This document shows positions 1 to 64,000 of a DNA stretch of 64,000 nucleotides, in pieces. Below the pieces are notes generated by a model. The model searched no databases. It saw nothing but the letters and a program-made list of their open reading frames with translations, and was not told where the DNA came from. This DNA is from Bryobacterales bacterium. Lineage in GTDB: Bacteria > Acidobacteriota > Terriglobia > Bryobacterales > Bryobacteraceae. The stretch spans positions 1 to 64,000 of the forward strand of contig JAOAPR010000041.1 of assembly GCA_025463005.1 (NCBI GenBank), read 5' to 3'. Each line of letters begins with the position of its first letter. The stretch's first letter is position 1. A program made the translations under genes and the position numbers.

Positions 1-545
1 CCGTCGACGCGAAGCAAGTGGGCATCGAAGGCCACTCGCGATGGGGCAAGGCGACGGTGGTCGCCATGGCCTACGATCAGCGCTTCGCGGTTGCCTACGT
101 CAGCTCATCGGGCGAGGGCGGCGCTAAAGTGCATCGCCGCAACTGGGGCGAGCTGGTGGAAAACGTGGCAGCGACCAACGAGTACCACTGGATGGCGGGC
201 AACTTCCTCAAGTACGCGGGTCCGCTGAACTGGAACGATATGCCTGTGGATTCGCATGAATTGGTGGCGATGTGCGCTCCGCGGCCGGTATTCCTCAGCG
301 CGGGCGCGACTAATGGCGACGGATGGGTGGACGCGAAGGGCACGTTTCTGGCGGGAGTTGGCGCGGGACCTGTCTATAAACTGCTCGGCAAGAGAGACAT
401 GGGAACAGGCGAGTTCCCGGCGATCGAGACTCCGCTGATCGACGGGGATGTGGCCTTCCGGCAGCACAGTGGAGGGCATACTCCGGGGCCCAACTGGCCG
501 ACGTTCATCACCTTCGCCAGCCGCTACATCAAGACACGGTCATAA
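1..545 (+). CDS. Glucuronoyl esterase (CE15-like), 5' partial
   Basis: The open frame runs in from the left edge (first full codon at base 3), so only the C-terminal 180 or so residues are seen. The nucleophile elbow GHSRWGK has its Ser codon at 36-38 and matches the GxSRxGK elbow of carbohydrate esterase family 15. The C-terminal HSGGHTPGPNWPTF stretch carries the likely catalytic His, and the segment SSSGEGGAKVHRRN between them is typical of bacterial CE15 enzymes. CE15 enzymes cleave the ester between 4-O-methyl-glucuronate of xylan and lignin alcohols. Signal peptide and N-terminus lie outside the window. The GTG at 18 is an internal Val codon, not the start. Confidence 0.85.
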   Translation, partial: VDAKQVGIEGHSRWGKATVVAMAYDQRFAVAYVSSSGEGGAKVHRRNWGELVENVAATNEYHWMAGNFLKYAGPLNWNDMPVDSHELVAMCAPRPVFLSAGATNGDGWVDAKGTFLAGVGAGPVYKLLGKRDMGTGEFPAIETPLIDGDVAFRQHSGGHTPGPNWPTFITFASRYIKTRS

Positions 546-561
546 TGCTGAACTAACTCGG

Positions 562-583
562 GTGTCGAGACGAGTCTCGACAC
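562..583. terminator. Perfect 10-bp inverted repeat between convergent genes
   Basis: GTGTCGAGAC (562-571) is followed by GA and its exact complement (574-583). A second, imperfect GC-rich hairpin follows (about 585-602). It lies between the stop of the CE15 gene (545) and the stop of the opposing glycosyltransferase (623), where a two-way terminator is expected. There is no clear T-run, so it may instead be a REP-like palindrome; both readings are inference. Confidence 0.5.
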
Positions 584-622
584 GGCCCGCAGGAGCGCGT
601 GCGACACAAATGTCAGAAAGTC

Positions 623-1732
623 TTATTCCAGGATCTTAGCCAGCATATCCGGAATTTCGAACACAGCGCGATTGTGGATCCGGGCCACAGAAGCCTTGTA
701 CCGCGGCAGATCGCGCAAAAGCCCGTCTACCGCGCCGCGAATACCGCGGAAGTTCGGGACGACTAAACCGGCGTTCCGCTCCCGGACCCAATCGGCGTTG
801 TAGCGCTCCTGCGGCAGCGTCCAGAGATTGCGCTCGACGATTACCGGCAGTCCCATCGCCACCGCCTCGCTGATACTTCCTGGTCCTGGCTTTCCGATAA
901 AAAAATCGGCCAGGCTCATGTAATGGGGAATCTCCGACGTAAATCCCTCCACATATCGAGGCGCCTGCGCGGGCAGTTGCTTGAGGCGGTCAGCGAGGCC
1001 TGTATTCTTTCCGCAAATCAGGATGAGCTGGGTGTCCTCTAGCCGCTCGGCGATCTCGAGCATCACCTTCGAGCCTTGCCCGCCGAACAAAACCAAACCC
1101 GTGGGACGCTCCGGATCGAGACCCAGCTTTTTCCGCTCGGCCAGACGATCCACGGTCACCGGCTCATAGAATCCCGGCCGCAAAATCATGCCGGACGCGC
1201 GGAAGATCCGTTCCTCCGTGTGCCCCAGCGCCAGCGCCTGCTTCACCGCCTTATCGCTCCCGCAGATCAGGAACTGCTCCTGCTTTTCCATCCAGAAGTG
1301 CGGCGGATAATCGGCCATGTCGGTCAGAATCGTCACATACGGAACGGCCGGCAGCGCGTTTTTTAAGCTCTCACGCAGCGGCCGGTTGAAATTCGGCACG
1401 AGCGAGACCACCAGGTCCGGCTGTGTGGCGGCCCAATGCTTTTCGAGCAACTGGACGGCCTGCCGGTGATAGAGGCGGATGACAACGTGCATGAGCTGCA
1501 AGCCCTGCGCCGAGCCCAGCGTCCAGCCCCGCGCCAGCATCTGGTTATAGATGTCCTGTAACGGCAGTCCGGTCACCTTCCGGAACACATCCAGCGGCTC
1601 GAGAACGTCCTGCAGGTTGACCAGCCGGATCTCCCAGGGCCGCTTTTGCTGGTCGATTACAGCCTTAAGTGCCGTAGCAGCAGCGCGATGGCCGCCACCC
1701 GCATCGAAGTAAAGAAAATCAATATTTGTCAC
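623..1732 (-). CDS. MGDG synthase-like glycosyltransferase (GT28 type)
   Basis: The 369-residue product has the two-domain GT-B layout of processive diacylglycerol glycosyltransferases and MurG-like enzymes. The N-terminal MGDG-synthase domain opens with the acceptor-side loop AGGGHRAAATAL (residues 11-22). The C-terminal GT28 half has LFGGQGSK (about 216-223) and the nucleotide-sugar site GKPGPGSISEAVAMGLPV (about 283-300). It probably transfers a hexose from a UDP-sugar to a membrane lipid at the cytoplasmic face; the exact sugar and acceptor cannot be read. The start is GTG with no Shine-Dalgarno, preceded by TAAAAC four bases away, so the mRNA may be leaderless. It is divergent from the PAP2 phosphatase, a plausible partner in lipid metabolism. 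Confidence 0.8.
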   Translation of the reverse strand: MTNIDFLYFDAGGGHRAAATALKAVIDQQKRPWEIRLVNLQDVLEPLDVFRKVTGLPLQDIYNQMLARGWTLGSAQGLQLMHVVIRLYHRQAVQLLEKHWAATQPDLVVSLVPNFNRPLRESLKNALPAVPYVTILTDMADYPPHFWMEKQEQFLICGSDKAVKQALALGHTEERIFRASGMILRPGFYEPVTVDRLAERKKLGLDPERPTGLVLFGGQGSKVMLEIAERLEDTQLILICGKNTGLADRLKQLPAQAPRYVEGFTSEIPHYMSLADFFIGKPGPGSISEAVAMGLPVIVERNLWTLPQERYNADWVRERNAGLVVPNFRGIRGAVDGLLRDLPRYKASVARIHNRAVFEIPDMLAKILE

Positions 1733-1787
1733 AAATGTTTTATCGCAGCGTTGTCGGGATGTAACGCCGCGCGAGTATGAATGTATT

Positions 1788-2348
1788 ATGGCGGTTCTTC
1801 AGATCACCATGCCGCGGATGGTAACAGGAGCCATGGGATGGGTTTCCTCGCGCGATCACCGGCTTATGGTCCGGGTGAATCACTGGCGGCCGCCCAAATG
1901 GCTGCGCCTATGGATGCTGGCGGCGACGCGGGCCGGCGATGGCGGGCTATGGTACGCGTTGGGCCTGATCGTGGCAGTCTTCGGAGGACCGGAGCGATTT
2001 CAGGCTCTCCTGGCAGCCGTGCTTGCCGTCGGAGCGGGTGTCGCCCTATTCCTCGAGCTGAAGCGGGCCTTCCGGCGGAAACGCCCCTGCGAGCTGGAGC
2101 CGCACTGCTGGGCGGAGTTGCTGCCGCCCGATCAATTCTCGTTCCCGTCCGGCCATACCATCACGGCCTTCGCGGTGGCGATCACGCTGGGAGAATTCTA
2201 TCCCGAGATGCTGCCTGGATTGTTCTTTTGCGCGGCCAGCGTGGCGGCTTCGCGTGTCGTACTCGGGATGCACTTTCTCAGTGACGTCTTGGCCGGGGCC
2301 GCGCTGGGTGCGACGCTCGGCGTGCTCGCCACGGCGTTGATTCGTTAA
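1788..2348 (+). CDS. PAP2-superfamily membrane phosphatase
   Basis: The 186-residue protein carries all three PAP2 signature motifs: K-RAFRRKRP (about 89-98), PSGH (about 119-122), and SR-x5-H-x3-D (SRVVLGMHFLSD, about 151-162). These hold the phosphate-binding Lys/Arg and the two catalytic His. Several hydrophobic segments indicate an integral membrane protein whose active site faces outward. Family members dephosphorylate phosphatidate, undecaprenyl pyrophosphate or similar lipid phosphates; the substrate is not determinable here. The ATG at 1788 is taken as start. It is divergently transcribed from the lipid glycosyltransferase gene with a 55-bp spacer. Confidence 0.85.
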   Translation: MAVLQITMPRMVTGAMGWVSSRDHRLMVRVNHWRPPKWLRLWMLAATRAGDGGLWYALGLIVAVFGGPERFQALLAAVLAVGAGVALFLELKRAFRRKRPCELEPHCWAELLPPDQFSFPSGHTITAFAVAITLGEFYPEMLPGLFFCAASVAASRVVLGMHFLSDVLAGAALGATLGVLATALIR

Positions 2349-2360
2349 CTTTCCCCAAAC

Positions 2361-2936
2361 CTAACTCCCACCAAACCGCTCCAGCGCTTCCTCTATCACC
2401 GCTGCGAAGTTGGCTCCGCTCTCAGACCATAGCAGCCGCCGTTCCAGCGGCAACGCGTTTTCGATCTCGCTCACCAGGTGCAGCAGGCTCCGCAGATTCG
2501 ATTGCTGAATTCGCAGCGAACCTTCGATCTCCTCGGACGGCAGAAACTTCGTATCGAGCCCGAAATCGATGCGTAGATGATCGTCAGGGTCGTGCTCGAA
2601 CGCGAAACCGAAACACGAGAGCAGGACCGGCGAGGGCCGCAATTTCCAATCGTCGTCATGCTGCCAGAGGTCCCAGGCCGTGTCGATTTCGATGCAGCAA
2701 TCGGGCTGAGCGAAATCGCGCGCCGCAGCGATCATGTCCGCCACAGGCGCACCCACGTCGAACGGGCGTTCCAGAACCGGCGGCTCAGCGTAATCGACGG
2801 CGTAGACGCGCAAAACCGGCCCCTGCTTCGCGAGTTTCGAGAAGGGGAACACGTCCAGCATCTTTCCAAAATGCCGGAGCATGTTGGAATCGGAGAATCC
2901 TTGCACCCAGCAGGAGAAATACAGGCGATCGCTCAT
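2361..2936 (-). CDS. Conserved hypothetical protein
   Basis: The 191-residue product starts MSDRLYFSCWVQG at an ATG (2934-2936); the frame is open further upstream, but that part overlaps the YkgJ gene and looks non-coding. I recognise no domain. The protein is acidic, soluble, without signal peptide or membrane segments. It has a Trp-rich middle (DTAWDLWQHDDDW) and a helical C-terminus. It is convergent with the PAP2 gene, whose stop is 12 bases away, and divergent from the YkgJ gene. Coding is supported by length and GC-rich third positions only. Confidence 0.6.
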   Translation of the reverse strand: MSDRLYFSCWVQGFSDSNMLRHFGKMLDVFPFSKLAKQGPVLRVYAVDYAEPPVLERPFDVGAPVADMIAAARDFAQPDCCIEIDTAWDLWQHDDDWKLRPSPVLLSCFGFAFEHDPDDHLRIDFGLDTKFLPSEEIEGSLRIQQSNLRSLLHLVSEIENALPLERRLLWSESGANFAAVIEEALERFGGS

Positions 2937-2988
2937 TCCAATTCGATTGTATCCGGGGGGAAGCCGTTTCGCGCGATGATGGTTAGTA

Positions 2989-3492
2989 GTGATAACGGAT
3001 CTTGTCCAGATCTCCCGCCTGGGCGAAAAGAAACGCGGGGAGAATGAGAAGTTCCGGCGCTGGATCAAATCCCACAACTTCGTGGAGCGCCAGTTCCGAC
3101 GCGCCGCGCATGAAGTCCATGAGGCTATCGATTGCCGCGAGTGTGCCGAATGTTGCCGCGTGACCGAAGCCGAGATCTATGAAAAAGACGTCGAGAAACT
3201 TTCGAAGCACCTGGGGATTTCCCGCAAGCAGTTCATGGAGCAATACACCGCAACCGGAGACGAAGGCGAATTAATCCTTCGGCGGACAAAGTCCGGCTGC
3301 GTCTTCCTGGATGGGAACGACTGCACCGTCTACGAAGCCCGGCCCAAAACCTGCGAAGGATTCCCGCATTTGTTGCGCGGCATGGGCTCGATCCAGCACA
3401 AGATGTGGGCTTATGTCGACCGCGCCACGTACTGCCCCATCGTCTACAACTGGATGGAGCAGATTAAGGGCCTGACTAACTTCAAGAAGTAG
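2989..3492 (+). CDS. YkgJ-family cysteine-cluster protein
   Basis: The 167-residue protein has the Zn/Fe-cluster-type cysteine signature of the YkgJ (UPF0153) family: CRECAECC at about 50-57, then single Cys residues in SGCVFLDGNDCTVYEARPKTCEGFPHL and a final CPIVYN. Function of the family is unknown; a bound metal or FeS cluster is assumed. The start is GTG 2989, chosen because the N-terminus MITDLVQI resembles that of related proteins as I remember them and there is no internal Met near the start. Its last 11 bases overlap the convergent SRPBCC gene. Confidence 0.8.
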   Translation: MITDLVQISRLGEKKRGENEKFRRWIKSHNFVERQFRRAAHEVHEAIDCRECAECCRVTEAEIYEKDVEKLSKHLGISRKQFMEQYTATGDEGELILRRTKSGCVFLDGNDCTVYEARPKTCEGFPHLLRGMGSIQHKMWAYVDRATYCPIVYNWMEQIKGLTNFKK

Positions 3493-4258
3493 GACGGTTC
3501 GGGACGCCGGTCACCGATTCGATCCTCACATCGGGTGCGAACATGAACACGTTGGTGCCGCTCATCTTCTCCTGACCGTCGCTCGACCTCGCGACCCAAT
3601 CGGCCAACACGGTTCCCTGGCAGTGCCGGATATCGCCCCGGCGCTGGAGCTTGATCCCAGGCATGAATCGCTGCGCTGCGCCGGTATGGGCGATCAGATC
3701 AGCGATGCCGTCGAGCAAGCTGAACTGGTCGTGAAAGCGGATGGTTGGGGTGACCAGCGTCGCCAACGTCTCTTCGCGAGCTTTGTCGTCGGGAATGGTC
3801 CACGCGGCGAACCAGCGATCCACGATTCCGGCCGCGTCTGCGAACGCTTCGTTCGCCACCACGTTGGCGAACAGTGAAAGCTGAAAGCGCCAGCCTTGGA
3901 CATGTTCGTCGCGCGGAGCCACCTCGGCGAACTCGTGCAGCAGGTGAAGCCGTGTGCCCCGGGAGTCGGGTTCCAGGCGAATGGTCACGCGCGAGGCTCC
4001 GGGGGGCACAGGCTTGCCGGTGGCGTAGCCGTAGGTAAACACGATTCGCTCCGGCGGGCTCACCTCCAGCACTTCGCCTAGCACCTCCACTGCGCCGGGG
4101 TGACGGATGTAAACTTTCCCGCCGGGTTTCGCGTCGATGGTGGAGCCCGTGCCCCACCAGGAGGCCCAGCGCGCGCTGTCGGTGAAGAATCGGAACACGG
4201 TCTCGGGTGAAGCGTGAATCACAACCGTGCGGTCCAGTTGATACGGCAGTGGCGTCAT
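3482..4258 (-). CDS. SRPBCC (AHSA1-like) plus SnoaL-like fusion protein
   Basis: The 258-residue product has an N-terminal AHSA1/START-like ligand-binding domain (about 8-125, with TVVIHASPETVFRFFTDSARWASWW typical of the family). A C-terminal NTF2/SnoaL-like domain follows (about 140-255, with DRWFAAW, RFHDQFSLLDG and ADLIAHTG). Both folds bind hydrophobic small molecules. The start MTPLPYQ at 4258 shares ATGA with the stop of the upstream ArsR-type gene, so translation is coupled. ArsR-SRPBCC pairs are common; the extra SnoaL module is the unusual part. Ligand and reaction are unknown. Confidence 0.8.
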   Translation of the reverse strand: MTPLPYQLDRTVVIHASPETVFRFFTDSARWASWWGTGSTIDAKPGGKVYIRHPGAVEVLGEVLEVSPPERIVFTYGYATGKPVPPGASRVTIRLEPDSRGTRLHLLHEFAEVAPRDEHVQGWRFQLSLFANVVANEAFADAAGIVDRWFAAWTIPDDKAREETLATLVTPTIRFHDQFSLLDGIADLIAHTGAAQRFMPGIKLQRRGDIRHCQGTVLADWVARSSDGQEKMSGTNVFMFAPDVRIESVTGVPNRPTS

Positions 4259-4629
4259 CGTTTTTTCCCTTTCTTGTTCTTTTTGTTGTGCGGACGCGGG
4301 CCGCGACGGCTCTCCTCCATCTCCGCAGCCAGCTTGAGCTTCCAAAGTGCGTCATCCCACATGCGTTCGAGCATCCCGGCGACCTCCGCCAGAGCCTCCC
4401 GATTCGCGCGGTAGTAGCGATTGCGCCGGTCGTTTTCCTTACCCGCGCGCGCCTCCACCAGCCCGGCTTCGAGCAGCCGTCTCAACTGCAACGACACGGC
4501 CCCGAAGGTAACATCCGGCATGGCCCGGTGAATCGCCCCGGCGGTCTGTTCGTCGCGCCACACCAGGCGCAGGATTTCCTGCCTCCGCGGTGAGGCCAGT
4601 GCGTGCAAAATGGCCGGTTCCAGCGCCAT
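4255..4629 (-). CDS. ArsR-family transcriptional regulator
   Basis: The 124-residue winged-helix protein has the ArsR-type core LASPRRQEILRLV...AGAIHRAM...VSLQLRRLLEAGLVEARAGKENDRRNRYYR, with the recognition helix at about 44-57. The metal-binding ELCVCDL motif of ArsR/SmtB is absent, so it is unlikely to sense metals. The C-terminus is a Lys-rich tail (KKNKKGKKR). It is the first gene of a two-gene unit with the SRPBCC/SnoaL fusion (ATGA overlap). The palindrome directly upstream (4637-4653) is its likely operator, suggesting autorepression relieved by a small hydrophobic ligand. Confidence 0.88.
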   Translation of the reverse strand: MALEPAILHALASPRRQEILRLVWRDEQTAGAIHRAMPDVTFGAVSLQLRRLLEAGLVEARAGKENDRRNRYYRANREALAEVAGMLERMWDDALWKLKLAAEMEESRRGPRPHNKKNKKGKKR

Positions 4630-4636
4630 AGAAAGA

Positions 4637-4653
4637 TAGTTTATTTTAAACTA
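4637..4653. promoter_or_regulatory. Palindromic operator upstream of arsR-type gene
   Basis: TAGTTTA (4637-4643), TTT, TAAACTA (4647-4653) is a perfect 7-bp inverted repeat ending eight bases from the ATG of the ArsR-type regulator. It is AT-rich in otherwise GC-rich DNA. TAGTTTA-type palindromes are a usual site for regulators of ArsR-SRPBCC operons. The position would block polymerase or the ribosome start region, consistent with autorepression (inference). Confidence 0.65.
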
Positions 4654-4680
4654 AATTACATGTCAAGCCGGCTTTATGTC

Positions 4681-4730
4681 GTAGGAGGCGGGCTCGCCCG
4701 CCTCGCGAGGCGCCCAAGGGCGCCTCCTAC
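4681..4730. repeat. Nested palindromic (REP-like) element
   Basis: The outer arms GTAGGAGGCG (4681-4690) and CGCCTCCTAC (4721-4730) are exact complements. Inside lie two more hairpins: AGGCGGG/CCCGCCT around 4685-4702 and GAGGCGCCC/GGGCGCCTC around 4707-4726, so the element can fold as one long stem or two adjacent ones. It sits between the divergent ArsR-type and dienelactone hydrolase genes. This layout resembles dispersed REP-type repeats; copy number in the genome is not known. Confidence 0.6.
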
Positions 4731-4779
4731 ACGCGACTGTTGTGATATGCTTTGCCCTTGAAAGGACCACCCCTCACCC

Positions 4780-5673
4780 ATGGAACGAAAAAAAGCGTCC
4801 GACTACCCGCAGGAATTGCTCAACCTCTTTGACAAATACGTTCACGGCGATATCGACCGCCGCGCCTTTCTGGATGGAGCCCAAAAGTTCGCCGTAGGCG
4901 GCCTGACGGCTACTGCGATCTGGGAAAGCCTCCGCCCCAATTACGCCTGGGCGCAGCAGGTCCCCAAAGACGACAAGCGCATCAAAGCGGAGTACGTCAC
5001 GGTCCCCTCGCCGCAGGGCAATGGCAGCATTAAGGGCTACCTGGTTCGTCCCGCCAACGCGACCGGAAAACTTCCTGGAGTGCTGGTGGTCCACGAGAAC
5101 CGCGGCCTGAATCCTTACATCGAGGACGTGGCTCGCCGTTTAGGCGCGGCGAATTTCATGGCATTTGCTCCGGACGGTCTCACCAGCGTGGGCGGCTATC
5201 CGGGCGATGAAGAAAAAGGCGCAGCGAACTTCCGAACGGTGGACGGGCAGAAAATGGGTGAGGATTTTCACGCCTCCGCTCGCTGGCTTAAGGCGCGTTC
5301 CGATTGCACGGGCAAGGTTGGCGCGGTCGGCTTCTGCTTCGGTGGCGGAGTCGTCAACACCCTGGCGGTGAAGATGGGGGCGGATCTGGCCGCAGGAGTT
5401 CCGTTCTACGGCGCGCAGCCCAACGCCACCGACGCAGCCAAGATCAAGGCTCCTCTGCTGCTCAACTATGCCGCCATGGACGACCGCATCGATGCCGGAA
5501 TACCAGCCTATGAGGCGGCGTTGAAAGGCGCGGGCGTGACGTACACCGTCTATATCTACCCGGGCACCCAACACGGGTTTCACAACGATACGACGCCGCG
5601 TTACGACAAGGCCGCCGCGGAGCTCGCGTGGCAGCGTACGCTCGACCACTTCAATAAGTACCTGCGAGGGTAG
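4780..5673 (+). CDS. Secreted dienelactone hydrolase-family protein
   Basis: The 297-residue protein begins with a cytosolic stretch and a twin-arginine segment (DRRAFL, about 27-32) followed by a hydrophobic run ending near NYAWAQQ, so Tat export is likely. The alpha/beta-hydrolase domain has the Cys nucleophile elbow GFCFGGG (about 184-190), the acid in MDDRID (about 232-237) and the His in TQHGFHND (about 262-269). These form the Cys-Asp-His triad of dienelactone hydrolases. The substrate is unlikely to be a dienelactone itself in this YghX-like branch. A GAAAGGA ribosome site lies upstream. It is convergent with the LuxR-type regulator gene. Confidence 0.85.
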   Translation: MERKKASDYPQELLNLFDKYVHGDIDRRAFLDGAQKFAVGGLTATAIWESLRPNYAWAQQVPKDDKRIKAEYVTVPSPQGNGSIKGYLVRPANATGKLPGVLVVHENRGLNPYIEDVARRLGAANFMAFAPDGLTSVGGYPGDEEKGAANFRTVDGQKMGEDFHASARWLKARSDCTGKVGAVGFCFGGGVVNTLAVKMGADLAAGVPFYGAQPNATDAAKIKAPLLLNYAAMDDRIDAGIPAYEAALKGAGVTYTVYIYPGTQHGFHNDTTPRYDKAAAELAWQRTLDHFNKYLRG

Positions 5674-5684
5674 CGCCCGCCAGA

Positions 5685-6173
5685 TCAAATCTTAATGAGG
5701 CCGAGACGAATTCCTCGCGTCACAGCCTCCGTGCGTGTGCCTGCGTTCAATTTCGCCAGGATCGAATTGACGTGAAACTTCGCAGTGTGATCGGAAATCG
5801 ACAACCGATGCGCGATCATCTTGTTGCTCAATCCTTCCGCGAGCATCTCCAACACGTCCATTTCGCGTGGAGTGAGTGCTTCAGCGATCTCCCGAACGGG
5901 CTCATGTCCCGCTAGGTGGGGGAGAAACGCCATGCCCTCTTCGGCGGGCATCACCACTAGACCCGCCGCGGCGGCATGTACGGCCGCTACGACCTGGGCC
6001 GGGCTAATGTCCTGCGACTCGGTTCCCCGCGCGCCGGAGCGCGGGCTTTCCCCGACCACCACGTCCGCTTCTGAAGCATCGTGAACGATTTCAATGTCCG
6101 GATCCGCCGCAAGCAGCGATTCCAGGCCGCTGCGGGTGATCGCAGATCCGGCATCGATGTAAACGCGGATCAA
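5685..6173 (-). CDS. LuxR/NarL-type regulator with degenerate receiver
   Basis: The 162-residue protein ends in a clear GerE/LuxR helix-turn-helix (about 98-160: LTPREMDVLEMLAEGLSNKMIAHRLSIS...KFHVNSILAKL). The N-terminal part keeps the start of a receiver domain (VYIDAGSAITRSGLESLLAADPDIEIV) but is shortened to about 85 residues. It lacks the usual acidic pocket and phospho-acceptor Asp (the expected site reads ADVVVGE). Phosphorylation control is therefore unlikely. Start is TTG 6171-6173, overlapping the TGA of the upstream protease gene (TTGA), which supports translational coupling as the last gene of a three-gene operon. Confidence 0.8.
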   Translation of the reverse strand: MIRVYIDAGSAITRSGLESLLAADPDIEIVHDASEADVVVGESPRSGARGTESQDISPAQVVAAVHAAAAGLVVMPAEEGMAFLPHLAGHEPVREIAEALTPREMDVLEMLAEGLSNKMIAHRLSISDHTAKFHVNSILAKLNAGTRTEAVTRGIRLGLIKI

Positions 6174-7024
6174 GCCGCCTCCTGCCGCGGCCCCGGCACC
6201 ACGACAGAAACCTCGCGCTCGATAGAACGATTGCCACGTCGGAATCGGACTTTCATCACCGACCCGGCAGCGTCCTCGATCGCTTCGCTCAAATCATCGG
6301 TCGATTCGAAGCGTCTCCCGTTGGCGCCCAACAGCAGATCCCCGGTCCGCAGCGAAGCTCGCTCGGCCGCGCTGTTCGGATTCACCTGCAAGAGCATCAA
6401 ACCCGTGTTCGCCACGGGCCGTACGACGATGCCAATGGTGGGCCGGCTCCCCCGCTCGAGAAAACGAACCACCAGTTCGCTGGGAATCGCAAGTGCGAGA
6501 CCGCCTGAGACGACCATCGTGTTTACCCCAATAACGCGCCCTCCCGCATCCGCCAGCGGACCTCCCGAATTCCCGGGGGCGAGCCGAATCGCCGCATGGA
6601 CCCAGCGCCTCCGGCCCAGCCCGCGCATCGGACCCGCTCCGTGAACCACGCCGGTGGTCAGCGCCCCGACAAATCCCAGCGGATTTCCGATCGCAACGGC
6701 CAGCTCGCCGGTACGAAGTGACGAAGATCCCCGCCATGCCGCCGCAGCAAGATTGGGCGCGCGCAGCCTGAGCTTAGCCAGGTCCGCGTATCCGTCACGC
6801 GCTGTCACTTCGGCGGAAAGCGAGCGTCCGTCCCACAGCTCTACGCGAACCTGCTCGTCGCGAACACGTTCGTCCGAAACGACGTGAGCGTTGGTAATTA
6901 TCGTGCCATCGGCGTCCCAGATGATCCCCGATCCACTGCCGCGCGAATCCTGGTTCCCGCTGAGCACCTGCACGGTCGAACGGCGCAGCTTCTCCGCGAC
7001 TTCGCCGAAGGATTCCGGAAGCAT
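6170..7024 (-). CDS. HtrA/DegP-like trypsin-fold protease with PDZ domain
   Basis: The 284-residue protein has a complete chymotrypsin-fold triad: His47 (TNAHVV), Asp81 (YADLAKL) and Ser153 (APGNSGGPL). One PDZ domain follows at about 195-275 (RPTIGIVVRP...NPNSAAERASLRTGDLLLGANG). No signal peptide or membrane anchor is visible, unlike classical DegP, so it may act in the cytoplasm or be exported by an unseen route. It lies two bases downstream of an inactive paralogue and overlaps the LuxR-type regulator, so all three are probably one transcript. HtrA proteins are protein-quality-control or signalling proteases; the target is unknown. Confidence 0.85.
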   Translation of the reverse strand: MLPESFGEVAEKLRRSTVQVLSGNQDSRGSGSGIIWDADGTIITNAHVVSDERVRDEQVRVELWDGRSLSAEVTARDGYADLAKLRLRAPNLAAAAWRGSSSLRTGELAVAIGNPLGFVGALTTGVVHGAGPMRGLGRRRWVHAAIRLAPGNSGGPLADAGGRVIGVNTMVVSGGLALAIPSELVVRFLERGSRPTIGIVVRPVANTGLMLLQVNPNSAAERASLRTGDLLLGANGRRFESTDDLSEAIEDAAGSVMKVRFRRGNRSIEREVSVVVPGPRQEAA

Positions 7025-7026
7025 AC

Positions 7027-7938
7027 TTACCCTCTCCGCGGCCGCTCGGCGATTGTGATTTCCATCTCGACTGGATTTCCGCCTCGCAAAATGCGCGCCG
7101 CGATTTTCTTTCCCACCGACTCCGAACTCAGGACTTCCTGGACGTTTTCGGTCCGATGCATCGGGCGTCCGCCGAATTCGAGCAGCACGTCGCCGATCGA
7201 CATCCCAGCGCGTCCCGCCGGTCCGTCGTTTTCGACGGTAATCGCAATAAGCCCGGTGGAGCCGGCAAAATTGAGCTTGCTCCTTAGATGCTCCGGAATC
7301 GCGATCGGTTGTAGACCGACCCCCAGGTACCCTCGTGGAACCCGGCCATCCGCAAGCAGGCTTTCGGTCACACGGGCGACCGTCGACAACGGAACAGCGA
7401 ACACCGAAACCCGCGACAATGCAGGAGTTGCGACGCCCAGCAGCTTGCCCGATGCGCCCACTACCGCGCCGCCGGCTCCCGCGGGATGCAACGAAAGATC
7501 AAGCCTTACAACTTGGTCCAATCGGCCTCCGCGCCAGGTCTGAGAGGGACCGGAGATGTTGCTGATCACGCCAAACGCCGCGACGGCGCTGTCTTTCGAC
7601 CGGCCGACCGCCAGCACAACACCACCTGGAGTTATCGTCGCCGGATTCTCTTCTCTTTGGGCCACAGGAATGCCGAGGCCCTTGACTCGCAACACGGCCA
7701 GATCCGTTCCCGGATCTCGTCCCACTACTTCAGCCGGTAGATTGGAACCATCCTGCGCGGTCACGCGGATTCCTTCATCGCGGCGTAGCGTGTGATCCGC
7801 CGTGACGACGATCTCCGAGCTCCAGTGGACGCCGCTCGAGTCGAATCGCGAGCGCGCGTGAACGGCGACGATCGACTGGGCGGCCTGTTCCACGGTCGAA
7901 GCGATTTGTTCGGAAAGAGCGATCAATGAATTTGCCAA
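7027..7938 (-). CDS. HtrA-like pseudoprotease with PDZ domain
   Basis: The 303-residue protein has the HtrA layout (trypsin-like fold about 15-195, PDZ about 200-298 with RGYLGVGLQPI and GRAGMSIGDVLLEFGGRP). His49 (TADHT) and Asp79 (GTDLAVL) remain, but the GNSGGP nucleophile loop reads HPAGAGGAV at 151-159, placing Ala155 where Ser should be. It should fold but not cleave. The start is TTG 7936-7938 with AGGGAG nine bases upstream. It is first in an operon with the active protease. A scaffold or decoy role towards its neighbour is inferred, not shown. Confidence 0.8.
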   Translation of the reverse strand: MANSLIALSEQIASTVEQAAQSIVAVHARSRFDSSGVHWSSEIVVTADHTLRRDEGIRVTAQDGSNLPAEVVGRDPGTDLAVLRVKGLGIPVAQREENPATITPGGVVLAVGRSKDSAVAAFGVISNISGPSQTWRGGRLDQVVRLDLSLHPAGAGGAVVGASGKLLGVATPALSRVSVFAVPLSTVARVTESLLADGRVPRGYLGVGLQPIAIPEHLRSKLNFAGSTGLIAITVENDGPAGRAGMSIGDVLLEFGGRPMHRTENVQEVLSSESVGKKIAARILRGGNPVEMEITIAERPRRG

Positions 7939-7995
7939 CGTTATTTCTCCCTGTCATCAGCATGCGCCCGGGGAGCTCCCTTGCACACCGGATGA

Positions 7996-8018
7996 TCGGG
8001 CAGTTTCCACCTGCCCGA
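7996..8018. promoter_or_regulatory. Inverted repeat in divergent promoter region
   Basis: TCGGGCAG (7996-8003), a 7-base spacer, and CTGCCCGA (8011-8018) are exact complements; a further GGGCAGG half-site follows at 8021-8027. The repeat lies between the divergent pseudoprotease operon and the double hydrolase gene. It covers the -35 region of the hydrolase promoter (its -10 TAATAT is at 8029-8034). It looks like an operator; a candidate binder is the LuxR-type regulator at the end of the divergent operon (inference). Confidence 0.5.
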
Positions 8019-8028
8019 CCGGGCAGGG

Positions 8029-8034
8029 TAATAT
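8029..8034 (+). promoter_or_regulatory. -10 element of apparently leaderless transcript
   Basis: TAATAT at 8029-8034 ends six bases before the GTG start codon at 8041, so transcription starting seven bases downstream would begin on the start codon itself. No Shine-Dalgarno is present. The -35 is weak (TTCCAC at 8005-8010), consistent with activation or repression at the adjoining inverted repeat. Confidence 0.5.
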
Positions 8035-8040
8035 CGATTC

Positions 8041-9825
8041 GTGCAGCAGAAGCTCACTCGTCGTGAAATGGGCGCTCTGATGACGGGAGCGTTAGCCGCG
8101 TCCATGCTGGATGCGCAGACTCCCGAGCCGGTGCTCGATATCGCCGAATGGTCGTACCACTGGTACGGCGTCGAGCATGCGCTGCTCGCCCGCGGCACGG
8201 TCTGCAACGGGATGCAGATGTATGTCGAGCACTGGATCCCGGCTCAGGTGCGCCACCCCTACCCGGTCGTGCTGATTCATGGCGGCTTCGGTCAAGGCTC
8301 GGACTGGTTCAGCACGCCCGACGGCCGCCGCGGCTGGGCCACGCTGTTCCTGGAGCAGGGCTACAAGGTTTACGTGCTCGATCGGCCGGGCCAGGGTCGA
8401 AACCCGTATCAACCGTTCGTTCATGGCGCGTTTGCCGCGCAGGCCCCGACGTTCGAAGCGAATCCGCAGACGGTGGCTTCGATGAATCAGCCGATGCCCA
8501 ACAACGCGCAGACCCAGAGTGTCTGGCGATCGCGCGGCGCAATGCTGCTCGACGACATCGGTCCCTCGATCCTGGTCACCGATGGCGACGGCTCGGTGTT
8601 CGCAACAGTGACTGCGGAGGAGCGGCCGAAGCTGGTGAAAGGCATTGTCTCCGTAAATCCTCCCGCCAATGCACGACAGGCCGTTGAGAAGCTCGCGGGT
8701 ATTCCTTTCGAGGCGTTTCCCAGCGTGAACAATCTCACATCTGTTTTAGCTTGGCTGGATCGCACGATCGTTTCGGGACCAGTCGTGGCGGCACCCGATC
8801 CTCATCCCAACCGCGAATCCACCTCCCTCAAACTGGCCGATCAGGGTTGTTTCTGGGTGGGCGTCCGACGGAAGCAAATGCCTTACGGGACAATTCCACA
8901 GGGGCAGATGTTCGTGCAATACATGATCCCGGCCGAAAAGCGCCACGCGCTGCCCGTCGTGATGGTCCACGGGGGCGGCGGACAGGGCACGCACATGATG
9001 GGCATCGGCGGACGACCCGGCTGGGTGCATTACTTCGTCCAGGCCGGCTACAGCGTCTATTGGGTGGATCGCCCCAGTTACGGCCGGTCGCCGTATCATC
9101 CCGATGCGCTCGGTCCCAGCCACTTGCCCAACGTCCCGGCTTACGAAGGGCTCATCGGCAGCACCGCAGTCTTCAACACCGCGCAATGGCCCGGACCCGG
9201 CGGCATGAACGATCCTCTGATCGATCAGTTCATGGCCTGCGAACAGGGCAACGTGAGCGACGAAGCGTTTCACAGCGACCTGGTCTGGCCGGGCGGCGCC
9301 GAGCTGCTCGACCGCATCGGCCCGAGCATCCTCTTTGTCCATGCGTTCGGCGGATTCTTCGCGTGGGGCGTAGCCGACCGCCGTCCGAACCTGGTGAAGG
9401 CCATCGTCTGCATGGAGATCAACGGCAATCCTTTTGCCGCGCAGCTTCGCTGGGGATTGACCGCGAGCCCGATGACATATGAGCCACCTGTTTCTGATGT
9501 GGCGCAGTTTAGTTTACGAGACCAGACCGCTCCGCCCGATTCGCCGCGTCCGGTGGTTTCGCCGTTCAAATTGCAGGCCGAGCCCGTGCACAAGTGGAAA
9601 AACCTGCAAGGCATCCCGATTAGCTGGGTGACCAGCGAATTCGGCGGCGGCGGATCGCCCGTTTCGAACGTAGCTTTCTTAAAGCAGGTGGGCTGCACCG
9701 CCGAAATGCTGCGGCTGCGCGACTACGGTATCCATGGCAATGGCAACCTGATGCTGCTGGAGAAGAATAACCACGAGGTGTTCGCCGTCATTCGCGACTG
9801 GCTCGACAAGAAAGTGCCGGGTTAG
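8041..9825 (+). CDS. Tat-exported tandem alpha/beta-hydrolase, catalytic residues lost
   Basis: The 594-residue protein has a twin-arginine signal (LTRREMGALMTGALAASML) and two consecutive alpha/beta-hydrolase domains (about 30-265 and 280-594). Each has the oxyanion-side HGG (LIHGGFGQGSDW; MVHGGGGQGTHM) and VLDRPGQGRNPY / WVDRPSYGRSPY strands. In related single-domain enzymes, as I recall them, the nucleophile motif is HSQGG and the His lies in GNGH. Here domain 1 reads DGDGS (about 181-185), domain 2 HAFGG (about 433-437), and the C-terminal motif is GNGN (about 566-569). Both Ser and the His appear replaced. It may be a binding protein. GTG start, leaderless; ppa follows 30 bases later. 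Confidence 0.78.
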   Translation: MQQKLTRREMGALMTGALAASMLDAQTPEPVLDIAEWSYHWYGVEHALLARGTVCNGMQMYVEHWIPAQVRHPYPVVLIHGGFGQGSDWFSTPDGRRGWATLFLEQGYKVYVLDRPGQGRNPYQPFVHGAFAAQAPTFEANPQTVASMNQPMPNNAQTQSVWRSRGAMLLDDIGPSILVTDGDGSVFATVTAEERPKLVKGIVSVNPPANARQAVEKLAGIPFEAFPSVNNLTSVLAWLDRTIVSGPVVAAPDPHPNRESTSLKLADQGCFWVGVRRKQMPYGTIPQGQMFVQYMIPAEKRHALPVVMVHGGGGQGTHMMGIGGRPGWVHYFVQAGYSVYWVDRPSYGRSPYHPDALGPSHLPNVPAYEGLIGSTAVFNTAQWPGPGGMNDPLIDQFMACEQGNVSDEAFHSDLVWPGGAELLDRIGPSILFVHAFGGFFAWGVADRRPNLVKAIVCMEINGNPFAAQLRWGLTASPMTYEPPVSDVAQFSLRDQTAPPDSPRPVVSPFKLQAEPVHKWKNLQGIPISWVTSEFGGGGSPVSNVAFLKQVGCTAEMLRLRDYGIHGNGNLMLLEKNNHEVFAVIRDWLDKKVPG

Positions 9826-9855
9826 CGTTACTGCGCGGCCTGCGACTCGAAACCA

Positions 9856-10392
9856 ATGGACGTCACAAAGATCAGCGCGGGCAGAAACCCGCCCTCCGAC
9901 CTGCACGCGATCATCGAAATACCTGTTGGTGGTGCGCCGGTTAAGTACGAGCTTGATAAAGCGTCGGGCGCCATGTTCGTGGATAGATTTCTCCATACGG
10001 CCATGTACTACCCGGGCAATTATGGCTTCATTCCACAAACCTTGTCACAGGATGGCGACCCGTGTGACGTGCTGGTAATTGCGCCTGTAGCAGTTGCGTC
10101 CGGCGCCGTGGTTCGCTGCCGTCCGGTGGGAGCCTTGCTGATGGAGGACCAAGCCGGGCTTGACGAGAAGATCATTGCCGTTCCGGTCGATGATCTTCAT
10201 CCGTTTTATACCGGTATTGCCTCCTATCTTGATCTGCCGGAGATTATGCGCGAGCAGATTGAGCTTTTTTTGAATCACTACAAGGACCTGGAACACGGCA
10301 AATGGACTCGAATCGGCCAGTGGGTGGATGTGGAGAGTTCCAAGAAGCTTATTCTGGATGCTATTGACCGGGCTGCTGTACACACCCTTTAG
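9856..10392 (+). CDS. ppa: Inorganic pyrophosphatase
   Basis: The 178-residue protein is a family I soluble pyrophosphatase: EIPVGGAPVKYELDK, YPGNYGFIPQT (about 52-62) and the metal-binding DGDPCDVLV (about 66-74) are all present, along with the downstream Asp/Lys residues of the active site. It hydrolyses PPi to two phosphates in the cytoplasm and drives biosynthetic reactions. It sits between two hydrolase genes on the same strand. The TAG stop overlaps the AGGAG ribosome site of the next gene, so the two are probably co-translated. Confidence 0.95.
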   Translation: MDVTKISAGRNPPSDLHAIIEIPVGGAPVKYELDKASGAMFVDRFLHTAMYYPGNYGFIPQTLSQDGDPCDVLVIAPVAVASGAVVRCRPVGALLMEDQAGLDEKIIAVPVDDLHPFYTGIASYLDLPEIMREQIELFLNHYKDLEHGKWTRIGQWVDVESSKKLILDAIDRAAVHTL

Positions 10393-10399
10393 GAGAAAC

Positions 10400-11374
10400 A
10401 TGCGTATTCGATCACTCGCTGCGTTGCTGTTGACCTTCGCTCTCGCTCCGGCTCTGTCATGGGCCGCGGTGCCGCCCGACATCGCCGGTCAGCTAAAGGA
10501 GATGGGCCGCGTGGTCAATCCCGCGGGCACGGCCAAGCTGTACCGGCCTCTCCAGCCCAAGGCTCCCTACCCTGGAGTCAAAGTCGAGCACGACATTTCC
10601 TATGGCCCTGATGCGAGAAACGTATTGGACGTTTTCGCTCCCGAAAAGGGCGGCGGGTCGCGGCCGGTATTGATCTATGTCGCCGGCGGCGCGGGCAACA
10701 AGATCGAGCCTGTTCCCGACGGCGACGCTTTCTACGACAACATCATGCTGTGGGCCGTGAAGAACGGGATGACCGGCGTGAACGTGCAGCGCCGCGGCGG
10801 CCAGGGCCTGGAATGGGACGATCCCGCTAAAGACATCGGACGGCTGATCGGCTGGGTGCAGCAGAACATCTCGCGCTACAAGGGCAATCCGAATCGCGTG
10901 TTCATCTGGGCGCATTCGGCCGGGAATGGCCCGGTTTCCACCTACATCGGGCATCCCGAACTCTACGGTCCGAACGGCGTCGGCCTCAAGGGCGCGATCC
11001 TGATGTCGGGCAACTTCAACATTCTGCCGGTGACCGTGACAGTTTCGCCCGGCCAGGAAGGAGCTGCCAAGGGCGGCGGGGGCAAAGGACGCGGCGGCGC
11101 GCCTCCGGTCGATCCGGCGGTGCAACTGACGCGATCCAACCTGCCTGGGATCCTCAAGAGCAAAGTGGCATTTTTCATGGCTGCCGCCGAGCTTGACCCT
11201 CCCAACACCGTCGCGTTCAGCCAGACCGTGAAGGAACAGCTCTGTATGGCCGGCCATTGTCCGGCGGCAGCCGTCTTCAAGGATCATAGCCACATGTCGG
11301 AAGTGTTCTCGCCCAACACGGCGGACGATACCGTCAGCAGTCCGATCCTGAAGTGGATAAAGAGCGTGAAGTAG
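10400..11374 (+). CDS. Secreted alpha/beta-hydrolase (esterase/lipase type)
   Basis: The 324-residue protein begins with a Sec signal peptide (MRIRSLAALLLTFALAPALSWA). The ATG at 10400 is preferred over upstream codons because AGGAG lies six bases before it. The hydrolase core has an oxyanion strand VLIYVAGGAGN, a nucleophile elbow AHSAGN (Ser about 171), and a C-terminal His in KDHSHMSEV. The fold resembles BD-FAE/hormone-sensitive-lipase-like esterases. A low-complexity Gly/Lys-rich loop (KGGGGKGRGG) interrupts the domain at about 225-236. Substrate unknown. Confidence 0.8.
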   Translation: MRIRSLAALLLTFALAPALSWAAVPPDIAGQLKEMGRVVNPAGTAKLYRPLQPKAPYPGVKVEHDISYGPDARNVLDVFAPEKGGGSRPVLIYVAGGAGNKIEPVPDGDAFYDNIMLWAVKNGMTGVNVQRRGGQGLEWDDPAKDIGRLIGWVQQNISRYKGNPNRVFIWAHSAGNGPVSTYIGHPELYGPNGVGLKGAILMSGNFNILPVTVTVSPGQEGAAKGGGGKGRGGAPPVDPAVQLTRSNLPGILKSKVAFFMAAAELDPPNTVAFSQTVKEQLCMAGHCPAAAVFKDHSHMSEVFSPNTADDTVSSPILKWIKSVK

Positions 11375-11375
11375 T

Positions 11376-12224
11376 TTATTGCGCGCGAGGTCCCATCACC
11401 TGCACGCGGTACCCGTCCGGGTCGCGCAGGTCGGGTGCTCCGGCGATCTCGGCCTTGTCCAGCTTCACGCCAGCAATTTGAAGCACTCTGACTGCAGCGT
11501 CGTAGTCGAACTTCTCGACCGCAACACAGTAGTGATTTACACCCGCTTTTTCGCCGGCAGGAGTCTGCAACAGCCCGATCCGCCCGGTCCCAACCTGAAA
11601 CCAGATGCGATTGTTGTTTCGCTGCGTCACGGGCCCGAGAATCTTTTCGTAGAATGCCGCCGATTTTTCGGGATCGGTTACGTTCAGCAAAATATGATCG
11701 ATGCCGGTAGGACGAAAAATCGGGACGGCGCCTCCGGCGATCCTGAAAGAGCCGCCGCCAGTGGACTCAGGCGAGGCCGTGCCGCCTAACAATTGCGCCC
11801 AGCCGTTGTCGGTCGCGAGCTGAAGGCGGGTGCCATCCGGATCGGTCACCGCCAGGTCCTTGCCGCTGGGAAAATCGCGGTAGGCGACGCCTTGCGCCTC
11901 CAGATAGTTGTGTATTGCGGCGACATCAAACGCGGGAATCCCAGCGCAAAAATGATCGACGTTCACGGCTCCTTGCGCGCTGCGATCCATGGCGATGTAA
12001 CTTGCGCCCAGCTTGACGTATCGCCGGGTGGTCCGGTTGTTCTTCAGAACTGTGTGGCCGAACACGCGCGCGTAAAAGGCGGCGGATTTCTCGACATCGG
12101 ACACCAGGAACTCCACGTGATCGAGCGCGGCGAAGCGCAGGGAAGTGTCCGCCGCCACCGCCCTCTGCATGGCGAACACGCCCGTGCCCAACATCCCAAG
12201 CAACTCGCGCCGAAGAAGTGACAT
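11376..12224 (-). CDS. Double VOC (glyoxalase/bleomycin-resistance fold) protein
   Basis: The 282-residue product starts MSLLRRELLGMLGTGVFA, a twin-arginine-like signal, at ATG 12222-12224 behind GGTGG; the open frame upstream is Arg/Pro-rich and non-coding in character. Two vicinal-oxygen-chelate modules follow: about 33-135 (ALDHVEFLVSDVEKSAAFY) and about 162-280 (GIDHILLNVTDPEKSAAFY), each with the beta-alpha-beta-beta-beta pattern and a DPDG(T/Y)R(L/V)Q end motif. Such pairs form one metal-dependent site; the reaction is unknown. The gene is convergent with the upstream hydrolase, two bases between stops. Confidence 0.8.
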   Translation of the reverse strand: MSLLRRELLGMLGTGVFAMQRAVAADTSLRFAALDHVEFLVSDVEKSAAFYARVFGHTVLKNNRTTRRYVKLGASYIAMDRSAQGAVNVDHFCAGIPAFDVAAIHNYLEAQGVAYRDFPSGKDLAVTDPDGTRLQLATDNGWAQLLGGTASPESTGGGSFRIAGGAVPIFRPTGIDHILLNVTDPEKSAAFYEKILGPVTQRNNNRIWFQVGTGRIGLLQTPAGEKAGVNHYCVAVEKFDYDAAVRVLQIAGVKLDKAEIAGAPDLRDPDGYRVQVMGPRAQ

Positions 12225-12295
12225 ATCATCCACCAGCGAGCCAGTATATCCCGATCCGTGATCCGATGTATGATAACGGACCGGAGCCCTGTTTA

Positions 12296-14062
12296 ATGAG
12301 AATTTTCTTGCCTGTTGCGGGCGTGGTTGCGCTCGCTTCGATCTCGACCACAGCTTTTGCCCAGGGACGGGGCGGCGGGCCGCCGCCCATGCCGACGCCG
12401 GCCGTCCTTCAGAATTATCAGCCGGTGACACCCGAGCGTCTCAAGAATCCCGAGCCCAACAATTGGCTCATGATCCGCCGAACTTACGACGGATGGGGCT
12501 ACAGCCCTCTCGATCAGATCACGCCGGAGAACGTCGCGCGGCTGCGCCCCGTATGGGTGTTCGCCACCAGCGAGGCCAGGGTCCACGAAGCGGCGCCGCT
12601 GGTCAATAACGGCGTGATGTTCGTCTCGACCCCCAATAACCAGGTGATCGCCATCGACGCCAAGAGCGGCAACGTGCTGTGGCGATACCGCAGGCCGCGT
12701 CCCGCCGGCACCAACGTGCCGCACGATACCAGCCGCGGCGTCGCGCTTCTGGGCGATCGTGTCTACTTCGCCGCAGGCGAGGCGGTTCTGGTCGCGCTCG
12801 ACGTTAAGACCGGCAAGGAAGTCTGGACCACCACGGTCGCGGATAACAAATCGGGGTACTATATTTCGCTCGCTCCGCTGGTCGCGGGCGGAAAAGTAAT
12901 GGTCGGAGCTTCGGGCGGTGAGTATGGAATCCGCGGCTTCGTCGCGGCGTTCGATCCGGAAACCGGCATGGAGCAGTGGCGGACTTACACCATTCCTGCC
13001 CCGGGGGAACCCGGCAGTGAAACCTGGCCCAAAGGCGACCAGTGGAAAACCGGCGGCGGCTCGGTTTGGGTCACCGGCAATTACGATTCCGATACCAACC
13101 TGGCGTACTGGGGCGTCGGCAACGGCGGCCCGTGGATGGGCGATCAGCGCCCTGGCGACAATCTATACACCGCGTCCACGATTGCTCTCGACGTCGCGAC
13201 CGGCGCGATCAAGGCGCATTACCAGTACCACCCGAACGATTCCTGGGACTGGGACGAGGTTTCCCCGCCGATCCTGGTGGACTACCAACGCAACGGCCGC
13301 ACCGTCAAGGGTCTGATCGACGTCGCGCGCGACGGCTATCTGTGGTTCATCGATCGCAGCGTGGTGAGCCGCGACGGACGCATGAAGTTCGTCGAGGGCA
13401 AGCCCTTCGTGAATCAGAACGTGTTCAAGAGCCTGGATCCTGAGACCGGGCGTCCCGAGATCGATCTGGACCACAAGCCTGGCACGGACAAGCGAGCCGA
13501 GTTTTGCCCCGGGATTCACGGCGGCAAGAACTGGCCGCCCATCGCATTCAGCCCCCAGACCCGGATGATTTATGTTCCGGCGAATAACAATATTTGTGGG
13601 TCGTCTACGGGCACCATGGTGACCTACGTGGCCGGCCGCGCTTACACCGGAGTTCAAATGGGTGGCGCGCCCAGTCCCGCGGGCGCCGAGCATTTCGGCG
13701 AAGTCCAGGCCTGGAATGTCGACACTGGCCAGCGCGTGTGGACGCACAGCTACGCGACGTCACCGAACTGGGGAGCTATGCTCGCCACCGGCGGCGGATT
13801 GGTGTTCAGCGGCGGTACCAACGATCGGAAGATTCACGCTTTCGACGCAGCCAGCGGGATGCTCTTGTGGGAGTCGCCGACCAGCTCGGGAATTCTTGCC
13901 CCACCGACCACCTTCTCGATCGACGGTAAGCAGTATATCGCCGTGCTCTCGGGTTGGGGCGGAGATTCGCGGGGGATGCAAAACACTTTGAACAACATGT
14001 TTCCCGGCCAGTATCCGGAGGTTCCGGAAGGCGGCAGTGTGTGGGTCTTCGCGGTGGAGTAA
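12296..14062 (+). CDS. Secreted PQQ-dependent dehydrogenase
   Basis: The 588-residue protein has a signal peptide (MRIFLPVAGVVALASISTTAFAQ) from ATG 12296. An eight-bladed quinoprotein propeller follows, with repeated AxDxxTGxxxW blade motifs (AIDAKSGNVLW, ALDVKTGKEVW, AFDPETGMEQW, AWNVDTGQRVW, AFDAASGMLLW). NDSWDWDEVSPP holds the catalytic Asp region. The adjacent-Cys pair of methanol/ethanol dehydrogenases is not seen. No cytochrome c domain is fused, so electrons must go to a separate carrier. It probably oxidises an alcohol or sugar in the periplasm; PQQ synthesis genes are not in the window. Confidence 0.85.
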   Translation: MRIFLPVAGVVALASISTTAFAQGRGGGPPPMPTPAVLQNYQPVTPERLKNPEPNNWLMIRRTYDGWGYSPLDQITPENVARLRPVWVFATSEARVHEAAPLVNNGVMFVSTPNNQVIAIDAKSGNVLWRYRRPRPAGTNVPHDTSRGVALLGDRVYFAAGEAVLVALDVKTGKEVWTTTVADNKSGYYISLAPLVAGGKVMVGASGGEYGIRGFVAAFDPETGMEQWRTYTIPAPGEPGSETWPKGDQWKTGGGSVWVTGNYDSDTNLAYWGVGNGGPWMGDQRPGDNLYTASTIALDVATGAIKAHYQYHPNDSWDWDEVSPPILVDYQRNGRTVKGLIDVARDGYLWFIDRSVVSRDGRMKFVEGKPFVNQNVFKSLDPETGRPEIDLDHKPGTDKRAEFCPGIHGGKNWPPIAFSPQTRMIYVPANNNICGSSTGTMVTYVAGRAYTGVQMGGAPSPAGAEHFGEVQAWNVDTGQRVWTHSYATSPNWGAMLATGGGLVFSGGTNDRKIHAFDAASGMLLWESPTSSGILAPPTTFSIDGKQYIAVLSGWGGDSRGMQNTLNNMFPGQYPEVPEGGSVWVFAVE

Positions 14063-14069
14063 ACGCGAG

Positions 14070-14783
14070 TTATTTGCCGCAGCCGTGAGCTGCCTCATCG
14101 AACTGATCGAATAGCCGGGCGGCGCCCGCGCCTTCGAGCGTGGTCATGACGTGGCCCTGGCCCTTTTCAATGGTGAACCGCACCTTCATTCCCTTGGCGC
14201 GGAATGTCGCGGCTTGGGCCTGCATGGTGTCAAGCCAGCCCCGATCCATTTCGCCGACGTGCATGTTCAGACAAATCCCCTGCAATGCGGCGACCCGTTC
14301 GTCCGTCGGATTCACCAGATATCCCGGAAATCCGGTGACCGACCAGAAATATTTCGGATAAGACGCGGCGATATGGAATGAGCTGAGCCCTCCGTTCGAA
14401 ATCCCGGCAATGTGGAATTTCCTTCCCTGGATTTTGTAATCCGATAGAAGTTTGTCGAGGAACGCCGGGAACACCACTGCCCCGCCCTCGTAAAATCGTC
14501 CGGTAGCCGGGGCCGACAGAACCGCCACGATGTAGCCGTGTTTATCGGCCTGCAGCTTCAGGTTGCGCGCGATCATGCCGTCGACCATCGGCATGGTCTG
14601 GGCTCCTCCGGGAAACGCAATCACCGCAGGATACTCTTTCGCCGGGTCGTAGTCCTTCGGCAAGATCACCTTGTAGTACACGGTGACTCCGGCGAAGTCG
14701 CCGTTCTTGACGAGAATGTCCCCATGCGCCGGCAGGCTCGCCAGGATGACGCCCAGCAAGCTGCCGGCAAGCAGTTTTATCAT
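14070..14783 (-). CDS. Secreted esterase (PHB depolymerase/feruloyl esterase type)
   Basis: The 237-residue protein has a signal peptide (MIKLLAGSLLGVILASLPAHG) and an alpha/beta-hydrolase domain with oxyanion FPGG (about 57-60), nucleophile GISNGG (Ser129) and a His in KGQGHVMTT (about 210). The family includes polyhydroxybutyrate depolymerases and feruloyl or acetylxylan esterases. A GAGGAG site precedes the ATG. It starts 26 bases after the stop of the Oar-like receptor on the same strand, so receptor and esterase are probably one transcription unit. Confidence 0.8.
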   Translation of the reverse strand: MIKLLAGSLLGVILASLPAHGDILVKNGDFAGVTVYYKVILPKDYDPAKEYPAVIAFPGGAQTMPMVDGMIARNLKLQADKHGYIVAVLSAPATGRFYEGGAVVFPAFLDKLLSDYKIQGRKFHIAGISNGGLSSFHIAASYPKYFWSVTGFPGYLVNPTDERVAALQGICLNMHVGEMDRGWLDTMQAQAATFRAKGMKVRFTIEKGQGHVMTTLEGAGAARLFDQFDEAAHGCGK

Positions 14784-14809
14784 TCACTCCTCAGTGAAAA
14801 CTTCCCGCA

Positions 14810-17800
14810 TCAGAATATAAAGCGAGCGACCATCTGGCCTTGTCTCTGACCGGTTGTATTTGCGTTGTTGATGTAACCGAAACCGGCTGTGGTCTGGCCC
14901 GCCGAGTTCGTGGTTTGAGTCGCCAATGCATTGGTCGAAGTGGCGCTGTTCAATTGCGTTCGGTTGAAGATGTTGGTGAACTCCCCGCGGATCTGCAGAC
15001 TCATCTTTTCCTGGATACGGAAGGTCCGGGCGAGACTCATACTCTCCACCGGACGTCGCCGTTCCCGGTAGTCGTTGTAGTAAGCCGCTGATACTCCGTA
15101 CTGGCCGAGCGGCGGATTCACCCATGCCTTCGGATTCAGCACGAAAGTGGTGTTCGGGTCGAAGCAGTGGCAGTTGAGGTCCTGGGTGAACAAGGGCTGG
15201 CCCGGCACCCGGTTCATCACGGTACTTTGGAACAAATATGTAGCGAGGTTGGTGGTCGCCTGGGGCACCAGCGTGGGCGTGCCGCTCGCGTACCGCAAGA
15301 GCGTGCCGATCTGCCAATCTTTCACCGCCCACGACAAGGCCTTCTTTCCGATGTGGTCGCCGCCCAATCCGGGCGTGGTATAGGATCCCGAGAACACCAA
15401 CTGGAACGGCTGATCGTACACCGAAATGGCCTTCTGGTTCACGCGGTTGAACGGATCGTTCACGTAGACTCCGCCACCGCGCCCGAACTTGTCCTCGACA
15501 CCGCTGGTGAGCGACTTCTGCCACGTAAACGCCGAGCTGAAATCCAGACCGTGGGAAAAACGCTTGGTCAATTTCGCCTGCAGCGAATCGTACCAGGTGT
15601 TTCCGATCGGCACCCAGTGGTTATTGGAGAGAGCGCTGAATTGCGGGTAGGGTCGAAGCGTTTGCGCCACGGCAGAGCCCACGGGATAGCCCGGATAGGG
15701 CAGAGTAGCGAAGCCCCGCTGAGCAGCGATGGACGAAAACAGAGGAGCCGCCAGCAGCGTGCGGTCCGCGGCATTTGTCGCGCTGAGTCCGTACCGCGCC
15801 AGGTCGCTTGGCTGGAGGGAATTGGGAGCGTTGAGATCGGCTGCGTTCCACCAGACTCCACGGTTCCCCACGTAATTAACCTCAGCCAGCAGATTCCGGA
15901 TCACTTCCCGTTGGAAACCGACGCTCCACTGAACCTGCCGGGCGGGCCGGCCCGCGTGCCGATCCATAAGCTGCGGAATGGAGGCTGTCGTACCCGGAAG
16001 CGGATACTGGCCTGGATCGAAGTTCGGGAACTTGATCTTGTACGGCAGGCCATCCTGCATGTAATAAGCAGGGTCTCCATACGACGGCGAGTTGTAAAGG
16101 AACTGAGATCCTGACGAAAAACCGAAATTGTTATCGTCCGACTTGTTGTAGGAAATGCCCAGTCCGGCACGCAAAACGGTCTTCGCCCCGACCTGATAGG
16201 CAACTCCCAGCCGAGGACCCCAGGCGTAGGGATAGTTGTGTGCAAGGTCGCAATTGCAGCGTCCGCCTCCGTAACCGTCATAGACCACTGCGCCCAATCG
16301 TCCGCCGGCACTCGGATTCACTGTGTTGGGGCCGAACACTCCGTAATAGCCGTTGCCGTCCCTCAAGTAGGTCGCGAAATCGTAGCGCAGGCCGTAGTCC
16401 AGAGTCAGCTTACGAGTGATCTTCCAAGTGTCCTGTGCAAACCCGGACAGGGTATGGGATCCCATGTGTGTGACGGACCGAACTGCGGTTTGGCCATTGT
16501 TCACTCCGCCCAGAAAGAAACTGGCGTAGTTGAATCCCGGCTGGGCCGCCAGGCTCTGCCCGTTGAGAGCCGGAAGTCCGGTCTCGATCGCGGTGAAGGT
16601 CAGGTATCCGTTGGCGTACGTCCCGTTGCGATTGAGGTATCCGTTTACCATGACTTCGCCGCCGAATTTGAGGGTGTGATTATTTCGGACCCAGGTCAAG
16701 CTGGCATTGCCCGTGGGCTTGTAGTAATTCAAGTTGATGTCCTGTCCCGGACCCATGCCCGCCGCCATGCCTCCCTGGGCATTGCTCATTCCCCCAAAAA
16801 CCGGGAACAGATTATTATTGGTTCCCCGCAAGCCGATTAATGCAACGGGGTCGTAGCGTAGATGGGGTTGCCAATTATGCATCCCCAGCACGCCCGCGCC
16901 AAAATGCAGCAACAAGGTGGGCGTCAATGTCTGATCGTAGTTCAAACGCACCGTTGTCGACCTGATCAAGCTCGGGAGACCGCCCCGGATGGGATCTGGC
17001 AGGATGTTGACGTTCGGGTTGTCCTGGTGGTTGGTCGACCAGAACCCGGAGAGTTTCGCATTCGCCATAAGCTGGTAATCGGCCTTGAGGGAGGGAATGG
17101 TGGTGCTCTTCGGATTAACAAAGGTTCGAATATAGTTATTGATCAGCCCGGTAGTGGTCGGCAGCGGGATTAGCGCCTGAACTCTCTGCGCGACCGGATC
17201 CATTCGGGTCAGCGGAACGATGTTACCGGGAAATATATTCCGGTAGCGCAGCCCGTCCGCCTCCACGCGATCCGTCTGCGGATCGTAGACCGTGTTTTCG
17301 AGCACCTGGCGACCCAGCCCGTCTGTAGTCACAACCCGGCCAGTTCGGGCCGCAGCAAAATTGCCCGCACGATAGTCCAGAGTGGGGAGCGTCGTCGAGG
17401 TAGCGTTGTTGACCGTGGTTTCGCGGTACTGTTCGTAGCCGAAAAAGAAGAAGGCCTTATTACGGCCGTCAAACAGCTTCGGTATATAGACCGGACCACC
17501 CGCCGTGAAGCCGAAATCATTTCGCCGCTGGCGAGGCCTGAGCAGATGCCCGTTTCCGTCACTGGTGAAGGGAACGCCCGCGTTGAGGAATTCGTTGACG
17601 AAGTAGTCGTAGACGGTTCCGTGAAGCTGGTTGGTGCCTGACTTCATCGTGAGATTGAACACTCCACCGCCCGCCAGCCCGAACTCCGCGGAGTAGTTGC
17701 TGGTTTGAATTGCGAATTCCTGAATCGAATCGACGCTCGACTGGGTCTGGGATTGGGCCGAGTACCAACCGTTGGTCGCGTCCTGACCGTCGATCCGCAT

Positions 17801-18364
17801 CGCTTGCGAGTTGGTCGGGTTCCCGTTGATTCGAATGGAGGAATCCGTGGCGTAATTAGAGCCTGGCAGCAATTGCACCACGGAGTAGGGCGTTCGGATG
17901 CCGGAAGCGCTGGCGTTGGCCCCGATCGACATCACCGGAAGATTGTTCATGGTGCTCGTCGAAACGGTATGGCTCAGCTCTCCGCTCTCAGTCTTCAGGA
18001 GCGGCGCGGCTTCGGTGACCGTCACAGATTCGGTGTTCGAACCCACCTCCAGGAGGACATCGACGCGGAAGGTTTGCGCCACACCAACCGTAAGGCTCTG
18101 CCGGACGTACTTCTTGAAACCCGGAACGGTCACCGACAGCTCGTATTGTCCGGCCGGCAACTGCGCGATGGTGTAATTGCCGGTGGCTGAACTCGCCGCC
18201 CGGTTCACGATTCCGGTTTCTACGTTCCTGATGTCAATCGGAGCATTAGCGACCACGGCGCCTGCCGGGTCCGAAACTGTACCAGTGATGGTTCCACGGT
18301 CGCTTTGGGCAAATACCGCCAACGCGAATGAAATTGAGCAAACCGCGAGCTTCAGTAATCGCAT
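14810..18364 (-). CDS. Oar-like TonB-dependent outer-membrane receptor
   Basis: The 1184-residue protein has a signal peptide (MRLLKLAVCSISFALAVFAQ) and an N-terminal carboxypeptidase-regulatory-like domain (about 24-110, GTITGTVSDPAGAVVANAPI). A plug domain follows (about 120-240, with RINGNPTNSQAMRIDGQDAT), then a long beta-barrel with FFFFGYEQYRE and a terminal aromatic residue (ARFIF). Acidobacteria carry many such proteins; by analogy they import oligosaccharides or peptides, or present proteins at the surface. No clear TonB box can be assigned. A good promoter lies directly upstream, and a secreted esterase gene follows in the same orientation. Confidence 0.88.
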   Translation of the reverse strand: MRLLKLAVCSISFALAVFAQSDRGTITGTVSDPAGAVVANAPIDIRNVETGIVNRAASSATGNYTIAQLPAGQYELSVTVPGFKKYVRQSLTVGVAQTFRVDVLLEVGSNTESVTVTEAAPLLKTESGELSHTVSTSTMNNLPVMSIGANASASGIRTPYSVVQLLPGSNYATDSSIRINGNPTNSQAMRIDGQDATNGWYSAQSQTQSSVDSIQEFAIQTSNYSAEFGLAGGGVFNLTMKSGTNQLHGTVYDYFVNEFLNAGVPFTSDGNGHLLRPRQRRNDFGFTAGGPVYIPKLFDGRNKAFFFFGYEQYRETTVNNATSTTLPTLDYRAGNFAAARTGRVVTTDGLGRQVLENTVYDPQTDRVEADGLRYRNIFPGNIVPLTRMDPVAQRVQALIPLPTTTGLINNYIRTFVNPKSTTIPSLKADYQLMANAKLSGFWSTNHQDNPNVNILPDPIRGGLPSLIRSTTVRLNYDQTLTPTLLLHFGAGVLGMHNWQPHLRYDPVALIGLRGTNNNLFPVFGGMSNAQGGMAAGMGPGQDINLNYYKPTGNASLTWVRNNHTLKFGGEVMVNGYLNRNGTYANGYLTFTAIETGLPALNGQSLAAQPGFNYASFFLGGVNNGQTAVRSVTHMGSHTLSGFAQDTWKITRKLTLDYGLRYDFATYLRDGNGYYGVFGPNTVNPSAGGRLGAVVYDGYGGGRCNCDLAHNYPYAWGPRLGVAYQVGAKTVLRAGLGISYNKSDDNNFGFSSGSQFLYNSPSYGDPAYYMQDGLPYKIKFPNFDPGQYPLPGTTASIPQLMDRHAGRPARQVQWSVGFQREVIRNLLAEVNYVGNRGVWWNAADLNAPNSLQPSDLARYGLSATNAADRTLLAAPLFSSIAAQRGFATLPYPGYPVGSAVAQTLRPYPQFSALSNNHWVPIGNTWYDSLQAKLTKRFSHGLDFSSAFTWQKSLTSGVEDKFGRGGGVYVNDPFNRVNQKAISVYDQPFQLVFSGSYTTPGLGGDHIGKKALSWAVKDWQIGTLLRYASGTPTLVPQATTNLATYLFQSTVMNRVPGQPLFTQDLNCHCFDPNTTFVLNPKAWVNPPLGQYGVSAAYYNDYRERRRPVESMSLARTFRIQEKMSLQIRGEFTNIFNRTQLNSATSTNALATQTTNSAGQTTAGFGYINNANTTGQRQGQMVARFIF

Positions 18365-18417
18365 GGACCAGCCTCCTCACCCCCGCAGTCCGGTTTTCGA
18401 CCAAACCGCCGGGTAGA

Positions 18418-18446
18418 ACTATACAGCCATGCGATCACGTGGTCAA
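18418..18446 (-). promoter_or_regulatory. Sigma70-type promoter of Oar-like receptor
   Basis: Read on the minus strand: TTGACC (-35, 18441-18446), 17-base spacer, TATAGT (-10, 18418-18423). The start codon of the receptor is about 54 bases further at 18364. The -35 overlaps the stop codon of the preceding Sel1 gene (18443-18445), so the two genes are adjacent but separately promoted. Confidence 0.7.
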
Positions 18447-19543
18447 GGGGTCTTCTGTTTATCAATCTTGGCTTGCGCCGCCGCATCGCCCTGCTCCGCA
18501 GCCAAGCGAAACCACTTCGAAGCCTCGGCTTCATTCTTCACGACGCCTCGGCCCGCGGCATACATTCGTCCCAGGTTGTACTGCGCCGGCGCATAACCCA
18601 GCAAAGCAGCCTGCCGATACCAGCGCACTGCCTCAGCATCGATCTGGATCGTCCCCCACCCGTTTTCGTAGGTCAGGCCGAGCGCGTTTTGCGCCGGGGC
18701 ATCACCCGCACCCGCTAAGCCTCGAAGCGCGTCTTGTGCCTGCGACAATCCCAGCTCCGCCGCCTTGCGGAACCACTCGACCGCCTGGGCGGTGTCGCGC
18801 GGAACGCCCTGCCCCAGAACATAGAGCGCCCCCAGGTTGAGTTGCGCCGGGGAAAACTCTTGCTCGGCCGACCTGCGATACCACTTCGCCGCTTCGGCCG
18901 GGTCCTTGGAAATACCCTGGCCGCTGGCATAAGCGAACCCGACGTTGAACTGGGCTTCGGCATCTCCCTGCTCCGCGGCTTTCCGGAACCAGCCGAAGGC
19001 CTGCGTGTAGTCTTGCGCGACTCCCTGGCCTTCGCGGTAGGCGGTCCCGAGATTGTGTTGCGCCGCGGCGAAACCCTGGTCAGCCGCCTTTCGAAACCAG
19101 TTCGCGGCTTGCGCATAATCCTGGGCGACACCCCGGCCGAATACGTACATCGTCCCGAGGTTGTGCTGCGCCTGCATCAGCCCCTGTTGCGCGGCCTTGC
19201 GATACCAGCTCGCGGCTTCGTTGTAATCCTGGGGAATTCCCTGCCCGATGAAATACATCTGACCAACCCGGTATTGAGCCTCGGCAAATCCCTGCGTGCC
19301 GGCCTTGCGAAACCAGTTGAAGGCCTCGCGATAATCCTGCGGGACGCCTTGACCTTCCCAGTGCATCACGCCGAGAGTATACTGAGCCTCGGCGTTCCCT
19401 TGTTCCGCCAAGGGCCGAAGGATTCCGAGGGCCGTCGCGTAATCGCTTTTTTCGATTGAGTCACGAGCCTGCGATACTGTCTGCGCCGAGAGAGGCGCAC
19501 ATGCCAGTAAAATCCCCAAAAGTGCGGTCACAGGGACGCTCAT
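18443..19543 (-). CDS. Secreted Sel1-repeat (TPR-like) protein
   Basis: The 366-residue protein starts MSVPVTALLGILLACAPLSAQ (signal peptide) at ATG 19541-19543. It consists of eight full Sel1-type 36-residue repeats of the pattern GxAxAQxxLGxxYxxGxGVxxDxxxAxxWFRKAAEQ, plus two partial ones (DALRGLAGAGDAPAQ and the C-terminal GDAAAQAKID). Sel1 solenoids bind partner proteins; in bacteria they often act in the periplasm. One irregular repeat near 230-250 breaks the regular spacing. The encoding DNA is itself a diverged tandem repeat of about 108 bases. Confidence 0.88.
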   Translation of the reverse strand: MSVPVTALLGILLACAPLSAQTVSQARDSIEKSDYATALGILRPLAEQGNAEAQYTLGVMHWEGQGVPQDYREAFNWFRKAGTQGFAEAQYRVGQMYFIGQGIPQDYNEAASWYRKAAQQGLMQAQHNLGTMYVFGRGVAQDYAQAANWFRKAADQGFAAAQHNLGTAYREGQGVAQDYTQAFGWFRKAAEQGDAEAQFNVGFAYASGQGISKDPAEAAKWYRRSAEQEFSPAQLNLGALYVLGQGVPRDTAQAVEWFRKAAELGLSQAQDALRGLAGAGDAPAQNALGLTYENGWGTIQIDAEAVRWYRQAALLGYAPAQYNLGRMYAAGRGVVKNEAEASKWFRLAAEQGDAAAQAKIDKQKTP

Positions 19544-19677
19544 CCGCTTGATCGTATCAAGAAGACCCACCGGCCGCTGACAAGCGCACACTTTTCGTAT
19601 ACAGATCCAGGACTCCCGGGCCGATAACTAAACTTCAAGCGCACGCTTGTGCAGCTCTGCGGAGAGAGGTGTATCTC

Positions 19678-20994
19678 ATGACGCCCGTTATGGACGCGAC
19701 TGAAGTACTGTCTTTAGTCCCCCCGGTACCTGAGTCCATCGAAGATCTCGGAATTTCATCCTCGGCGATCGAACAACTGGTTTTGAAGCATCTCTATTTT
19801 CACGGCGAGCTGCTGGGCCGAGAGATGGCGCATAACCTCGGGCTGCAATTCAGCCTGATCGATCCCGTGCTCGAGAATCTCAAGCGCCAGCATCATGTAG
19901 GCCTGAAGAAGTCCATGGGAATGGGCAACGCTTCCGGTGTTTTCGCCCTTACTGAGTCTGGACGAAATCTGACCCGCGAGGGCCTGGAGAACAACCAGTA
20001 CGCCGGGCCCGTGCCAGTGCCGTTAGAGCAATACTCTGAATTTGTCCGGAAGCAGCGGCTGGCGGAAAACTGGTTAACAGAAGAGGCTTTGGACCGGGCA
20101 TTCAAGCACCTGGTGGTGGCGGACGACATCCTCGAGCAGCTCGGGCCGGCGGTGAACTCGAACAAGTCGTTCCTGATTTACGGCCAGCCCGGCAATGGAA
20201 AAACTGCGCTGGCGGAATCGTTTCTGAACCTCGAATCAGCGCCGATTTACATGCCCTACGCGATCGAGTGTCAGGGCAATATAGTACAGCTCTACGATCC
20301 CATCTATCACAAGAAGATCGAACCTGCCGAAGCGTCCAAGTCAGCCGTGGCGAATGTGACGGAGTTTGACGGCCGGTGGTTCAAATGCCGGCGTCCGTTC
20401 ATCATTACCGGCGGCGAGCTGACCTTGGACATGCTGGATCTGAGCTACAACAAAGTTTCAAAGGTTTACGATGCGCCCTTCCAGCTAAAGGCCAACAACG
20501 GCATCTACCTGATCGACGATTTCGGCCGTCAGCGAGCCACGCCCGCCGAGGTTCTCAACCGCTGGATCGTCCCCATGGAACGGCGCGTGGATTACCTGAC
20601 CTTTCAGACTGGCGGAAAAATGACCGTGCCGTTTGAAGCGTTCCTGGTTTTTTCCACCAATCTTAGGCCGGATCAGCTAGGCGACGAAGCTTTCCTCCGC
20701 CGTATCCAGTACAAGATGTTTCTGCGCAGCCCCGATGCGCAGGAGTTCATCCACATTTTCAGGCGCTTTGCGGAATCTCGTGGTCTGGAGTGCCCGGCGG
20801 GCCTGGCGGAAGGTTTCGTCCAGAAGCACTATGTGGACGGCAGCAAGCGTCTCCGCCGCTGTCACCCGCGCGACGTGATCTCCCACGCCATCGACGTCAT
20901 CCACTTCAAGCGCCTGCCCCTGACGCTGACGGAAAAGCTGCTCGACCGCGCGTTCCGAAGCTGCTTTGTCGAAAGCGCCGAAATGATCGACTGA
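19678..20994 (+). CDS. AAA+ ATPase with N-terminal winged-helix-like region
   Basis: The 438-residue protein has an N-terminal helical/winged-helix-like region (about 18-105, with SSAIEQLVLKHLYFHGELLGREMAH and a beta-hairpin GVFALTESGR). A P-loop ATPase follows: Walker A GQPGNGKT (about 168-175), Walker B IYLIDDFG (about 274-281), sensor-1 FSTNLRP and an Arg-finger-like FLRRIQYKM. It is soluble and has no peptidase or helicase module. I do not know its function. ATG 19678 is preferred over GTG 19669 because AGAGGT sits seven bases before it. It stands alone between the divergent Sel1 gene and the convergent yjbQ. Confidence 0.75.
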   Translation: MTPVMDATEVLSLVPPVPESIEDLGISSSAIEQLVLKHLYFHGELLGREMAHNLGLQFSLIDPVLENLKRQHHVGLKKSMGMGNASGVFALTESGRNLTREGLENNQYAGPVPVPLEQYSEFVRKQRLAENWLTEEALDRAFKHLVVADDILEQLGPAVNSNKSFLIYGQPGNGKTALAESFLNLESAPIYMPYAIECQGNIVQLYDPIYHKKIEPAEASKSAVANVTEFDGRWFKCRRPFIITGGELTLDMLDLSYNKVSKVYDAPFQLKANNGIYLIDDFGRQRATPAEVLNRWIVPMERRVDYLTFQTGGKMTVPFEAFLVFSTNLRPDQLGDEAFLRRIQYKMFLRSPDAQEFIHIFRRFAESRGLECPAGLAEGFVQKHYVDGSKRLRRCHPRDVISHAIDVIHFKRLPLTLTEKLLDRAFRSCFVESAEMID

Positions 20995-21006
20995 CCCGCT
21001 TTAAGA

Positions 21007-21426
21007 TCACTCGCCGACGATCTTCACTAGCACGCGCTTGCGCCTCCGGCCGTCGAACTCGCCGTAGAAGATCTGCTCCCACGGGCCGAAGTCCAGCTTG
21101 CCCGCCGTTACGGCCACCACCACTTCGCGACCCATGACCTGGCGCTTCATGTGGGCGTCGGCATTATCTTCGCCGGTGCGATTGTGCTGGTATTGCGAAG
21201 TAGGCTCGTGCGGCGCCAGGGCTTCCAGCCACTTTTCGTAGTCCTGGTGCAGGCCGCGCTCGTCGTCGTTGATGAACACACTGGCGGTGATGTGCATGGC
21301 GTTCACCAGCGCGAGTCCTTCGCGAACGCCGCTTTCCCGCAGGCAGGACTCCACTTGAGAGGTGATGTTGAGGAATGCCCGGCGCGTAGGAACCTCGAAC
21401 CATAACTCTTTCCGGTAGCTTTTCAT
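21007..21426 (-). CDS. YjbQ/UPF0047 family protein
   Basis: The 139-residue protein matches the YjbQ family along its length: [50 protein letters not shown] and a C-terminal [24 protein letters not shown]. The conserved His residues ([14 protein letters not shown]) build a metal site. Some family members show weak thiamine-phosphate synthase activity, but the physiological role is unsettled. It is convergent with the ATPase gene (12-base gap) and is read in the same direction as the diguanylate cyclase hybrid upstream. Confidence 0.9.
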
Positions 21427-21476
21427 CGGCGGCTTACAGCCAGGGTATCAACCTCCGTGCCACAGCCTGGTGGCGA

Positions 21477-23813
21477 TCACACCAGCACCTCGGGAGCGCT
21501 CGCGCCATTTGCGCCATTGCTTCGTTGCTTTTCGCGGTACATCCGCTGATCGGCAGCCGCCAGCAGGGCCTCGGCATCCTCCCCGTCGGCGGGATAATAC
21601 GCTACTCCCACGCTGATTCCGAGGCAGCCTGTGCCCACCGTTTCGTAGCCCGCCTGCGCCACGGCGCTGCTCAATTGCGCCACCTTGGCGCTGACGGACT
21701 CGGTGTTTTGCCCCGGCAACACCACCACGAACTCATCTCCTCCCAGGCGCGCCACGGTATCGTACTCGCGGCAATGCATCCGCAGCGTTCGCGCCACCTC
21801 CCGCAGCACACGATTGCCTTCCAGGTGGCCGAACCGGTCGTTAATCTGCTTGAATCCGTCCAGATCGCACACCAGGACCGCGATCGTTTGATCGGTTCGC
21901 TTGGCGCGTGCAAGCTCGGAATCCAGATGCAGGAACAGCGAACGGGCATTGGGCAGTTCTGTGAGCATGTCGGTTACGGCGGAGCGCTCCGCTTGGCGAT
22001 ACTTGAGAGCGTTTTCGACCGACACGGCTACCTTGGTTGCCACCGCCGATAGCACTCGCAGGTGGTCTTCGGCGAACGCGTTCTTCTCCCGCGAATACAG
22101 GCACAACACGCCGGCCACGCCACTAAAGCCCTCGAGCGGTATGGCGAGGGCCGACCGTAATGACGTGGCGCCCCCCACACTCGGGCGATCCGGATGATCC
22201 ATGGGATCTTCGTTCAACAGCGGCGTCGCGGTGGCCGCGGCCCGGCCGCAAATCCCTTCGCCCCACTCCACCACGGCCGATGCAACCTGCATGGAATCCA
22301 GGCCCGTGACATACTCCGCCTCCAACCGATCTTCGTGGCGCATGTAGACCGCGAGCGTGTCATGCGGGCAGAGCTGTTTAACGTGCTGGGACAGCACGGA
22401 AAATGTTTCGTCCAGACTGAGAGAATTGCCCAGATCCTGAGCCAGCGCGAACAAGTGCTGTACTTCCTGCCGGGCCGCCGCGATCGGAGAGACGGTCTGA
22501 GCCGGATGCGAACCGGGTTGGATCGCGACAGATTTATCGTTGGCACGGAGTTCCAGCTCGCCGTAATAAGTCGCCAGGATCTCGACCACTTTCGGATCGA
22601 AGCTTTTCCCTGACTCGGCTTTCAGGTGGGCGATGGCCTCCTCCAGGGTGTAAGCGCGGCGGTAACTGCGCGTCGAAACCAGCGCATCCAGGCAATCCAC
22701 CGCGGCCAGAATACGTGCGCCCAGTGGAATCTCTTGGCCGCGGAGCCCGGCTGGATATCCGGTGCCGTCCCACTTCTCATGGTGCGACCGCACGATGGGC
22801 GCCACAGGGTACGGAAAACCGGCTTGCTCCACGATTTCAGCGCCGGCCACCGGGTGGATTTTCATTTTGTCGAACTCGGCCTTGGTCAACCGGCCGGGCT
22901 TGGAAAGAATGTGTTCGGGCACGGCCAGCTTGCCGACATTGCGCAGCAGGGCCGCGGCTCGCAGAGCCTGAAGATCCAAATCGGATAACCGCATCTGCCT
23001 GCCGATCTCCAGCGCATCGCTCCACACGCTGCGCTCATGCTTGCGATGCTCCGGATCGCGGCCTTCAATGGCCACCGCCAGCGATTCGATGGTGCGGAAA
23101 TGGAGGCTGTTGAATTCCTCAGTCGCGCGGCGCGCCTGTTCCATCCGTTCCAGATACAGCCTGTAGGCGTGCACCATCCAGTACAACATCGGGACCACCA
23201 GGACGGTGATCTGCCAACCGTTGTGGCGATCGGCGATGGTCAGCAGACCGGCCGCGCTCCCTCCGGCAATGTAGTGAGGAAAAGTCCAGAAGAAGGATTG
23301 TTTCCACACGGCGCCGGCCCGCTTATGCTCCTGGCGCGCAACCAACCCTGTCAGGGCACCGCTGCTCACCGCGAAATAAGCGATCGCGGCCAGAACCATC
23401 AATAGGGGCGATGGAACGGCTGCGGCTCCAGCCACTCGAATATGATATGTGGCATAAGCGGCGGAGATCGCGAGCACAGCAATCGCGCCGTGAAGAGCTA
23501 TCGCCAGCCGCGGCGGACGAGGTCTGGTCCACACCAGACTCTCTACCAGAGCGCTCAGGCAAGCGATAACCGCTGTCCCCGTCCAGCTCAACACCGCGAC
23601 CGAAATCAACAGGACGAAAAAACGAACCGAGAGCCGGGTTGCTAATCCGCGCAGCCGGATTTGCAGGAAGCCGGCCAGAGCCGCTACGGCGAGCAGCTCC
23701 CCGAAGCGGATCGGATCGCTATTGGACCATTTGCTGAGGGCCCCTAGCAGCGTGCCGTATCCGGCTATCAACACGAGGGTTGAATACAGTTTTAGTGACT
23801 GAGTTGTCGACAC
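21477..23813 (-). CDS. Membrane HD-GYP-like/GAF/GGDEF hybrid protein
   Basis: The 778-residue protein has about six or seven N-terminal membrane segments (10-220). An HD-GYP-like domain (about 235-410), a GAF domain (about 440-590) and a GGDEF domain (about 600-765) follow. The cyclase site RLGGDEF is intact, with an inhibitory I-site RxxD (REYD) five residues before GGDEF, so c-di-GMP synthesis with product feedback is expected. In the HD-GYP part the metal-binding HD is replaced (LLRNVGKLAVPEHIL, RN instead of HD), although HHEKWDGTGYP remains. Phosphodiesterase activity is therefore doubtful. Start GTG 23811-23813. Confidence 0.85.
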   Translation of the reverse strand: MSTTQSLKLYSTLVLIAGYGTLLGALSKWSNSDPIRFGELLAVAALAGFLQIRLRGLATRLSVRFFVLLISVAVLSWTGTAVIACLSALVESLVWTRPRPPRLAIALHGAIAVLAISAAYATYHIRVAGAAAVPSPLLMVLAAIAYFAVSSGALTGLVARQEHKRAGAVWKQSFFWTFPHYIAGGSAAGLLTIADRHNGWQITVLVVPMLYWMVHAYRLYLERMEQARRATEEFNSLHFRTIESLAVAIEGRDPEHRKHERSVWSDALEIGRQMRLSDLDLQALRAAALLRNVGKLAVPEHILSKPGRLTKAEFDKMKIHPVAGAEIVEQAGFPYPVAPIVRSHHEKWDGTGYPAGLRGQEIPLGARILAAVDCLDALVSTRSYRRAYTLEEAIAHLKAESGKSFDPKVVEILATYYGELELRANDKSVAIQPGSHPAQTVSPIAAARQEVQHLFALAQDLGNSLSLDETFSVLSQHVKQLCPHDTLAVYMRHEDRLEAEYVTGLDSMQVASAVVEWGEGICGRAAATATPLLNEDPMDHPDRPSVGGATSLRSALAIPLEGFSGVAGVLCLYSREKNAFAEDHLRVLSAVATKVAVSVENALKYRQAERSAVTDMLTELPNARSLFLHLDSELARAKRTDQTIAVLVCDLDGFKQINDRFGHLEGNRVLREVARTLRMHCREYDTVARLGGDEFVVVLPGQNTESVSAKVAQLSSAVAQAGYETVGTGCLGISVGVAYYPADGEDAEALLAAADQRMYREKQRSNGANGASAPEVLV

Positions 23814-24016
23814 AGTTTCGAGCTTGCTGGGGCAACTCGGTCGCCATTTACGCGCGGCCAGATTTCAACAGCCTGCCCCGTCGCCAAGTCGCCTGCTTCT
23901 AAGAGATGCGCGGAGTGGCGCGAAACGGTACTAAGAACTTCGTCAGAAGCCGGATATGCCGGCGCGGGACAATCCGCCCGTGCGGTGCGGACACTTTGTC
24001 TATGAGCGGGGAAGGC

Positions 24017-25345
24017 TTACGATCGCGCCTGCCGCATGCCCGATCCCCGCACAAAGCCCGACATGGGCGGCGGAGGCGGAAGGGGCTCAGGTGCGGGCGC
24101 GGGCTTCTTCGGCCGTGCGTCCAGCCGGGTGACGATCATCTCATCTTTAGTCCGCTGGAACTTGGGCGTCCCCGGGGCAACACCGGTGGCCGCGACCACC
24201 TCGTTGGTGACCTCCAGCGCCGCCGGCAAGTACTTCTGGAAATAGTTGCGAATGCGGTCGTGCACGATCCGCTGGGTGGAATAGACCGCCAGATACAGCA
24301 CCTGTTCTCCAGGCGTCTTAGAAAGAAGCGCGTAAAGCTGCGACGGTTTCTGCAGCTTGGGACTTTTCAGATCGCGCTCCAGCTTCTTCGCGGCCGTTGC
24401 CAGTTTCTCCGGAGTCGCCGCTTCGAGCTTGGTCAGCTCCGCGGCGGTGATTACGGCGTTGCGTTCCTTGGGATTGAGCTTTTCAAACAGCACGTACAGG
24501 AACAGCGCCATGGTGTTGATCCGGAAATCGAGCCCGAAGGGCACCATGTGACGAGCTTTTTGAAGCTTGGCGAAAACCGGCAGATTCAGTTTTGCGCCCG
24601 TGAGCTCCGGCGAGTAAAGCTGGATCAGCTTTTCCTGCTCGAGCGCGGCCAGCAGATCCTGCGAGTCGGGCTCCGCCGCGATATTCCGCAGCTCGCGGCC
24701 CAGCGCTTCCGGGGAAATGCGTGTGAGCATCTCCGCCTCGCGCGCATTTTCATACTGCAGCCGCGTGCGCTCGTCGATCACGTATCCCAGCCGCACTCTG
24801 AAGCGGATCAGCCGCAGCATACGCGACGGATCGTCATAAAAGGAATAATTGTGAACCGCGCGCAGCTCTTTCCGTTCGATGTCGCCGACGCCGTTGGTGG
24901 GATCCACCAGCAGTCCCAGGGACGCACGGTTGAGGGACAGCGCTACGGAGTTCACGGTGAAATCCCGGCAGCGTAGATCTTCGTGGATGGTAGCCGGTTC
25001 GATCACCGGTCGCGCACCCGACTTTGCGAATTTTTCGGAGCGCGCCATGGCGATCTCCACCGAAACCCCGCCCTCGAATCGCAGTTGAGTGGACTTCTTT
25101 GCGTCATCCGTCGAAACCACCGTCCCGCCGTGCTTCGTGGTCATGACCTTGACCAGCTTGGCGGGGTTGCCCTCGACGGTGAAATCGAGGTCGCGGACGG
25201 GGAAACCGCCTAGAACATCGCGCATTGCTCCGCCGGTGAGGTACAAGCTCAGGCCCGTGGCGGCAGCGGCCGCCTGCATCTCGCCCACCACCCGAAACTG
25301 TTCCCCGGTCAGGTGGCTTTCCAGCATGAACATGTAATCGCTCAT
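24017..25345 (-). CDS. CCA tRNA nucleotidyltransferase / poly(A) polymerase family
   Basis: The 442-residue product starts MSDYMFMLES at ATG 25343-25345; the longer open frame upstream overlaps the recombinase gene. The head domain has YLTGGAMRDVLGG and the two catalytic carboxylates in RDLDFTVEG. HEDLRCRDFTVNSVALSL, DDPSRMLRLIRFRVRLGY and the neck-domain helices of class II nucleotidyltransferases follow. It adds or repairs the CCA end of tRNA, or polyadenylates RNA; these cannot be separated by eye. A Pro-rich C-terminal tail (PAPAPEPLPPPPP) is unusual. It lies 37 bases downstream of the XerD-like gene, probably in one transcript. Confidence 0.85.
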   Translation of the reverse strand: MSDYMFMLESHLTGEQFRVVGEMQAAAAATGLSLYLTGGAMRDVLGGFPVRDLDFTVEGNPAKLVKVMTTKHGGTVVSTDDAKKSTQLRFEGGVSVEIAMARSEKFAKSGARPVIEPATIHEDLRCRDFTVNSVALSLNRASLGLLVDPTNGVGDIERKELRAVHNYSFYDDPSRMLRLIRFRVRLGYVIDERTRLQYENAREAEMLTRISPEALGRELRNIAAEPDSQDLLAALEQEKLIQLYSPELTGAKLNLPVFAKLQKARHMVPFGLDFRINTMALFLYVLFEKLNPKERNAVITAAELTKLEAATPEKLATAAKKLERDLKSPKLQKPSQLYALLSKTPGEQVLYLAVYSTQRIVHDRIRNYFQKYLPAALEVTNEVVAATGVAPGTPKFQRTKDEMIVTRLDARPKKPAPAPEPLPPPPPMSGFVRGSGMRQARS

Positions 25346-25382
25346 TCTGTCCTCGCCTTCTCTTCGCACCGCGCCGGGGTAT

Positions 25383-26309
25383 TCATGCGCGGGGGTGGTG
25401 CCGGTCGATAACATCGCGCAGCCTGCGCCGGGCCACGTGCGTATAAACCTGGGTAGTGGAAATGTCGGCGTGTCCCAGCATGATCTGGACGCTGCGCAAG
25501 TCCGCGCCGCCCTCCACCAGATGCGTAGCAAAACTGTGCCGGACGACGTGTGGCGTCAGCCGGCGAAAAATTCCTGCGCTCCGTCCATGCTTCCCCAGCA
25601 AAGCCCAAAAGCGCTGGCGGGTCATGGCGGATCCTCGCGCGGTGACAAACAGAAACCGGCTCGCGCGGCCCTTTAGCAGCCGGGGTCGCCCCGTTTCCAG
25701 ATAGCGATCAAGCGCAGCCCCGGCCGGTTCCCCGAACGGAACCACTCGCTGCTTGTTTCCTTTGCCGATGACTTTCAGCACTCCCAGCCGCCGCTCCACC
25801 GCCGACAATTCCAGGCCGCATAATTCGCTGACCCGCAAGCCCGTGGCATACAGAAGTTCGAGCATCGCGCGATCCCTCAATTCCCGCGGCTTTGTGCCCT
25901 CAGGCGACGCGACCAGACGCTCGATCTCCTCCTGGTTGAGGTATTTCGGCAAGGTCGACCACTGCTTGGGGGATGCCAGAAATTCCGCCGGATCCTGCGT
26001 CACTTCGCCTTCGCGAGCCAGGAACCGATAGTAGTTCCGTAGTGTCGCTACATGTCTCGCAATCGAGCGTGGCGAGAACTTAGCCCCATAGAGGGACTCC
26101 ACGTAATCGGCGAGCTGTTGCGCTGTGGCCTTTTGCTCTGGCACCGGAAGCTTTGCGGTAAACCTTTCCAAATCAAGACGATAAGAAGAAAGCGTGTGGC
26201 TGGCCAGCCCCTTTTCCACGCGGCAGAAGTTCAGAAAAGACTCCGCCAGCCCGGATAGTGGCTTCACTATGCCGGAATGTGGCTTCGCCACTGGCGCCAA
26301 CGGCTGCAT
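25383..26309 (-). CDS. XerD-like tyrosine recombinase
   Basis: The 308-residue protein has the usual XerC/D length and both domains: SAM-like N-terminal core (about 17-105) and catalytic domain (about 125-305). The full set of active-site residues is present: Arg159 (ATGLRVSEL), Lys183 (GKGNKQR), His254 and Arg257 (TPHVVRHSF), His280 (LGHADISTT) and Tyr289 (VYTHV). A chromosomal dimer-resolution role at dif is likely, as no phage or integron genes are near. The start is ATG 26307-26309; the longer open frame would run into the divergent gene. CCA transferase gene follows on the same strand. Confidence 0.85.
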   Translation of the reverse strand: MQPLAPVAKPHSGIVKPLSGLAESFLNFCRVEKGLASHTLSSYRLDLERFTAKLPVPEQKATAQQLADYVESLYGAKFSPRSIARHVATLRNYYRFLAREGEVTQDPAEFLASPKQWSTLPKYLNQEEIERLVASPEGTKPRELRDRAMLELLYATGLRVSELCGLELSAVERRLGVLKVIGKGNKQRVVPFGEPAGAALDRYLETGRPRLLKGRASRFLFVTARGSAMTRQRFWALLGKHGRSAGIFRRLTPHVVRHSFATHLVEGGADLRSVQIMLGHADISTTQVYTHVARRRLRDVIDRHHPRA

Positions 26310-26336
26310 CCTGCTAATGATACAATACCTTCGAAA

Positions 26337-26843
26337 TTGTTTGGAAGGGCTGCTGCAGCAAACAAGAAGGTTTTGGTCGCGCGCTTCGATCGCGCTGCTT
26401 TGCAGGGGTTTGTCCAGACCCCAGGCGGGCTCCAGGCGGACGCGCTGGAACTGCTGACCCCTGAGGGAACGTTGATTCAGGTCCCCTATTCGGAGATAAA
26501 AGCTGTTTGTTTCGTTCGCGATTTCGAAAACTCTCCAATCTGGAAGCCGCATCGGTCTTTCGCCGCCCGTCCCAAGAGTCCCGGACTTTGGATACAACTC
26601 CGGTTCCGCGATGGGGATACGCTGGAAGGCCTTATCTCCAACAATCTTCTTCAGGTAGAGCCGGCCGGCTACAGCGTGATCCCGCCCGATCCGACTTTCC
26701 AGAATCAGCGCGTCTTTGTGCCGAAGGAAGCGCTGGAGTCGGTCCAGGTGCTGGGCGTGATCGGCAGTCCCCTGCGGCGGCGGGCCAAGGAAGGCGCTGC
26801 AAAGGATAAGGATAAAGACAACCAGCTCAAAATGTTCGACTAA
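26337..26843 (+). CDS. Acidobacterial conserved protein (DUF6982-like)
   Basis: The 168-residue protein has an N-terminal small beta-rich domain (about 10-60: KKVLVARFDRAALQGFVQT...EGTLIQVPYSEIKAVCFVRDF). A second beta segment follows (LWIQLRFRDGDTLEGLISNNLL), then a charged tail (KDKDKDNQLKMFD). I recall similar proteins in Acidobacteria annotated as a domain of unknown function; the DUF number is from memory. No signal peptide. The start is uncertain: TTG 26337 avoids overlap with the divergent recombinase gene, ATG 26277 would overlap it by 33 bases. TACAAT at 26321-26326 may be the -10. Confidence 0.6.
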   Translation: MFGRAAAANKKVLVARFDRAALQGFVQTPGGLQADALELLTPEGTLIQVPYSEIKAVCFVRDFENSPIWKPHRSFAARPKSPGLWIQLRFRDGDTLEGLISNNLLQVEPAGYSVIPPDPTFQNQRVFVPKEALESVQVLGVIGSPLRRRAKEGAAKDKDKDNQLKMFD

Positions 26844-27415
26844 CGGTTCGGCGCCTGGATCGAAACCGGCACTTGGAGGGCAAATTCTCCAAGGTTGGTC
26901 CAGTGGTTTTGCCGGGTATTCTGAACCAAAGTCAGGTGGTCAACCAGGAAGCCCCGGTTCCCCGGGTACTCCTGCCACCGCCGCTTTGCCAGCTCCGCCA
27001 TTGCCGCGACATTCCCGGGGTCAAGTTCCTGCCCCAGAGTCACATGCGGATGATACTCAAAGCATTCGTTCGAGCAGAGGTCGCCTCGATGCAGCGCTTC
27101 ATGAATGGCGAACGCCTCGGTCCACCCCGCGCCGACCGTAAGATGCACGGCTTGCGAAACCGGGAAAACCTTCACATCACGCAGTTCCACGCGAAAGGCG
27201 TGGTGGTCTCGCAGGCCGGCTTCCAGGTGTCCGCGAATTTGTTCCAGCGGGATGTCGAGCGGCCGGGGCGGAAGGAACGTCAGATGGCTGCGCGCCGTAC
27301 AACCCGGTTGTATTTCCTGGCGGAGGCGTTCAATGAAATCAGCCAAAGGCTGCGGAACGTACGCCACCAGCGAGAAGGAATTAATCGCGGTTCCTTCCCC
27401 GCAAAACCCGTCCAT
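26840..27415 (-). CDS. 2H phosphoesterase (2'-5' RNA ligase-like)
   Basis: The 191-residue protein has the two HxT motifs of the 2H superfamily: SHLTFL (about 43-48) and HPHVTLG (about 122-128), in a duplicated alpha-beta layout. Family members hydrolyse cyclic phosphodiesters or ligate tRNA halves through 2'-5' links; the substrate here is unknown. The C-terminal stop overlaps the convergent upstream gene by four bases. It may form a unit with the small gene at 27427-27765, which ends 12 bases before its start on the same strand. Confidence 0.82.
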   Translation of the reverse strand: MDGFCGEGTAINSFSLVAYVPQPLADFIERLRQEIQPGCTARSHLTFLPPRPLDIPLEQIRGHLEAGLRDHHAFRVELRDVKVFPVSQAVHLTVGAGWTEAFAIHEALHRGDLCSNECFEYHPHVTLGQELDPGNVAAMAELAKRRWQEYPGNRGFLVDHLTLVQNTRQNHWTNLGEFALQVPVSIQAPNR

Positions 27416-27426
27416 TACTAATTCCT

Positions 27427-27765
27427 TTATTGTAACGCGGGCGACTGCTCCTCAGGCTGAGGGAGGACGGCCGCCGGCTTTGGCTCGGGAAGCGCCCATT
27501 GGGCCTCTTCGAACCCTACATACTTAAAGACGCGCAGGGACCCGTCCCCGGTTTCAAGCAGGTCGCCGACCTGCAGCGGGGTGGCCGTGTCGCGCAGGGC
27601 GAAATAGGCCGCATAGGGCGTCGGGGCTTCCACTTGTTCGGCTTCCACTTGGTCGGCGGTCTCGTAGTCCCGTGGCTTTACCGTGGCGATCCCGCTCACG
27701 TGCGGCGCGAAGCGAACCTGCGCGCGCAAGTGATCCTTCAGGCGATGGATACGATACGTCGGCAT
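27427..27765 (-). CDS. Hypothetical protein
   Basis: The 112-residue product begins MPTYRIHRLKDHLRAQVRFAPH at ATG 27763-27765. The frame is open further upstream but the Met-Pro-Thr start gives a compact protein. Its sequence suggests a small soluble alpha-beta domain (YAAYFALRDTATPLQVGDLLETGDGSLRVFKYVGFEEAQW) with a Pro/Glu-rich tail. I do not recognise it. It lies between the patatin gene (35 bases upstream) and the 2H phosphoesterase, all on the minus strand. Confidence 0.65.
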   Translation of the reverse strand: MPTYRIHRLKDHLRAQVRFAPHVSGIATVKPRDYETADQVEAEQVEAPTPYAAYFALRDTATPLQVGDLLETGDGSLRVFKYVGFEEAQWALPEPKPAAVLPQPEEQSPALQ

Positions 27766-27799
27766 GGCGTTTCCGGCTTTATTATGCCTCAAAAGCAAT

Positions 27800-28507
27800 T
27801 CAGAAGAGAAATGTTTTTTCGGTTACAGCGCGCGCGGCGTCCTCCGCCCCCTGGTCGAGCCAGCGCTCGATATTGCTTCGTTTCCACTGGATGGTGTCGC
27901 GCACCGAGCCAAGGGGCCGGCCGGGTCGGATCTCGAGGACGTCGATCCCGGATGGGGCCGGCGGATTGTGCCCCGCCACTCCCCGGAAGCCGCGCACGAA
28001 CTGGTTCAGCAACCAGGACGGCGATTGGGGCAGCGCTTGCAGGGCGATGATTCGCGTGGCGCCCAGTTCGGCGGCCGCCCATAGAGGCAGCGCGCCCAAT
28101 AGTCCACCGTCGGAATACCAGCGCGTCCCGATACGCACTTGCGGCAGCGCGAAAGGAAGCGCGCAGGACGCGGCCAAGTGCTGCCAGGTGATTTCGGAGT
28201 CGCGAAAAATCCTGGTTTTCATGCGCGGCAACTCCGTGGCCGTGATAGCGAGCCGGATCTTAGGCGTGTAATGGGCCATCATACGACGGATATTGGATGA
28301 CAGGTCCGCCAAGCGGGCGAACTCGGGTTCGAGCCACAGATATCTGAGCTCTTCAGGCGACACTCGGCTGGCGATGAGGTACGCGTTGAGCGATCCGACC
28401 GATGCGCCCACAATCAGGTCGGGAGTAATGCGATCCGCCAGTACGCTCCAGGCTCCCGCTTGCCATGCGCCGAATAACCCTCCGCCGGATAGCACTAACG
28501 CCAGCAT
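27800..28507 (-). CDS. Patatin-like phospholipase
   Basis: The protein has the patatin catalytic dyad: oxyanion loop SGGGLFGAWQAG, nucleophile GASVGS and the Asp in SDGG, in the order and spacing of bacterial patatins. It is an acyl hydrolase acting on membrane lipids. From ATG 28505-28507 (MLALVLSGGG) the product is 235 residues, which puts the glycine loop right at the N-terminus as in many relatives. Alternative in-frame starts are 28543 and 28552; all precede the divergent hlyD-like gene start at 28576. No signal peptide, so it acts from the cytoplasm or is released another way. Confidence 0.78.
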   Translation of the reverse strand: MLALVLSGGGLFGAWQAGAWSVLADRITPDLIVGASVGSLNAYLIASRVSPEELRYLWLEPEFARLADLSSNIRRMMAHYTPKIRLAITATELPRMKTRIFRDSEITWQHLAASCALPFALPQVRIGTRWYSDGGLLGALPLWAAAELGATRIIALQALPQSPSWLLNQFVRGFRGVAGHNPPAPSGIDVLEIRPGRPLGSVRDTIQWKRSNIERWLDQGAEDAARAVTEKTFLF

Positions 28508-28575
28508 GAGAATATGTAGTTTAGCGCCTCCATGAAATTTCATCCGCAGCATTTCGGAGCCGAGGTGGCCCGCTA

Positions 28576-29802
28576 ATGGGAAAACGCGTCTGGCTGACCC
28601 TCCTCGTTCTGGCGATCGCCGGGGTGGTGTTCTGGAGACTGGAGGCACAGCGAGGCAGGCCGCCCCAAGTGACATTCGGAGTGGCTGCGCGCGAAAGCAT
28701 CTCGAGCCTGGTCTCCACCAACGGTAAGGTGGAGCCGGTTGAATCGGGTCTTGCGCGCGCCGAACGCTCCGGGGCCGTGAAGCGGATTCTGGTCCGCCAA
28801 GGACAGCGCGTCGAAAGCGGGCAAGCGCTGGTGGAGCTGGACGCTAGCGACGCTCAAGCGGAGCTGAAGACGGCCGAGGCGCGTCAATCCGCAATCCGGG
28901 CAGATCTACAAGTTCTCGCGCAGGGCGGCCGGGCGGCGGATCGCGCCGGCATCGATACCTCCCTCGACAAAGCGCGTCTGGAGTTGAAGATTGCGCAAGA
29001 CGCCTACGGCACGGCGGTACGGCTGCGCGACAAGCAGGCAGGCACCGAAGCCGAGGTGCGCGCCGCCAAAGAGTCGGTCGAGCGGGTCCAGGCCCAGATC
29101 CAGGCTCTCGATCGGCAGCGCGCCTCGCTGGTGACGCCGGCCGACCACAGCGGCGCGGAAGCCCGTCTGGACGAGGCCAAGACCGCCGCGCAACTGGCCG
29201 AGGCCCGCATCCACATGAGCGTGGTGCGCGCGCCGATCGCGGGCGTCGTCTACCAGTTCGATCTCAAACCCGGCGCCTACTTGAACGCGGGCGATCTGGT
29301 CGCGTCCATCGGCCGCCTCGACCACGTGCACGTGAAGGTTTACGTCGACGAGCCGGATCTGGGCCGGGTAATGAAGAATATGCTGGTCACCATCACTTGG
29401 GATGCGCTCCCCGGGCGACAATGGAAGGGTTCGGTGGATCGCACGCCCACCGAAATCGTCACCATGGGCGCGCGCCAGGTAGGTGAGGTGGTGTGTGACA
29501 TTGCAAATCCCGACATGGATCTGCTGCCCGGCACGAATGTCAACGCGGTGATTCTTTCCGAAACCGTGCAAAACGCGATTACCATCCCGAAGGAAGCCGT
29601 GCATCGCGAGCAGGGCCAAACCGGCGTGTACCTTCTCGAGGGCGACCACGTGCGGTGGCGACGCATTTCACAGGGCGTCAACAACACCACGCGTACCCAA
29701 GTCAAGGAATTGAAGGAGGGCGATGCTGTCGCGCTGCCTTCCGAGAAACCGCTGAAGGACGGGATGACGGTGATGCCGGTGATTCCGAACGTCGCCCAAT
29801 AG
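28576..29802 (+). CDS. HlyD/RND-type membrane-fusion protein
   Basis: The 408-residue protein has one N-terminal membrane segment (VWLTLLVLAIAGVVFW). A lipoyl-like half follows (GAVKRILVRQGQRVESGQALVELDASD), then a long coiled-coil hairpin (about 90-205), the second lipoyl half (VVRAPIAGVVYQFDLKPGAYLNAGDLV) and beta-barrel domain. This is the periplasmic adaptor of ABC (MacA-type) or RND efflux pumps. No inner-membrane pump or TolC-like gene adjoins it, so it is an orphan in this window. It is divergent from the patatin gene and followed 66 bases later by the methyltransferase gene. Confidence 0.85.
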   Translation: MGKRVWLTLLVLAIAGVVFWRLEAQRGRPPQVTFGVAARESISSLVSTNGKVEPVESGLARAERSGAVKRILVRQGQRVESGQALVELDASDAQAELKTAEARQSAIRADLQVLAQGGRAADRAGIDTSLDKARLELKIAQDAYGTAVRLRDKQAGTEAEVRAAKESVERVQAQIQALDRQRASLVTPADHSGAEARLDEAKTAAQLAEARIHMSVVRAPIAGVVYQFDLKPGAYLNAGDLVASIGRLDHVHVKVYVDEPDLGRVMKNMLVTITWDALPGRQWKGSVDRTPTEIVTMGARQVGEVVCDIANPDMDLLPGTNVNAVILSETVQNAITIPKEAVHREQGQTGVYLLEGDHVRWRRISQGVNNTTRTQVKELKEGDAVALPSEKPLKDGMTVMPVIPNVAQ

Positions 29803-29868
29803 CGTCGATCAACCCCCCTTCCGCGTGCAAATCGCGGGTTGTATACTTCCTTGCGCAGGAGGTGAATT

Positions 29869-30639
29869 ATGGGCAAAGTTCTTGCGTTTGCGTATGGCGT
29901 CGTGGCCTACGCGATCTTCTTCGTAACCTTCCTTTACGCGATCGGATTTGTAGGTAACCTCGTAGTTCCGAAGTCCATCGACTCCGGGCCAGAGTCGTCA
30001 TTGCCTGTGGCGCTGGCCGTCAACGTCGTTTTACTTGGTCTCTTCGCGATCCAGCACAGCGTCATGGCGCGGCAGGGCTTCAAGCGCTGGTGGACCCAGG
30101 TGGTGCCGAAATCCGTAGAGCGCAGTACATATGTGTTGCTTGCCAGCCTGCTCCTCGACCTACTGTATTGGCAATGGCGGCCGATCACAGCTACCATCTG
30201 GAGCGTCGGTAGCTCTTCCGGCCGTTTGCTGCTGCTGGCCCTGTTTTTCGCCGGCTGGGGCACGGTGCTGATCGCCACATTCCTGATCAACCACTTTGAG
30301 CTTTTCGGATTGAAGCAGGTTTACGCGAACTTGCGGGGAGAGCAACCCGCGCCGCAGTCGTTCCGGACGCCCGGCCTTTATAAGAACGTGCGGCACCCGA
30401 TTTACTTCGGCTTCATCGTCGCCTTCTGGGCCGCTCCGGTGATGACGGCCGGTCATCTTCTGTTCGCAATTGCGACGACCGGTTACATCTTCGTGGGCAT
30501 CTGGTTCGAGGAGCGCGATATGGTCAGCATCCACGGGTCGGCCTACCGGCAGTACCAGCGCGACGTTTCCATGATCGTTCCGCTGCCCGCCGCGAAGGAA
30601 CCAGCGCCGGCTAAGGGCCGAGCTGCCGGAAAAGCATAA
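29869..30639 (+). CDS. mddA: Methanethiol S-methyltransferase-like membrane protein
   Basis: The 256-residue protein has five or six membrane segments and the NnrU/isoprenylcysteine-methyltransferase-type C-terminal SAM site: [16 protein letters not shown] (about 179-194) and EERDM (about 214-218). The N-terminal [17 protein letters not shown] and the [16 protein letters not shown] segment match MddA proteins as I remember them. MddA uses SAM to turn methanethiol into dimethyl sulfide. An AGGAGG ribosome site precedes the ATG. Assignment to MddA rather than another NnrU relative is likely but not proved. Confidence 0.75.
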
Positions 30640-30674
30640 GTAAGACAGCCATCGCCTGGGTTAAACTCGTTTCC

Positions 30675-32387
30675 GTGGCCATCGAGCTGAAACCCGTTGA
30701 CGTGGTTGTGGTCGGCCTGGGCGCTGCCGGTGGAGTCGCCGTGCTGCCGCTGGCCCGCGCAGGCCTCAAAGTTGCCGGTACCGAAGCCGGCACGTGGATG
30801 ACCAAGGAGCCGGGCAAATTCTTCCACGCCGACGAGATCTACAACAATGTCCGCGGTCTGGTTACGACCGGCAACAAGGTGCGCGGAGAGATCCCTACGG
30901 TCCGCAACAGCCCGACTGCACCAACCACGCGCGGGAACACCCATCCCATGATGAATGCGATTGGCGGCACGTCGATCCACTATCACGCGCAGAGCTGGCG
31001 CTTTAATCCGTGGGATTTCAAGGTGCGCTCGTCTTCGATCAAGCGCTACGGTCCGAATTCGATACCCAAGGGATCGACGGTCGAAGACTGGCCCATCAGC
31101 CATCAGGATCTGGAACCGTTCTACGACATCGTCGAACGCGAAGTCGGCGTCTCCGGCCGCGCCGGAAACATTCAGGGCAAGCTGACCGGACGAGGCAGCA
31201 ACTTCGAAGGACCGCGCCAGCGCGAGTATCCTATGCCTCCGCTGCGCGACACCGATTTTACGGATCTCATGGCCAAAGCAGGAAAATCGCTGGGATGGAG
31301 TCCCTTCCGAGGTCCCGCCGCGATCAACTCACAGGACTATCGCGGGCGTCCGGCCTGCGCTTATCACGGCTATTGCGACCGCGGCGGCTGCCACATCCAC
31401 GCCAAGAACTCGACCGCCGTCACCACCATTCCGGAAGCGCAGAAGTTCAAGAATTTTACGATCTTCGATAATGCGCAGGTGACGCGGATCCAGACGGACA
31501 ACACCGGCAAAGTAAGCGGCGTGCTCTACATTCGCGACGGGAAAGAATACTTCCAGCCGTCCAAAGCGGTGCTGGTCGCATCCTACGCTTACGAAAACGC
31601 GCGGTTGCTGCTGTTGTCGAAGTCCAAAGCGTATCCCAACGGCTTATCGAACAATCACGGCCAGGTGGGAAAACATCACTTCGGACACTGGATGAGCGCG
31701 CTCACCGCGCTGTTCCCGTTCGATGTCAACGTCTGGTATGGCGCGATCGCGCAAGGCGTAGTGATCGACGAATGGGCCGACGACAATTTCGACCACACCA
31801 GCCTCGGATTCATCGGCGGCTCGAGCCTGCATGCGTATCACGAAAAGCATCCCATCGCGGCAGCGGCGATGGGCACCTTCGGCCGCGCTCCGCAGTGGGG
31901 CTCGCAATGGAAGGCTTTCATTCGCGAAAATGCGGGGCGCACCGCTCCGGCGTATCTCCAGACCAACAGCTTTCCCTACGAAGACCAATACCTCGATCTC
32001 GACCCGCAGGTGAAAGATCCCCTCGGTGATCCGGTTATCCGCGTGACGGCGGGTCCAAGGGAAAATGAGTCGCGCGCGACGGCTTATGCTGCGACGAAAA
32101 CGCAGGAATGGTTCCGCGCGGCAGGCGCCATTGAGGTGAGCGGAGGGGGCGGCGGATTTGGCGGTGGGCTTTCGACCCACGCCACCGGTGGAACGCGCAT
32201 GGGCGACAATCCCGAGACCAACGTCGTCGACAAGTGGGGTTTCTCGCATGAGGCTCCGAATCTCGGCGTCCTGGGCGGATCGGTGATGGGCACTATGGGC
32301 GCGCGCAATCCAACGTTGACCGTTCAGGCGCTGGCGTGGCGTACCGCCGATCGCCTTGTGAAGAACTGGAAGGCGATCGCCGGATGA
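30675..32387 (+). CDS. GMC-family oxidoreductase
   Basis: The 570-residue flavoprotein has the FAD-binding dinucleotide fold at the N-terminus (VVVVGLGAAGGVAVLPLARAG), an IGGTSIHYHAQSWRF loop and the GMC C-terminal site: STHATGGTRMGDNPETNVVD, then MGARNPTLTVQ, giving the catalytic His and Asn. Cys-containing CAYHGYCDRGGCHIHAKNS is typical of the gluconate-2-dehydrogenase-like branch. No gamma subunit gene follows and no signal peptide is seen. It probably oxidises a sugar or polyol. The GTG start lacks a ribosome site; TAAACT at 30662-30667 ends seven bases before it, suggesting leaderless mRNA. Confidence 0.88.
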   Translation: MAIELKPVDVVVVGLGAAGGVAVLPLARAGLKVAGTEAGTWMTKEPGKFFHADEIYNNVRGLVTTGNKVRGEIPTVRNSPTAPTTRGNTHPMMNAIGGTSIHYHAQSWRFNPWDFKVRSSSIKRYGPNSIPKGSTVEDWPISHQDLEPFYDIVEREVGVSGRAGNIQGKLTGRGSNFEGPRQREYPMPPLRDTDFTDLMAKAGKSLGWSPFRGPAAINSQDYRGRPACAYHGYCDRGGCHIHAKNSTAVTTIPEAQKFKNFTIFDNAQVTRIQTDNTGKVSGVLYIRDGKEYFQPSKAVLVASYAYENARLLLLSKSKAYPNGLSNNHGQVGKHHFGHWMSALTALFPFDVNVWYGAIAQGVVIDEWADDNFDHTSLGFIGGSSLHAYHEKHPIAAAAMGTFGRAPQWGSQWKAFIRENAGRTAPAYLQTNSFPYEDQYLDLDPQVKDPLGDPVIRVTAGPRENESRATAYAATKTQEWFRAAGAIEVSGGGGGFGGGLSTHATGGTRMGDNPETNVVDKWGFSHEAPNLGVLGGSVMGTMGARNPTLTVQALAWRTADRLVKNWKAIAG

Positions 32388-32407
32388 AGAGCCCTGGCTG
32401 AGACGGG

Positions 32408-32767
32408 ATGATTGCATCACCGGAAGACGCAGGGCTGTTTTTCGACCGCTGGAGAGTAGATGCGCCACAGCTCAGAGTGCGCCTGTGGGCCTCATCTTTG
32501 CTCTTTGACGCCGTGGGGACCGTCACCGATTTCAATGCCGGGAATCTGGAGCTCGGCGGCGATTCCTGGAGATTCACCATACCGCTCGCGGGGGTGGGCT
32601 TTTCGTTTTCCGACCCCCGTGAGATCCCGGTGGCCATCGTGCGCGAGGCGGAATCGGCCCAGTACGAGTTCGGCATCGCCCTCGAGTTGCCTAATGGCGA
32701 CCGTCTCATCATAATGGAACTAAAGGCATCCTCCCCACCCCACGCCGAACCGGACGGTCAATCCTAG
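32408..32767 (+). CDS. Hypothetical protein
   Basis: The 119-residue product starts at ATG 32408, 20 bases after the GMC oxidoreductase stop on the same strand, so the two are likely co-transcribed. It is a predicted beta-rich soluble protein (QLRVRLWASSLLFDAVGTVTDFNAGNLELGGDSWRFTIPL) ending in LIIMELKASS. I recognise no family. No export signal, no Cys. Coding is supported by the GC-rich third positions of its codons. Confidence 0.6.
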   Translation: MIASPEDAGLFFDRWRVDAPQLRVRLWASSLLFDAVGTVTDFNAGNLELGGDSWRFTIPLAGVGFSFSDPREIPVAIVREAESAQYEFGIALELPNGDRLIIMELKASSPPHAEPDGQS

Positions 32768-32891
32768 CTGCAAGTACTAGAACCTATAGGCTTTCTGGAC
32801 CTTGCCCCGTAAGTAGATTTTGTGGGAAACAAGAGTCTGACGAGCCACATCTGACCAAAGGAGATGTAGACAGCCGGCGTACCACTTCTTG

Positions 32892-33368
32892 ATGCTTAAC
32901 GTGTTTAGCCTCCCCCCACGTTACGGCCGCCTCAGGCGAGCCGCGGTGCTTGGCATTGCGGCGTGTGCAGCCGTTGCCAGCAACAATACCCTTCCGGTCC
33001 CGTCTGCCGATCCGCGCAGCGAACGACTGGAGGCTTTTTTCAACGCTTACGATTGCCCTGCCCCGCTGCACGTAGAAGATTATCTGCGGGCCGCCGATAC
33101 GCACGCAGTGGATTACCGGCTGCTTCCGGCAATATCACTGGTCGAGAGTACGTGCGGCGCCTTCGGAAAGATGAATAACCGCTGGGGTTGGGCCTCGGCG
33201 CAGAGCGGATTTCCGTCGGTGCCGGCCGGCATCGAATACATCACCACGCAGCTCGCCGAGAATCCCCGCTACAAGGGCAAGACTGTCAAGGAAAAGCTGT
33301 TCACTTACAATCCGTACCCGCACTATGTCCGTCAAGTCGAGCGGTTGATGCAGCAGATCGAGGATTAA
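32892..33368 (+). CDS. Secreted lysozyme-like/glucosaminidase-type protein
   Basis: The 158-residue protein has an N-terminal hydrophobic export segment (about 14-32, RRAAVLGIAACAAVASNN). A small lysozyme-fold domain follows, with ADTHAVDYRLLPAISLVESTCGAFG (likely catalytic Glu in SLVEST) and NRWGWASAQSGFPSV. Such domains cleave the glycan strand of peptidoglycan. ATG 32892 is used; a TTG directly before it is in frame. The 120-base leader contains a 6-bp hairpin (ACATCT/AGATGT, 32847-32867) whose role is unknown; no known riboswitch pattern was recognised. Confidence 0.72.
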   Translation: MLNVFSLPPRYGRLRRAAVLGIAACAAVASNNTLPVPSADPRSERLEAFFNAYDCPAPLHVEDYLRAADTHAVDYRLLPAISLVESTCGAFGKMNNRWGWASAQSGFPSVPAGIEYITTQLAENPRYKGKTVKEKLFTYNPYPHYVRQVERLMQQIED

Positions 33369-33379
33369 ACTTCAAAGCT

Positions 33380-33736
33380 CTAGCTTGGGCGCCGGCGTCT
33401 CGCTGTCGCGGCAAGGAATTCACGGAGCGCCTCTTCATATTTCGCGGATGCCCGTTCTAATTGGCGATTCGCGTTATACAAGGCCATGCTTCCGTCGGGA
33501 TTGTTCGATTCCAGAGATGCCTTGAGTTGAGACGCTTCGCGTTGAGCCCACACTGCGCGTCTATGCTCTTCCCGAACCGCATTGAGCCTCGCATTTATAT
33601 CCGCAAGCCCACCTGCTGATTGCGGAGGCTGGGGGGTTGCAGCGCTCTCCTCATTCTTCTCGTTGCACGAAATACAGACAGGCGAACCGTTGACGTACAG
33701 TTCGGTGTCGGTCCCGCAGCGAAAACAGGCAGCCAC
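33380..33736 (-). CDS. Small zinc-ribbon protein with coiled-coil
   Basis: The 118-residue protein opens with a two-knuckle Cys pattern (CFRC, CISC, spaced 17 residues) typical of a zinc ribbon. A helical, coiled-coil-like stretch (about 45-110: ADINARLNAVREEHRRAVWAQREASQLKASLE) and an Arg-rich end (ARRRRPS) follow. Start GTG 33734-33736, as the knuckle begins at residue 4. It is convergent with the lysozyme-like gene and divergent from rpsA. Function unknown; nucleic-acid or protein binding is a guess. Confidence 0.7.
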   Translation of the reverse strand: MAACFRCGTDTELYVNGSPVCISCNEKNEESAATPQPPQSAGGLADINARLNAVREEHRRAVWAQREASQLKASLESNNPDGSMALYNANRQLERASAKYEEALREFLAATARRRRPS

Positions 33737-33837
33737 AGAAGTACCGTGTGTCCCAGTGTATCATTGGCCGGACGAAGGCTCATTTGCTGTTCGGCGGTGA
33801 TTGCTGAAACCGGCCCACTGCCTCGTAATTCGTTGAG

Positions 33838-33866
33838 TTGACAAGGCCATCCACGACGGCTATAGT
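33838..33866 (+). promoter_or_regulatory. Consensus sigma70 promoter of rpsA
   Basis: TTGACA (33838-33843), exactly 17 bases, then TATAGT (33861-33866). Transcription would start near 33873, leaving a leader of about 35 bases before the rpsA ATG at 33908. The near-perfect consensus fits a highly expressed ribosomal protein gene. Confidence 0.85.
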
Positions 33867-33907
33867 TCTGAAGTACTGAGCTATCAACGATTTGTCGAGA
33901 CTTGGCG

Positions 33908-35635
33908 ATGGCAAACGGCGCGGATGAACGGGATCTCGAAGGCGGCTTCCCACCGGAAGACGATCTCGAGCACCTGATCGAGGATTATAGCCATCTAGCA
34001 CCGCCCTCGGAAGGCGAGCTGCTCCAGGGTCATGTCCTAAAAGTGACTCCGACCGAAGTGATGGTCGACTTCGGCTACAAGCTCGAAGGGATTGTCCCCA
34101 TTGAGCAGTTGCGTCAACCGGACGGCTCGGTATCGGTAAAGCCGGGCGACAGCATCGATGTGATGATCGACCGGCATGGGCCGCAGCCGGAAGGCTACGT
34201 TCTGCTTTCGTATTCGCGGGCCGCGCGATTACGCGTGTGGGACACGCTGGAACGTGCTATGAACGAGCATCTCCTGATCTCGGGACATGTGATCGAACGC
34301 ACTAAGGGCGGATTGATGGTGGACGTGGGCGTGCCCGCGTTCATGCCCGGCTCGCAGGTGGACGTGCGGCCCTCGCACGATCTGGACCAACTGGTAGGGC
34401 AGGACATTCCGGTCAAAGTCATCAAGCTGAACCGCCGCCGAGGCAACGTGGTGGTCTCGCGCAAGCTGGCCATCGAAGAAGACCTCAAAGCGCGCAAGGC
34501 CAACGCCCTGGAACATTTGTTCGAAGGCGCAGTGGTGCCTGGGGTGGTAAAGAATCTCACCGAGTACGGCGCGTTCGTCGATCTCGGCGGCATCGACGGC
34601 CTGCTGCATGTGAGCGATATGTCGCACGGACGCGTGGGGCATCCGTCAGCCGTGGTGCACGTAGGTGAAGAGATCACGGTAAAGGTTCTGAAGTTCGACC
34701 GCGAGCGAGAGCGGATTTCTCTGGGCATCCGCCAATTGCGTCCCGATCCCTGGGAGACGCTGACGGAGCGGTATCCGCCCGGAAGCCGCGTAATCGGGCG
34801 GGTGATGACCACCACCGATTACGGCGCTTTTGTGGAGATCGAGCCCGGCGTGGAGGGCCTGATCCACATCTCGGAAATGACCTGGAGCCGCCGGATGAAG
34901 CATCCCACTAAGCTCGTGAAAGTGGGCGATCAGGTGGAAGCGGTGGTTCTGGAAGTGAAACAAAAAGACCGCCGCGTGTCTCTAGGAATCAAGCAATTGG
35001 AACCGGATCCGTGGACCACCGTGGGCGATCGCTATAGTATCGGCAGCGTGGTCGAAGGCCGGGTGCGAAAGTTGACCGATTTCGGAGCGTTTCTCGAAAT
35101 CGAGGAAGGCGTGGACGGGCTGGTGCACGTCTCCGATCTCTCCTGGACCAAGCACGTCAAGCATCCCTCTGAAGTGGTGAAAAAGGGCCAGGTGATGCAG
35201 GCGGTGATTTTGAATATCGATGCACCGAACCGGCGCCTCTCGCTGGGCGTGAAGCAGCTGCAGCCGGACTCCTGGGAGAGTTTCTTCCGTTCGCACGAAG
35301 TGGGGGATCTGGTGCGAGGCCGCGTGTGCCGCGGAGCGCAGTTTGGAGTGTTCGTGGAGTTGGCGCCCGGGGTGGAGGCGCTGTGCCACAAGTCAGAGAT
35401 TCCGGCCATGCCGGATCGGGGAGAAGCAAGCGATACGCCGTTGCCAATCGGAGATGAGTACGACTTCAAGATCATCAAAATGAACGAGGCTGAAAAGAAA
35501 ATCGGATTGAGTCTGCGCGCCGTGGCCGAAGACGAGGAGCGGACCCGCCTGGAGGACTATCAACGCCAGGCCGCAGCCGCGACCATGACCATCGAAGAAG
35601 TTATCAACCTAAGAGGAAAAGGGGAAGGCCGGTAG
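33908..35635 (+). CDS. rpsA: 30S ribosomal protein S1
   Basis: The 575-residue protein has six S1 (OB-fold) RNA-binding domains. These begin near GELLQGHVLKVTPTEVMVDFG, LLISGHVIERTKGGLMVDVG, GAVVPGVVKNLTEYGAFVDLG, GSRVIGRVMTTTDYGAFVEI, GSVVEGRVRKLTDFGAFLEI and GDLVRGRVCRGAQFGVFVEL. Domains 3-5 are the most regular; 1, 2 and 6 are more diverged, as in other S1 proteins. It helps the 30S subunit bind and unfold mRNA. ATG 33908 is taken; a TTG two codons earlier is also in frame. A HU/IHF-like gene follows six bases later. Confidence 0.95.
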   Translation: MANGADERDLEGGFPPEDDLEHLIEDYSHLAPPSEGELLQGHVLKVTPTEVMVDFGYKLEGIVPIEQLRQPDGSVSVKPGDSIDVMIDRHGPQPEGYVLLSYSRAARLRVWDTLERAMNEHLLISGHVIERTKGGLMVDVGVPAFMPGSQVDVRPSHDLDQLVGQDIPVKVIKLNRRRGNVVVSRKLAIEEDLKARKANALEHLFEGAVVPGVVKNLTEYGAFVDLGGIDGLLHVSDMSHGRVGHPSAVVHVGEEITVKVLKFDRERERISLGIRQLRPDPWETLTERYPPGSRVIGRVMTTTDYGAFVEIEPGVEGLIHISEMTWSRRMKHPTKLVKVGDQVEAVVLEVKQKDRRVSLGIKQLEPDPWTTVGDRYSIGSVVEGRVRKLTDFGAFLEIEEGVDGLVHVSDLSWTKHVKHPSEVVKKGQVMQAVILNIDAPNRRLSLGVKQLQPDSWESFFRSHEVGDLVRGRVCRGAQFGVFVELAPGVEALCHKSEIPAMPDRGEASDTPLPIGDEYDFKIIKMNEAEKKIGLSLRAVAEDEERTRLEDYQRQAAAATMTIEEVINLRGKGEGR

Positions 35636-35640
35636 CACAC

Positions 35641-35940
35641 ATGACCAAGGCGGAATTGATCGAGGAGGTCTCACGCGTAGTGGAAATGACCCGCAAGGAT
35701 TCGGAGGTGATCGTCGAGGCGATTTTTGACAGCGTGGTGCGGGCCTTGCGAGGCGGGGACAAGATCGAAATCCGGGGATTTGGAAGCTTTCGGACACGCC
35801 AGCGGCAGCCGCGAGTGGGGCGAAATCCGAAAACGGGCGCGCGTGTCGACGTGCCGGCCAAGCGGATTCCCTATTTCAAACCGAGTAAAGAGCTGAAGGA
35901 TCTGGTGAACGGAGATCACGGGTCCGGCGCACCGACTTAA
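35641..35940 (+). CDS. HU/IHF-family DNA-binding protein
   Basis: The 99-residue protein is a full-length member of the bacterial histone-like family: MTKAELIEEVSRVVEMTRKDSEVIVEAIF dimerisation helices, then EIRGFGSF and the DNA-bending arm RQPRVGRNPKTGARVDVPAKRIPYFKPSKELK with the intercalating Pro in RNPKTG. The RGFGSF and arm resemble IHF-beta, and placement right behind rpsA repeats the rpsA-ihfB order of proteobacteria. HU and IHF cannot be told apart safely here. Confidence 0.9.
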   Translation: MTKAELIEEVSRVVEMTRKDSEVIVEAIFDSVVRALRGGDKIEIRGFGSFRTRQRQPRVGRNPKTGARVDVPAKRIPYFKPSKELKDLVNGDHGSGAPT

Positions 35941-35963
35941 AACCAGGCTGGATCAGATCTGAC

Positions 35964-36446
35964 ATGGACCGTCTGTGGACCCCCTGGCGGTACCGCTACG
36001 TCTCGACAGCGGGTTCGAAGGGCGGTTGCATTTTCTGCGAAGCAGCGGCTTCTTCAGACGATCGCGGAAACTACGTCGTGCTGCGGGCTGAGCGTAATTT
36101 CGCGATCCTCAATCTGTATCCCTACACCAGCGGGCACCTGATGATCGCGCCGTACGAGCACGTGGCGACGCTCGCGGGGGCGCATCCGGCTACGCTAGAA
36201 GAAATGATGCGTCTGACCGCGCGGGCGGAGCAGGCTTTGCGCCAGGTCTATCGACCCGACGGCATCAACATCGGCATGAACCTGGGCGAAGCAGCGGGCG
36301 CGGGCGTTCCCGGCCACATTCACATGCACGTCCTGCCGCGCTGGACGGGAGATGCCAGCTTCATGACCACCATCGCTGAGACGCGCGTACTGCCGGAGAC
36401 GCTCGATACGACCTACGAGCGGCTGAAAGCGGCGCTAAGCGCATAA
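35964..36446 (+). CDS. HIT-domain nucleotide hydrolase
   Basis: The 160-residue protein has the histidine-triad motif HIHMHVLPRW (about 115-124), a nucleotide-binding YTSGHLMIAPYEHVATL, and an N-terminal MDRLWTPWRYRYV with a CIFC zinc-type knuckle, as in the Ap4A-phosphorylase-like HIT branch. It likely hydrolyses or phosphorolyses dinucleoside polyphosphates or AMP-adducts. It follows the HU/IHF-like gene by 23 bases and may share the rpsA transcript. Hairpins directly downstream end the unit. Confidence 0.9.
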   Translation: MDRLWTPWRYRYVSTAGSKGGCIFCEAAASSDDRGNYVVLRAERNFAILNLYPYTSGHLMIAPYEHVATLAGAHPATLEEMMRLTARAEQALRQVYRPDGINIGMNLGEAAGAGVPGHIHMHVLPRWTGDASFMTTIAETRVLPETLDTTYERLKAALSA

Positions 36447-36468
36447 TCTATCGTGGCGGCCCTGGGGG

Positions 36469-36565
36469 GCGGGATTCTATCCCGCGGGGCGCTTTGTAAC
36501 CGCCTTCCTTGCACCTGCCAGAACACGGCGCCGGTAACAAACCGGCGCGCGGCTTGAAAAGCCGC
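36469..36565. repeat. Three consecutive hairpins (REP-like/terminator cluster)
   Basis: GCGGGAT-TCT-ATCCCGC (36469-36485), GCGCCGGT-AACAA-ACCGGCGC (36528-36548) and GCGGCTT-GAA-AAGCCGC (36549-36565) are all perfect inverted repeats, the last two abutting. They sit between the convergent HIT and transporter genes. The last hairpin is followed by CCCCACATTT. They probably terminate transcription from both sides and look like parts of a dispersed intergenic repeat. Confidence 0.65.
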
Positions 36566-36574
36566 CCCACATTT

Positions 36575-37774
36575 CTACCTCAGCATCCACACGCCGATCG
36601 CAATTGTGATCAGCCCCACAGGAATTCCGGCACGGGAATATTCCCAGAAGCCGATATTCGCAACACCTCGCGAGCGCTCGACCACGATCAGGTTGGCAAT
36701 CGAGCCGAGAATAGTAAGATTCCCGGCCAAGGTGGAAGCCATCGCCAGTCGGAGCCAGCCCAGCATAGGATCGGGAAGATGGGGGATGAAGGGCTTGAAC
36801 ACCAGCACCGCTGGAACATTGCTCACGATGTTCGAAAGCACTGCCGCAACCGCGCTCAGAACGCCGCCGTTTTCGAGATGCGCGCGGCCCGCCCAGGTCG
36901 CCAGATCCGATTCCAGCGAACTTTTCTCGACGCCCGCAACCACGATGAACAGACCGGCGAACAGCACCAGCAACGACCAATCCACCTGCGCGTAGATTTG
37001 TTCCGGATGAACGCGCCGCGTGATCAGCAGCAGCGCGCCGGCGACAATCGCCACCTCCGCAATGGGCCATCCCGCGAAGAAGAAGATCACCATGACGACA
37101 GTGACTGCCAGCGATTTTGCGAGCAGGGTGCGATCGACTTCCACAATTCGAGGGACCAGTGTGACTTGCTTGTAGCCGGCGAGCTCCCTGCGATAGAGAA
37201 CAGCCAGGACCGCGATCAGCACGATGACGCTGAGAGCCGCCACGGGCGTCAAGGCGCGCGCGAATGTTCCATACGCGATCCCTGAATAGCTGCCGATCAG
37301 CATGTTCTGCGGATTTCCGGTAAGGGTCGCGACACTGCCGATGTTCGATCCCATGGCGACCGCCAGCAGGTAGGGCACCAGGTTCCTGCGGAGCGCGCCC
37401 AGTACTTCGGCCACCAGTGGCGCCATCACCAGGCAGACGGTATCGTTCACAAAGAACGCGGACAGTACCGCCGCGGTGACAGCCGTCGCCGCTAAGAGAG
37501 TGAGGGGATGATGGGCGTGCTCCAGGGTCCACTCGGCGACCAGGCTGAAGAATCCTGACAGGCGCAGGTTGGCAACCACGATCATCATGCCGAACAGCAG
37601 GACGATGGTGTCCAGGTGAATGGCCCGATAAGCCTCGTCCAGAGACAGGACGTTGGTCGCCACCATCAGGCTGGCTCCGATAATGGCGGCGCCGGTGCGG
37701 TCGACCCGCAGGCCGGGTACCCGGCCAAGCGCCAGAACCACGTAAGTACCCAGGAATATGGCAGTAGCGACCAC
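36575..37774 (-). CDS. ArsB/NhaD-superfamily (SLC13-like) transporter
   Basis: The 399-residue membrane protein has about ten to twelve hydrophobic segments and two pseudo-repeats with hairpin motifs: FFVNDTVCLVMAPLV and GSNIGSVATLTGNPQN in the first, VLSNIVSNVPAVLVFKP and STLAGNLTILGSIANLIV in the second. These are the ion-binding re-entrant loops of the ArsB/NhaD/citrate-transporter group. It could be a Na+/H+ antiporter, arsenite pump or dicarboxylate carrier; no arsenic genes adjoin, so arsenic efflux is not supported. A longer frame on the same strand across this region (36477-37796) lacks membrane character and is a shadow. Start GTG 37772-37774. Confidence 0.85.
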   Translation of the reverse strand: MVATAIFLGTYVVLALGRVPGLRVDRTGAAIIGASLMVATNVLSLDEAYRAIHLDTIVLLFGMMIVVANLRLSGFFSLVAEWTLEHAHHPLTLLAATAVTAAVLSAFFVNDTVCLVMAPLVAEVLGALRRNLVPYLLAVAMGSNIGSVATLTGNPQNMLIGSYSGIAYGTFARALTPVAALSVIVLIAVLAVLYRRELAGYKQVTLVPRIVEVDRTLLAKSLAVTVVMVIFFFAGWPIAEVAIVAGALLLITRRVHPEQIYAQVDWSLLVLFAGLFIVVAGVEKSSLESDLATWAGRAHLENGGVLSAVAAVLSNIVSNVPAVLVFKPFIPHLPDPMLGWLRLAMASTLAGNLTILGSIANLIVVERSRGVANIGFWEYSRAGIPVGLITIAIGVWMLR

Positions 37775-37833
37775 GTGAGACTGTATCCAGTATCAAGTAT
37801 CAGTACGGGCAACTGGCCGAAACCTTTTGCTCG

Positions 37834-37862
37834 TTGCTCGCGTCCCCAGACAGGGGTAGAAT
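37834..37862 (+). promoter_or_regulatory. Putative promoter of GWxTD gene
   Basis: TTGCTC (37834-37839), 17-base spacer, TAGAAT (37857-37862), about 21 bases before the ATG of the GWxTD-domain gene at 37884. Both hexamers are four or five of six to consensus. It lies in the divergent region shared with the transporter. Confidence 0.55.
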
Positions 37863-37883
37863 CAACACAGGTGGATAAACCTC

Positions 37884-39560
37884 ATGCGGTATAAGGTCTT
37901 ACTCGCTTTTTGCGCGATTTTGGCGCTCGTGGTGGGGTCCCGGGCGGCGGACGACAAAGCTGCACAGGATAAAAACAAACAAAAGCGCGAGACCGTCGCC
38001 AAGCCGATGACGGACAAGCAGAAGCGGCAGGCCGAGGATCGGCTGCGAAAAGAGCTCGCTTCGCCTTACAACAAGTGGCTGGATGAGGAAGTCCGCTGGA
38101 TCATCAGCGACGAAGAGCGGACCGCGTTCAAGCGGCTGCAGACGGATGATGAAAAGCAGGAATTCATCGAGCAATTCTGGCTGCGCCGCGATCCAACGCC
38201 CGACACCGAAGAAAACGAATTCAAGGAAGAGCACTACCGCCGGATCGCGTGGGCAAATGACCGGTTCGCTTCCGGCATCCCGGGCTGGAAAACCGATCGC
38301 GGGCAGATCTACATCAAGTTCGGCCCGCCGGACGAAAACGACTCCCATACTTCAGGCGGACCCGGCGAGCGGCCCATCGAAGAAGGCGGCGGCAGCACCA
38401 CCTTTTTCCCCTACGAAAAATGGCGATACAGGTATCTCGAATGCTGCGGGTCGGACGTGGAGATCGAGTTCGTCGATCCGTCCATGACCAACGAGTATCA
38501 CATCACCATGGATCCGTCCGAAAAGGACGCTCTATCGCGTGTGCCTGGCGCCGGTTTGACGTTGTACGAACAAATGGGCTTGGCCAATAAAGCCGATCGC
38601 TTCAGCCGCACGGACGGTACCTTACTGGGAACCGGAAGCATGCCGCTGCCGGCGAAGATGAACCAGTTCGATCGTCTGCAGCAATACACCAACCTGCAGA
38701 AAGCGCCTGCCATCAAGTTCAAAGACCTGGAAGCGTTGGTCCAATCGACCATCAAATACAACCTGCTGCCGATGAAGGTGCGCACGGATTATTTCCCGAT
38801 CACCGGCTCTTCCGTGCTGACCAATCTGACCCTTCAGTTCGAGCGCAAGGATTTGCAATACAAACAAAAAGACGGGGTAGCGGAAGGCGCGGTAAACATC
38901 TACGCCAAAATCGAGACGCTGACCCGGCGCCAGGTGATCCGTCCGATCGAGGAAGTAGTATCCATCGGGCCCATCCCGGCCGAAATGCTGCAGCAGGCGA
39001 TCCAAGGCTCGGCCATCTACCAGAAGCAGATTCCTCTTGCCCCGGGAACCTACCGGCTGACCGTCGCGGCGAAGGACATCACCAGCGGCAATACGACTAC
39101 GTACGAGCAGCGGCTTGACGTTCCGCGGTCTGAAGACGACCGGCTGGCGATGAGTTCGCTGGTACTGGCGGACATGATCGAGAAGGTCCCCACCAAGAGC
39201 ATCGGGGCCGGGCAGTTCGTGATTGGAGCCAGCAAAGTCCGGCCGCGCGTGAACGGCAGGTTCAAGCGAGACGAAAAAGTCGGAATCTACCTGCAGGTTT
39301 ACAATTTTGAGACGGACGCGACCACCCACAAGCCGGATGGAGAGATCCAGTACGAGGTCACCAAGAACGGTACTAACGAAATGGTTTTCGAGTTCACCGA
39401 GGATCTTACGAAGCTGACCGGGGGCGCGGCCCAGATGGTAGTCGAAAAGCTGTTGCCGCTGCAGAACTTCGCGCCTGGTGATTATACGCTGAAGATGAAA
39501 GTGATTGACAAGAAGCGGAATGAGACCCTGACGCCAACCGCTACGTTTACTGTATTATAG
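37884..39560 (+). CDS. GWxTD-domain secreted protein
   Basis: The 558-residue protein has a signal peptide (MRYKVLLAFCAILALVVGSRAAD) and a charged Lys/Gln-rich linker. The GWxTD domain follows (about 60-200): WIISDEERTAFKRLQTDDEKQEFIEQFW, then GWKTDRGQIYIKFGPPDE (about 133-150) and YEKWRYRY. The rest is a beta-rich region with two or more Ig-like stretches (VYNFETDATTHKPDGEIQYEVTK; GDYTLKMKVIDKKRN). GWxTD proteins are common in Acidobacteria and Bacteroidetes and have no established function. The next gene, 60 bases on, is a beta-barrel-type protein, so both may act at the cell envelope. Confidence 0.88.
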   Translation: MRYKVLLAFCAILALVVGSRAADDKAAQDKNKQKRETVAKPMTDKQKRQAEDRLRKELASPYNKWLDEEVRWIISDEERTAFKRLQTDDEKQEFIEQFWLRRDPTPDTEENEFKEEHYRRIAWANDRFASGIPGWKTDRGQIYIKFGPPDENDSHTSGGPGERPIEEGGGSTTFFPYEKWRYRYLECCGSDVEIEFVDPSMTNEYHITMDPSEKDALSRVPGAGLTLYEQMGLANKADRFSRTDGTLLGTGSMPLPAKMNQFDRLQQYTNLQKAPAIKFKDLEALVQSTIKYNLLPMKVRTDYFPITGSSVLTNLTLQFERKDLQYKQKDGVAEGAVNIYAKIETLTRRQVIRPIEEVVSIGPIPAEMLQQAIQGSAIYQKQIPLAPGTYRLTVAAKDITSGNTTTYEQRLDVPRSEDDRLAMSSLVLADMIEKVPTKSIGAGQFVIGASKVRPRVNGRFKRDEKVGIYLQVYNFETDATTHKPDGEIQYEVTKNGTNEMVFEFTEDLTKLTGGAAQMVVEKLLPLQNFAPGDYTLKMKVIDKKRNETLTPTATFTVL

Positions 39561-39590
39561 GGTTAGCGTCGGTAACAGAGGGCCGTGGAC

Positions 39591-39623
39591 ATGAATCCGC
39601 GGTTCAGTGGCTCCGAGGCATGA
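39591..39623 (+). other. Ten-codon leader ORF overlapping next start (ATGA)
   Basis: ATG 39591 opens a frame encoding MNPRFSGSEA whose TGA stop (39621-39623) overlaps the ATG (39620-39622) of the following barrel gene as ATGA. A short G-rich stretch (AGAGGG) precedes it. It may be a coupling leader or chance; only the overlap is directly seen. Confidence 0.3.
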
Positions 39624-41395
39624 GCTTGCCGAAGTTTGTTATCAAGTTCGGCCTGATCGCAGGCATAGTTGGCCTGACACCCGCGGTGCACGCGGCTGAA
39701 GCGCGCGCTGTCTTCGCACCCACCCTCTCAGGGCAAATTCTCGGTGAAGTCCGAAACTCCACTGGCGTGACCCAGATGGGCGCTGTTGTCGCCCTTTATA
39801 ACCGGTACGATGAACTGGTCCGCCGCGGCCTGAGCAACCAGGATGGAAAGTTCGTCTTCGACAGCCTGGTACCGGATGTTTATTCGATCCGTGTGAGCCT
39901 GGTGAGTTTCGTGCCGGCGCTGCGGCGCAATATTTCGGTCCTGGCCGGTTCGGAGAACCTGCTGAAGATCCAACTAACCAGCGCGCTGAGCACCATTGAA
40001 CTGGTTCCTCTCTCCTCTCCCGAAGGCGCGCTGATGAGCGATTCCTGGAAGTGGGTGTTGCGCTCTTCGCATGCCACCCGGCCCGTTTTGCGTTTGCTTC
40101 CGCAGACAAGTTCCTCACGAAGCTCCACCGCATCCCTTTTTTCGGGAACCAGCGCCTTGGTGAAGCTTTCCGCCGGGAACAACGATCCATTTAGCGGAGC
40201 CCCGCAGGATCTGGGAACTGCCTTCGTGCTGGCGACCTCTCTCAACGGATCTTCGCAGGTCCACGTGAGCGGCAATGTGGGCTACGCTGCCAGCGGGCTT
40301 CCCTCGACCGGCTTCCGTACCACCTACCGTCGCGACAACGAAACCGGAGCAGGCCCGCAGTTGGCTCTCACTGTCCGGCAGATCTACCTTCCCAGCCTGA
40401 TGGGATCGGGACCCAGCGGTTCGGATACGCCGGTTTTGCGCACCGCGTCGATTTCCACTTTCGACAAGATGGACGTGGGAGACCTCATCCATCTGGAGTA
40501 CGGCGCCAGTCTGGAGTCGGTCTCGCTATTCGGCCGGATGAATCGTGTGAGCCCCTTCGCGCGCGCCACTTACGATCTGGGAAGCAAGAGCGCTGTACAG
40601 GTGGCGGTAAGTTCAGGAACGCAGCCGGTGGAGCTGTTAGCCGGCAACGCAGACCAGGATCTTAATCAGGATCTGATGGCGCTGGGACAAATGACGCGAA
40701 TCTCGCGGCGCAACAACCGTGCGGCGATTGAGCGAAACAAGGTGATCGAAGCCGGTTATCAGACGGTCAAAGGCTCGCGGACTTACCGCGCATCGGTGTA
40801 TGCGGAAGAGGTATCCGACGCGGCATTTCTCCTGTCGGGAGAGTCCGGGTTTGTCGACTCCGGTGACCTGCTTCCCGATCTGGCCTCGCGCGGGATTGTG
40901 TTCAACCTTGGCGACTACCGCCGGATAGGTTACTCCGCATCCGTAACGCAAGCGCTCAGCGATCACGTCGAGGTCTCGGTGGCCGCCGGCCGTACCGACG
41001 GATTGCTGCTTCAGAAATCGCCGGATGCGCTTCCGGCCGGTGGCGACGAACTTCGTTCCGGGGTCCGCAATACTCCGCGACCCTGGGTAACCGCGCGGGC
41101 GGATGCGTCTCTGCCAGTCACCAAGACCCATCTGGGAACCAGTTACGGCTGGTCGGACCCCGACGTTCTGATGCCGCTGCACGTATCGCTAACCGGAAAG
41201 AGCGATCAGAAGCTCGGATGGAACGTATATGCGCGCCAGCCGCTGCCGGCGATCGGAGGGATGCACATGGAGATCACGGCCGACCTGCGCAACCTGATGG
41301 CGCAGGGCTACGTGGACATCCAATCCAACGGCCGTCGCGCCGTGCTGACTAACGCTCCACGCGCGGTGCGCGGCGGCGTAAGCTTCATTTTCTAG
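39620..41395 (+). CDS. Carboxypeptidase-regulatory domain, beta-barrel-type envelope protein
   Basis: The 591-residue protein has a signal peptide (MSLPKFVIKFGLIAGIVGLTPAVHA). A carboxypeptidase-regulatory-like domain follows (about 36-118: GQILGEVRNSTGVTQMGAVVAL...GKFVFDSLVPDVYSIRVSL). A long Ser/Gly-rich region rich in alternating beta strands ends in GGVSFIF, an outer-membrane-barrel-like C-terminus. It has the Oar receptor front end but no recognisable plug, so TonB-dependent import is not supported. It follows the GWxTD gene closely on the same strand. Confidence 0.72.
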   Translation: MSLPKFVIKFGLIAGIVGLTPAVHAAEARAVFAPTLSGQILGEVRNSTGVTQMGAVVALYNRYDELVRRGLSNQDGKFVFDSLVPDVYSIRVSLVSFVPALRRNISVLAGSENLLKIQLTSALSTIELVPLSSPEGALMSDSWKWVLRSSHATRPVLRLLPQTSSSRSSTASLFSGTSALVKLSAGNNDPFSGAPQDLGTAFVLATSLNGSSQVHVSGNVGYAASGLPSTGFRTTYRRDNETGAGPQLALTVRQIYLPSLMGSGPSGSDTPVLRTASISTFDKMDVGDLIHLEYGASLESVSLFGRMNRVSPFARATYDLGSKSAVQVAVSSGTQPVELLAGNADQDLNQDLMALGQMTRISRRNNRAAIERNKVIEAGYQTVKGSRTYRASVYAEEVSDAAFLLSGESGFVDSGDLLPDLASRGIVFNLGDYRRIGYSASVTQALSDHVEVSVAAGRTDGLLLQKSPDALPAGGDELRSGVRNTPRPWVTARADASLPVTKTHLGTSYGWSDPDVLMPLHVSLTGKSDQKLGWNVYARQPLPAIGGMHMEITADLRNLMAQGYVDIQSNGRRAVLTNAPRAVRGGVSFIF

Positions 41396-41396
41396 C

Positions 41397-42434
41397 TCAC
41401 GCGGGCTGCTGCTGGGTCATGCAGTGCAGTGTTCCCAGTCCCAGGACCAGGTCGCGGCAGGGAATCCCTACCACGGCATGCTCGCGAAACAAAGCTTCGA
41501 GCGCACACAACGCGGCCGCATCGTTCTTGTCGCCAAAGGTAGGCACCAGAACCAGATTGTTGGCGATATAGAAGTTCGCGTAACTCGCGGGAAGCCGCTG
41601 GCCAGCGAAGTACACCGGCTCGGGCATACGCAGAGCGGTGGTTCGGAGATCCTTGCGTGCGCGTAGACGCTCCAGATTCTCCTCGAGCGGCCCGTGATTC
41701 ACGTCCGACTTATCGGGCTCGATCATCGTGATCACCGAATCAGCGGCAGTAAACCGCGCCAGATCGTCAATGTGTCCATGCGTGTCATCGCCCGCAATGC
41801 CGCGGTTGAGCCAGATGACTTCCTGGATGCCAAGGTAATCATGAAACGCCCGCTCCAGCTCGCCACGGCCAATGCCGGGGTTGCGCGCCTGCACGTCAGA
41901 GAGCAGACACTCTTCGGTGGTGAGCAGCTTCCCCGCCCCGTTGACGTCGATGCTGCCGCCTTCGAGCACCAGTCCGGTTTCGAAGCGCGGCAGTTTTAGT
42001 TTTCGGGCTACGAAGGCCGGCGTGCGGGCATCATCGCGGCAGTTGTCGTACTTGGCCCAGCCGTTGAACCGCCAATGCGTGGCGGCGACCTCACCGGCCT
42101 TGTTCTTTACGAACAGCGGGCAGTAATCGCGCGTCCAGCTCCGGTTGGTGCAGTGGTAGAAGAACTCGACCGCAGCCAGGTCGGCGTGGCACTTCTTAAG
42201 AATCCGCCGAGCGCTCTCTTCGGCGTCGCGATCGCGGACCAGAATGCGGACCCGCTCCACACGCGCCAGGTGACGGACGATTTCTCCGTACAGCCACGGG
42301 ATCGGCGCGAACTTGCCGGGCCAGTCGGATTTCTCATGCGGCCAGGCCAGCCACGTGGCTTCGTGCGGCTCCCACTCGGCCGGCATACGGAAGCTGGCGC
42401 TGTTGGGCAAGAGAGCCCCTATTTGTCGAGCCAT
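41397..42434 (-). CDS. aguA: Agmatine deiminase
   Basis: The 345-residue protein is a peptidyl-arginine-deiminase-family agmatine deiminase: MPAEWEPHEATWLAWPH near the N-terminus, ETGLVLEGGSIDVNG, GDDTHGHIDDLARF with the catalytic His, and GLGTLHCMTQQQP with the nucleophilic Cys about residue 338. It converts agmatine to N-carbamoylputrescine and ammonia. ATG 42432-42434 is chosen because the family N-terminus follows; the longer frame lies within aguB. It overlaps the end of aguB by 16 bases, so the pair is one operon with aguB first. Confidence 0.93.
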   Translation of the reverse strand: MARQIGALLPNSASFRMPAEWEPHEATWLAWPHEKSDWPGKFAPIPWLYGEIVRHLARVERVRILVRDRDAEESARRILKKCHADLAAVEFFYHCTNRSWTRDYCPLFVKNKAGEVAATHWRFNGWAKYDNCRDDARTPAFVARKLKLPRFETGLVLEGGSIDVNGAGKLLTTEECLLSDVQARNPGIGRGELERAFHDYLGIQEVIWLNRGIAGDDTHGHIDDLARFTAADSVITMIEPDKSDVNHGPLEENLERLRARKDLRTTALRMPEPVYFAGQRLPASYANFYIANNLVLVPTFGDKNDAAALCALEALFREHAVVGIPCRDLVLGLGTLHCMTQQQPA

Positions 42435-43300
42435 CGTTGGAGAATCGGTGTGTAGGCGTCGATGCGGCGGTCGCGCAGGAAGGGCCAATTGCGGCGGACT
42501 TCTTCCATGCGGTGCGGATCGATTTCGGCGATCAGGATTTCCTCCCGGTCGCAAGGAGCCTGTGCGATGACCTGCCCGAACGGGTCGGCGACAAACGAGG
42601 AGCCCCAAAACTCGAGTCCATGGTCAGGCGGCCCTTCGTAGCCGACGCGATTGACAGCGGCAACGTAGATCCCATTCGCGATGGCGTGCGCGCGCTGGAT
42701 CGTGCGCCACGCATCCAGTTGAGCGGCTCCGTATTGGGCTTTCTCAGACGGATGCCAGCCGATGGCGGTGGGGTACACCAGAATATCCGCGCCGGAAAGG
42801 GCGGCGATGCGCGCGCCTTCCGGATACCACTGATCCCAGCAGACCAAAACTCCCAGGCGCCCGTAAGGTGTGGCGATGCTGCTGAAGCCCAGATCGCCCG
42901 GCGTGAAATAGAATTTCTCAAAGTACAGAGGATCGTCCGGAATATGCATTTTCCGGTACAATCCGGCGATTTCCCCATCGGCGGAGATCACCGCGGCAGT
43001 GTTGTGGTAGAGCCCCGCTGCGCGGCGCTCGAACAAAGAGGCCACGATCACAACCTTCAGCTCGCGCGCGAGCTTGCCCAACGTCTGCGTGGAGGGTCCG
43101 GGAATGGATTCGGCGAGCGCGAAGAGCTCGGCATTCTCCTCGCGGCAAAAATACTGTGACCGGAACAGCTCCTGGAGGCAGATTACGCGCGCGCCACCGG
43201 CCGCGGCTTCGCGAATTTTCCATTCGGTCTTAGCCAGATTCTCGTTCGGATCAAGCGCGCAGCTCGTCTGCACCAGGCCGATCCGGAAAGCTTCTTGCAT
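42419..43300 (-). CDS. aguB: N-carbamoylputrescine amidohydrolase
   Basis: The 293-residue nitrilase-superfamily enzyme has the Glu-Lys-Cys triad at Glu44 (LQELF), Lys117 (YRKMHIPDDP) and Cys154 (LVCWDQWYPE). RKMHIPDDPLYFEKFYF, CWDQWYPEGAR and FWGSSFVADPFG are the AguB-type signatures. It hydrolyses N-carbamoylputrescine to putrescine, CO2 and ammonia, completing the agmatine route with the overlapping aguA. Divergent from queG with a 29-base spacer. No arginine decarboxylase gene is in the window. Confidence 0.93.
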   Translation of the reverse strand: MQEAFRIGLVQTSCALDPNENLAKTEWKIREAAAGGARVICLQELFRSQYFCREENAELFALAESIPGPSTQTLGKLARELKVVIVASLFERRAAGLYHNTAAVISADGEIAGLYRKMHIPDDPLYFEKFYFTPGDLGFSSIATPYGRLGVLVCWDQWYPEGARIAALSGADILVYPTAIGWHPSEKAQYGAAQLDAWRTIQRAHAIANGIYVAAVNRVGYEGPPDHGLEFWGSSFVADPFGQVIAQAPCDREEILIAEIDPHRMEEVRRNWPFLRDRRIDAYTPILQRWLDK

Positions 43301-43323
43301 AACTTACTATTCTCGCCGATACT
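43295..43323 (+). promoter_or_regulatory. Promoter of leaderless queG
   Basis: TTGCAT (43295-43300), 17-base spacer, GATACT (43318-43323). The -10 ends six bases before the queG ATG (43330), so the transcript should begin at or next to the start codon. The -35 lies inside the first codons of the divergent aguB. Confidence 0.65.
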
Positions 43324-43329
43324 CGGCTT

Positions 43330-44361
43330 ATGCGCGCGGAGACAATCGAAACAATTGCGCATGAGTGCGGCTTCGAGCTTGCGGGCGTTGCTCCTGTGGA
43401 CCCGCCTGCGGATTTCGCGCGATACGAAGAGTGGGTCGCGCGCGGCATGGCCGGTGAGATGCGCTACCTGACCGATCGCCGGGCGGAATTGCGCCGGGAT
43501 GTGCGTAATCTGCTGCCGAACGCGCGGTCGGTGATCTGCGTCGGCAAACTCTACAATACGCCCGACCCTCCACGTCAGCAGGGAGACGCGCGCGTCTCGC
43601 GCTATGCACATGGAAATCAGGATTATCACGTGACCATGCGCGCGGCTCTTGAGCGCATGACACTCCGGCTCTTAGAATGTGAGCCTTTCGATTGGAAAAT
43701 CTGCGTCGATACCGCGCCGCTGCTGGAGCGGTCCCTCGCGCGTCAGGCAGGGCTGGGCTGGATCGGCAGGAACACTTGCCTGATAAACGAGCCGCTTGGA
43801 TCGTGGTTCTTTCTGGGCGAGATCCTGACGTCGCTGGACCTGGAGCCGGGCTCACCGCCGCCAGACCGCTGCGGTAGCTGTACGCGCTGCATCGAGGCTT
43901 GTCCAACTGACGCGTTGGTGCCGTCCGCAGACGGCTGGCAATTAGACGCGCGCCGCTGCATCTCCTACCTGACCATCGAGCTGCGCGGCCCGATTCCGCA
44001 GGATCTGCGCGCGGGCATGGGCGAGCATGTTTTCGGCTGCGACATCTGCCAGGACGTCTGCCCTTGGAACGCACGGGCACCCGTGACGGAAGATCCTGCA
44101 TTTGCGAGCTCCACGATCTCGCTGGATGGGCTCGCGGAATTGTCGCCGGAGGAATTTCGCCAGCGCTTCAGAAATACACCGGTCGCGCGAGCAAAGTATG
44201 CGGGCCTGCTGCGGAATGCGGCCGTAGCGATGGGTAACGCTGGCCAGCATCGAGATGCGCTAGAACAGATGGTTGAGCATCCCGACCCACTGGTCCGGGA
44301 GCATGCGGAATGGGCCCTGGAGCGGACTATTTCGCAGGAGGAGCCGGTTTCAAGGCCGTGA
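43330..44361 (+). CDS. queG: Epoxyqueuosine reductase
   Basis: The 343-residue protein has the DUF1730 cobalamin-binding part (about 50-130, PNARSVICVGKLYN), and GLGWIGRNTCLINEPLGSWFFLGEI. Two 4Fe-4S clusters follow (CGSCTRCIEACP, about 181-192; CDICQDVCPWN, about 237-247), and a C-terminal HEAT-like region (LLRNAAVAMGN...HPDPLVREHAEWAL). It reduces epoxyqueuosine to queuosine in tRNA using B12, the last step of the pathway. Its C-terminus overlaps the convergent YcnI-like gene by 35 bases. queC and queE lie 6 kb away in the same orientation. Confidence 0.93.
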   Translation: MRAETIETIAHECGFELAGVAPVDPPADFARYEEWVARGMAGEMRYLTDRRAELRRDVRNLLPNARSVICVGKLYNTPDPPRQQGDARVSRYAHGNQDYHVTMRAALERMTLRLLECEPFDWKICVDTAPLLERSLARQAGLGWIGRNTCLINEPLGSWFFLGEILTSLDLEPGSPPPDRCGSCTRCIEACPTDALVPSADGWQLDARRCISYLTIELRGPIPQDLRAGMGEHVFGCDICQDVCPWNARAPVTEDPAFASSTISLDGLAELSPEEFRQRFRNTPVARAKYAGLLRNAAVAMGNAGQHRDALEQMVEHPDPLVREHAEWALERTISQEEPVSRP

Positions 44362-44785
44362 CGGGAGACGGCAGCCGGGAACCGACGGGTCCCGTGAACT
44401 CCTCTTTTGATCCGTCCTCGAAAAACTGGACGAATTTCCAGACCAGTTCGGCCCCTTCTTTGGGATTCAGACCGAGCATGCCAAATTCGACGAACTCGTA
44501 AGGCATGATCTTGCCAGTCCAGGTTGCACCGGTGATGTTTCCCTTGGCGTCCTTCTTGAAATCGAGCTTCCAGCCGGGCTTGAACTCGAAATCATAGACG
44601 TTCAAACCCTGGGGAAATTCGCCCTCCACGCGGATGGTGGCGACCTGCTTTTCGTTCGGTACCCGCATAGTGTATTTCTCACGGGCGCCGTGCGTGGAAT
44701 CGGTGGGATAGATCCTGATGTGACCGAAAGCGAGCGACGTCAGAATCGAGCTGAGCAAAAAGAACCGGATCAATGCACAACGCAT
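44327..44785 (-). CDS. YcnI-like (DUF1775) secreted protein
   Basis: The 152-residue protein has a signal peptide (MRCALIRFFLLSSILTSLAFG) directly followed by a His (HIRIYPTDSTHGAREKYTMRVPNEK), the N-terminal Cu-ligand position of YcnI-type domains. A second part is typical of the family (NVYDFEFKPGWKLDFKK...ATWTGKIMPYEFVEFGM). YcnI proteins bind Cu(II) outside the membrane, usually beside CopC/CopD; no such genes are here, and a second Trp-type ligand is plausible (PGWKLD). Overlaps the end of queG. Confidence 0.75.
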   Translation of the reverse strand: MRCALIRFFLLSSILTSLAFGHIRIYPTDSTHGAREKYTMRVPNEKQVATIRVEGEFPQGLNVYDFEFKPGWKLDFKKDAKGNITGATWTGKIMPYEFVEFGMLGLNPKEGAELVWKFVQFFEDGSKEEFTGPVGSRLPSPVTALKPAPPAK

Positions 44786-44820
44786 AAAGGCCTCCTGGTA
44801 CCGGATATCAGAATAGCGCG

Positions 44821-47214
44821 TTACGCCGGCAGGTCGGCGTCACGTTGGCGCGTGGCCAGGATCACGATCAGCGCGCACAGATACAGCGCCGCGCCCACCA
44901 GCAGCGTGGCGCGCAGGCCGATATAGATCGCTAGAAAAATCGCGCCGGCTGAGCCAAGCACGCTCGCGGCTGCATTCAGCGACCAGGCCCAGCGCACCGA
45001 TGGTGCATGGCGTTTTTCCAAGCGCCGCAAACCGCTCGGGAACGGCATGCCCATCAGGAACGCCGCCGGGGCGACTGATAGCGTCGTTAAGAGTACTTTG
45101 GCGGCCAGCGACCATCCCGCCGCAGCAGTGACCAGCGGCGTGGATACGAAGGCCAGGATCCCCACTAATACGGCGACCGCCGACAGTACGCGCACCAGCC
45201 GCATGTCGTTGCCGGCGATGACGCGGCCGCTCAGATAGCTGCCGACTCCGCTCGCCACCAGCATCGAGAAGACGATCACGGTCAATGCATAGGTGGGATG
45301 GCCGAGTAAGAGCACGAACTTCTGGATCAGCGCGACTTGGACAAGAATGTAACCTGCTCCCAGACACAGGAAGTACCACAGGAACTTCATCACGTCTTTC
45401 TGTTTGGGAAGGCGGCTGCCGAGCAAAAGCCGGGGCAGGATCAGGATCAAAGCCGTAACAACAACGCTCAACCCGATCAGCCCGAACAGCAGCGGCACGG
45501 CGCGATTTATTTTGTAGTCAGCGCTCTGCTGGTTTGCGTTTCGAACGAAATTCCATAGATCGCGCGGCTGGACGGTGTAGAAGAAGAACGGGCGATCGTC
45601 GCCGACGGGCGAAACATCATACTGGTAGCTGTTCCAGAAATCCGCCGGATTCGCGCTGGCGAGCAACTGGCCAAACGCGTTGTTGGGATGCTGACCGGGC
45701 AGATAGACGAGTTCCATGCGCGACTCGGCTGCCAGGCGCCGGGCGTCTTCCAAATCGGCGGCGGAAAAAGGCTTGCGCGAGACAAGCACTGTGTCCTGCG
45801 CGCCCCAGCCGTTGATCTTGGTGGCCTCATCGCGCACAGCAATTATGTGGCGCGCCGGATCCGATTCTCCCAGCCGCTTCAGCGCATCCATGGCGAGCGA
45901 GACCAGGCGCAGCGACTCGCGCGGCGGCTCGAATCCCCAACGCGTAAATGCAAGCAATCCGTCATCGGTCAGGTGGGACAAATAGTCGTAGAAGGCATCC
46001 GAAGTATAGAGATTGTTCTCGGACAGCGCGAACGCGCCCGCGGCCGTGGATGCCCACGTATCCACCAGCGTGGCCTGCAGCACCTGATACTTTTCAGCGC
46101 TGCTGCGCACGAAGGAACGGCCGTCTTCGACAAACAGATGAACTTCATCGGGCCGCAGATAGATGCCATGGTTCTCCTTCACCATGACCTCCTGCATAAT
46201 CTTGTTCGCGATCAGCGGATTGATCTCTACGGCGGTAACATCCTTGCTGCCGGAAGCGAGCGCCCGCGAGACATCGTATCCGCCCCCCGGACCGATGATC
46301 AGGGTCTTGGCGCCGCGGCGAAGCGCGTAGGGGAATCCAGGGCCTTGACGTAACAAGCCTGCACGCTCGTCTTCGGTGAGGCCGCGTTCCCAATCGTAAG
46401 TGGCGATCCCGGTAGCCGCGTCGGCATCGATGCGAATCAGCCAGTATGTGCTGCCATCCGGGTTCTTGTTTTCAATCACGCCGACGCGCGAAAAGCTGTT
46501 CCACGCTGAGAAACGCTCGTCGGGTATGCGCTCCCCTTTGGCCCAGTGGACATCGAACCAGCGGGTCTTGCCGTTTACCACCATCAGGGTGACCATCAGC
46601 AGCGCTGCCAGCACGGCGACAATGCGCAGGCTGTCTTGGCGGGCCTGGTTGTACCAAAGCGCGGCAGCAATCGCGTATACGGCGGCAGCAGCGATCACGG
46701 CGCCCGGCGCTCCGGCGACATCGAGAAAAAGAATCAGCATGAGACAGCCGAGAGCCGCGCCCGCGAGGTCGAAGAAATAGGCGCGGTGGACGCGCTCGAT
46801 GGCTTCGGCGATAGCGATTGAGACGATCGTACCGGCCAGGAAAAACGGGACCGCCGCGGCGAAATAGACGGCTGTCAGCGTCCAGACGTCGTTACTTTCC
46901 CGTGAAAGGATAAACCAAAGCACCAGCAGGACCGACACACTGGCCGCCAATGCTAGCGACCCCAGCTTCTGGTAGACATTTCCCGGGCGCGCCGCGACGA
47001 CATACGAAAAAACTCCGCCGGCGCCCAATCCGAATAGCGCTACGGAGATGGCCAGGAACGCGAAATGGTAGTAGAAAACGACCGAAAAGATTCGCGTGAG
47101 CGCCAGCTCCATGATGAGCGTCGCCATGGTGGTGAAACCGAGGCCCAGATAGAGCTGGGTCCAGAGGACACCGCTGGCGGAACCCGAAGTTGGGGAGGAA
47201 ACAACGCGAGGCAA
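44821..47214 (-). CDS. Multi-spanning spermidine-synthase-like protein
   Basis: The 797-residue protein has about seven membrane segments at the N-terminus (25-225), a soluble SpeE-like Rossmann domain (about 235-560) and further membrane segments at the C-terminus (575-790). The SAM-type binding loop is kept (LIIGPGGGYDVSRAL, then VTAVEINP). Where aminopropyltransferases have the catalytic Asp (YDxxxxD), this one has YQVLQATLVDTWA, so transfer activity is doubtful. The start is TTG 47212-47214, four bases after the next gene upstream ends; that membrane protein and this one are probably co-translated. Confidence 0.75.
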   Translation of the reverse strand: MPRVVSSPTSGSASGVLWTQLYLGLGFTTMATLIMELALTRIFSVVFYYHFAFLAISVALFGLGAGGVFSYVVAARPGNVYQKLGSLALAASVSVLLVLWFILSRESNDVWTLTAVYFAAAVPFFLAGTIVSIAIAEAIERVHRAYFFDLAGAALGCLMLILFLDVAGAPGAVIAAAAVYAIAAALWYNQARQDSLRIVAVLAALLMVTLMVVNGKTRWFDVHWAKGERIPDERFSAWNSFSRVGVIENKNPDGSTYWLIRIDADAATGIATYDWERGLTEDERAGLLRQGPGFPYALRRGAKTLIIGPGGGYDVSRALASGSKDVTAVEINPLIANKIMQEVMVKENHGIYLRPDEVHLFVEDGRSFVRSSAEKYQVLQATLVDTWASTAAGAFALSENNLYTSDAFYDYLSHLTDDGLLAFTRWGFEPPRESLRLVSLAMDALKRLGESDPARHIIAVRDEATKINGWGAQDTVLVSRKPFSAADLEDARRLAAESRMELVYLPGQHPNNAFGQLLASANPADFWNSYQYDVSPVGDDRPFFFYTVQPRDLWNFVRNANQQSADYKINRAVPLLFGLIGLSVVVTALILILPRLLLGSRLPKQKDVMKFLWYFLCLGAGYILVQVALIQKFVLLLGHPTYALTVIVFSMLVASGVGSYLSGRVIAGNDMRLVRVLSAVAVLVGILAFVSTPLVTAAAGWSLAAKVLLTTLSVAPAAFLMGMPFPSGLRRLEKRHAPSVRWAWSLNAAASVLGSAGAIFLAIYIGLRATLLVGAALYLCALIVILATRQRDADLPA

Positions 47215-47218
47215 TTCT

Positions 47219-48364
47219 TTACTTTATCAGGTGAGATGCCACGCCTATGATCTGCCTTAAGAAGTTCAGTCCGATGCGCGCGTCGATCAGCGCCACGGGT
47301 GCGAATGCCAATCGAGGCCGGGCATCTTCGACGGCCAGCAGGATTATCAGCGGCGTCACGACGCGGCCAAAGCCGAACGCGTCTTCCCACACGCTGCGGC
47401 TGGCGAGAAAAATCACCGCCGCGCCGAACACGTAGATCGCGGCGGCACGGGCGTTCCAGCGCCGTCCCCAGGCCAGCCAGACCGCGTGACCCAGCATTAG
47501 CACGACGCCTGCCAGCGCGATGTAATCCAACTCGACGGCCGCCAGAGCCTGCCAGCGCGGCAAAGGGTACACGGCAGGGTGCGCTACGCGTTCGATCCAT
47601 CCGGCCAACGGTATAAAGCTAGACATGTGATTCGGGGGCGACGACGGCGTGTGGCGGCTCACGTAGAGATACCAGAGGATAGCCGGTAACGCGGAGGCGG
47701 CGGTCCAGACCAGATCCGTAAAGCGGCGTCGCGAAAGGAGAAACACGCCATATCCGGCGGTGAGCAAGAGTCCGGTCTCGCGCGTCAAGGCCGCGCAGGC
47801 GAGAATTAGAAGCACTTTCCAGCGAGATGCCGGATTGTCACAGTACAAAACGAACCCAGCCGTAAGCGCCGCCAATCCGATGTCAACGGTCATGCGGTCC
47901 ATCGATACCAGCGTCGCCGGCATGAGCGCGAACATCAGGCCCCAGGCCGGGTGGCGGCCGTGCTTCTCCATCGCGCGCGCGAGCCAGTAGACGCCGAGAA
48001 ACACGAATCCGAGAATCACCGCGAAGTAGGCGGCGTGGATGGCGGAATCGCGGCCCAGCGCCACAGTCCAAGCGAGCGCAGGGACCAAAATGCGCCGGTA
48101 GCGCAGCGCAGGATCGTCCATCGCGGTTACGGCGCCGCGTTTGATCCACGGATCGTGCGCGATGAGGTGATACATCTGGCCGTCGTAGCCCGATCCCGAA
48201 AACGTGTGCAGCGTCTCCGTTGCGACGAACGCCGGTCGAGGCCAGTCGGGATTGATGCAAAAAAGAGCGGTCCAATTGCCGGCGTAGTTGAAGTGAACCG
48301 TAGCGAGCTGCCACAGCCACATTCCGAGAACAGCCGCCAGGGCGAGGGCGGCGGAGCGTCTCAT
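47219..48364 (-). CDS. Polytopic membrane protein (GT-C glycosyltransferase-like)
   Basis: The 381-residue protein has an N-terminal membrane anchor and about nine or ten hydrophobic segments. A hydrophilic loop after the first segment carries YDGQMYH (about 61-67), and an Arg-rich RYRRILVPALAWT follows. This resembles GT-C-fold mannosyl/arabinosyl-transferases that use polyprenyl-phosphate sugars, though no exact family is recognised. It ends four bases before the TTG of the SpeE-like membrane gene; its own start is four bases downstream of the OPT gene's stop, giving a tight three-gene minus-strand operon. Confidence 0.65.
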   Translation of the reverse strand: MRRSAALALAAVLGMWLWQLATVHFNYAGNWTALFCINPDWPRPAFVATETLHTFSGSGYDGQMYHLIAHDPWIKRGAVTAMDDPALRYRRILVPALAWTVALGRDSAIHAAYFAVILGFVFLGVYWLARAMEKHGRHPAWGLMFALMPATLVSMDRMTVDIGLAALTAGFVLYCDNPASRWKVLLILACAALTRETGLLLTAGYGVFLLSRRRFTDLVWTAASALPAILWYLYVSRHTPSSPPNHMSSFIPLAGWIERVAHPAVYPLPRWQALAAVELDYIALAGVVLMLGHAVWLAWGRRWNARAAAIYVFGAAVIFLASRSVWEDAFGFGRVVTPLIILLAVEDARPRLAFAPVALIDARIGLNFLRQIIGVASHLIK

Positions 48365-48368
48365 TGCT

Positions 48369-50402
48369 TTACATCATAGCCACGGGCGGAGCTGGATCTT
48401 CCGGCTTGCCGGCCTTGGAGAGCGGCAGCCATACCATCAACAGCCCAAGCAGCGCCATGACGACCAGGCCGAATAAGTAGGAAGGCGACGAGAAGATCTG
48501 AGGGATCTCCTGGTCTTTGAACTTGAAGTAGGCCACGACCAGGCCCGTGAGCGCTTCTCCCGCGATCAGGCCGCTGGCGATCAGGACGCCTACGCTCTCT
48601 ATGCGAGCCTTTTGAGCCTCATTGTTGCCCCTGCGCGTGGCGATGGTGTCTGAAACCCAGCGCAACAAACCGCCGATGAAGATCGCGAACGTCGTGGCAA
48701 AAGGCAGATACATACCAACGGAAACCAGCATAGGACTGCGCACTTGCAAAAGGATGAGCGCGATGCCGAACAACATCCCGGTTACCACCAGCGGCCAGGG
48801 CATGTCCCCGCCCACGATGCCTTGCGCTAGCAGCGCCATCAATCCGGCTTGGGGCGCAGCCAGCTTCGGATCGCCAAAACCAGTGCCGCCGCTCTTGATG
48901 TTTCCCTGATAGAGGATGTAGAGAGGGAAATACATGACCACGCTTGCCACCAGCACTGCGATGAGCTCGACGATCTGAATCGTGCGCGGCGTGCCACCCA
49001 GGATGTATCCGACTTTGAAGTCTTGTAACAGCTCGCCGGCTACCGCTGATGAGACGCATACGACTGCCGCGACGCTGAGCACGATCGCCACGCCGCTGGG
49101 GCCGCGAATGCCCAAGGCGACCATCAGCAGCGCGGCGATGATGAGCGTCGATAAAGTAAGCCCCGAGATCGGGTTATTGGACGATCCGATCATACCGACC
49201 AGGTTTCCAGAAACCGTGGCGAAGAAAAACCCGACGATCAGCATCACTACCGCGGCAACTACGCCCGCGACTACGTTCCCCGAAATGTAGACATAGAGCG
49301 TGATCATCAGCAGAAACATCACGCCGATGAGTGAAAGCACGGTTTTCGATCCCATATAGCGTTCCGTTCGCGCCATGGATTCCAGAGGGGGAGCGCCGTG
49401 CCGGACTTCCGCAAGCGCGCGTCCCAAGCTGGAGGTTAGCTTTCGGCCCATGCGGAATAGCGTGTACGCCGCGCCCACCAGCATGCCGCCCACGGCGATG
49501 GGACGGACGATGTAGCGCCATACCGCTGCAGCCTGTGCTTCCCATCCGGTTACGCCCGCGGCTGCGGGAATGAATTCCTGAATCCGGGGACCGAGGAAGA
49601 ACATGAACAAGGGGACCAAAAGCCCCCAGGCCAGCAGCCCCCCAGAAAACTGCAGGGCTCCAAGAGTCGGCCCGATCACGTAGCCGACTCCCAGATAAGC
49701 AGGGCTGATGCTTGGACCCGCGAACATGGAAACACCCCCGGTCGGGATCGTGTTCGGACTTCCGGCGGGTCCCAAACGGACGCCGGTCCGGCCCAGCTCA
49801 CCGATGGGAACCTGGATGTCTTTATCGACTGCAAAAAGATTAAACGTGCCGAGGATCTGCACCAGAGCGCCCACGCCGATGTTCCAGAACAAATAGCGGG
49901 CAGCCTCGGCTCCGCGCTGGCCGGCCTTGTGAATCTCGGCTGCGGCCAAGGATTCGGGGAACGGGAGCGACGGATCCTCCACCATTACGCGTCGCACCAG
50001 TGAAACGAATAGCACGCCCAGGATGCTGCCGACCACCATCATCGCTGTGGATTTCCAGTAGGCCTGACCGGGATCGAAACTGGACCAGGCGCCAGAAATG
50101 AGAAAAGCCGGCAGCGTGAAGATCGCGCCGGCGGCTACCGATTCACCAATCGATCCGGCAGTACGCGCGATGTTTTCTTCGAGAATCGATCCTTTCCAGA
50201 TGCGCAGGACGGCCATGCCGATCACCGCGGCCGGATAAGTGGCGGCGATGGTAACCCCCGATTTGAGTCCCAGATAAGCGTTCGCGGCCCCCAGAATCAC
50301 GCACATCACCAGCCCCAGCAGCAGCGCCCGCAGCGTGAACTCCTTCATGCTCGCGTTTTCCGGAACAAACGGGCGGTGTTTGGGGGGATCGGAGGTGGTC
50401 AC
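48369..50402 (-). CDS. OPT-family oligopeptide/metal-chelate transporter
   Basis: The 677-residue protein has about fourteen to sixteen membrane segments and OPT-family motifs: [31 protein letters not shown] near the N-terminus, [21 protein letters not shown], and [16 protein letters not shown] in the middle. Bacterial OPT proteins import oligopeptides or metal-bound chelates by proton symport. Start GTG 50400-50402, divergent from queC. It heads the operon that continues into the GT-C-like and SpeE-like membrane proteins. Confidence 0.9.
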
Positions 50403-50450
50403 CGCACGATGATAGCATTCCGGCCCTACGCTAGAATTAGGTTCTTCCCC

Positions 50451-51119
50451 ATGAAAGCCGTATGTTTATTGAGCGGAGGACTGGATTCCTCCACCTGCCT
50501 GGGCGTGGCCCTTCGCGACGGTTTCGAGTGCTACGCGCTGTCCTTCGATTACGGCCAGCGGCACAGGATCGAGCTGCAGGCCGCTACCAGCGTAGCCCGC
50601 CACTTCGGTGTGCGCGAGCATCGGGTGGTCCAGTCCGACTTACGAGCCTTCGGCGGCAGCGCGCTAACCGCCGACATCGCGGTGCCGAAAGACAGCTTGG
50701 AGCCCGGAATCCCGATCACCTACGTCCCCGCCCGCAACACGATCTTTCTGTCCTACGCGATGGCGTGGGCAGAGGTGCTCGAATGCTCGGACATCTTCAT
50801 CGGCGTGAATGCGATTGACTATTCGGGCTATCCCGATTGCCGCCCGGAGTTCATCGCGGCATTCGAGCAGATGGCGAATCTCGCGACCAAGGCGGGCGTT
50901 GAGGGACGGACGACACTGCGGGTTCACACGCCGTTGGCTAAGCTCGGCAAGGCAGGCATCGTAAAGTTGGCGGCGGAAGTGGGGGTCGATTTCACGCTGA
51001 CTCATAGCTGCTATGATCCCGATCAGGAAGGCCGTCCGTGCGGGCACTGCGATTCGTGCCTGCTGCGGCTCAAGGGATTCGCCGAGGCAGGCCTGCGCGA
51101 TCCCTTGTTATACAGATGA
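50451..51119 (+). CDS. queC: 7-cyano-7-deazaguanine synthase
   Basis: The 222-residue protein has the PP-loop [11 protein letters not shown] (about 8-18), the SFDYGQRH and [11 protein letters not shown] substrate segments, [17 protein letters not shown] and the zinc cluster [17 protein letters not shown] near the C-terminus. It turns 7-carboxy-7-deazaguanine to preQ0 using ATP and ammonia. ATG 50451 is chosen; an upstream in-frame Met overlaps the OPT gene. TAGAAT at 50432-50437 is a likely -10 with a leader of only about seven bases. queE follows after 10 bases. Confidence 0.95.
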
Positions 51120-51129
51120 AGCCGTACTG

Positions 51130-51813
51130 ATGAAAATCTCAGAGATTTTCTATTCGATTCAAGGCGAGGGGATGCTCACCGGAGTCCCCAGCGTGTTCGT
51201 GCGCACCTTGGGATGCAATCTGCGGTGCGTGTGGTGCGATACTCCTTACACCTCATGGGCTCCGGAAGGCACTGAGATGAGGGTGGACGAAGTCCTCGAA
51301 TGTGTTCGGCAATACCCTGCCCGGCACGCGGTGGTGACGGGAGGCGAGCCGATGATCGCGCCGCACATTATCGAACTAACGGAACGTATCAAGCGGCTCG
51401 GCCTGCATGTCACGATTGAGACCGCGGGCACCGTTTATCATCGGGTCGCGTGCGACCTGATGAGCATCAGCCCAAAGCTGGCGAACTCCACGCCGCACGA
51501 TCGTGAAGGCGGCAAGTGGGCGCCGCAGCATGAGCGGCTCCGCTATCAGCCCGAGGTGCTCAGCCGACTGATGTCGGAGTACGAATATCAGCTCAAGTTT
51601 GTCGTGTCCTCGCCGGACGATATGGTCGAGATCGCGAAGATGCTCGAAGATACGCAGGCCGATCGCAGCCGGGTGGTGCTGATGCCGGAGGGCACTACGC
51701 CCGAGGCAATCCGCGAGCGCGCGCCCTGGCTGACCGAGATCTGCAAGCGCGAAGGATTTCGCTACAGCCCGCGCCTCCACATCGATCTGTGGGGCAATCG
51801 GCGGGGCGTCTAG
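51130..51813 (+). CDS. queE: 7-carboxy-7-deazaguanine synthase (radical SAM)
   Basis: The 227-residue protein starts MKISEIFYSIQGEGMLTGVPSVFVR and has the radical-SAM cysteines in CNLRCVWCD (about 30-38), the VVTGGEP motif and a C-terminal RYSPRLHIDLWGNRRG typical of QueE. It converts carboxytetrahydropterin to 7-carboxy-7-deazaguanine. The ATG at 51130 is used. With queC directly upstream it forms the preQ0 module; queD and queF are not in the window. Confidence 0.95.
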   Translation: MKISEIFYSIQGEGMLTGVPSVFVRTLGCNLRCVWCDTPYTSWAPEGTEMRVDEVLECVRQYPARHAVVTGGEPMIAPHIIELTERIKRLGLHVTIETAGTVYHRVACDLMSISPKLANSTPHDREGGKWAPQHERLRYQPEVLSRLMSEYEYQLKFVVSSPDDMVEIAKMLEDTQADRSRVVLMPEGTTPEAIRERAPWLTEICKREGFRYSPRLHIDLWGNRRGV

Positions 51814-51818
51814 CGGAC

Positions 51819-53222
51819 CTACTTGTGCACCGTCAGGAACGCAGCCGGCTGCTGAACAGGCTGTCCGTTCACCGTAACGTTGATCGGATAATCGCCATCC
51901 GCCACATTGGGTACAGTGACGATGAACAGGTCCAGACCTACGAAGCTCGGGTAAAGTCCCTTGTAGGTGATGGTGGCCGGCGTCTGCCCAAAGGAGATCG
52001 TTACCGGAGCGTTCAGCGTGGTTCCCCCCGGAGCGATGACGCCCGGCGCGCTGCCTGTCACGTCGCCAAATCCGATCCCGTAAAGCCAAATCGAGTCGCC
52101 CGGTTTTGCAGGCTGTGAAAGACCTCCCGGAATCATGGTGGTGGCGCCCACATAAAGTGCCTGCGGGCCGAAGGTCGCCACCAGATACTGTTTTCCCCCG
52201 ACATTGAAATACGGATTGAGGTCGGCTGCAGGAGCCAACATGCCCGCCGCCACCGAAGCTCGTGTCAATGTCGCGGGAGCGCTGGTACCGGAGCAATTCG
52301 TCACCGTGATTCCGACCGGGCCGGTGGCAGTATCAGCGGGCGCTTGCACGTTGACTTGCGTCGGGCTGATATAAGACACGAATCCGGGCTTGCCGTTGAT
52401 AGAGACCGAAGTTCCTTGCACAACTGTGGGCGCATTATTGCCGTTGAAATCCGAGCCCTGCCACGTTTCGGTAATGCCGGCCAGGCTCGATCCTACGATT
52501 TCCAGATAGGAGCCGGATGTAAAGAAATTGTATCCGCCGAACCCGGCGGCAGATCGCACAGTCGTGATGACCGGCACGCTCTGGATGCAGGCAGCCGGGG
52601 GCTGCAGTACGTAGCTCGCGGTGTAGACGTGGTCCTGAAATCCTGCGTTGCCATCGCCGTTAACCGCATTGCCGGCAACATAAAAGTGAACCGGACCCTG
52701 ATTCGTCGAGGGCGGCGTCCATATGAAAGTCCAGGTACCGGTTCGGGGCGCGTTGTGCTCGATGAATTCCACTGGAAAATTCGCAGGGCAGTTACTGGTT
52801 GCGTTCGGTTGCGGACGTGGCAAGTTGTTATCACACATTACAAGGAACCCTGGTTGGGGCTGAGGCGGCTGTGTGTATGAGAACTTCCCTGCCTGCGAGG
52901 TTGAGAGATTACTCTCCAGCCGCGCGCTCATCTGGAATCCGTGGAAAGTGTTTACTGGATCGGTCACGTTTACGGTAATGGTCACCGGTTGGCCTGGAGT
53001 GTAGGTGCTTCCGCTCGAAAAGGTGGCCGTTACACCGCCACCGGCAGCGTTGATCGGACCGCCTTTGGCCGATCCCGTGTGACACCCGACTGCGGAGCAG
53101 GCGAGGGGATTATCGCCCGGCGCTGCCGTGTACCGCGCATCCGGCCCGGTCGCATATGCGAACAACAGCATCGGCACCATGGCCGCCAAAAACGTGTAGA
53201 CGATCTTCTTCCCCGTGCTCAT
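51819..53222 (-). CDS. Secreted Reeler-like / Solibacter-C-terminal-type protein
   Basis: The 467-residue protein has a signal anchor (about 7-24). An N-terminal choice-of-anchor/Reeler-like region follows (about 30-225, opening with CSAVGCHTGSAKGG and continuing VTITVNVTDPVNTFHGFQMSARLE). After it come about 240 residues of the TIGR03437-like type (YLEIVGSSLAG, SINGKPGFVSYISPTQVNVQAPADTATGPVGITV, and a second similar stretch GDSIWLYGIGFGD...PATITYKGLYPSFVGLDLFIVTVPN). CxxxxCH is a non-canonical heme-like motif. Role unknown; probably extracellular. Confidence 0.72.
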   Translation of the reverse strand: MSTGKKIVYTFLAAMVPMLLFAYATGPDARYTAAPGDNPLACSAVGCHTGSAKGGPINAAGGGVTATFSSGSTYTPGQPVTITVNVTDPVNTFHGFQMSARLESNLSTSQAGKFSYTQPPQPQPGFLVMCDNNLPRPQPNATSNCPANFPVEFIEHNAPRTGTWTFIWTPPSTNQGPVHFYVAGNAVNGDGNAGFQDHVYTASYVLQPPAACIQSVPVITTVRSAAGFGGYNFFTSGSYLEIVGSSLAGITETWQGSDFNGNNAPTVVQGTSVSINGKPGFVSYISPTQVNVQAPADTATGPVGITVTNCSGTSAPATLTRASVAAGMLAPAADLNPYFNVGGKQYLVATFGPQALYVGATTMIPGGLSQPAKPGDSIWLYGIGFGDVTGSAPGVIAPGGTTLNAPVTISFGQTPATITYKGLYPSFVGLDLFIVTVPNVADGDYPINVTVNGQPVQQPAAFLTVHK

Positions 53223-53280
53223 TTTCCCCTTGGTCCTCGCTAGACTTCTCAGGAACCGCGCAAAACGGAGCGCGGCGCGA

Positions 53281-54264
53281 TCAGTTCCTGGTCTCCTTCG
53301 GTGGCGCGCGCCGCGCCCTTTGCACTTCCAAACACCGCAGCGCCTTTTTTGCTGCGGTGCTTAAGAGAATTTCACCCAATCTCGTTACATCCCACCATCG
53401 GCATCCGCGGGGACAGGCCCCAGTTCTGGCCTCGCGAACTTCGAAGTGATATTGACTGTTCGTGATGGCATGGCGGAACTTACCTAGGCGCGGTCCCAGG
53501 CGAACACCGGAGAATACTTCGGGAAGCTCCCAGAACCCCGAGACTCGAGGGCTCGGCATCAGCAGAATGCGGCCCTTCCGGCGGATCACCAGCAACACTC
53601 GCTCCTTTCGCACCATCGCAGCTTTTTTCCGCGGCGGAGGCAAATCGCGTTGAATTCCGTGCCTGCGAGCCTCGCACTCCCGCGTCAAAGGGCACCCGTC
53701 GCACAGGGGCTCGCGCGGAAGGCACACGACCGCTCCCAGCTCCATCAAGGCCTGGTTCCATCGTCCCGGTTCACGCAAATCCAGCAGCTTATCCGCGACG
53801 GAAGCGAGGTTCGCGCGGACATCACCGGTTAGACGCATGACCACGCGGCGCACGTTTCCATCAATTGCGGCGTGCGGCAGCCCGAAGGCGATGCTGGCCA
53901 CGGCCGCAGCCGTGTAATCGCCCACGCCGGCCAGCGCCCGGATGGACGAGTAATCGCGCGGGAAACCGCCCGCCTCGACGATCTGGCGGGCAGCCTTCTG
54001 CATATTGCGCGCGCGCGAGTAATACCCCAATCCGCTCCATAACGACAGAACCTCGGCCTCAGGCGCCGCCGCTAGATCCTCCACGCGCTGGAAGCGATCG
54101 AGAAATCGTTGATAGTAGGGGATCACTGCGGCCACGCGGGTCTGTTGCAGCATGATCTCCGATATCCAGATGGCGTAGGGATCGCTGGTGCGGCGCCAGG
54201 GGAGGTCGCGACGATCGTGGATATACCAGCGCGTGAGCTTCCGCCGAATGGCCGCTTGGTCCAA
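53281..54264 (-). CDS. mutY: A/G-specific adenine glycosylase
   Basis: The 327-residue protein has the HhH-GPD glycosylase core: WISEIMLQQTRV with the catalytic Glu, helix-hairpin-helix ALAGVGDYTAAAVASIAFG, AIDGNVRRV with the catalytic Asp, and the iron-sulfur loop CLPREPLCDGCPLTREC. A C-terminal NUDIX-like domain (about 220-325) reads the 8-oxoG. It removes adenine opposite 8-oxoguanine. Start TTG 54262-54264, without a ribosome site; the mRNA looks leaderless. Divergent from uvrA over a 27-base spacer. Confidence 0.92.
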   Translation of the reverse strand: MDQAAIRRKLTRWYIHDRRDLPWRRTSDPYAIWISEIMLQQTRVAAVIPYYQRFLDRFQRVEDLAAAPEAEVLSLWSGLGYYSRARNMQKAARQIVEAGGFPRDYSSIRALAGVGDYTAAAVASIAFGLPHAAIDGNVRRVVMRLTGDVRANLASVADKLLDLREPGRWNQALMELGAVVCLPREPLCDGCPLTRECEARRHGIQRDLPPPRKKAAMVRKERVLLVIRRKGRILLMPSPRVSGFWELPEVFSGVRLGPRLGKFRHAITNSQYHFEVREARTGACPRGCRWWDVTRLGEILLSTAAKKALRCLEVQRARRAPPKETRN

Positions 54265-54269
54265 TTTTC

Positions 54270-54280
54270 TATACTAGTAT
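54270..54280. promoter_or_regulatory. Shared palindromic -10 of mutY and uvrA
   Basis: ATACTAGTAT (54271-54280) is a perfect palindrome in the 27-base divergent gap. On the minus strand TAGTAT (54271-54276) ends six bases before the mutY TTG. On the plus strand TATACT (54270-54275) or TAGTAT (54275-54280) lies 16 or 11 bases before the uvrA TTG at 54292. One element could thus set both start sites. Confidence 0.6.
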
Positions 54281-54291
54281 GTAACCCTCCC

Positions 54292-57123
54292 TTGAACGAT
54301 TCCATTAGTATTCGTGGCGCCCGGGTTCATAACTTAAAGGGCATTTCGCTGGCGATCCCGCACGATCGTCTGACCGTGATCACAGGTGTGTCCGGATCGG
54401 GGAAATCGTCGCTGGCGTTCGACACGATTTACGCCGAGGGACAACGGCGCTATGTGGAATCGCTCTCGGCTTATGCGCGGCAGTTCCTAGAGCGGATGGA
54501 AAAGCCGGACGTGGATGAAATCGACGGCATAGCGCCGCCGGTGGCTATCCGCCAGAAGAACACCACGCGCAATCCGCGTTCGACTGTGGCGACGTCGACC
54601 GAGCTGTACGATTTCCTCCGGCTGCTGTGGGCGCGCGCGGGTCGCACATTTTGTCCCAACTGCAACGTCTACGTGGAACGCGATTCGGTGGATCAGGTGG
54701 CCGCGAGGATGCTCGCACAAGCCGAAGGCTCGCGGTGGTACGTGCTGTTTCCGCTGGTATCAGAGAAAACGCCTCCCGATAAAAACACCGAAGCCTTACG
54801 CGATCGCCTGTTTGACCTGCGCAAGCGCGGTTTTAACCGGCTGTATCAGGGTGGCAAGATATTCGAATTCTCCACGCCCGAGTCTCTGCTGGACGTCGAT
54901 TTCTCGAAGCCGGTCTTCATTCTTGTGGATCGTCTGGCCATTGCGCCGGATATCCGCCAGCGCCTGGTGGATGCGGTCGAGATCGGCTATCGCGAATCCG
55001 GGGAGGCGCTGTTCGAGCCTGCTGGCGGCGGGGAGACGCTTCGTTTCAACGAAAAGTTCTCCTGCAAGCTCTGCGGCAAAACCTTCACCGAACCGGAGCC
55101 GAGCCTGCTCAGCTTCAACAGCCCCTATGGCGCGTGTAAACGCTGCCAGGGGTTCGGAAACACGATCGACTATGACCTAGATCTGGTGATCCCGAATCGG
55201 GCGCTGTCGCTGCAGCAGGGCGCGGTAGATCCGTGGACCAAGCCGCAGTATTCCGGGTTCGGGGTCGATTTCCGAAAGGCCGCCAAGGGCAAGGTTCGCC
55301 TGAACGTGCCGATCTACGACCTGCGCGAAGACGAGCTCGCTTTCGTCCATCAGCAGATTCGCGAGTTCTTCAAGGAAGTGGAGAAGAAGAAGTACAAAGT
55401 CCACGTGCGCGTGTTCTTGAGCCGGTACCGAGGCTATACGCTGTGTCCGGATTGTGGCGGCTCCCGTTTGCGGGCCGAAGCATTGTGGATCCGCGTCGGC
55501 GGAAAAACCATGGCTGAGGTCACGCGCATGAACATCGCGCAGGCCCAGGAGTTCTTCCTTGCGCTTCAGCTTGCGCCCGAGGAGATGGCGATCGCGGACA
55601 AGGTCTTGATTGAAATCCGCCAAAGACTGAAGTTCCTGAACGACGTCGGCCTGGAGTATCTGACGCTCGACCGGCTGTCAGCCACGCTTTCGGGCGGAGA
55701 AGCGCAGCGCATCCAGCTTGCAACATGCCTTGGCTCACGGCTGGTGGGCGCCTGCTACGTCCTAGACGAACCGTCCATCGGTCTGCACAGCCGTGACACG
55801 GCCCGGCTGGTGGGCATTCTCGAAGAACTGCGCGACATTGGCAACACGATCCTGGTGGTGGAGCACGACCCGGACGTGATGCGCTCCGCGGATCACATCG
55901 TCGACCTGGGGCCGGGCGCGGGAGAAAACGGCGGAAACATCGTCTTCGAGGGGAACTACCAGCAGCTTATTGCCGACGGCGCATCGTCGCTGACCTCGAA
56001 GTACCTGCGCGGCGATCTGAAAACTTCCTACATCAGCAGCCGCCGCACGCCTCACCCCAAGCGTGTCGTGCGATTCCTGGGATCGCAGGCGCATAATCTC
56101 AAGGGCATCGACGTGTCGATTCCGCTTAACGTGATGGTCGCGATCACGGGGGTTTCGGGGTCGGGCAAATCGACGCTGGTGCATGATGTGATTTATAAGA
56201 CGCTCGAAAAGCGCCTGGATGGCGTAGGGAAATTGTCGACGTTAGCGGGCAATTCACCAGAGGAGTGGGGCGTCCCGCCCGAGAAACTCACCTGCCGCAA
56301 GGTGGAGCGAGCGGAGCTGTTGAAGCAGGTAATCCTGGTCGATCAGTCACCGATTGGCCGCACGCCGCGCTCGAACCCAGTCACGTATATCAAGGCGTTC
56401 GACATCATCCGCGAACTGTTCGCGTCCACCGCCGAAGCCGATCGCCGCGGGTACACCGCCGGGCATTTTTCGTTCAATATACCGGGGGGCCGCTGCGAAA
56501 CCTGTCAGGGCGATGGAACCGTGACGGTGGAGATGCAGTTTCTTGCGGACGTCGAACTGGTCTGCGACGACTGCAAAGGCACGCGCTTCAAGCCGGGCGT
56601 TCTGGAAGTGCTTTATCACGGCTTGAACATTCACGAGGTGCTGCAGCTCACGGTGAAGGAAGCGATTTCGTTCTTTTCATCCACCCCTCGTCTGGCACAG
56701 AAGCTGGAAGTGCTGGCGGACGTCGGCCTCGGGTATCTGCGCCTGGGGCAGTCGGCCACCACGCTCTCGGGGGGAGAAGCCCAGCGCGTGAAACTCGCAG
56801 CCCACCTGGCGCAGGCCACCAGCGAAGGCACGCTCTACATCTTCGATGAGCCGACCACGGGGCTGCACTTCGACGACATCGCCAAACTCCTGGACGCGTT
56901 TGAGCGGTTACTGCGATCGGGCGCAAGCATCCTGATCATCGAGCACAATCTGGAAGTGATCCGCCGAGCGGATTGGGTGATTGATCTTGGTCCGGAGGGC
57001 GGCGACGGCGGCGGGCGGATCGTGGCCGAGGGCACGCCGGAACAGATCGCGCAGGTTCCCGAATCTTATACGGGTCGATACCTTAAAGCCGCAGGTTTTG
57101 ATGCCACAGACACTGCACGTTGA
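54292..57123 (+). CDS. uvrA: UvrABC excinuclease subunit A
   Basis: The 943-residue product from TTG 54292 matches normal UvrA length and the usual start just before SIRGARVHNLKGI. It has two ABC ATPase modules: Walker A GVSGSGKSS and GVSGSGKST, LSGGEAQRI and LSGGEAQRVKL signatures, and Walker B YVLDEPSIGLH and YIFDEPTTGLH. Two zinc fingers are present (CKLCGKTF...CKRC and CETCQGDG...CDDCKGTR). It recognises bulky DNA lesions and loads UvrB. No Shine-Dalgarno precedes the TTG. The downstream VIT1-like gene overlaps its last 23 bases. Confidence 0.95.
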   Translation: MNDSISIRGARVHNLKGISLAIPHDRLTVITGVSGSGKSSLAFDTIYAEGQRRYVESLSAYARQFLERMEKPDVDEIDGIAPPVAIRQKNTTRNPRSTVATSTELYDFLRLLWARAGRTFCPNCNVYVERDSVDQVAARMLAQAEGSRWYVLFPLVSEKTPPDKNTEALRDRLFDLRKRGFNRLYQGGKIFEFSTPESLLDVDFSKPVFILVDRLAIAPDIRQRLVDAVEIGYRESGEALFEPAGGGETLRFNEKFSCKLCGKTFTEPEPSLLSFNSPYGACKRCQGFGNTIDYDLDLVIPNRALSLQQGAVDPWTKPQYSGFGVDFRKAAKGKVRLNVPIYDLREDELAFVHQQIREFFKEVEKKKYKVHVRVFLSRYRGYTLCPDCGGSRLRAEALWIRVGGKTMAEVTRMNIAQAQEFFLALQLAPEEMAIADKVLIEIRQRLKFLNDVGLEYLTLDRLSATLSGGEAQRIQLATCLGSRLVGACYVLDEPSIGLHSRDTARLVGILEELRDIGNTILVVEHDPDVMRSADHIVDLGPGAGENGGNIVFEGNYQQLIADGASSLTSKYLRGDLKTSYISSRRTPHPKRVVRFLGSQAHNLKGIDVSIPLNVMVAITGVSGSGKSTLVHDVIYKTLEKRLDGVGKLSTLAGNSPEEWGVPPEKLTCRKVERAELLKQVILVDQSPIGRTPRSNPVTYIKAFDIIRELFASTAEADRRGYTAGHFSFNIPGGRCETCQGDGTVTVEMQFLADVELVCDDCKGTRFKPGVLEVLYHGLNIHEVLQLTVKEAISFFSSTPRLAQKLEVLADVGLGYLRLGQSATTLSGGEAQRVKLAAHLAQATSEGTLYIFDEPTTGLHFDDIAKLLDAFERLLRSGASILIIEHNLEVIRRADWVIDLGPEGGDGGGRIVAEGTPEQIAQVPESYTGRYLKAAGFDATDTAR

Positions 57124-57796
57124 AAAACACTTCGAGTCATCGCTGGTCGTGCGCGATGTAGTGATCGGAATGGCCGACGGGCTCACGGTTCCGTTCGCGC
57201 TAGCAGCGGGACTCACCGGCGCCGTGAGCGCGTCGAACGTGATCATCGTGGCCGGGCTGGCGGAAATCGCCGCGGGGTCAATCGCCATGGGGCTGGGCGG
57301 CTACCTCGCGGCCAAGGGCGACGCCGAACATTACGCGAGCGAACGCCGGCGCGAGGAGATGGAGATCGTCGAACGCACCGACGACGAACGTCATGAGGTA
57401 ATCGAGATTCTGGAATCGTACGGCTTGACTCACGAGCAGACCACGCCGATCCTGGCGGCCTTCGAAGCGCGGCCAAAAGTCTGGGTGGACTGGATGATGC
57501 GATTCGAGCTGGGCCTGGAAGAGCCGGATCCGCGGCGAGCCGTGACCAGTGCATTGACTATCGCGGGCTCCTATATCGCCGGTGGATTAATCCCACTGGC
57601 GCCGTATATGATCACTCCGGACGCCCGAACTGCCCTGATCTACTCGGTGTGCTCCACGATCATCGCACTCGGAATTTTTGGGTATGTAAAGGGACATTTT
57701 ACAGGCGCTCCGAAACTCCGCAGCGCGCTGCGGACCACGGCCATCGGTGGTCTGGCTGCGGGAGCGGCTTATCTAATCGCACATTTCATCAGTTAA
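57101..57796 (+). CDS. VIT1/CCC1-family Fe/Mn transporter
   Basis: The 231-residue protein has about five membrane segments: VVRDVVIGMADGLTVPFALAAGLTGA, IIVAGLAEIAAGSIAMGLGGYLAAKGD, then a cytosolic acidic region (EMEIVERTDDERHEVIEILESYGLT), and three C-terminal segments. DGLTVPFA and EIAAGSIAMGLGGYL are the VIT1/CCC1 signatures holding Fe(II)/Mn(II) ligands. It exports or stores divalent iron or manganese. ATG 57101 lies within uvrA (23-base overlap), so it is translated from the uvrA transcript, an unexpected pairing of iron handling with DNA repair. Confidence 0.88.
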   Translation: MPQTLHVEKHFESSLVVRDVVIGMADGLTVPFALAAGLTGAVSASNVIIVAGLAEIAAGSIAMGLGGYLAAKGDAEHYASERRREEMEIVERTDDERHEVIEILESYGLTHEQTTPILAAFEARPKVWVDWMMRFELGLEEPDPRRAVTSALTIAGSYIAGGLIPLAPYMITPDARTALIYSVCSTIIALGIFGYVKGHFTGAPKLRSALRTTAIGGLAAGAAYLIAHFIS

Positions 57797-57829
57797 AGAA
57801 TTTGGCATGCAAGTTGCTGCGCCGCTGGC

Positions 57830-58462
57830 ATGAAACTTACGCTATTGGTGTGTGCAGCAAGTGTGGTCACCGCGTTCGCTCAACCGGTGTCCTTCGGTGT
57901 GAAGGCCGGGGTACCGATAACGGACGCGTTCGATACTTTTCGCGGAAACCAAGCCGCATACGTGACGAACACTCACCGTTATCTGATTGGTCCCACCGTG
58001 CAAGTGAATTTTCCCTTCCGGTTCTCCGTGGAAGTCGACGCGCTCTATAAGCGCTTAGGGTTCGAATTCAACCAGTTCGCCGGTCCGGGCAGTCCGACCG
58101 TAGCACGAACGGTCGCGAACTCGTGGGAATTTCCAGTTCTCGGGAAATACGCGATTTTTGGAGGACCCATCCGGCCCTTCATCGATGCCGGCGCCAATTT
58201 CCGGCATATCTCGGGCGTTGACGAAATCCGCACTACGCTGTCGGCGGTCAACGTGAATGTGAACCCGGTCCCCGAGTTCCATAAAGCCACCGATGTCGGC
58301 TTCACGTTCGGAGGAGGCGTCGAGGTAAAGCTTGGATTCGTGCGAATTACGCCCGAATTCCGCTACACACGCTGGGGTTCCGAAAATTTCCAAGATCCGA
58401 TCGGCTCCCTGCTCCGCACCAACAAGAACCAGGGTGATTTCATACTGGGCCTGACGTTTTGA
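57830..58462 (+). CDS. Outer-membrane beta-barrel protein (OmpA/OmpW-type fold)
   Basis: The 210-residue protein has a signal peptide (MKLTLLVCAASVVTAFAQ) and about eight amphipathic beta strands (GVKAGVPITDAF, RFSVEVDALYKRLGFEF, GPIRPFIDAGANFRHI, ITPEFRYTRWGSE), ending in the aromatic DFILGLTF typical of outer-membrane insertion. It resembles small porin-like barrels of unknown function. It lies 34 bases after the VIT1-like gene and 13 bases before the OsmC gene, on the same strand. Confidence 0.8.
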   Translation: MKLTLLVCAASVVTAFAQPVSFGVKAGVPITDAFDTFRGNQAAYVTNTHRYLIGPTVQVNFPFRFSVEVDALYKRLGFEFNQFAGPGSPTVARTVANSWEFPVLGKYAIFGGPIRPFIDAGANFRHISGVDEIRTTLSAVNVNVNPVPEFHKATDVGFTFGGGVEVKLGFVRITPEFRYTRWGSENFQDPIGSLLRTNKNQGDFILGLTF

Positions 58463-58475
58463 AACAATCGAGGTC

Positions 58476-58973
58476 ATGAACTCAGCCGAGCTGCGGGCCG
58501 TACAGGCGCCGCTGAAGTCTCGCTATCGCGAGCATCCCGAGGAAGCTACGATAACGCTGCGGGCGCGCGCCCGATTGGATGACGCCGCCGTCACCTGCAA
58601 AGTCGAGACGGGCCGGGCGGTGGTGGAAGCAGGACTCCACCCCGCTACCGGCGGAGACGGGCTCGCAGCGTGCTCGGGCGATATGCTGCTGGAGGCGCTG
58701 GCAGCCTGCGCCGGTGTGACCCTGCGCGCGGTCGCTACGGCACTCGATATTCCCATCCAGGGTGGAACCGTATCTGTGGAAGGCGATCTCGATTTTCGTG
58801 GGACGCTGGGCGTGACCAAGGACCAGCCGGTCGGATTCAAGGAAATCCGGCTGCGCTTCGATCTGGATACGCAGGCTCCCGCGGAACAGGTATCGAAACT
58901 CCTCAGCCTGACCGAGCGCTACTGCGTGGTGTATCAAACGCTCCGCCAGCCGCCGACGGTTAAAATCGCATAG
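58476..58973 (+). CDS. OsmC/Ohr-family protein
   Basis: The 165-residue protein has the OsmC-fold layout with the two redox cysteines in EALAACAGVTLRAVA (about 76-90) and TERYCVVYQTL (about 147-157). The second is a variant of the usual CPV motif. Such proteins reduce organic hydroperoxides with a dithiol donor. It follows the barrel gene closely and is convergent with the propeller gene (14-base gap). Confidence 0.85.
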   Translation: MNSAELRAVQAPLKSRYREHPEEATITLRARARLDDAAVTCKVETGRAVVEAGLHPATGGDGLAACSGDMLLEALAACAGVTLRAVATALDIPIQGGTVSVEGDLDFRGTLGVTKDQPVGFKEIRLRFDLDTQAPAEQVSKLLSLTERYCVVYQTLRQPPTVKIA

Positions 58974-58986
58974 CGTCCATTTGCGT

Positions 58987-60102
58987 TCAGTCGCGGGCCG
59001 GATTCTCTTCGGTCGCCTCCACCAGGCGGTCCACAGCGATGCGGTAGATCGCAGGTTTCCCGTGCTGATCACTGGTGAAGAACACATGCTGGCTGTTGGG
59101 CGAAAAAATCGGCGACACCATGGCGGGATCGCTGGCGCGATGTTCACATAACGTGAATTCGCGGTGCACAGCGCGCACCAGCAACAACACGTGCGGCGAG
59201 GCCTTGCTGCCGCTCGCGCCGACAAACACGCTGCCGTCAGCGTTCCGCTCGAAGCACGCGTACTGCGTGGTGTCCGCGATCGCCTTATCCTCGTTCGTAT
59301 CCGGCGTAAACTCGCGAATGTTGCGAAGCTTGCGTGGATCGGCTGGGACGTTGAGATACACGACCGACCGGCCGTCCGGACTCCAGTTCGCGGCCGCGAC
59401 CTGGCGGTCGCCCAGCCTCAGGCGATAGTTCTGTTTGCCGTCCAGGTTCGCCAACCAAATACCGCCGGCCCGGCGATAGAGCACCGATGCGCGACGCGGG
59501 CGTGGCATGGGATCGCTCAGCTCATCATTGGCTTCGTCGCCTTCAGCGAGCGTGGTCGCCATGCCGTCCAGCATCCGGATCAACTGCAATCGGTAATGCG
59601 AGCCTTTTCGTTCGACTAGCGCGGCGAGCATGCCGTCATCCGTTATGCTCATGCAGGTGGGCTGATACCCTTCCGGAGCCCGGTACACCTGGCGCGGCCG
59701 CAGCGACGTAAGACTGCTCGAGTACAGGCGGCCGCCATCCACGTAACAGAAGCTGTGCTCATCGGCCGTAAGCGTAAAACATGCCGGATCGAAATTCTCC
59801 GCCTCGGTCAAGAGGCGCGCCTGGCCATTCTTTAGGTCGAGCCGATACGCCTGCACGCTGTCAGATGTATCGGAGGCGTATATCAGGAAGTTTTCCTTCC
59901 GCGAAACAGCTCGCGCATAGTGCGGCGGCAGCGCGCTGGTGCGCTCAGGATCGGTGAGCCGAAAAACTGGAAACTCGGTGGTGGGATCGGCGTAGCGGTA
60001 AACGGAGGAAGGAAGGAGACTGCCCTTGGTGGCAGCCACGCAAATACCGGGGATCGCCGCCAGGAACAACCGCCGCGAACACACCATGTTCGCCGGCTTC
60101 AT
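58987..60102 (-). CDS. Tat-exported oligogalacturonate-lyase-like propeller protein
   Basis: The 371-residue protein has a twin-arginine signal (CSRRLFLAAIPGICVAA) and a TolB/WD-like seven-bladed propeller (about 45-365) with blade ends such as SDTSDSVQAYRLDL, SDDG-type turns and SPDGRSVVYLN, SPNSQHVFFTSD. FPVFRLTDPERTSALPPHYARAVSRKENFLIY resembles the first blades of oligogalacturonate lyases. Conserved catalytic His residues could not be fixed by eye, so lyase activity is not claimed. It may bind or degrade pectin fragments. Confidence 0.7.
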   Translation of the reverse strand: MKPANMVCSRRLFLAAIPGICVAATKGSLLPSSVYRYADPTTEFPVFRLTDPERTSALPPHYARAVSRKENFLIYASDTSDSVQAYRLDLKNGQARLLTEAENFDPACFTLTADEHSFCYVDGGRLYSSSLTSLRPRQVYRAPEGYQPTCMSITDDGMLAALVERKGSHYRLQLIRMLDGMATTLAEGDEANDELSDPMPRPRRASVLYRRAGGIWLANLDGKQNYRLRLGDRQVAAANWSPDGRSVVYLNVPADPRKLRNIREFTPDTNEDKAIADTTQYACFERNADGSVFVGASGSKASPHVLLLVRAVHREFTLCEHRASDPAMVSPIFSPNSQHVFFTSDQHGKPAIYRIAVDRLVEATEENPARD

Positions 60103-60117
60103 CTCTAGATGTTAACC

Positions 60118-61005
60118 CTAGAACGGCAGATCCGGAGGCGCGGGCTCCACCAGCGTCGACTTCGCCAGGTACGGATAAGGGTTCACGGGATTCCCCTTGC
60201 GACGAACCTCAAAGTGCAGATGGGGAGAAGTCGCGCGCCCGGATGCGCCGGAATAGCCCAAGACGTCGCCGCGCCGGATTTCCTGACCGGGGATTACTTC
60301 GAAGCCCGAAAGATGCGCGTACCAGGTCTGAATTCCGTTCCCATGATCGATCACCACCAGCCTGCCGTAGCCGCCCGAGGCGAATTCAGCGTGCTCCACC
60401 ACTCCATCGGCGGTCGCTCGTATCGGGGTTCCCTCCGAGGCAGAGATGTCGACACCGGTGTGAAACGCCCCTTCGCCCGAAAACGGATCCTGCCGCTCAC
60501 CGAAACGGCTCAGAAGCCGGCCGTTCACAGGCCAGATCGCCGGCATGGTGTTCTTCTGCCAGGCTCGCGGATAAGTCCGTTGCAGGCGCGAAAAACTTGC
60601 GGATTTCAGAAAATTGTACTCGTCGATGGATTCGCGAAAGGTGGGTACCAGCAGGCCCTCATCAACGATATCGCTGGAGCTATCCACTGTTCGCTTAAGT
60701 CCCAGGGCCAGGGAAACCTCACTGGCGAGCAATTGCAGCTCAGCGAGTTGCGCGTCCTTCTGATCGTTTTCCCGCTGCAGCGCATGGTACTGGTTGCGAA
60801 GGGTATCGACTTCCGTACGAAGGGTGTTGTAGTTGGCGACTTTCCAAGTCATCCGAAGGTAGCTGGAAACCGCACCAAACAGGGAGAATGAGCCGATAAC
60901 TGCCAGTCCTAGAACGACATACAGAGCCTGGTGCGGGATGTGAATCCGGCGCAGGCGTCCATGAAGCGAGTGGGCCAAGACGACGACGAAATAATGCTGC
61001 TTCAT
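60118..61005 (-). CDS. Membrane-anchored M23 (LytM) peptidase
   Basis: The 295-residue protein starts MKQHYFVVVLAHSLHGRLRRIHIP at ATG 61003-61005. It has one membrane segment (about 30-52), a coiled-coil (about 58-105) and a LytM domain (about 165-290). The zinc site is complete: HTGVDIS and HLHFEV. This N-terminal coiled-coil plus M23 layout is seen in envelope-spanning cell-wall hydrolases or activators. The frame reads further upstream but the Met with RRI positive-inside signal is the better start, behind GGAGAG. Confidence 0.88.
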   Translation of the reverse strand: MKQHYFVVVLAHSLHGRLRRIHIPHQALYVVLGLAVIGSFSLFGAVSSYLRMTWKVANYNTLRTEVDTLRNQYHALQRENDQKDAQLAELQLLASEVSLALGLKRTVDSSSDIVDEGLLVPTFRESIDEYNFLKSASFSRLQRTYPRAWQKNTMPAIWPVNGRLLSRFGERQDPFSGEGAFHTGVDISASEGTPIRATADGVVEHAEFASGGYGRLVVIDHGNGIQTWYAHLSGFEVIPGQEIRRGDVLGYSGASGRATSPHLHFEVRRKGNPVNPYPYLAKSTLVEPAPPDLPF

Positions 61006-61124
61006 AACTCTCCTATTTACGTCTGTAACGAACGTCGGCACCGCCCCCAGGGGAGCCCGGGACGAGGGCTGTAGGCCGGAGAACTTACCGCAGGCGAATT
61101 ACCAGAAGATGAACAAACGGTAAG

Positions 61125-61152
61125 GATATACCACCGCAGCGAGGTAAGTCAA
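61125..61152 (-). promoter_or_regulatory. Promoter of M23 peptidase gene
   Basis: On the minus strand TTGACT (-35, 61147-61152), 16 bases, TATATC (-10, 61125-61130). The start codon lies at 61005, so the leader is about 110 bases. It is GC-rich with self-complementary stretches (CCCGGG) but matches no riboswitch I know. Confidence 0.6.
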
Positions 61153-61170
61153 GGCGGGACGGCGACGAAA

Positions 61171-61205
61171 AGCCCCGCCGCCTGGGGACGGCGAGGCTCT
61201 GTTTT
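61171..61205. terminator. Two-way terminator downstream of second Oar-like receptor
   Basis: Arms 61171-61182 and 61187-61198 pair over 12 bases (two G-U) around a four-base loop. On the minus strand the hairpin is followed by TTTT (61168-61171), on the plus strand TTTT (61202-61205). It closes the receptor gene ending at 61221, and lies just upstream of the M23 promoter. Confidence 0.75.
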
Positions 61206-61220
61206 CGTTACGCGAGCGGC

Positions 61221-64000
61221 TTAGAATTGCAGCCGGCCGACCAGCAAACCGGACCGCTCGCCGATCACGGCATTTGGCCCGAGCGTTTGGACCGCCCCGA
61301 AACCGGAGTTGTTCACCCGCAATCCATTCGCCGTGGTGGTCGCGATGGCAGAGGTGTAATTACCTTGAGCCCCGCCCGTACCAAAGAACGGATTCGGGAC
61401 CTGCGCCCGATTAAGAGGGTTGGTGAATTCGACGCGAGCCGAGAAGGTGATGCTTTCCTTGATGCGGAAGATCCGGCCAAAGCTGAAGCTTTCTCTTGGA
61501 ACGCGCCGGAACCGGTAGTCGTCATAGTACGCCGCCGAGGGGCTGAAGGTTCCTGGAGTCGGATCCTTCCACGCCGCTGGATTCAGTACCTGCGTTTGAG
61601 CGGGATCGAAGCAATGGCAGTTCAGGTCCTGCAGGAACAAAGGGACGCCCGGGATGCGTTCGGCCCGGGTGCCCCGCAGGAACGAGGTAAGGAGGTTGCT
61701 GCTCGACTGGGCGGTGGTGGGGACCTGGATCGGCAGACCGCTGGCGTATTGCATGGATGTCGCAAAGTTCCAGTCGGCTACCGCGTATCGGAGCCATTTG
61801 TTCGAGCCCAACTTCGGCAGCGTGTAGTTCAGGGCGAGAATGCTGACCAACGGGCGTGAAAAGCTGGAGAGCTGCTTGTTGGTGTTGCGATTGAGAATGT
61901 CGTTAATCTGGCCGCCGCCGCCATCGTTGTCCGCGCCCAACTGGAGCTCCTTGGCCCAGGTGAACGTGTAGCTGGCGTCCAGACCGTGGGAGAAGCGCTT
62001 GGTCGCCTTCGCCTGGAGCGAATCGTACCAAGTGTTGCCCAGCGGACCAGCGCCTTGCAGATTCCCGAACTGCGGGAACGGACGCAAAGCCTGAGCCACA
62101 CTGTTGGCGGGCGAGAATCCCGCGTAGGGCAATTTGCCCTGGAAGCGCCCGGCCGCGGCGGATCCAACCTGCGCTGAAAGAATGGCGCGGTCGGCAGCAT
62201 TGGTGATATCCAGCCCGTACTGCGATTTCAGGAAGTCTTGCGAATACACATTGAGGTTCGTGAGTGTATTCGTCCTCCACCAAGCACCGCGATTCGCGAC
62301 ATAGGAGACGTCGATCGCCAGATTTCTATAAATTTCGCGCTGGACTCCGACGCTCCATTGCAACTGGCGGGCTGGGCGACCGCTGTTCTGGTCGAACACG
62401 AGGGGCGCTCCCGAGATCGTTCCAGGAGCCGGGAACAGGCCCGGGCGAATGTCCGGCCAGACCGGCTGAAACGGCGTTGTGACCCCGTTCACAGTGTTCG
62501 TGAATCCGCCGCTCAGAATCATCGCGGGATCGGCCACGCCAGGGGCGTTCACAGTCTGGTTCGCACCAGGTGCGCCTGCATAGCGCCCTCCAGTATAAGG
62601 CGCATATGTAATACCGATGCCGCCGCGCAGCACGGTCTTCGGATTGAGCTGGTAAGCAACTCCGAAACGCGGACCGAACGCGAGTGGATAATTGTTCGCC
62701 AGATTGCATCCGCAGTGCCCCGGTCCGTCGCCTTCAAAGATGGAAGCGCCCGGATGACCGCCCGCTGTAGGATTCGCCACGGTAGGCGAAAATCCCGGTG
62801 CGCGGCCGTACTGCTCCTTGGCATAGGTGGAGAAGTCGTATCGCAAGCCATAATCGAGAGTCAGCTTGCGAGTCACCTTCCAGGTGTCCTGCGCGAAGAA
62901 ACTCAGATAGAGTCTCCCTCCACGAAATGCGGAGAGCGGTGAAAGCTGGTAGCTGGTGACGCGGCCCAACATCAGACTCGCGAGCGGGAATCCGACGGTG
63001 CCGCCGGAAAGGCTCACGCCGGCATCTGAAAACCAAGGGTTCCCAGTCTGTTCGGCGTTGATGACGAAGTTTCCGGTGGTGTTGGAATACGTGTAATCGA
63101 TGAATCCGTCCGTGCGTCCTTCGCCACCGAATTTATAGGTGTGGTTGCCCTTCACCCAGGAGACGCTGGCGTTGAAAGTCGGCTTGATCTCGATGGCGCG
63201 GACCTGTCCCGCGGCCGGGCCCATGATCGACATCCCGCCCTGGCTGTTAAGGCCGGTCATAGCTTGGCGTACAGCGGCGATGGTATCTCCGCCGAAGACC
63301 GGAAACCGCGCGCCGTCCTTGGGACCAACGGGAGCGCCGGCGATGCCCAGTACACCTTGCAGATCGAAATCGGTGGTCGGGGCCTTGTCCTTAAAATCGT
63401 TGTGCAAGTAACCCGCACCCAGGTGCAGCAGGACGGTGGGCGCCAGCGTGTAATCGAAATTCACGCGCTGGGTTTGCGACTCGATGAAGGTACCGCGAGT
63501 GGCAGTGATAGGATCGGGCAAGCCATCCGATCCGCACAGGGGCGTGCAATACTGCACCGCCGTCGACGTGGTCGACCAATAGTAGGAAACCTTCGCCTTC
63601 GCGCTCAGCGAATGATCCAGCTTGAGAGCCGGGATGGGCGTCCTTCGGTCGGTGGCATACGGCCGATTAAAGTTATTGACCAGAGCGCTTGAAGTGGATC
63701 GGGGAATTAAGTTTAGAAGTTTTATCGCCGACGGATCAAACCGCGCGACGGGGATTATGTTTCCGACGAACGGCTGCCGGATGCGCCGGCCCTGGGCGTC
63801 GAGGGATTGCAGCAGCGGATCGAAAATCTGCCCGTCCCTGGCGGGTTGTCCCGACGAGTCCACCGGATTACCTGTGATCGGCTTGTTGCTTAAAGCCGTG
63901 GCAAAATTGCCCGCGCGATACGCGTCGGTAGGCACGGTAGGAAACTGATTCGAGATGATGCCCACTTCCCGGAACGTTTCATAGCTGAAGAAGAAGAACG
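61221..64000 (-). CDS. Oar-like TonB-dependent receptor, 5' partial
   Basis: The frame is open to the right edge of the window (last codons encode FFFFSYETFREVG), so the signal peptide, regulatory domain and plug are not seen; the visible part is about 925 residues of barrel ending in GRLQF. It aligns by eye with the first Oar-like receptor (14810-18364) through FFFF(G/S)YE, LDYGLRYDF(A/S)TY, GNTWYDSLQAKxTKRFSHGLD, FLQDLNCHCFDP/FTQDLNCHCFDP and the barrel end. GTG 63965 is internal. The NCHCFDP loop, shared by both, is a distinctive double-Cys segment. Confidence 0.9.
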   Translation of the reverse strand, partial: FFFFSYETFREVGIISNQFPTVPTDAYRAGNFATALSNKPITGNPVDSSGQPARDGQIFDPLLQSLDAQGRRIRQPFVGNIIPVARFDPSAIKLLNLIPRSTSSALVNNFNRPYATDRRTPIPALKLDHSLSAKAKVSYYWSTTSTAVQYCTPLCGSDGLPDPITATRGTFIESQTQRVNFDYTLAPTVLLHLGAGYLHNDFKDKAPTTDFDLQGVLGIAGAPVGPKDGARFPVFGGDTIAAVRQAMTGLNSQGGMSIMGPAAGQVRAIEIKPTFNASVSWVKGNHTYKFGGEGRTDGFIDYTYSNTTGNFVINAEQTGNPWFSDAGVSLSGGTVGFPLASLMLGRVTSYQLSPLSAFRGGRLYLSFFAQDTWKVTRKLTLDYGLRYDFSTYAKEQYGRAPGFSPTVANPTAGGHPGASIFEGDGPGHCGCNLANNYPLAFGPRFGVAYQLNPKTVLRGGIGITYAPYTGGRYAGAPGANQTVNAPGVADPAMILSGGFTNTVNGVTTPFQPVWPDIRPGLFPAPGTISGAPLVFDQNSGRPARQLQWSVGVQREIYRNLAIDVSYVANRGAWWRTNTLTNLNVYSQDFLKSQYGLDITNAADRAILSAQVGSAAAGRFQGKLPYAGFSPANSVAQALRPFPQFGNLQGAGPLGNTWYDSLQAKATKRFSHGLDASYTFTWAKELQLGADNDGGGGQINDILNRNTNKQLSSFSRPLVSILALNYTLPKLGSNKWLRYAVADWNFATSMQYASGLPIQVPTTAQSSSNLLTSFLRGTRAERIPGVPLFLQDLNCHCFDPAQTQVLNPAAWKDPTPGTFSPSAAYYDDYRFRRVPRESFSFGRIFRIKESITFSARVEFTNPLNRAQVPNPFFGTGGAQGNYTSAIATTTANGLRVNNSGFGAVQTLGPNAVIGERSGLLVGRLQF

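Follow-up and report, generated by a model that had tools for sequence, protein, structure and literature searches.

Three genes on the minus strand of the window, the stretch of 64,000 nucleotides analysed here, form an operon that we regard, with moderate confidence, as a self-regulated cytosolic HtrA circuit, in which a NarL/LuxR-type regulator (g3) would act on its own promoter without phosphorylation and an HtrA-fold protein (g1) would serve as a non-proteolytic partner. The core of the circuit would consist of g1 (HtrA fold and PDZ domain, with protease activity dispensable), g3 and an operator before g1.

The genes follow one another in the order g1, g2, g3. g1 (positions 7027-7938) encodes 303 aa from a TTG start and has a trypsin-like and PDZ HtrA fold with H49, D79 and A155 at the triad positions; g2 (6170-7024, 284 aa, ATG start) encodes an HtrA with a PDZ domain and a complete triad (H47/D81/S153); and g3 (5685-6173, 162 aa, TTG start), whose start overlaps the g2 stop by TTGA, encodes a NarL/LuxR-type regulator whose receiver is shortened and has no acidic pair. 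When the window sequence was re-read, the coordinates, gaps and catalytic residues given in the preliminary description of the three genes were all confirmed. The TTG starts that it pointed out are present on g1 and g3 of the window, but the one on g1 is a local feature, since in relatives, where the start codons of the g1 frames were picked by script, g1 mostly begins with ATG. The tight packing of the genes is conserved: the g1-g2 gap ranges from -4 to +5 in 56 of 60 loci and g2 and g3 overlap by 4 bases in 49 of 58. We conclude that the three-gene operon is real.

Profiles of g1, g2 and g3 (cut-offs 1e-70, 1e-62 and 1e-40) were searched against 150 genomes of the window's family, with only the best candidates per genome scored. 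At these cut-offs there was one match per genome for each profile: 51 genomes matched g1, 50 g2 and 55 g3, and 57 matched at least one of them. The preliminary description had proposed a search for conserved co-occurrence, and this is what was found, with the three genes together in 46 of the 150 genomes and pairwise Fisher p values below 1e-28 (5e-33 for g1-g2, 3e-30 for g1-g3 and 5e-29 for g2-g3, kinship between genomes being ignored). Incomplete sets occur at contig ends in G102, G112, G129, G067 and G050 (genomes are given G numbers and loci L numbers). Elsewhere, g1 and g2 have both decayed in G087, g3 is present in G146 with g1 and g2 not found nearby, and g1 and g3 occur without g2 in G006, G040 and G122, the g1 of the last lying close to a contig end. 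In an order-level search the g1 profile scored orthologues at 261 bits or more (the lowest being a truncated one) and other HtrAs at 207 bits or less. No conserved flanking genes were seen within the few kb taken at each locus, any neighbour family being present in at most 8 of 85 g1 loci, and no kinase gene was found as a conserved neighbour in the same flanks.

When 396 genomes from the phylum, taken to be Acidobacteriota, were searched, 122 genomes among the matches listed had a match at 1e-50, mostly to other HtrAs as judged by frame length. Twenty stretches from other families were picked for high score, a sample that is not random and implies no frequency; in 13 of the 20, g1 lies beside g3, and the other 7 contain a short HtrA only. 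Across the phylum the sampled g1 proteins form one clade (support 99). As judged from these matches, the module is present in many families of the phylum.

A predicted operator before g1

The 8-mer CCTGCCCG occurs upstream of g1 in 25 of 70 family loci by k-mer count, compared with 5-7 for the top 8-mer in shuffled sequences. Training a palindromic weight matrix on the family loci, without those of other families, gave CCTGGCCGATCGGCCAGG, with weak flanking columns. In the window, the predicted distal operator (8009-8028, core 8010-8027, minus strand) is the perfect palindrome CCTGCCCG-GT-CGGGCAGG and, at 18.4 bits, the best site in the 64 kb; the predicted proximal operator (AACTGCCCGATCATCCGGTG, 7986-8005, minus strand), 23 bases from it, is the second best at 15.7 bits. 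Further downstream on the same strand are a putative -10 element, CATGCT (7959-7964), assigned only by its position, which has the usual spacing from the proximal operator, and a Shine-Dalgarno-like AGGGAG (7947-7952) located 8 bases upstream of the g1 TTG. Searching the 64-kb window with the plain pattern and 3 mismatches returned 2 places where chance would give 1.2, and one of them, at 8010-8027, is a perfect match.

A site above the 95% level of shuffled sequences was found in 66 of 70 family loci and in 12 of 13 from other families, at the usual distance in 65 and 12 of them, respectively. Sites of at least 14.5 bits are present in 48 of 70 family and 7 of 13 other loci and in none of 273 control upstream regions taken from real, neighbouring genes; at 6.4 bits or more the corresponding numbers are 66 of 70, 12 of 13 and 20 of 273. 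No operator was found before g1 in the family loci L042, L045, L053 and L077, nor in L142 from another family. Scanning 680 kb of loci gave 75 places with at least 14.5 bits, of which 67 are before g1, 3 are before H2, an active HtrA found in other families (L145, L146 and L152), and 5 are elsewhere. In these three loci, where H2 is transcribed separately, the site lies 42/43 bases before the gene, and L147 has one in the same place (13.8 bits). No operator was detected before H2 where the gene is inside the operon (L141, L142, L144, L154) or stands alone (L148-L150, L153, L156-L158). The 7-2-7 palindromic operator predicted before g1, and before some separate active HtrAs, is new here.

Relative to the start codon, the site centres cluster at -42/-43, around -57, at -66/-67 and around -82, and in all 26 of the 26 loci with two sites (both at least 8 bits) the spacing is 23 or 24 bases. 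Because a Shine-Dalgarno-like word accompanies only 1 of 28 sites centred at -41 to -46 but 25 of 34 centred at -53 to -61, and because a moderately conserved CATNCT-like element keeps a constant distance from the operator (the putative -10; C 0.59, A 0.68 and T 0.67 in promoter alignment columns 41, 42 and 46), these data suggest that the transcription start would be fixed at about 42 bases from the operator centre, which would place it on the start codon in the -42/-43 group. NarL sites are 7-2-7 inverted repeats, and the operator suggests control by g3 through DNA binding at its own promoter. g3 would bind either one 7-2-7 palindrome, with its centre about 42 bases upstream of the transcription start, or two, the second about 65 bases upstream, and would most likely activate its own operon and the active HtrA.

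Alternatively, g3 could be a repressor whose sites overlap the -35 region, with the promoter blocked until g1 or a ligand removes g3. The proximal site does sit where a -35 element would be. However, no good -35 is visible in the promoter sequences inspected, and class II activators usually bind where the sites lie here, centred about 42 bases upstream of the inferred start, with another site 23/24 bases beyond it. Repression is, in our judgement, rather unlikely, and activation by g3 is the reading that we retain.

In five genomes of the window's genus, matches to the degenerate palindrome (2 mismatches or fewer) are outnumbered by those to a reversed control (54 versus 116 in the window's own genome). 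Among the matches listed, the sole one-mismatch match in G139 is the operon's own site, and G570 has four, none of them at the operon. Since G570 and G580 contain intragenic matches that equal or surpass the one at the operon, the palindrome pattern alone does not define a target. Twelve off-operon matches, among those listed, all lie inside stop-to-stop frames of at least 150 codons, and none of the twelve is located just upstream of a gene. This distribution fits, though it does not prove, a local circuit without a wider regulon.

The HtrA-fold proteins g1 and g2

g1 is recognized by the Pfam models Trypsin_2 (1e-19) and PDZ_2 (8.7e-12) and matches DegP/DegQ structures with E-values down to 4e-28; g2 likewise matches Trypsin_2 (1.3e-28) and PDZ, and neither protein reaches the cut-off of any of the NCBIfam HtrA models listed. 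In place of the His-Asp-Ser triad the window g1 reads H-D-A. In 83 g1 proteins, counted without three incomplete frames from L091 and L092, the triad is intact in 43, of which 29 also have the oxyanion Gly, and broken in 40; by origin, it is intact in 38 of 70 family proteins and in 5 of 13 from other families. All three residues are changed in L151, L154 and L155. On a g1 tree, built by a quick method with the catalytic residues masked, at least 14 switches between the intact and the broken state are needed, with 15 for Ser, 6 for His and 4 for Asp; these counts merge losses and gains, as the tree is unrooted. By comparison, R176 is kept in 99% of 82 g1 proteins, above any triad residue; this position is a Gln in H2 and usually a gap in g2.

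The preliminary description took the first HtrA to be a dead protease and named a Ser in its close relatives as a finding that would refute the proposed switch. The catalytic Ser is kept in 44 of the 70 family g1 proteins, including that of L162 (H-D-S), which belongs to the same genus as the window. The Ala155 of the window thus stands, but the loss is not a fixed property of g1. Substitution rates (Nei-Gojobori, 19 comparisons from 8 locus pairs, L046/L050 in part) nevertheless fit a non-proteolytic role, with dN/dS of 0.03-0.14 in six broken pairs and 0.195 in a seventh. The dead g1 pairs of the window's clade gave 0.124, 0.143 and 0.110, and other broken pairs gave 0.056 (L052/L054), 0.089 (L060/L061, where dS is 2.1, near saturation), 0.195 (L046/L050) and, in loci without g2, 0.034 (L176/L177). 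An intact g1 pair (L076/L078) gave 0.112 and g2 pairs 0.07-0.23. These ratios indicate that purifying selection acts on dead g1 about as strongly as on g2, and that it acts on g1 in the pair lacking g2 as well.

Hydropathy revealed neither an export signal nor a membrane anchor in g1, the maximum over 19 residues within the first 70 being 1.54 across 86 frames, and by the same measure no signal peptide was seen in g2. Internal stretches above 1.6 occur in 21 of 86 g1 and 25 of 63 g2 frames. From this we infer a cytosolic location for g1 and its HtrA partner. AlphaFold, run on the single sequences, gave models of g1 and g3 too poor to be informative (mean pLDDT 34 and 43).

The triad and oxyanion Gly of g2 are intact in 60 of 63 frames, the exceptions being a fragment (L077) and a frameshifted copy that counts as two half-frames (L160). 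From its complete triad, g2 is predicted to be an active HtrA. An active HtrA, H2, was also found in 8 of the 13 other-family stretches with g1 and g3, in varying arrangements: g3-g1-H2 in L141 and L142, g1-g3-H2 in L144 and L154, and tail to tail with g1-g3 in L145, L146, L147 and L152. The H2 triad is intact in 16 of 17 proteins (the remaining one reads N). In an HtrA tree the partners fall into separate lineages, with g2 in one (support 100), L141/L142 in another (99) and the L144-L154 partners within a wider group of short HtrAs. On this evidence the active HtrA is exchangeable, being g2 here and a member of other HtrA lineages elsewhere.

It is also lost. Eight uncut family loci (L042, L080, L161, L162, L174, L176, L177 and L178) have g1 and g3 without an intervening g2. 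A g2-like gene lies elsewhere in the genome of L178 (321 bits) and, more weakly, of L174 (220 bits); in the other six genomes, three of which are 79-85% complete, no g2-like match exceeded 209 bits, a score that other HtrAs reach as well. Two of the window's congeners are affected: in L161, flanked by the same hydrolase genes as in the window, g1 and g3 are 12 bases apart, and in L160 g2 is split across two frames. An association between the absence of an active partner and a dead g1 was considered and rejected after tree correction (11 independent pairs, median p 1; L043, L051, L077 and L168, with neighbours cut or broken, were omitted).

According to the preliminary description, the dead paralogue would present substrate to the active one or block it. 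An arrangement of this kind, resembling MamE/MamO, would have the g1 pseudoprotease act on the active HtrA by hetero-oligomerization, activation or substrate presentation, with g3 merely the regulator of the operon. There is a precedent, in that the dead HtrA-fold protein MamO activates MamE non-catalytically and such pseudoproteases arose independently in three taxa, according to the part of the source available (PMC4794232), and g1 does adjoin an active HtrA in most family loci. However, the eight loci without g2, and the six assemblies in which no g2-like gene was found above 209 bits, do not agree with an action on the active HtrA as the lasting core; selection on g1 is strong in the g2-less pair L176/L177, and active partners drawn from different HtrA lineages are not predicted for a dedicated hetero-oligomer. 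We consider this reading unlikely. Because dead g1 is still under purifying selection, also in the pair without g2, g1 and g3 together seem to be the lasting core.

The regulator g3

g3 has a helix-turn-helix domain of the GerE family (PF00196, 1.7e-19), and no receiver family was detected by Pfam at E-values up to 0.01; its profile nevertheless aligns over the full length, receiver and HTH, to VraR and NarL. The acidic pair is missing from all 71 module g3 proteins that reach 160 aa, taken beside g1, g2 or an active HtrA, but it is present in 9 of 9 ordinary NarL-type controls chosen from 25 in the window's genome. The one positive among 73 g3-class rows is a bystander LuxR gene and is excluded from the 71. 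By motif match, which found nothing in 10 of 73 g3-class proteins and 5 of 9 controls, the phospho-acceptor position is D in 18, E in 10 and A in 21 of 73; the window g3 has Glu42 there. Judged by the missing acidic pair, the proposal that g3 lacks a usable phospho-acceptor was right in effect, and it holds generally. On the same ground, g3 cannot be an ordinary phosphorylated regulator. In L143, L145, L147, L151, L152, L154 and L155, g3 is only 86-134 aa long, an HTH with a short stub, the length depending on the start chosen.

A hydrophobic-x-hydrophobic tail ends 81 of 84 g3-class proteins (79 of 81 without bystanders), compared with 5 of 25 LuxR-type proteins outside this class in the window's genome. 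This C-terminus was considered as a PDZ ligand and rejected, as the tail is also present in 4 of the 7 controls that best match the g3 profile; a tail that various NarL-type proteins outside the module also carry does not speak for a contact.

These observations bear on the proteolytic switch of the preliminary description, in which the active HtrA degrades g3 and stability sets the g3 level. A regulator lacking the acidic pair for phosphorylation, with a hydrophobic C-terminus of the kind bound by PDZ domains, would suit such a switch, but this C-terminus is not special to the module and g3 is retained where the protease is gone, and we hold the switch to be very unlikely. Least probable of all is an ordinary stress-protease operon of two HtrAs, one degenerating, and an orphan regulator, in which the dead copy is nothing special: the intact triads in about half of the g1 proteins and the decay of both HtrA genes in G087 would fit, but selection on broken g1 about equals that on g2, and g1 is retained where the active HtrA was lost or swapped.

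The proposed circuit and its precedents

In the self-regulated circuit that we favour, g1 would be the input, replacing a sensor kinase. Through its PDZ domain and contacts of the protease fold, it would hold g3, alone or along with the HtrA, to an extent set by how much unfolded or C-terminally exposed protein is present. Clearance of this protein by the active HtrA, the usual output, would close the loop. The binding of g3 to the operator, activation over repression, the g1-g3 contact and the nature of the signal are all parts that we infer. More tentatively, we propose a signalling system in which the cytosolic pseudoprotease g1 replaces the sensor kinase: the surface formed by its PDZ domain and protease fold would sense how much damaged protein is present and act directly on g3, itself dead to phosphorylation, which would drive both its own operon and whichever active HtrA was recruited in the lineage through the shared 7-2-7 operator.

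The nearest precedents are, in the parts of the sources available, MamE/MamO for the protease half (PMC4794232) and the pseudo-receiver regulators for the regulator half (PMC12632262). MamE and MamO likewise pair active and dead HtrA-fold proteins that are encoded together, the dead forms being a repeated occurrence with a non-catalytic role; the available part of that source mentions no regulator or operator of the g3 kind (PMC4794232). MamO carries a transporter-like domain and belongs to a magnetosome gene island (PMC4794232), whereas g1 is short, has no visible signal peptide and persists without an active partner. In their trypsin-like fold and single PDZ domain, g1 and g2 resemble Do, DegP and DegS and have a DegS-like layout, but they differ in showing no export signal or anchor by hydropathy and, for g1, in the triad broken in nearly half of the proteins. 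g3 shares the NarL-type HTH and a receiver remnant with the NarL/FixJ regulators that have pseudo-receivers, as these are described in the available part of the source (PMC12632262); it differs from them in having an HtrA-fold partner and no conserved kinase neighbour, and in a receiver that has shrunk and is almost absent in several families. No description of the g1-g2-g3 combination was found in the literature searched, most subscription journals being outside its reach. HtrAs of the bacterial cytosol seem to be little studied: among the papers listed for it, the term 'cytoplasmic HtrA' occurred in a single one, which concerns HTRA2/OMI and macrophages.

g1 offers a protease fold in which catalysis was lost many times while the gene was kept under selection, with natural losses of the partner within the same genus. 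For pseudo-receivers, the mechanisms of on/off switching remain a mystery, according to the part of the source available (PMC12632262). g3 is a pseudo-receiver regulator with one constant encoded partner and a predicted operator, and owing to these two features the question of how such regulators switch could be tested with few genes.

Variation in the g2 position

At two family loci (L176 and L177), the position that g2, the active HtrA gene, would hold between g1, coding for the dead HtrA, and g3, coding for the NarL/LuxR-type regulator, is taken up by a stretch of 199 bases. Read by eye, this stretch looks like a short open frame whose start and stop codons overlap g1 and g3, and it may perhaps be a remnant of g2. 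In L160, a locus from the same genus as the window, g1 and g3 are intact, but the g2 coding sequence is broken into two parts that lie in different frames.

Loci with g3 and no intact g1 or g2 found nearby

At a further locus (L091/L213, G087:C224), g3 is apparently whole, and both g1 and g2 are decayed. A g3 homologue is also present in L207 (G146:C101), with neither g1 nor g2 found nearby; no strong site for the palindromic operator was found in this stretch, where the top score was 9.1 bits.

Surroundings of the module in the window

An additional palindrome match in the window (42571–42588), with two mismatches, lies within long reading frames and is probably due to chance. Genes for a dienelactone hydrolase and an alpha/beta hydrolase (4780–5673 and 8041–9825) flank the module, and relatives of both also adjoin it in L160 and L161, two loci from the same genus.
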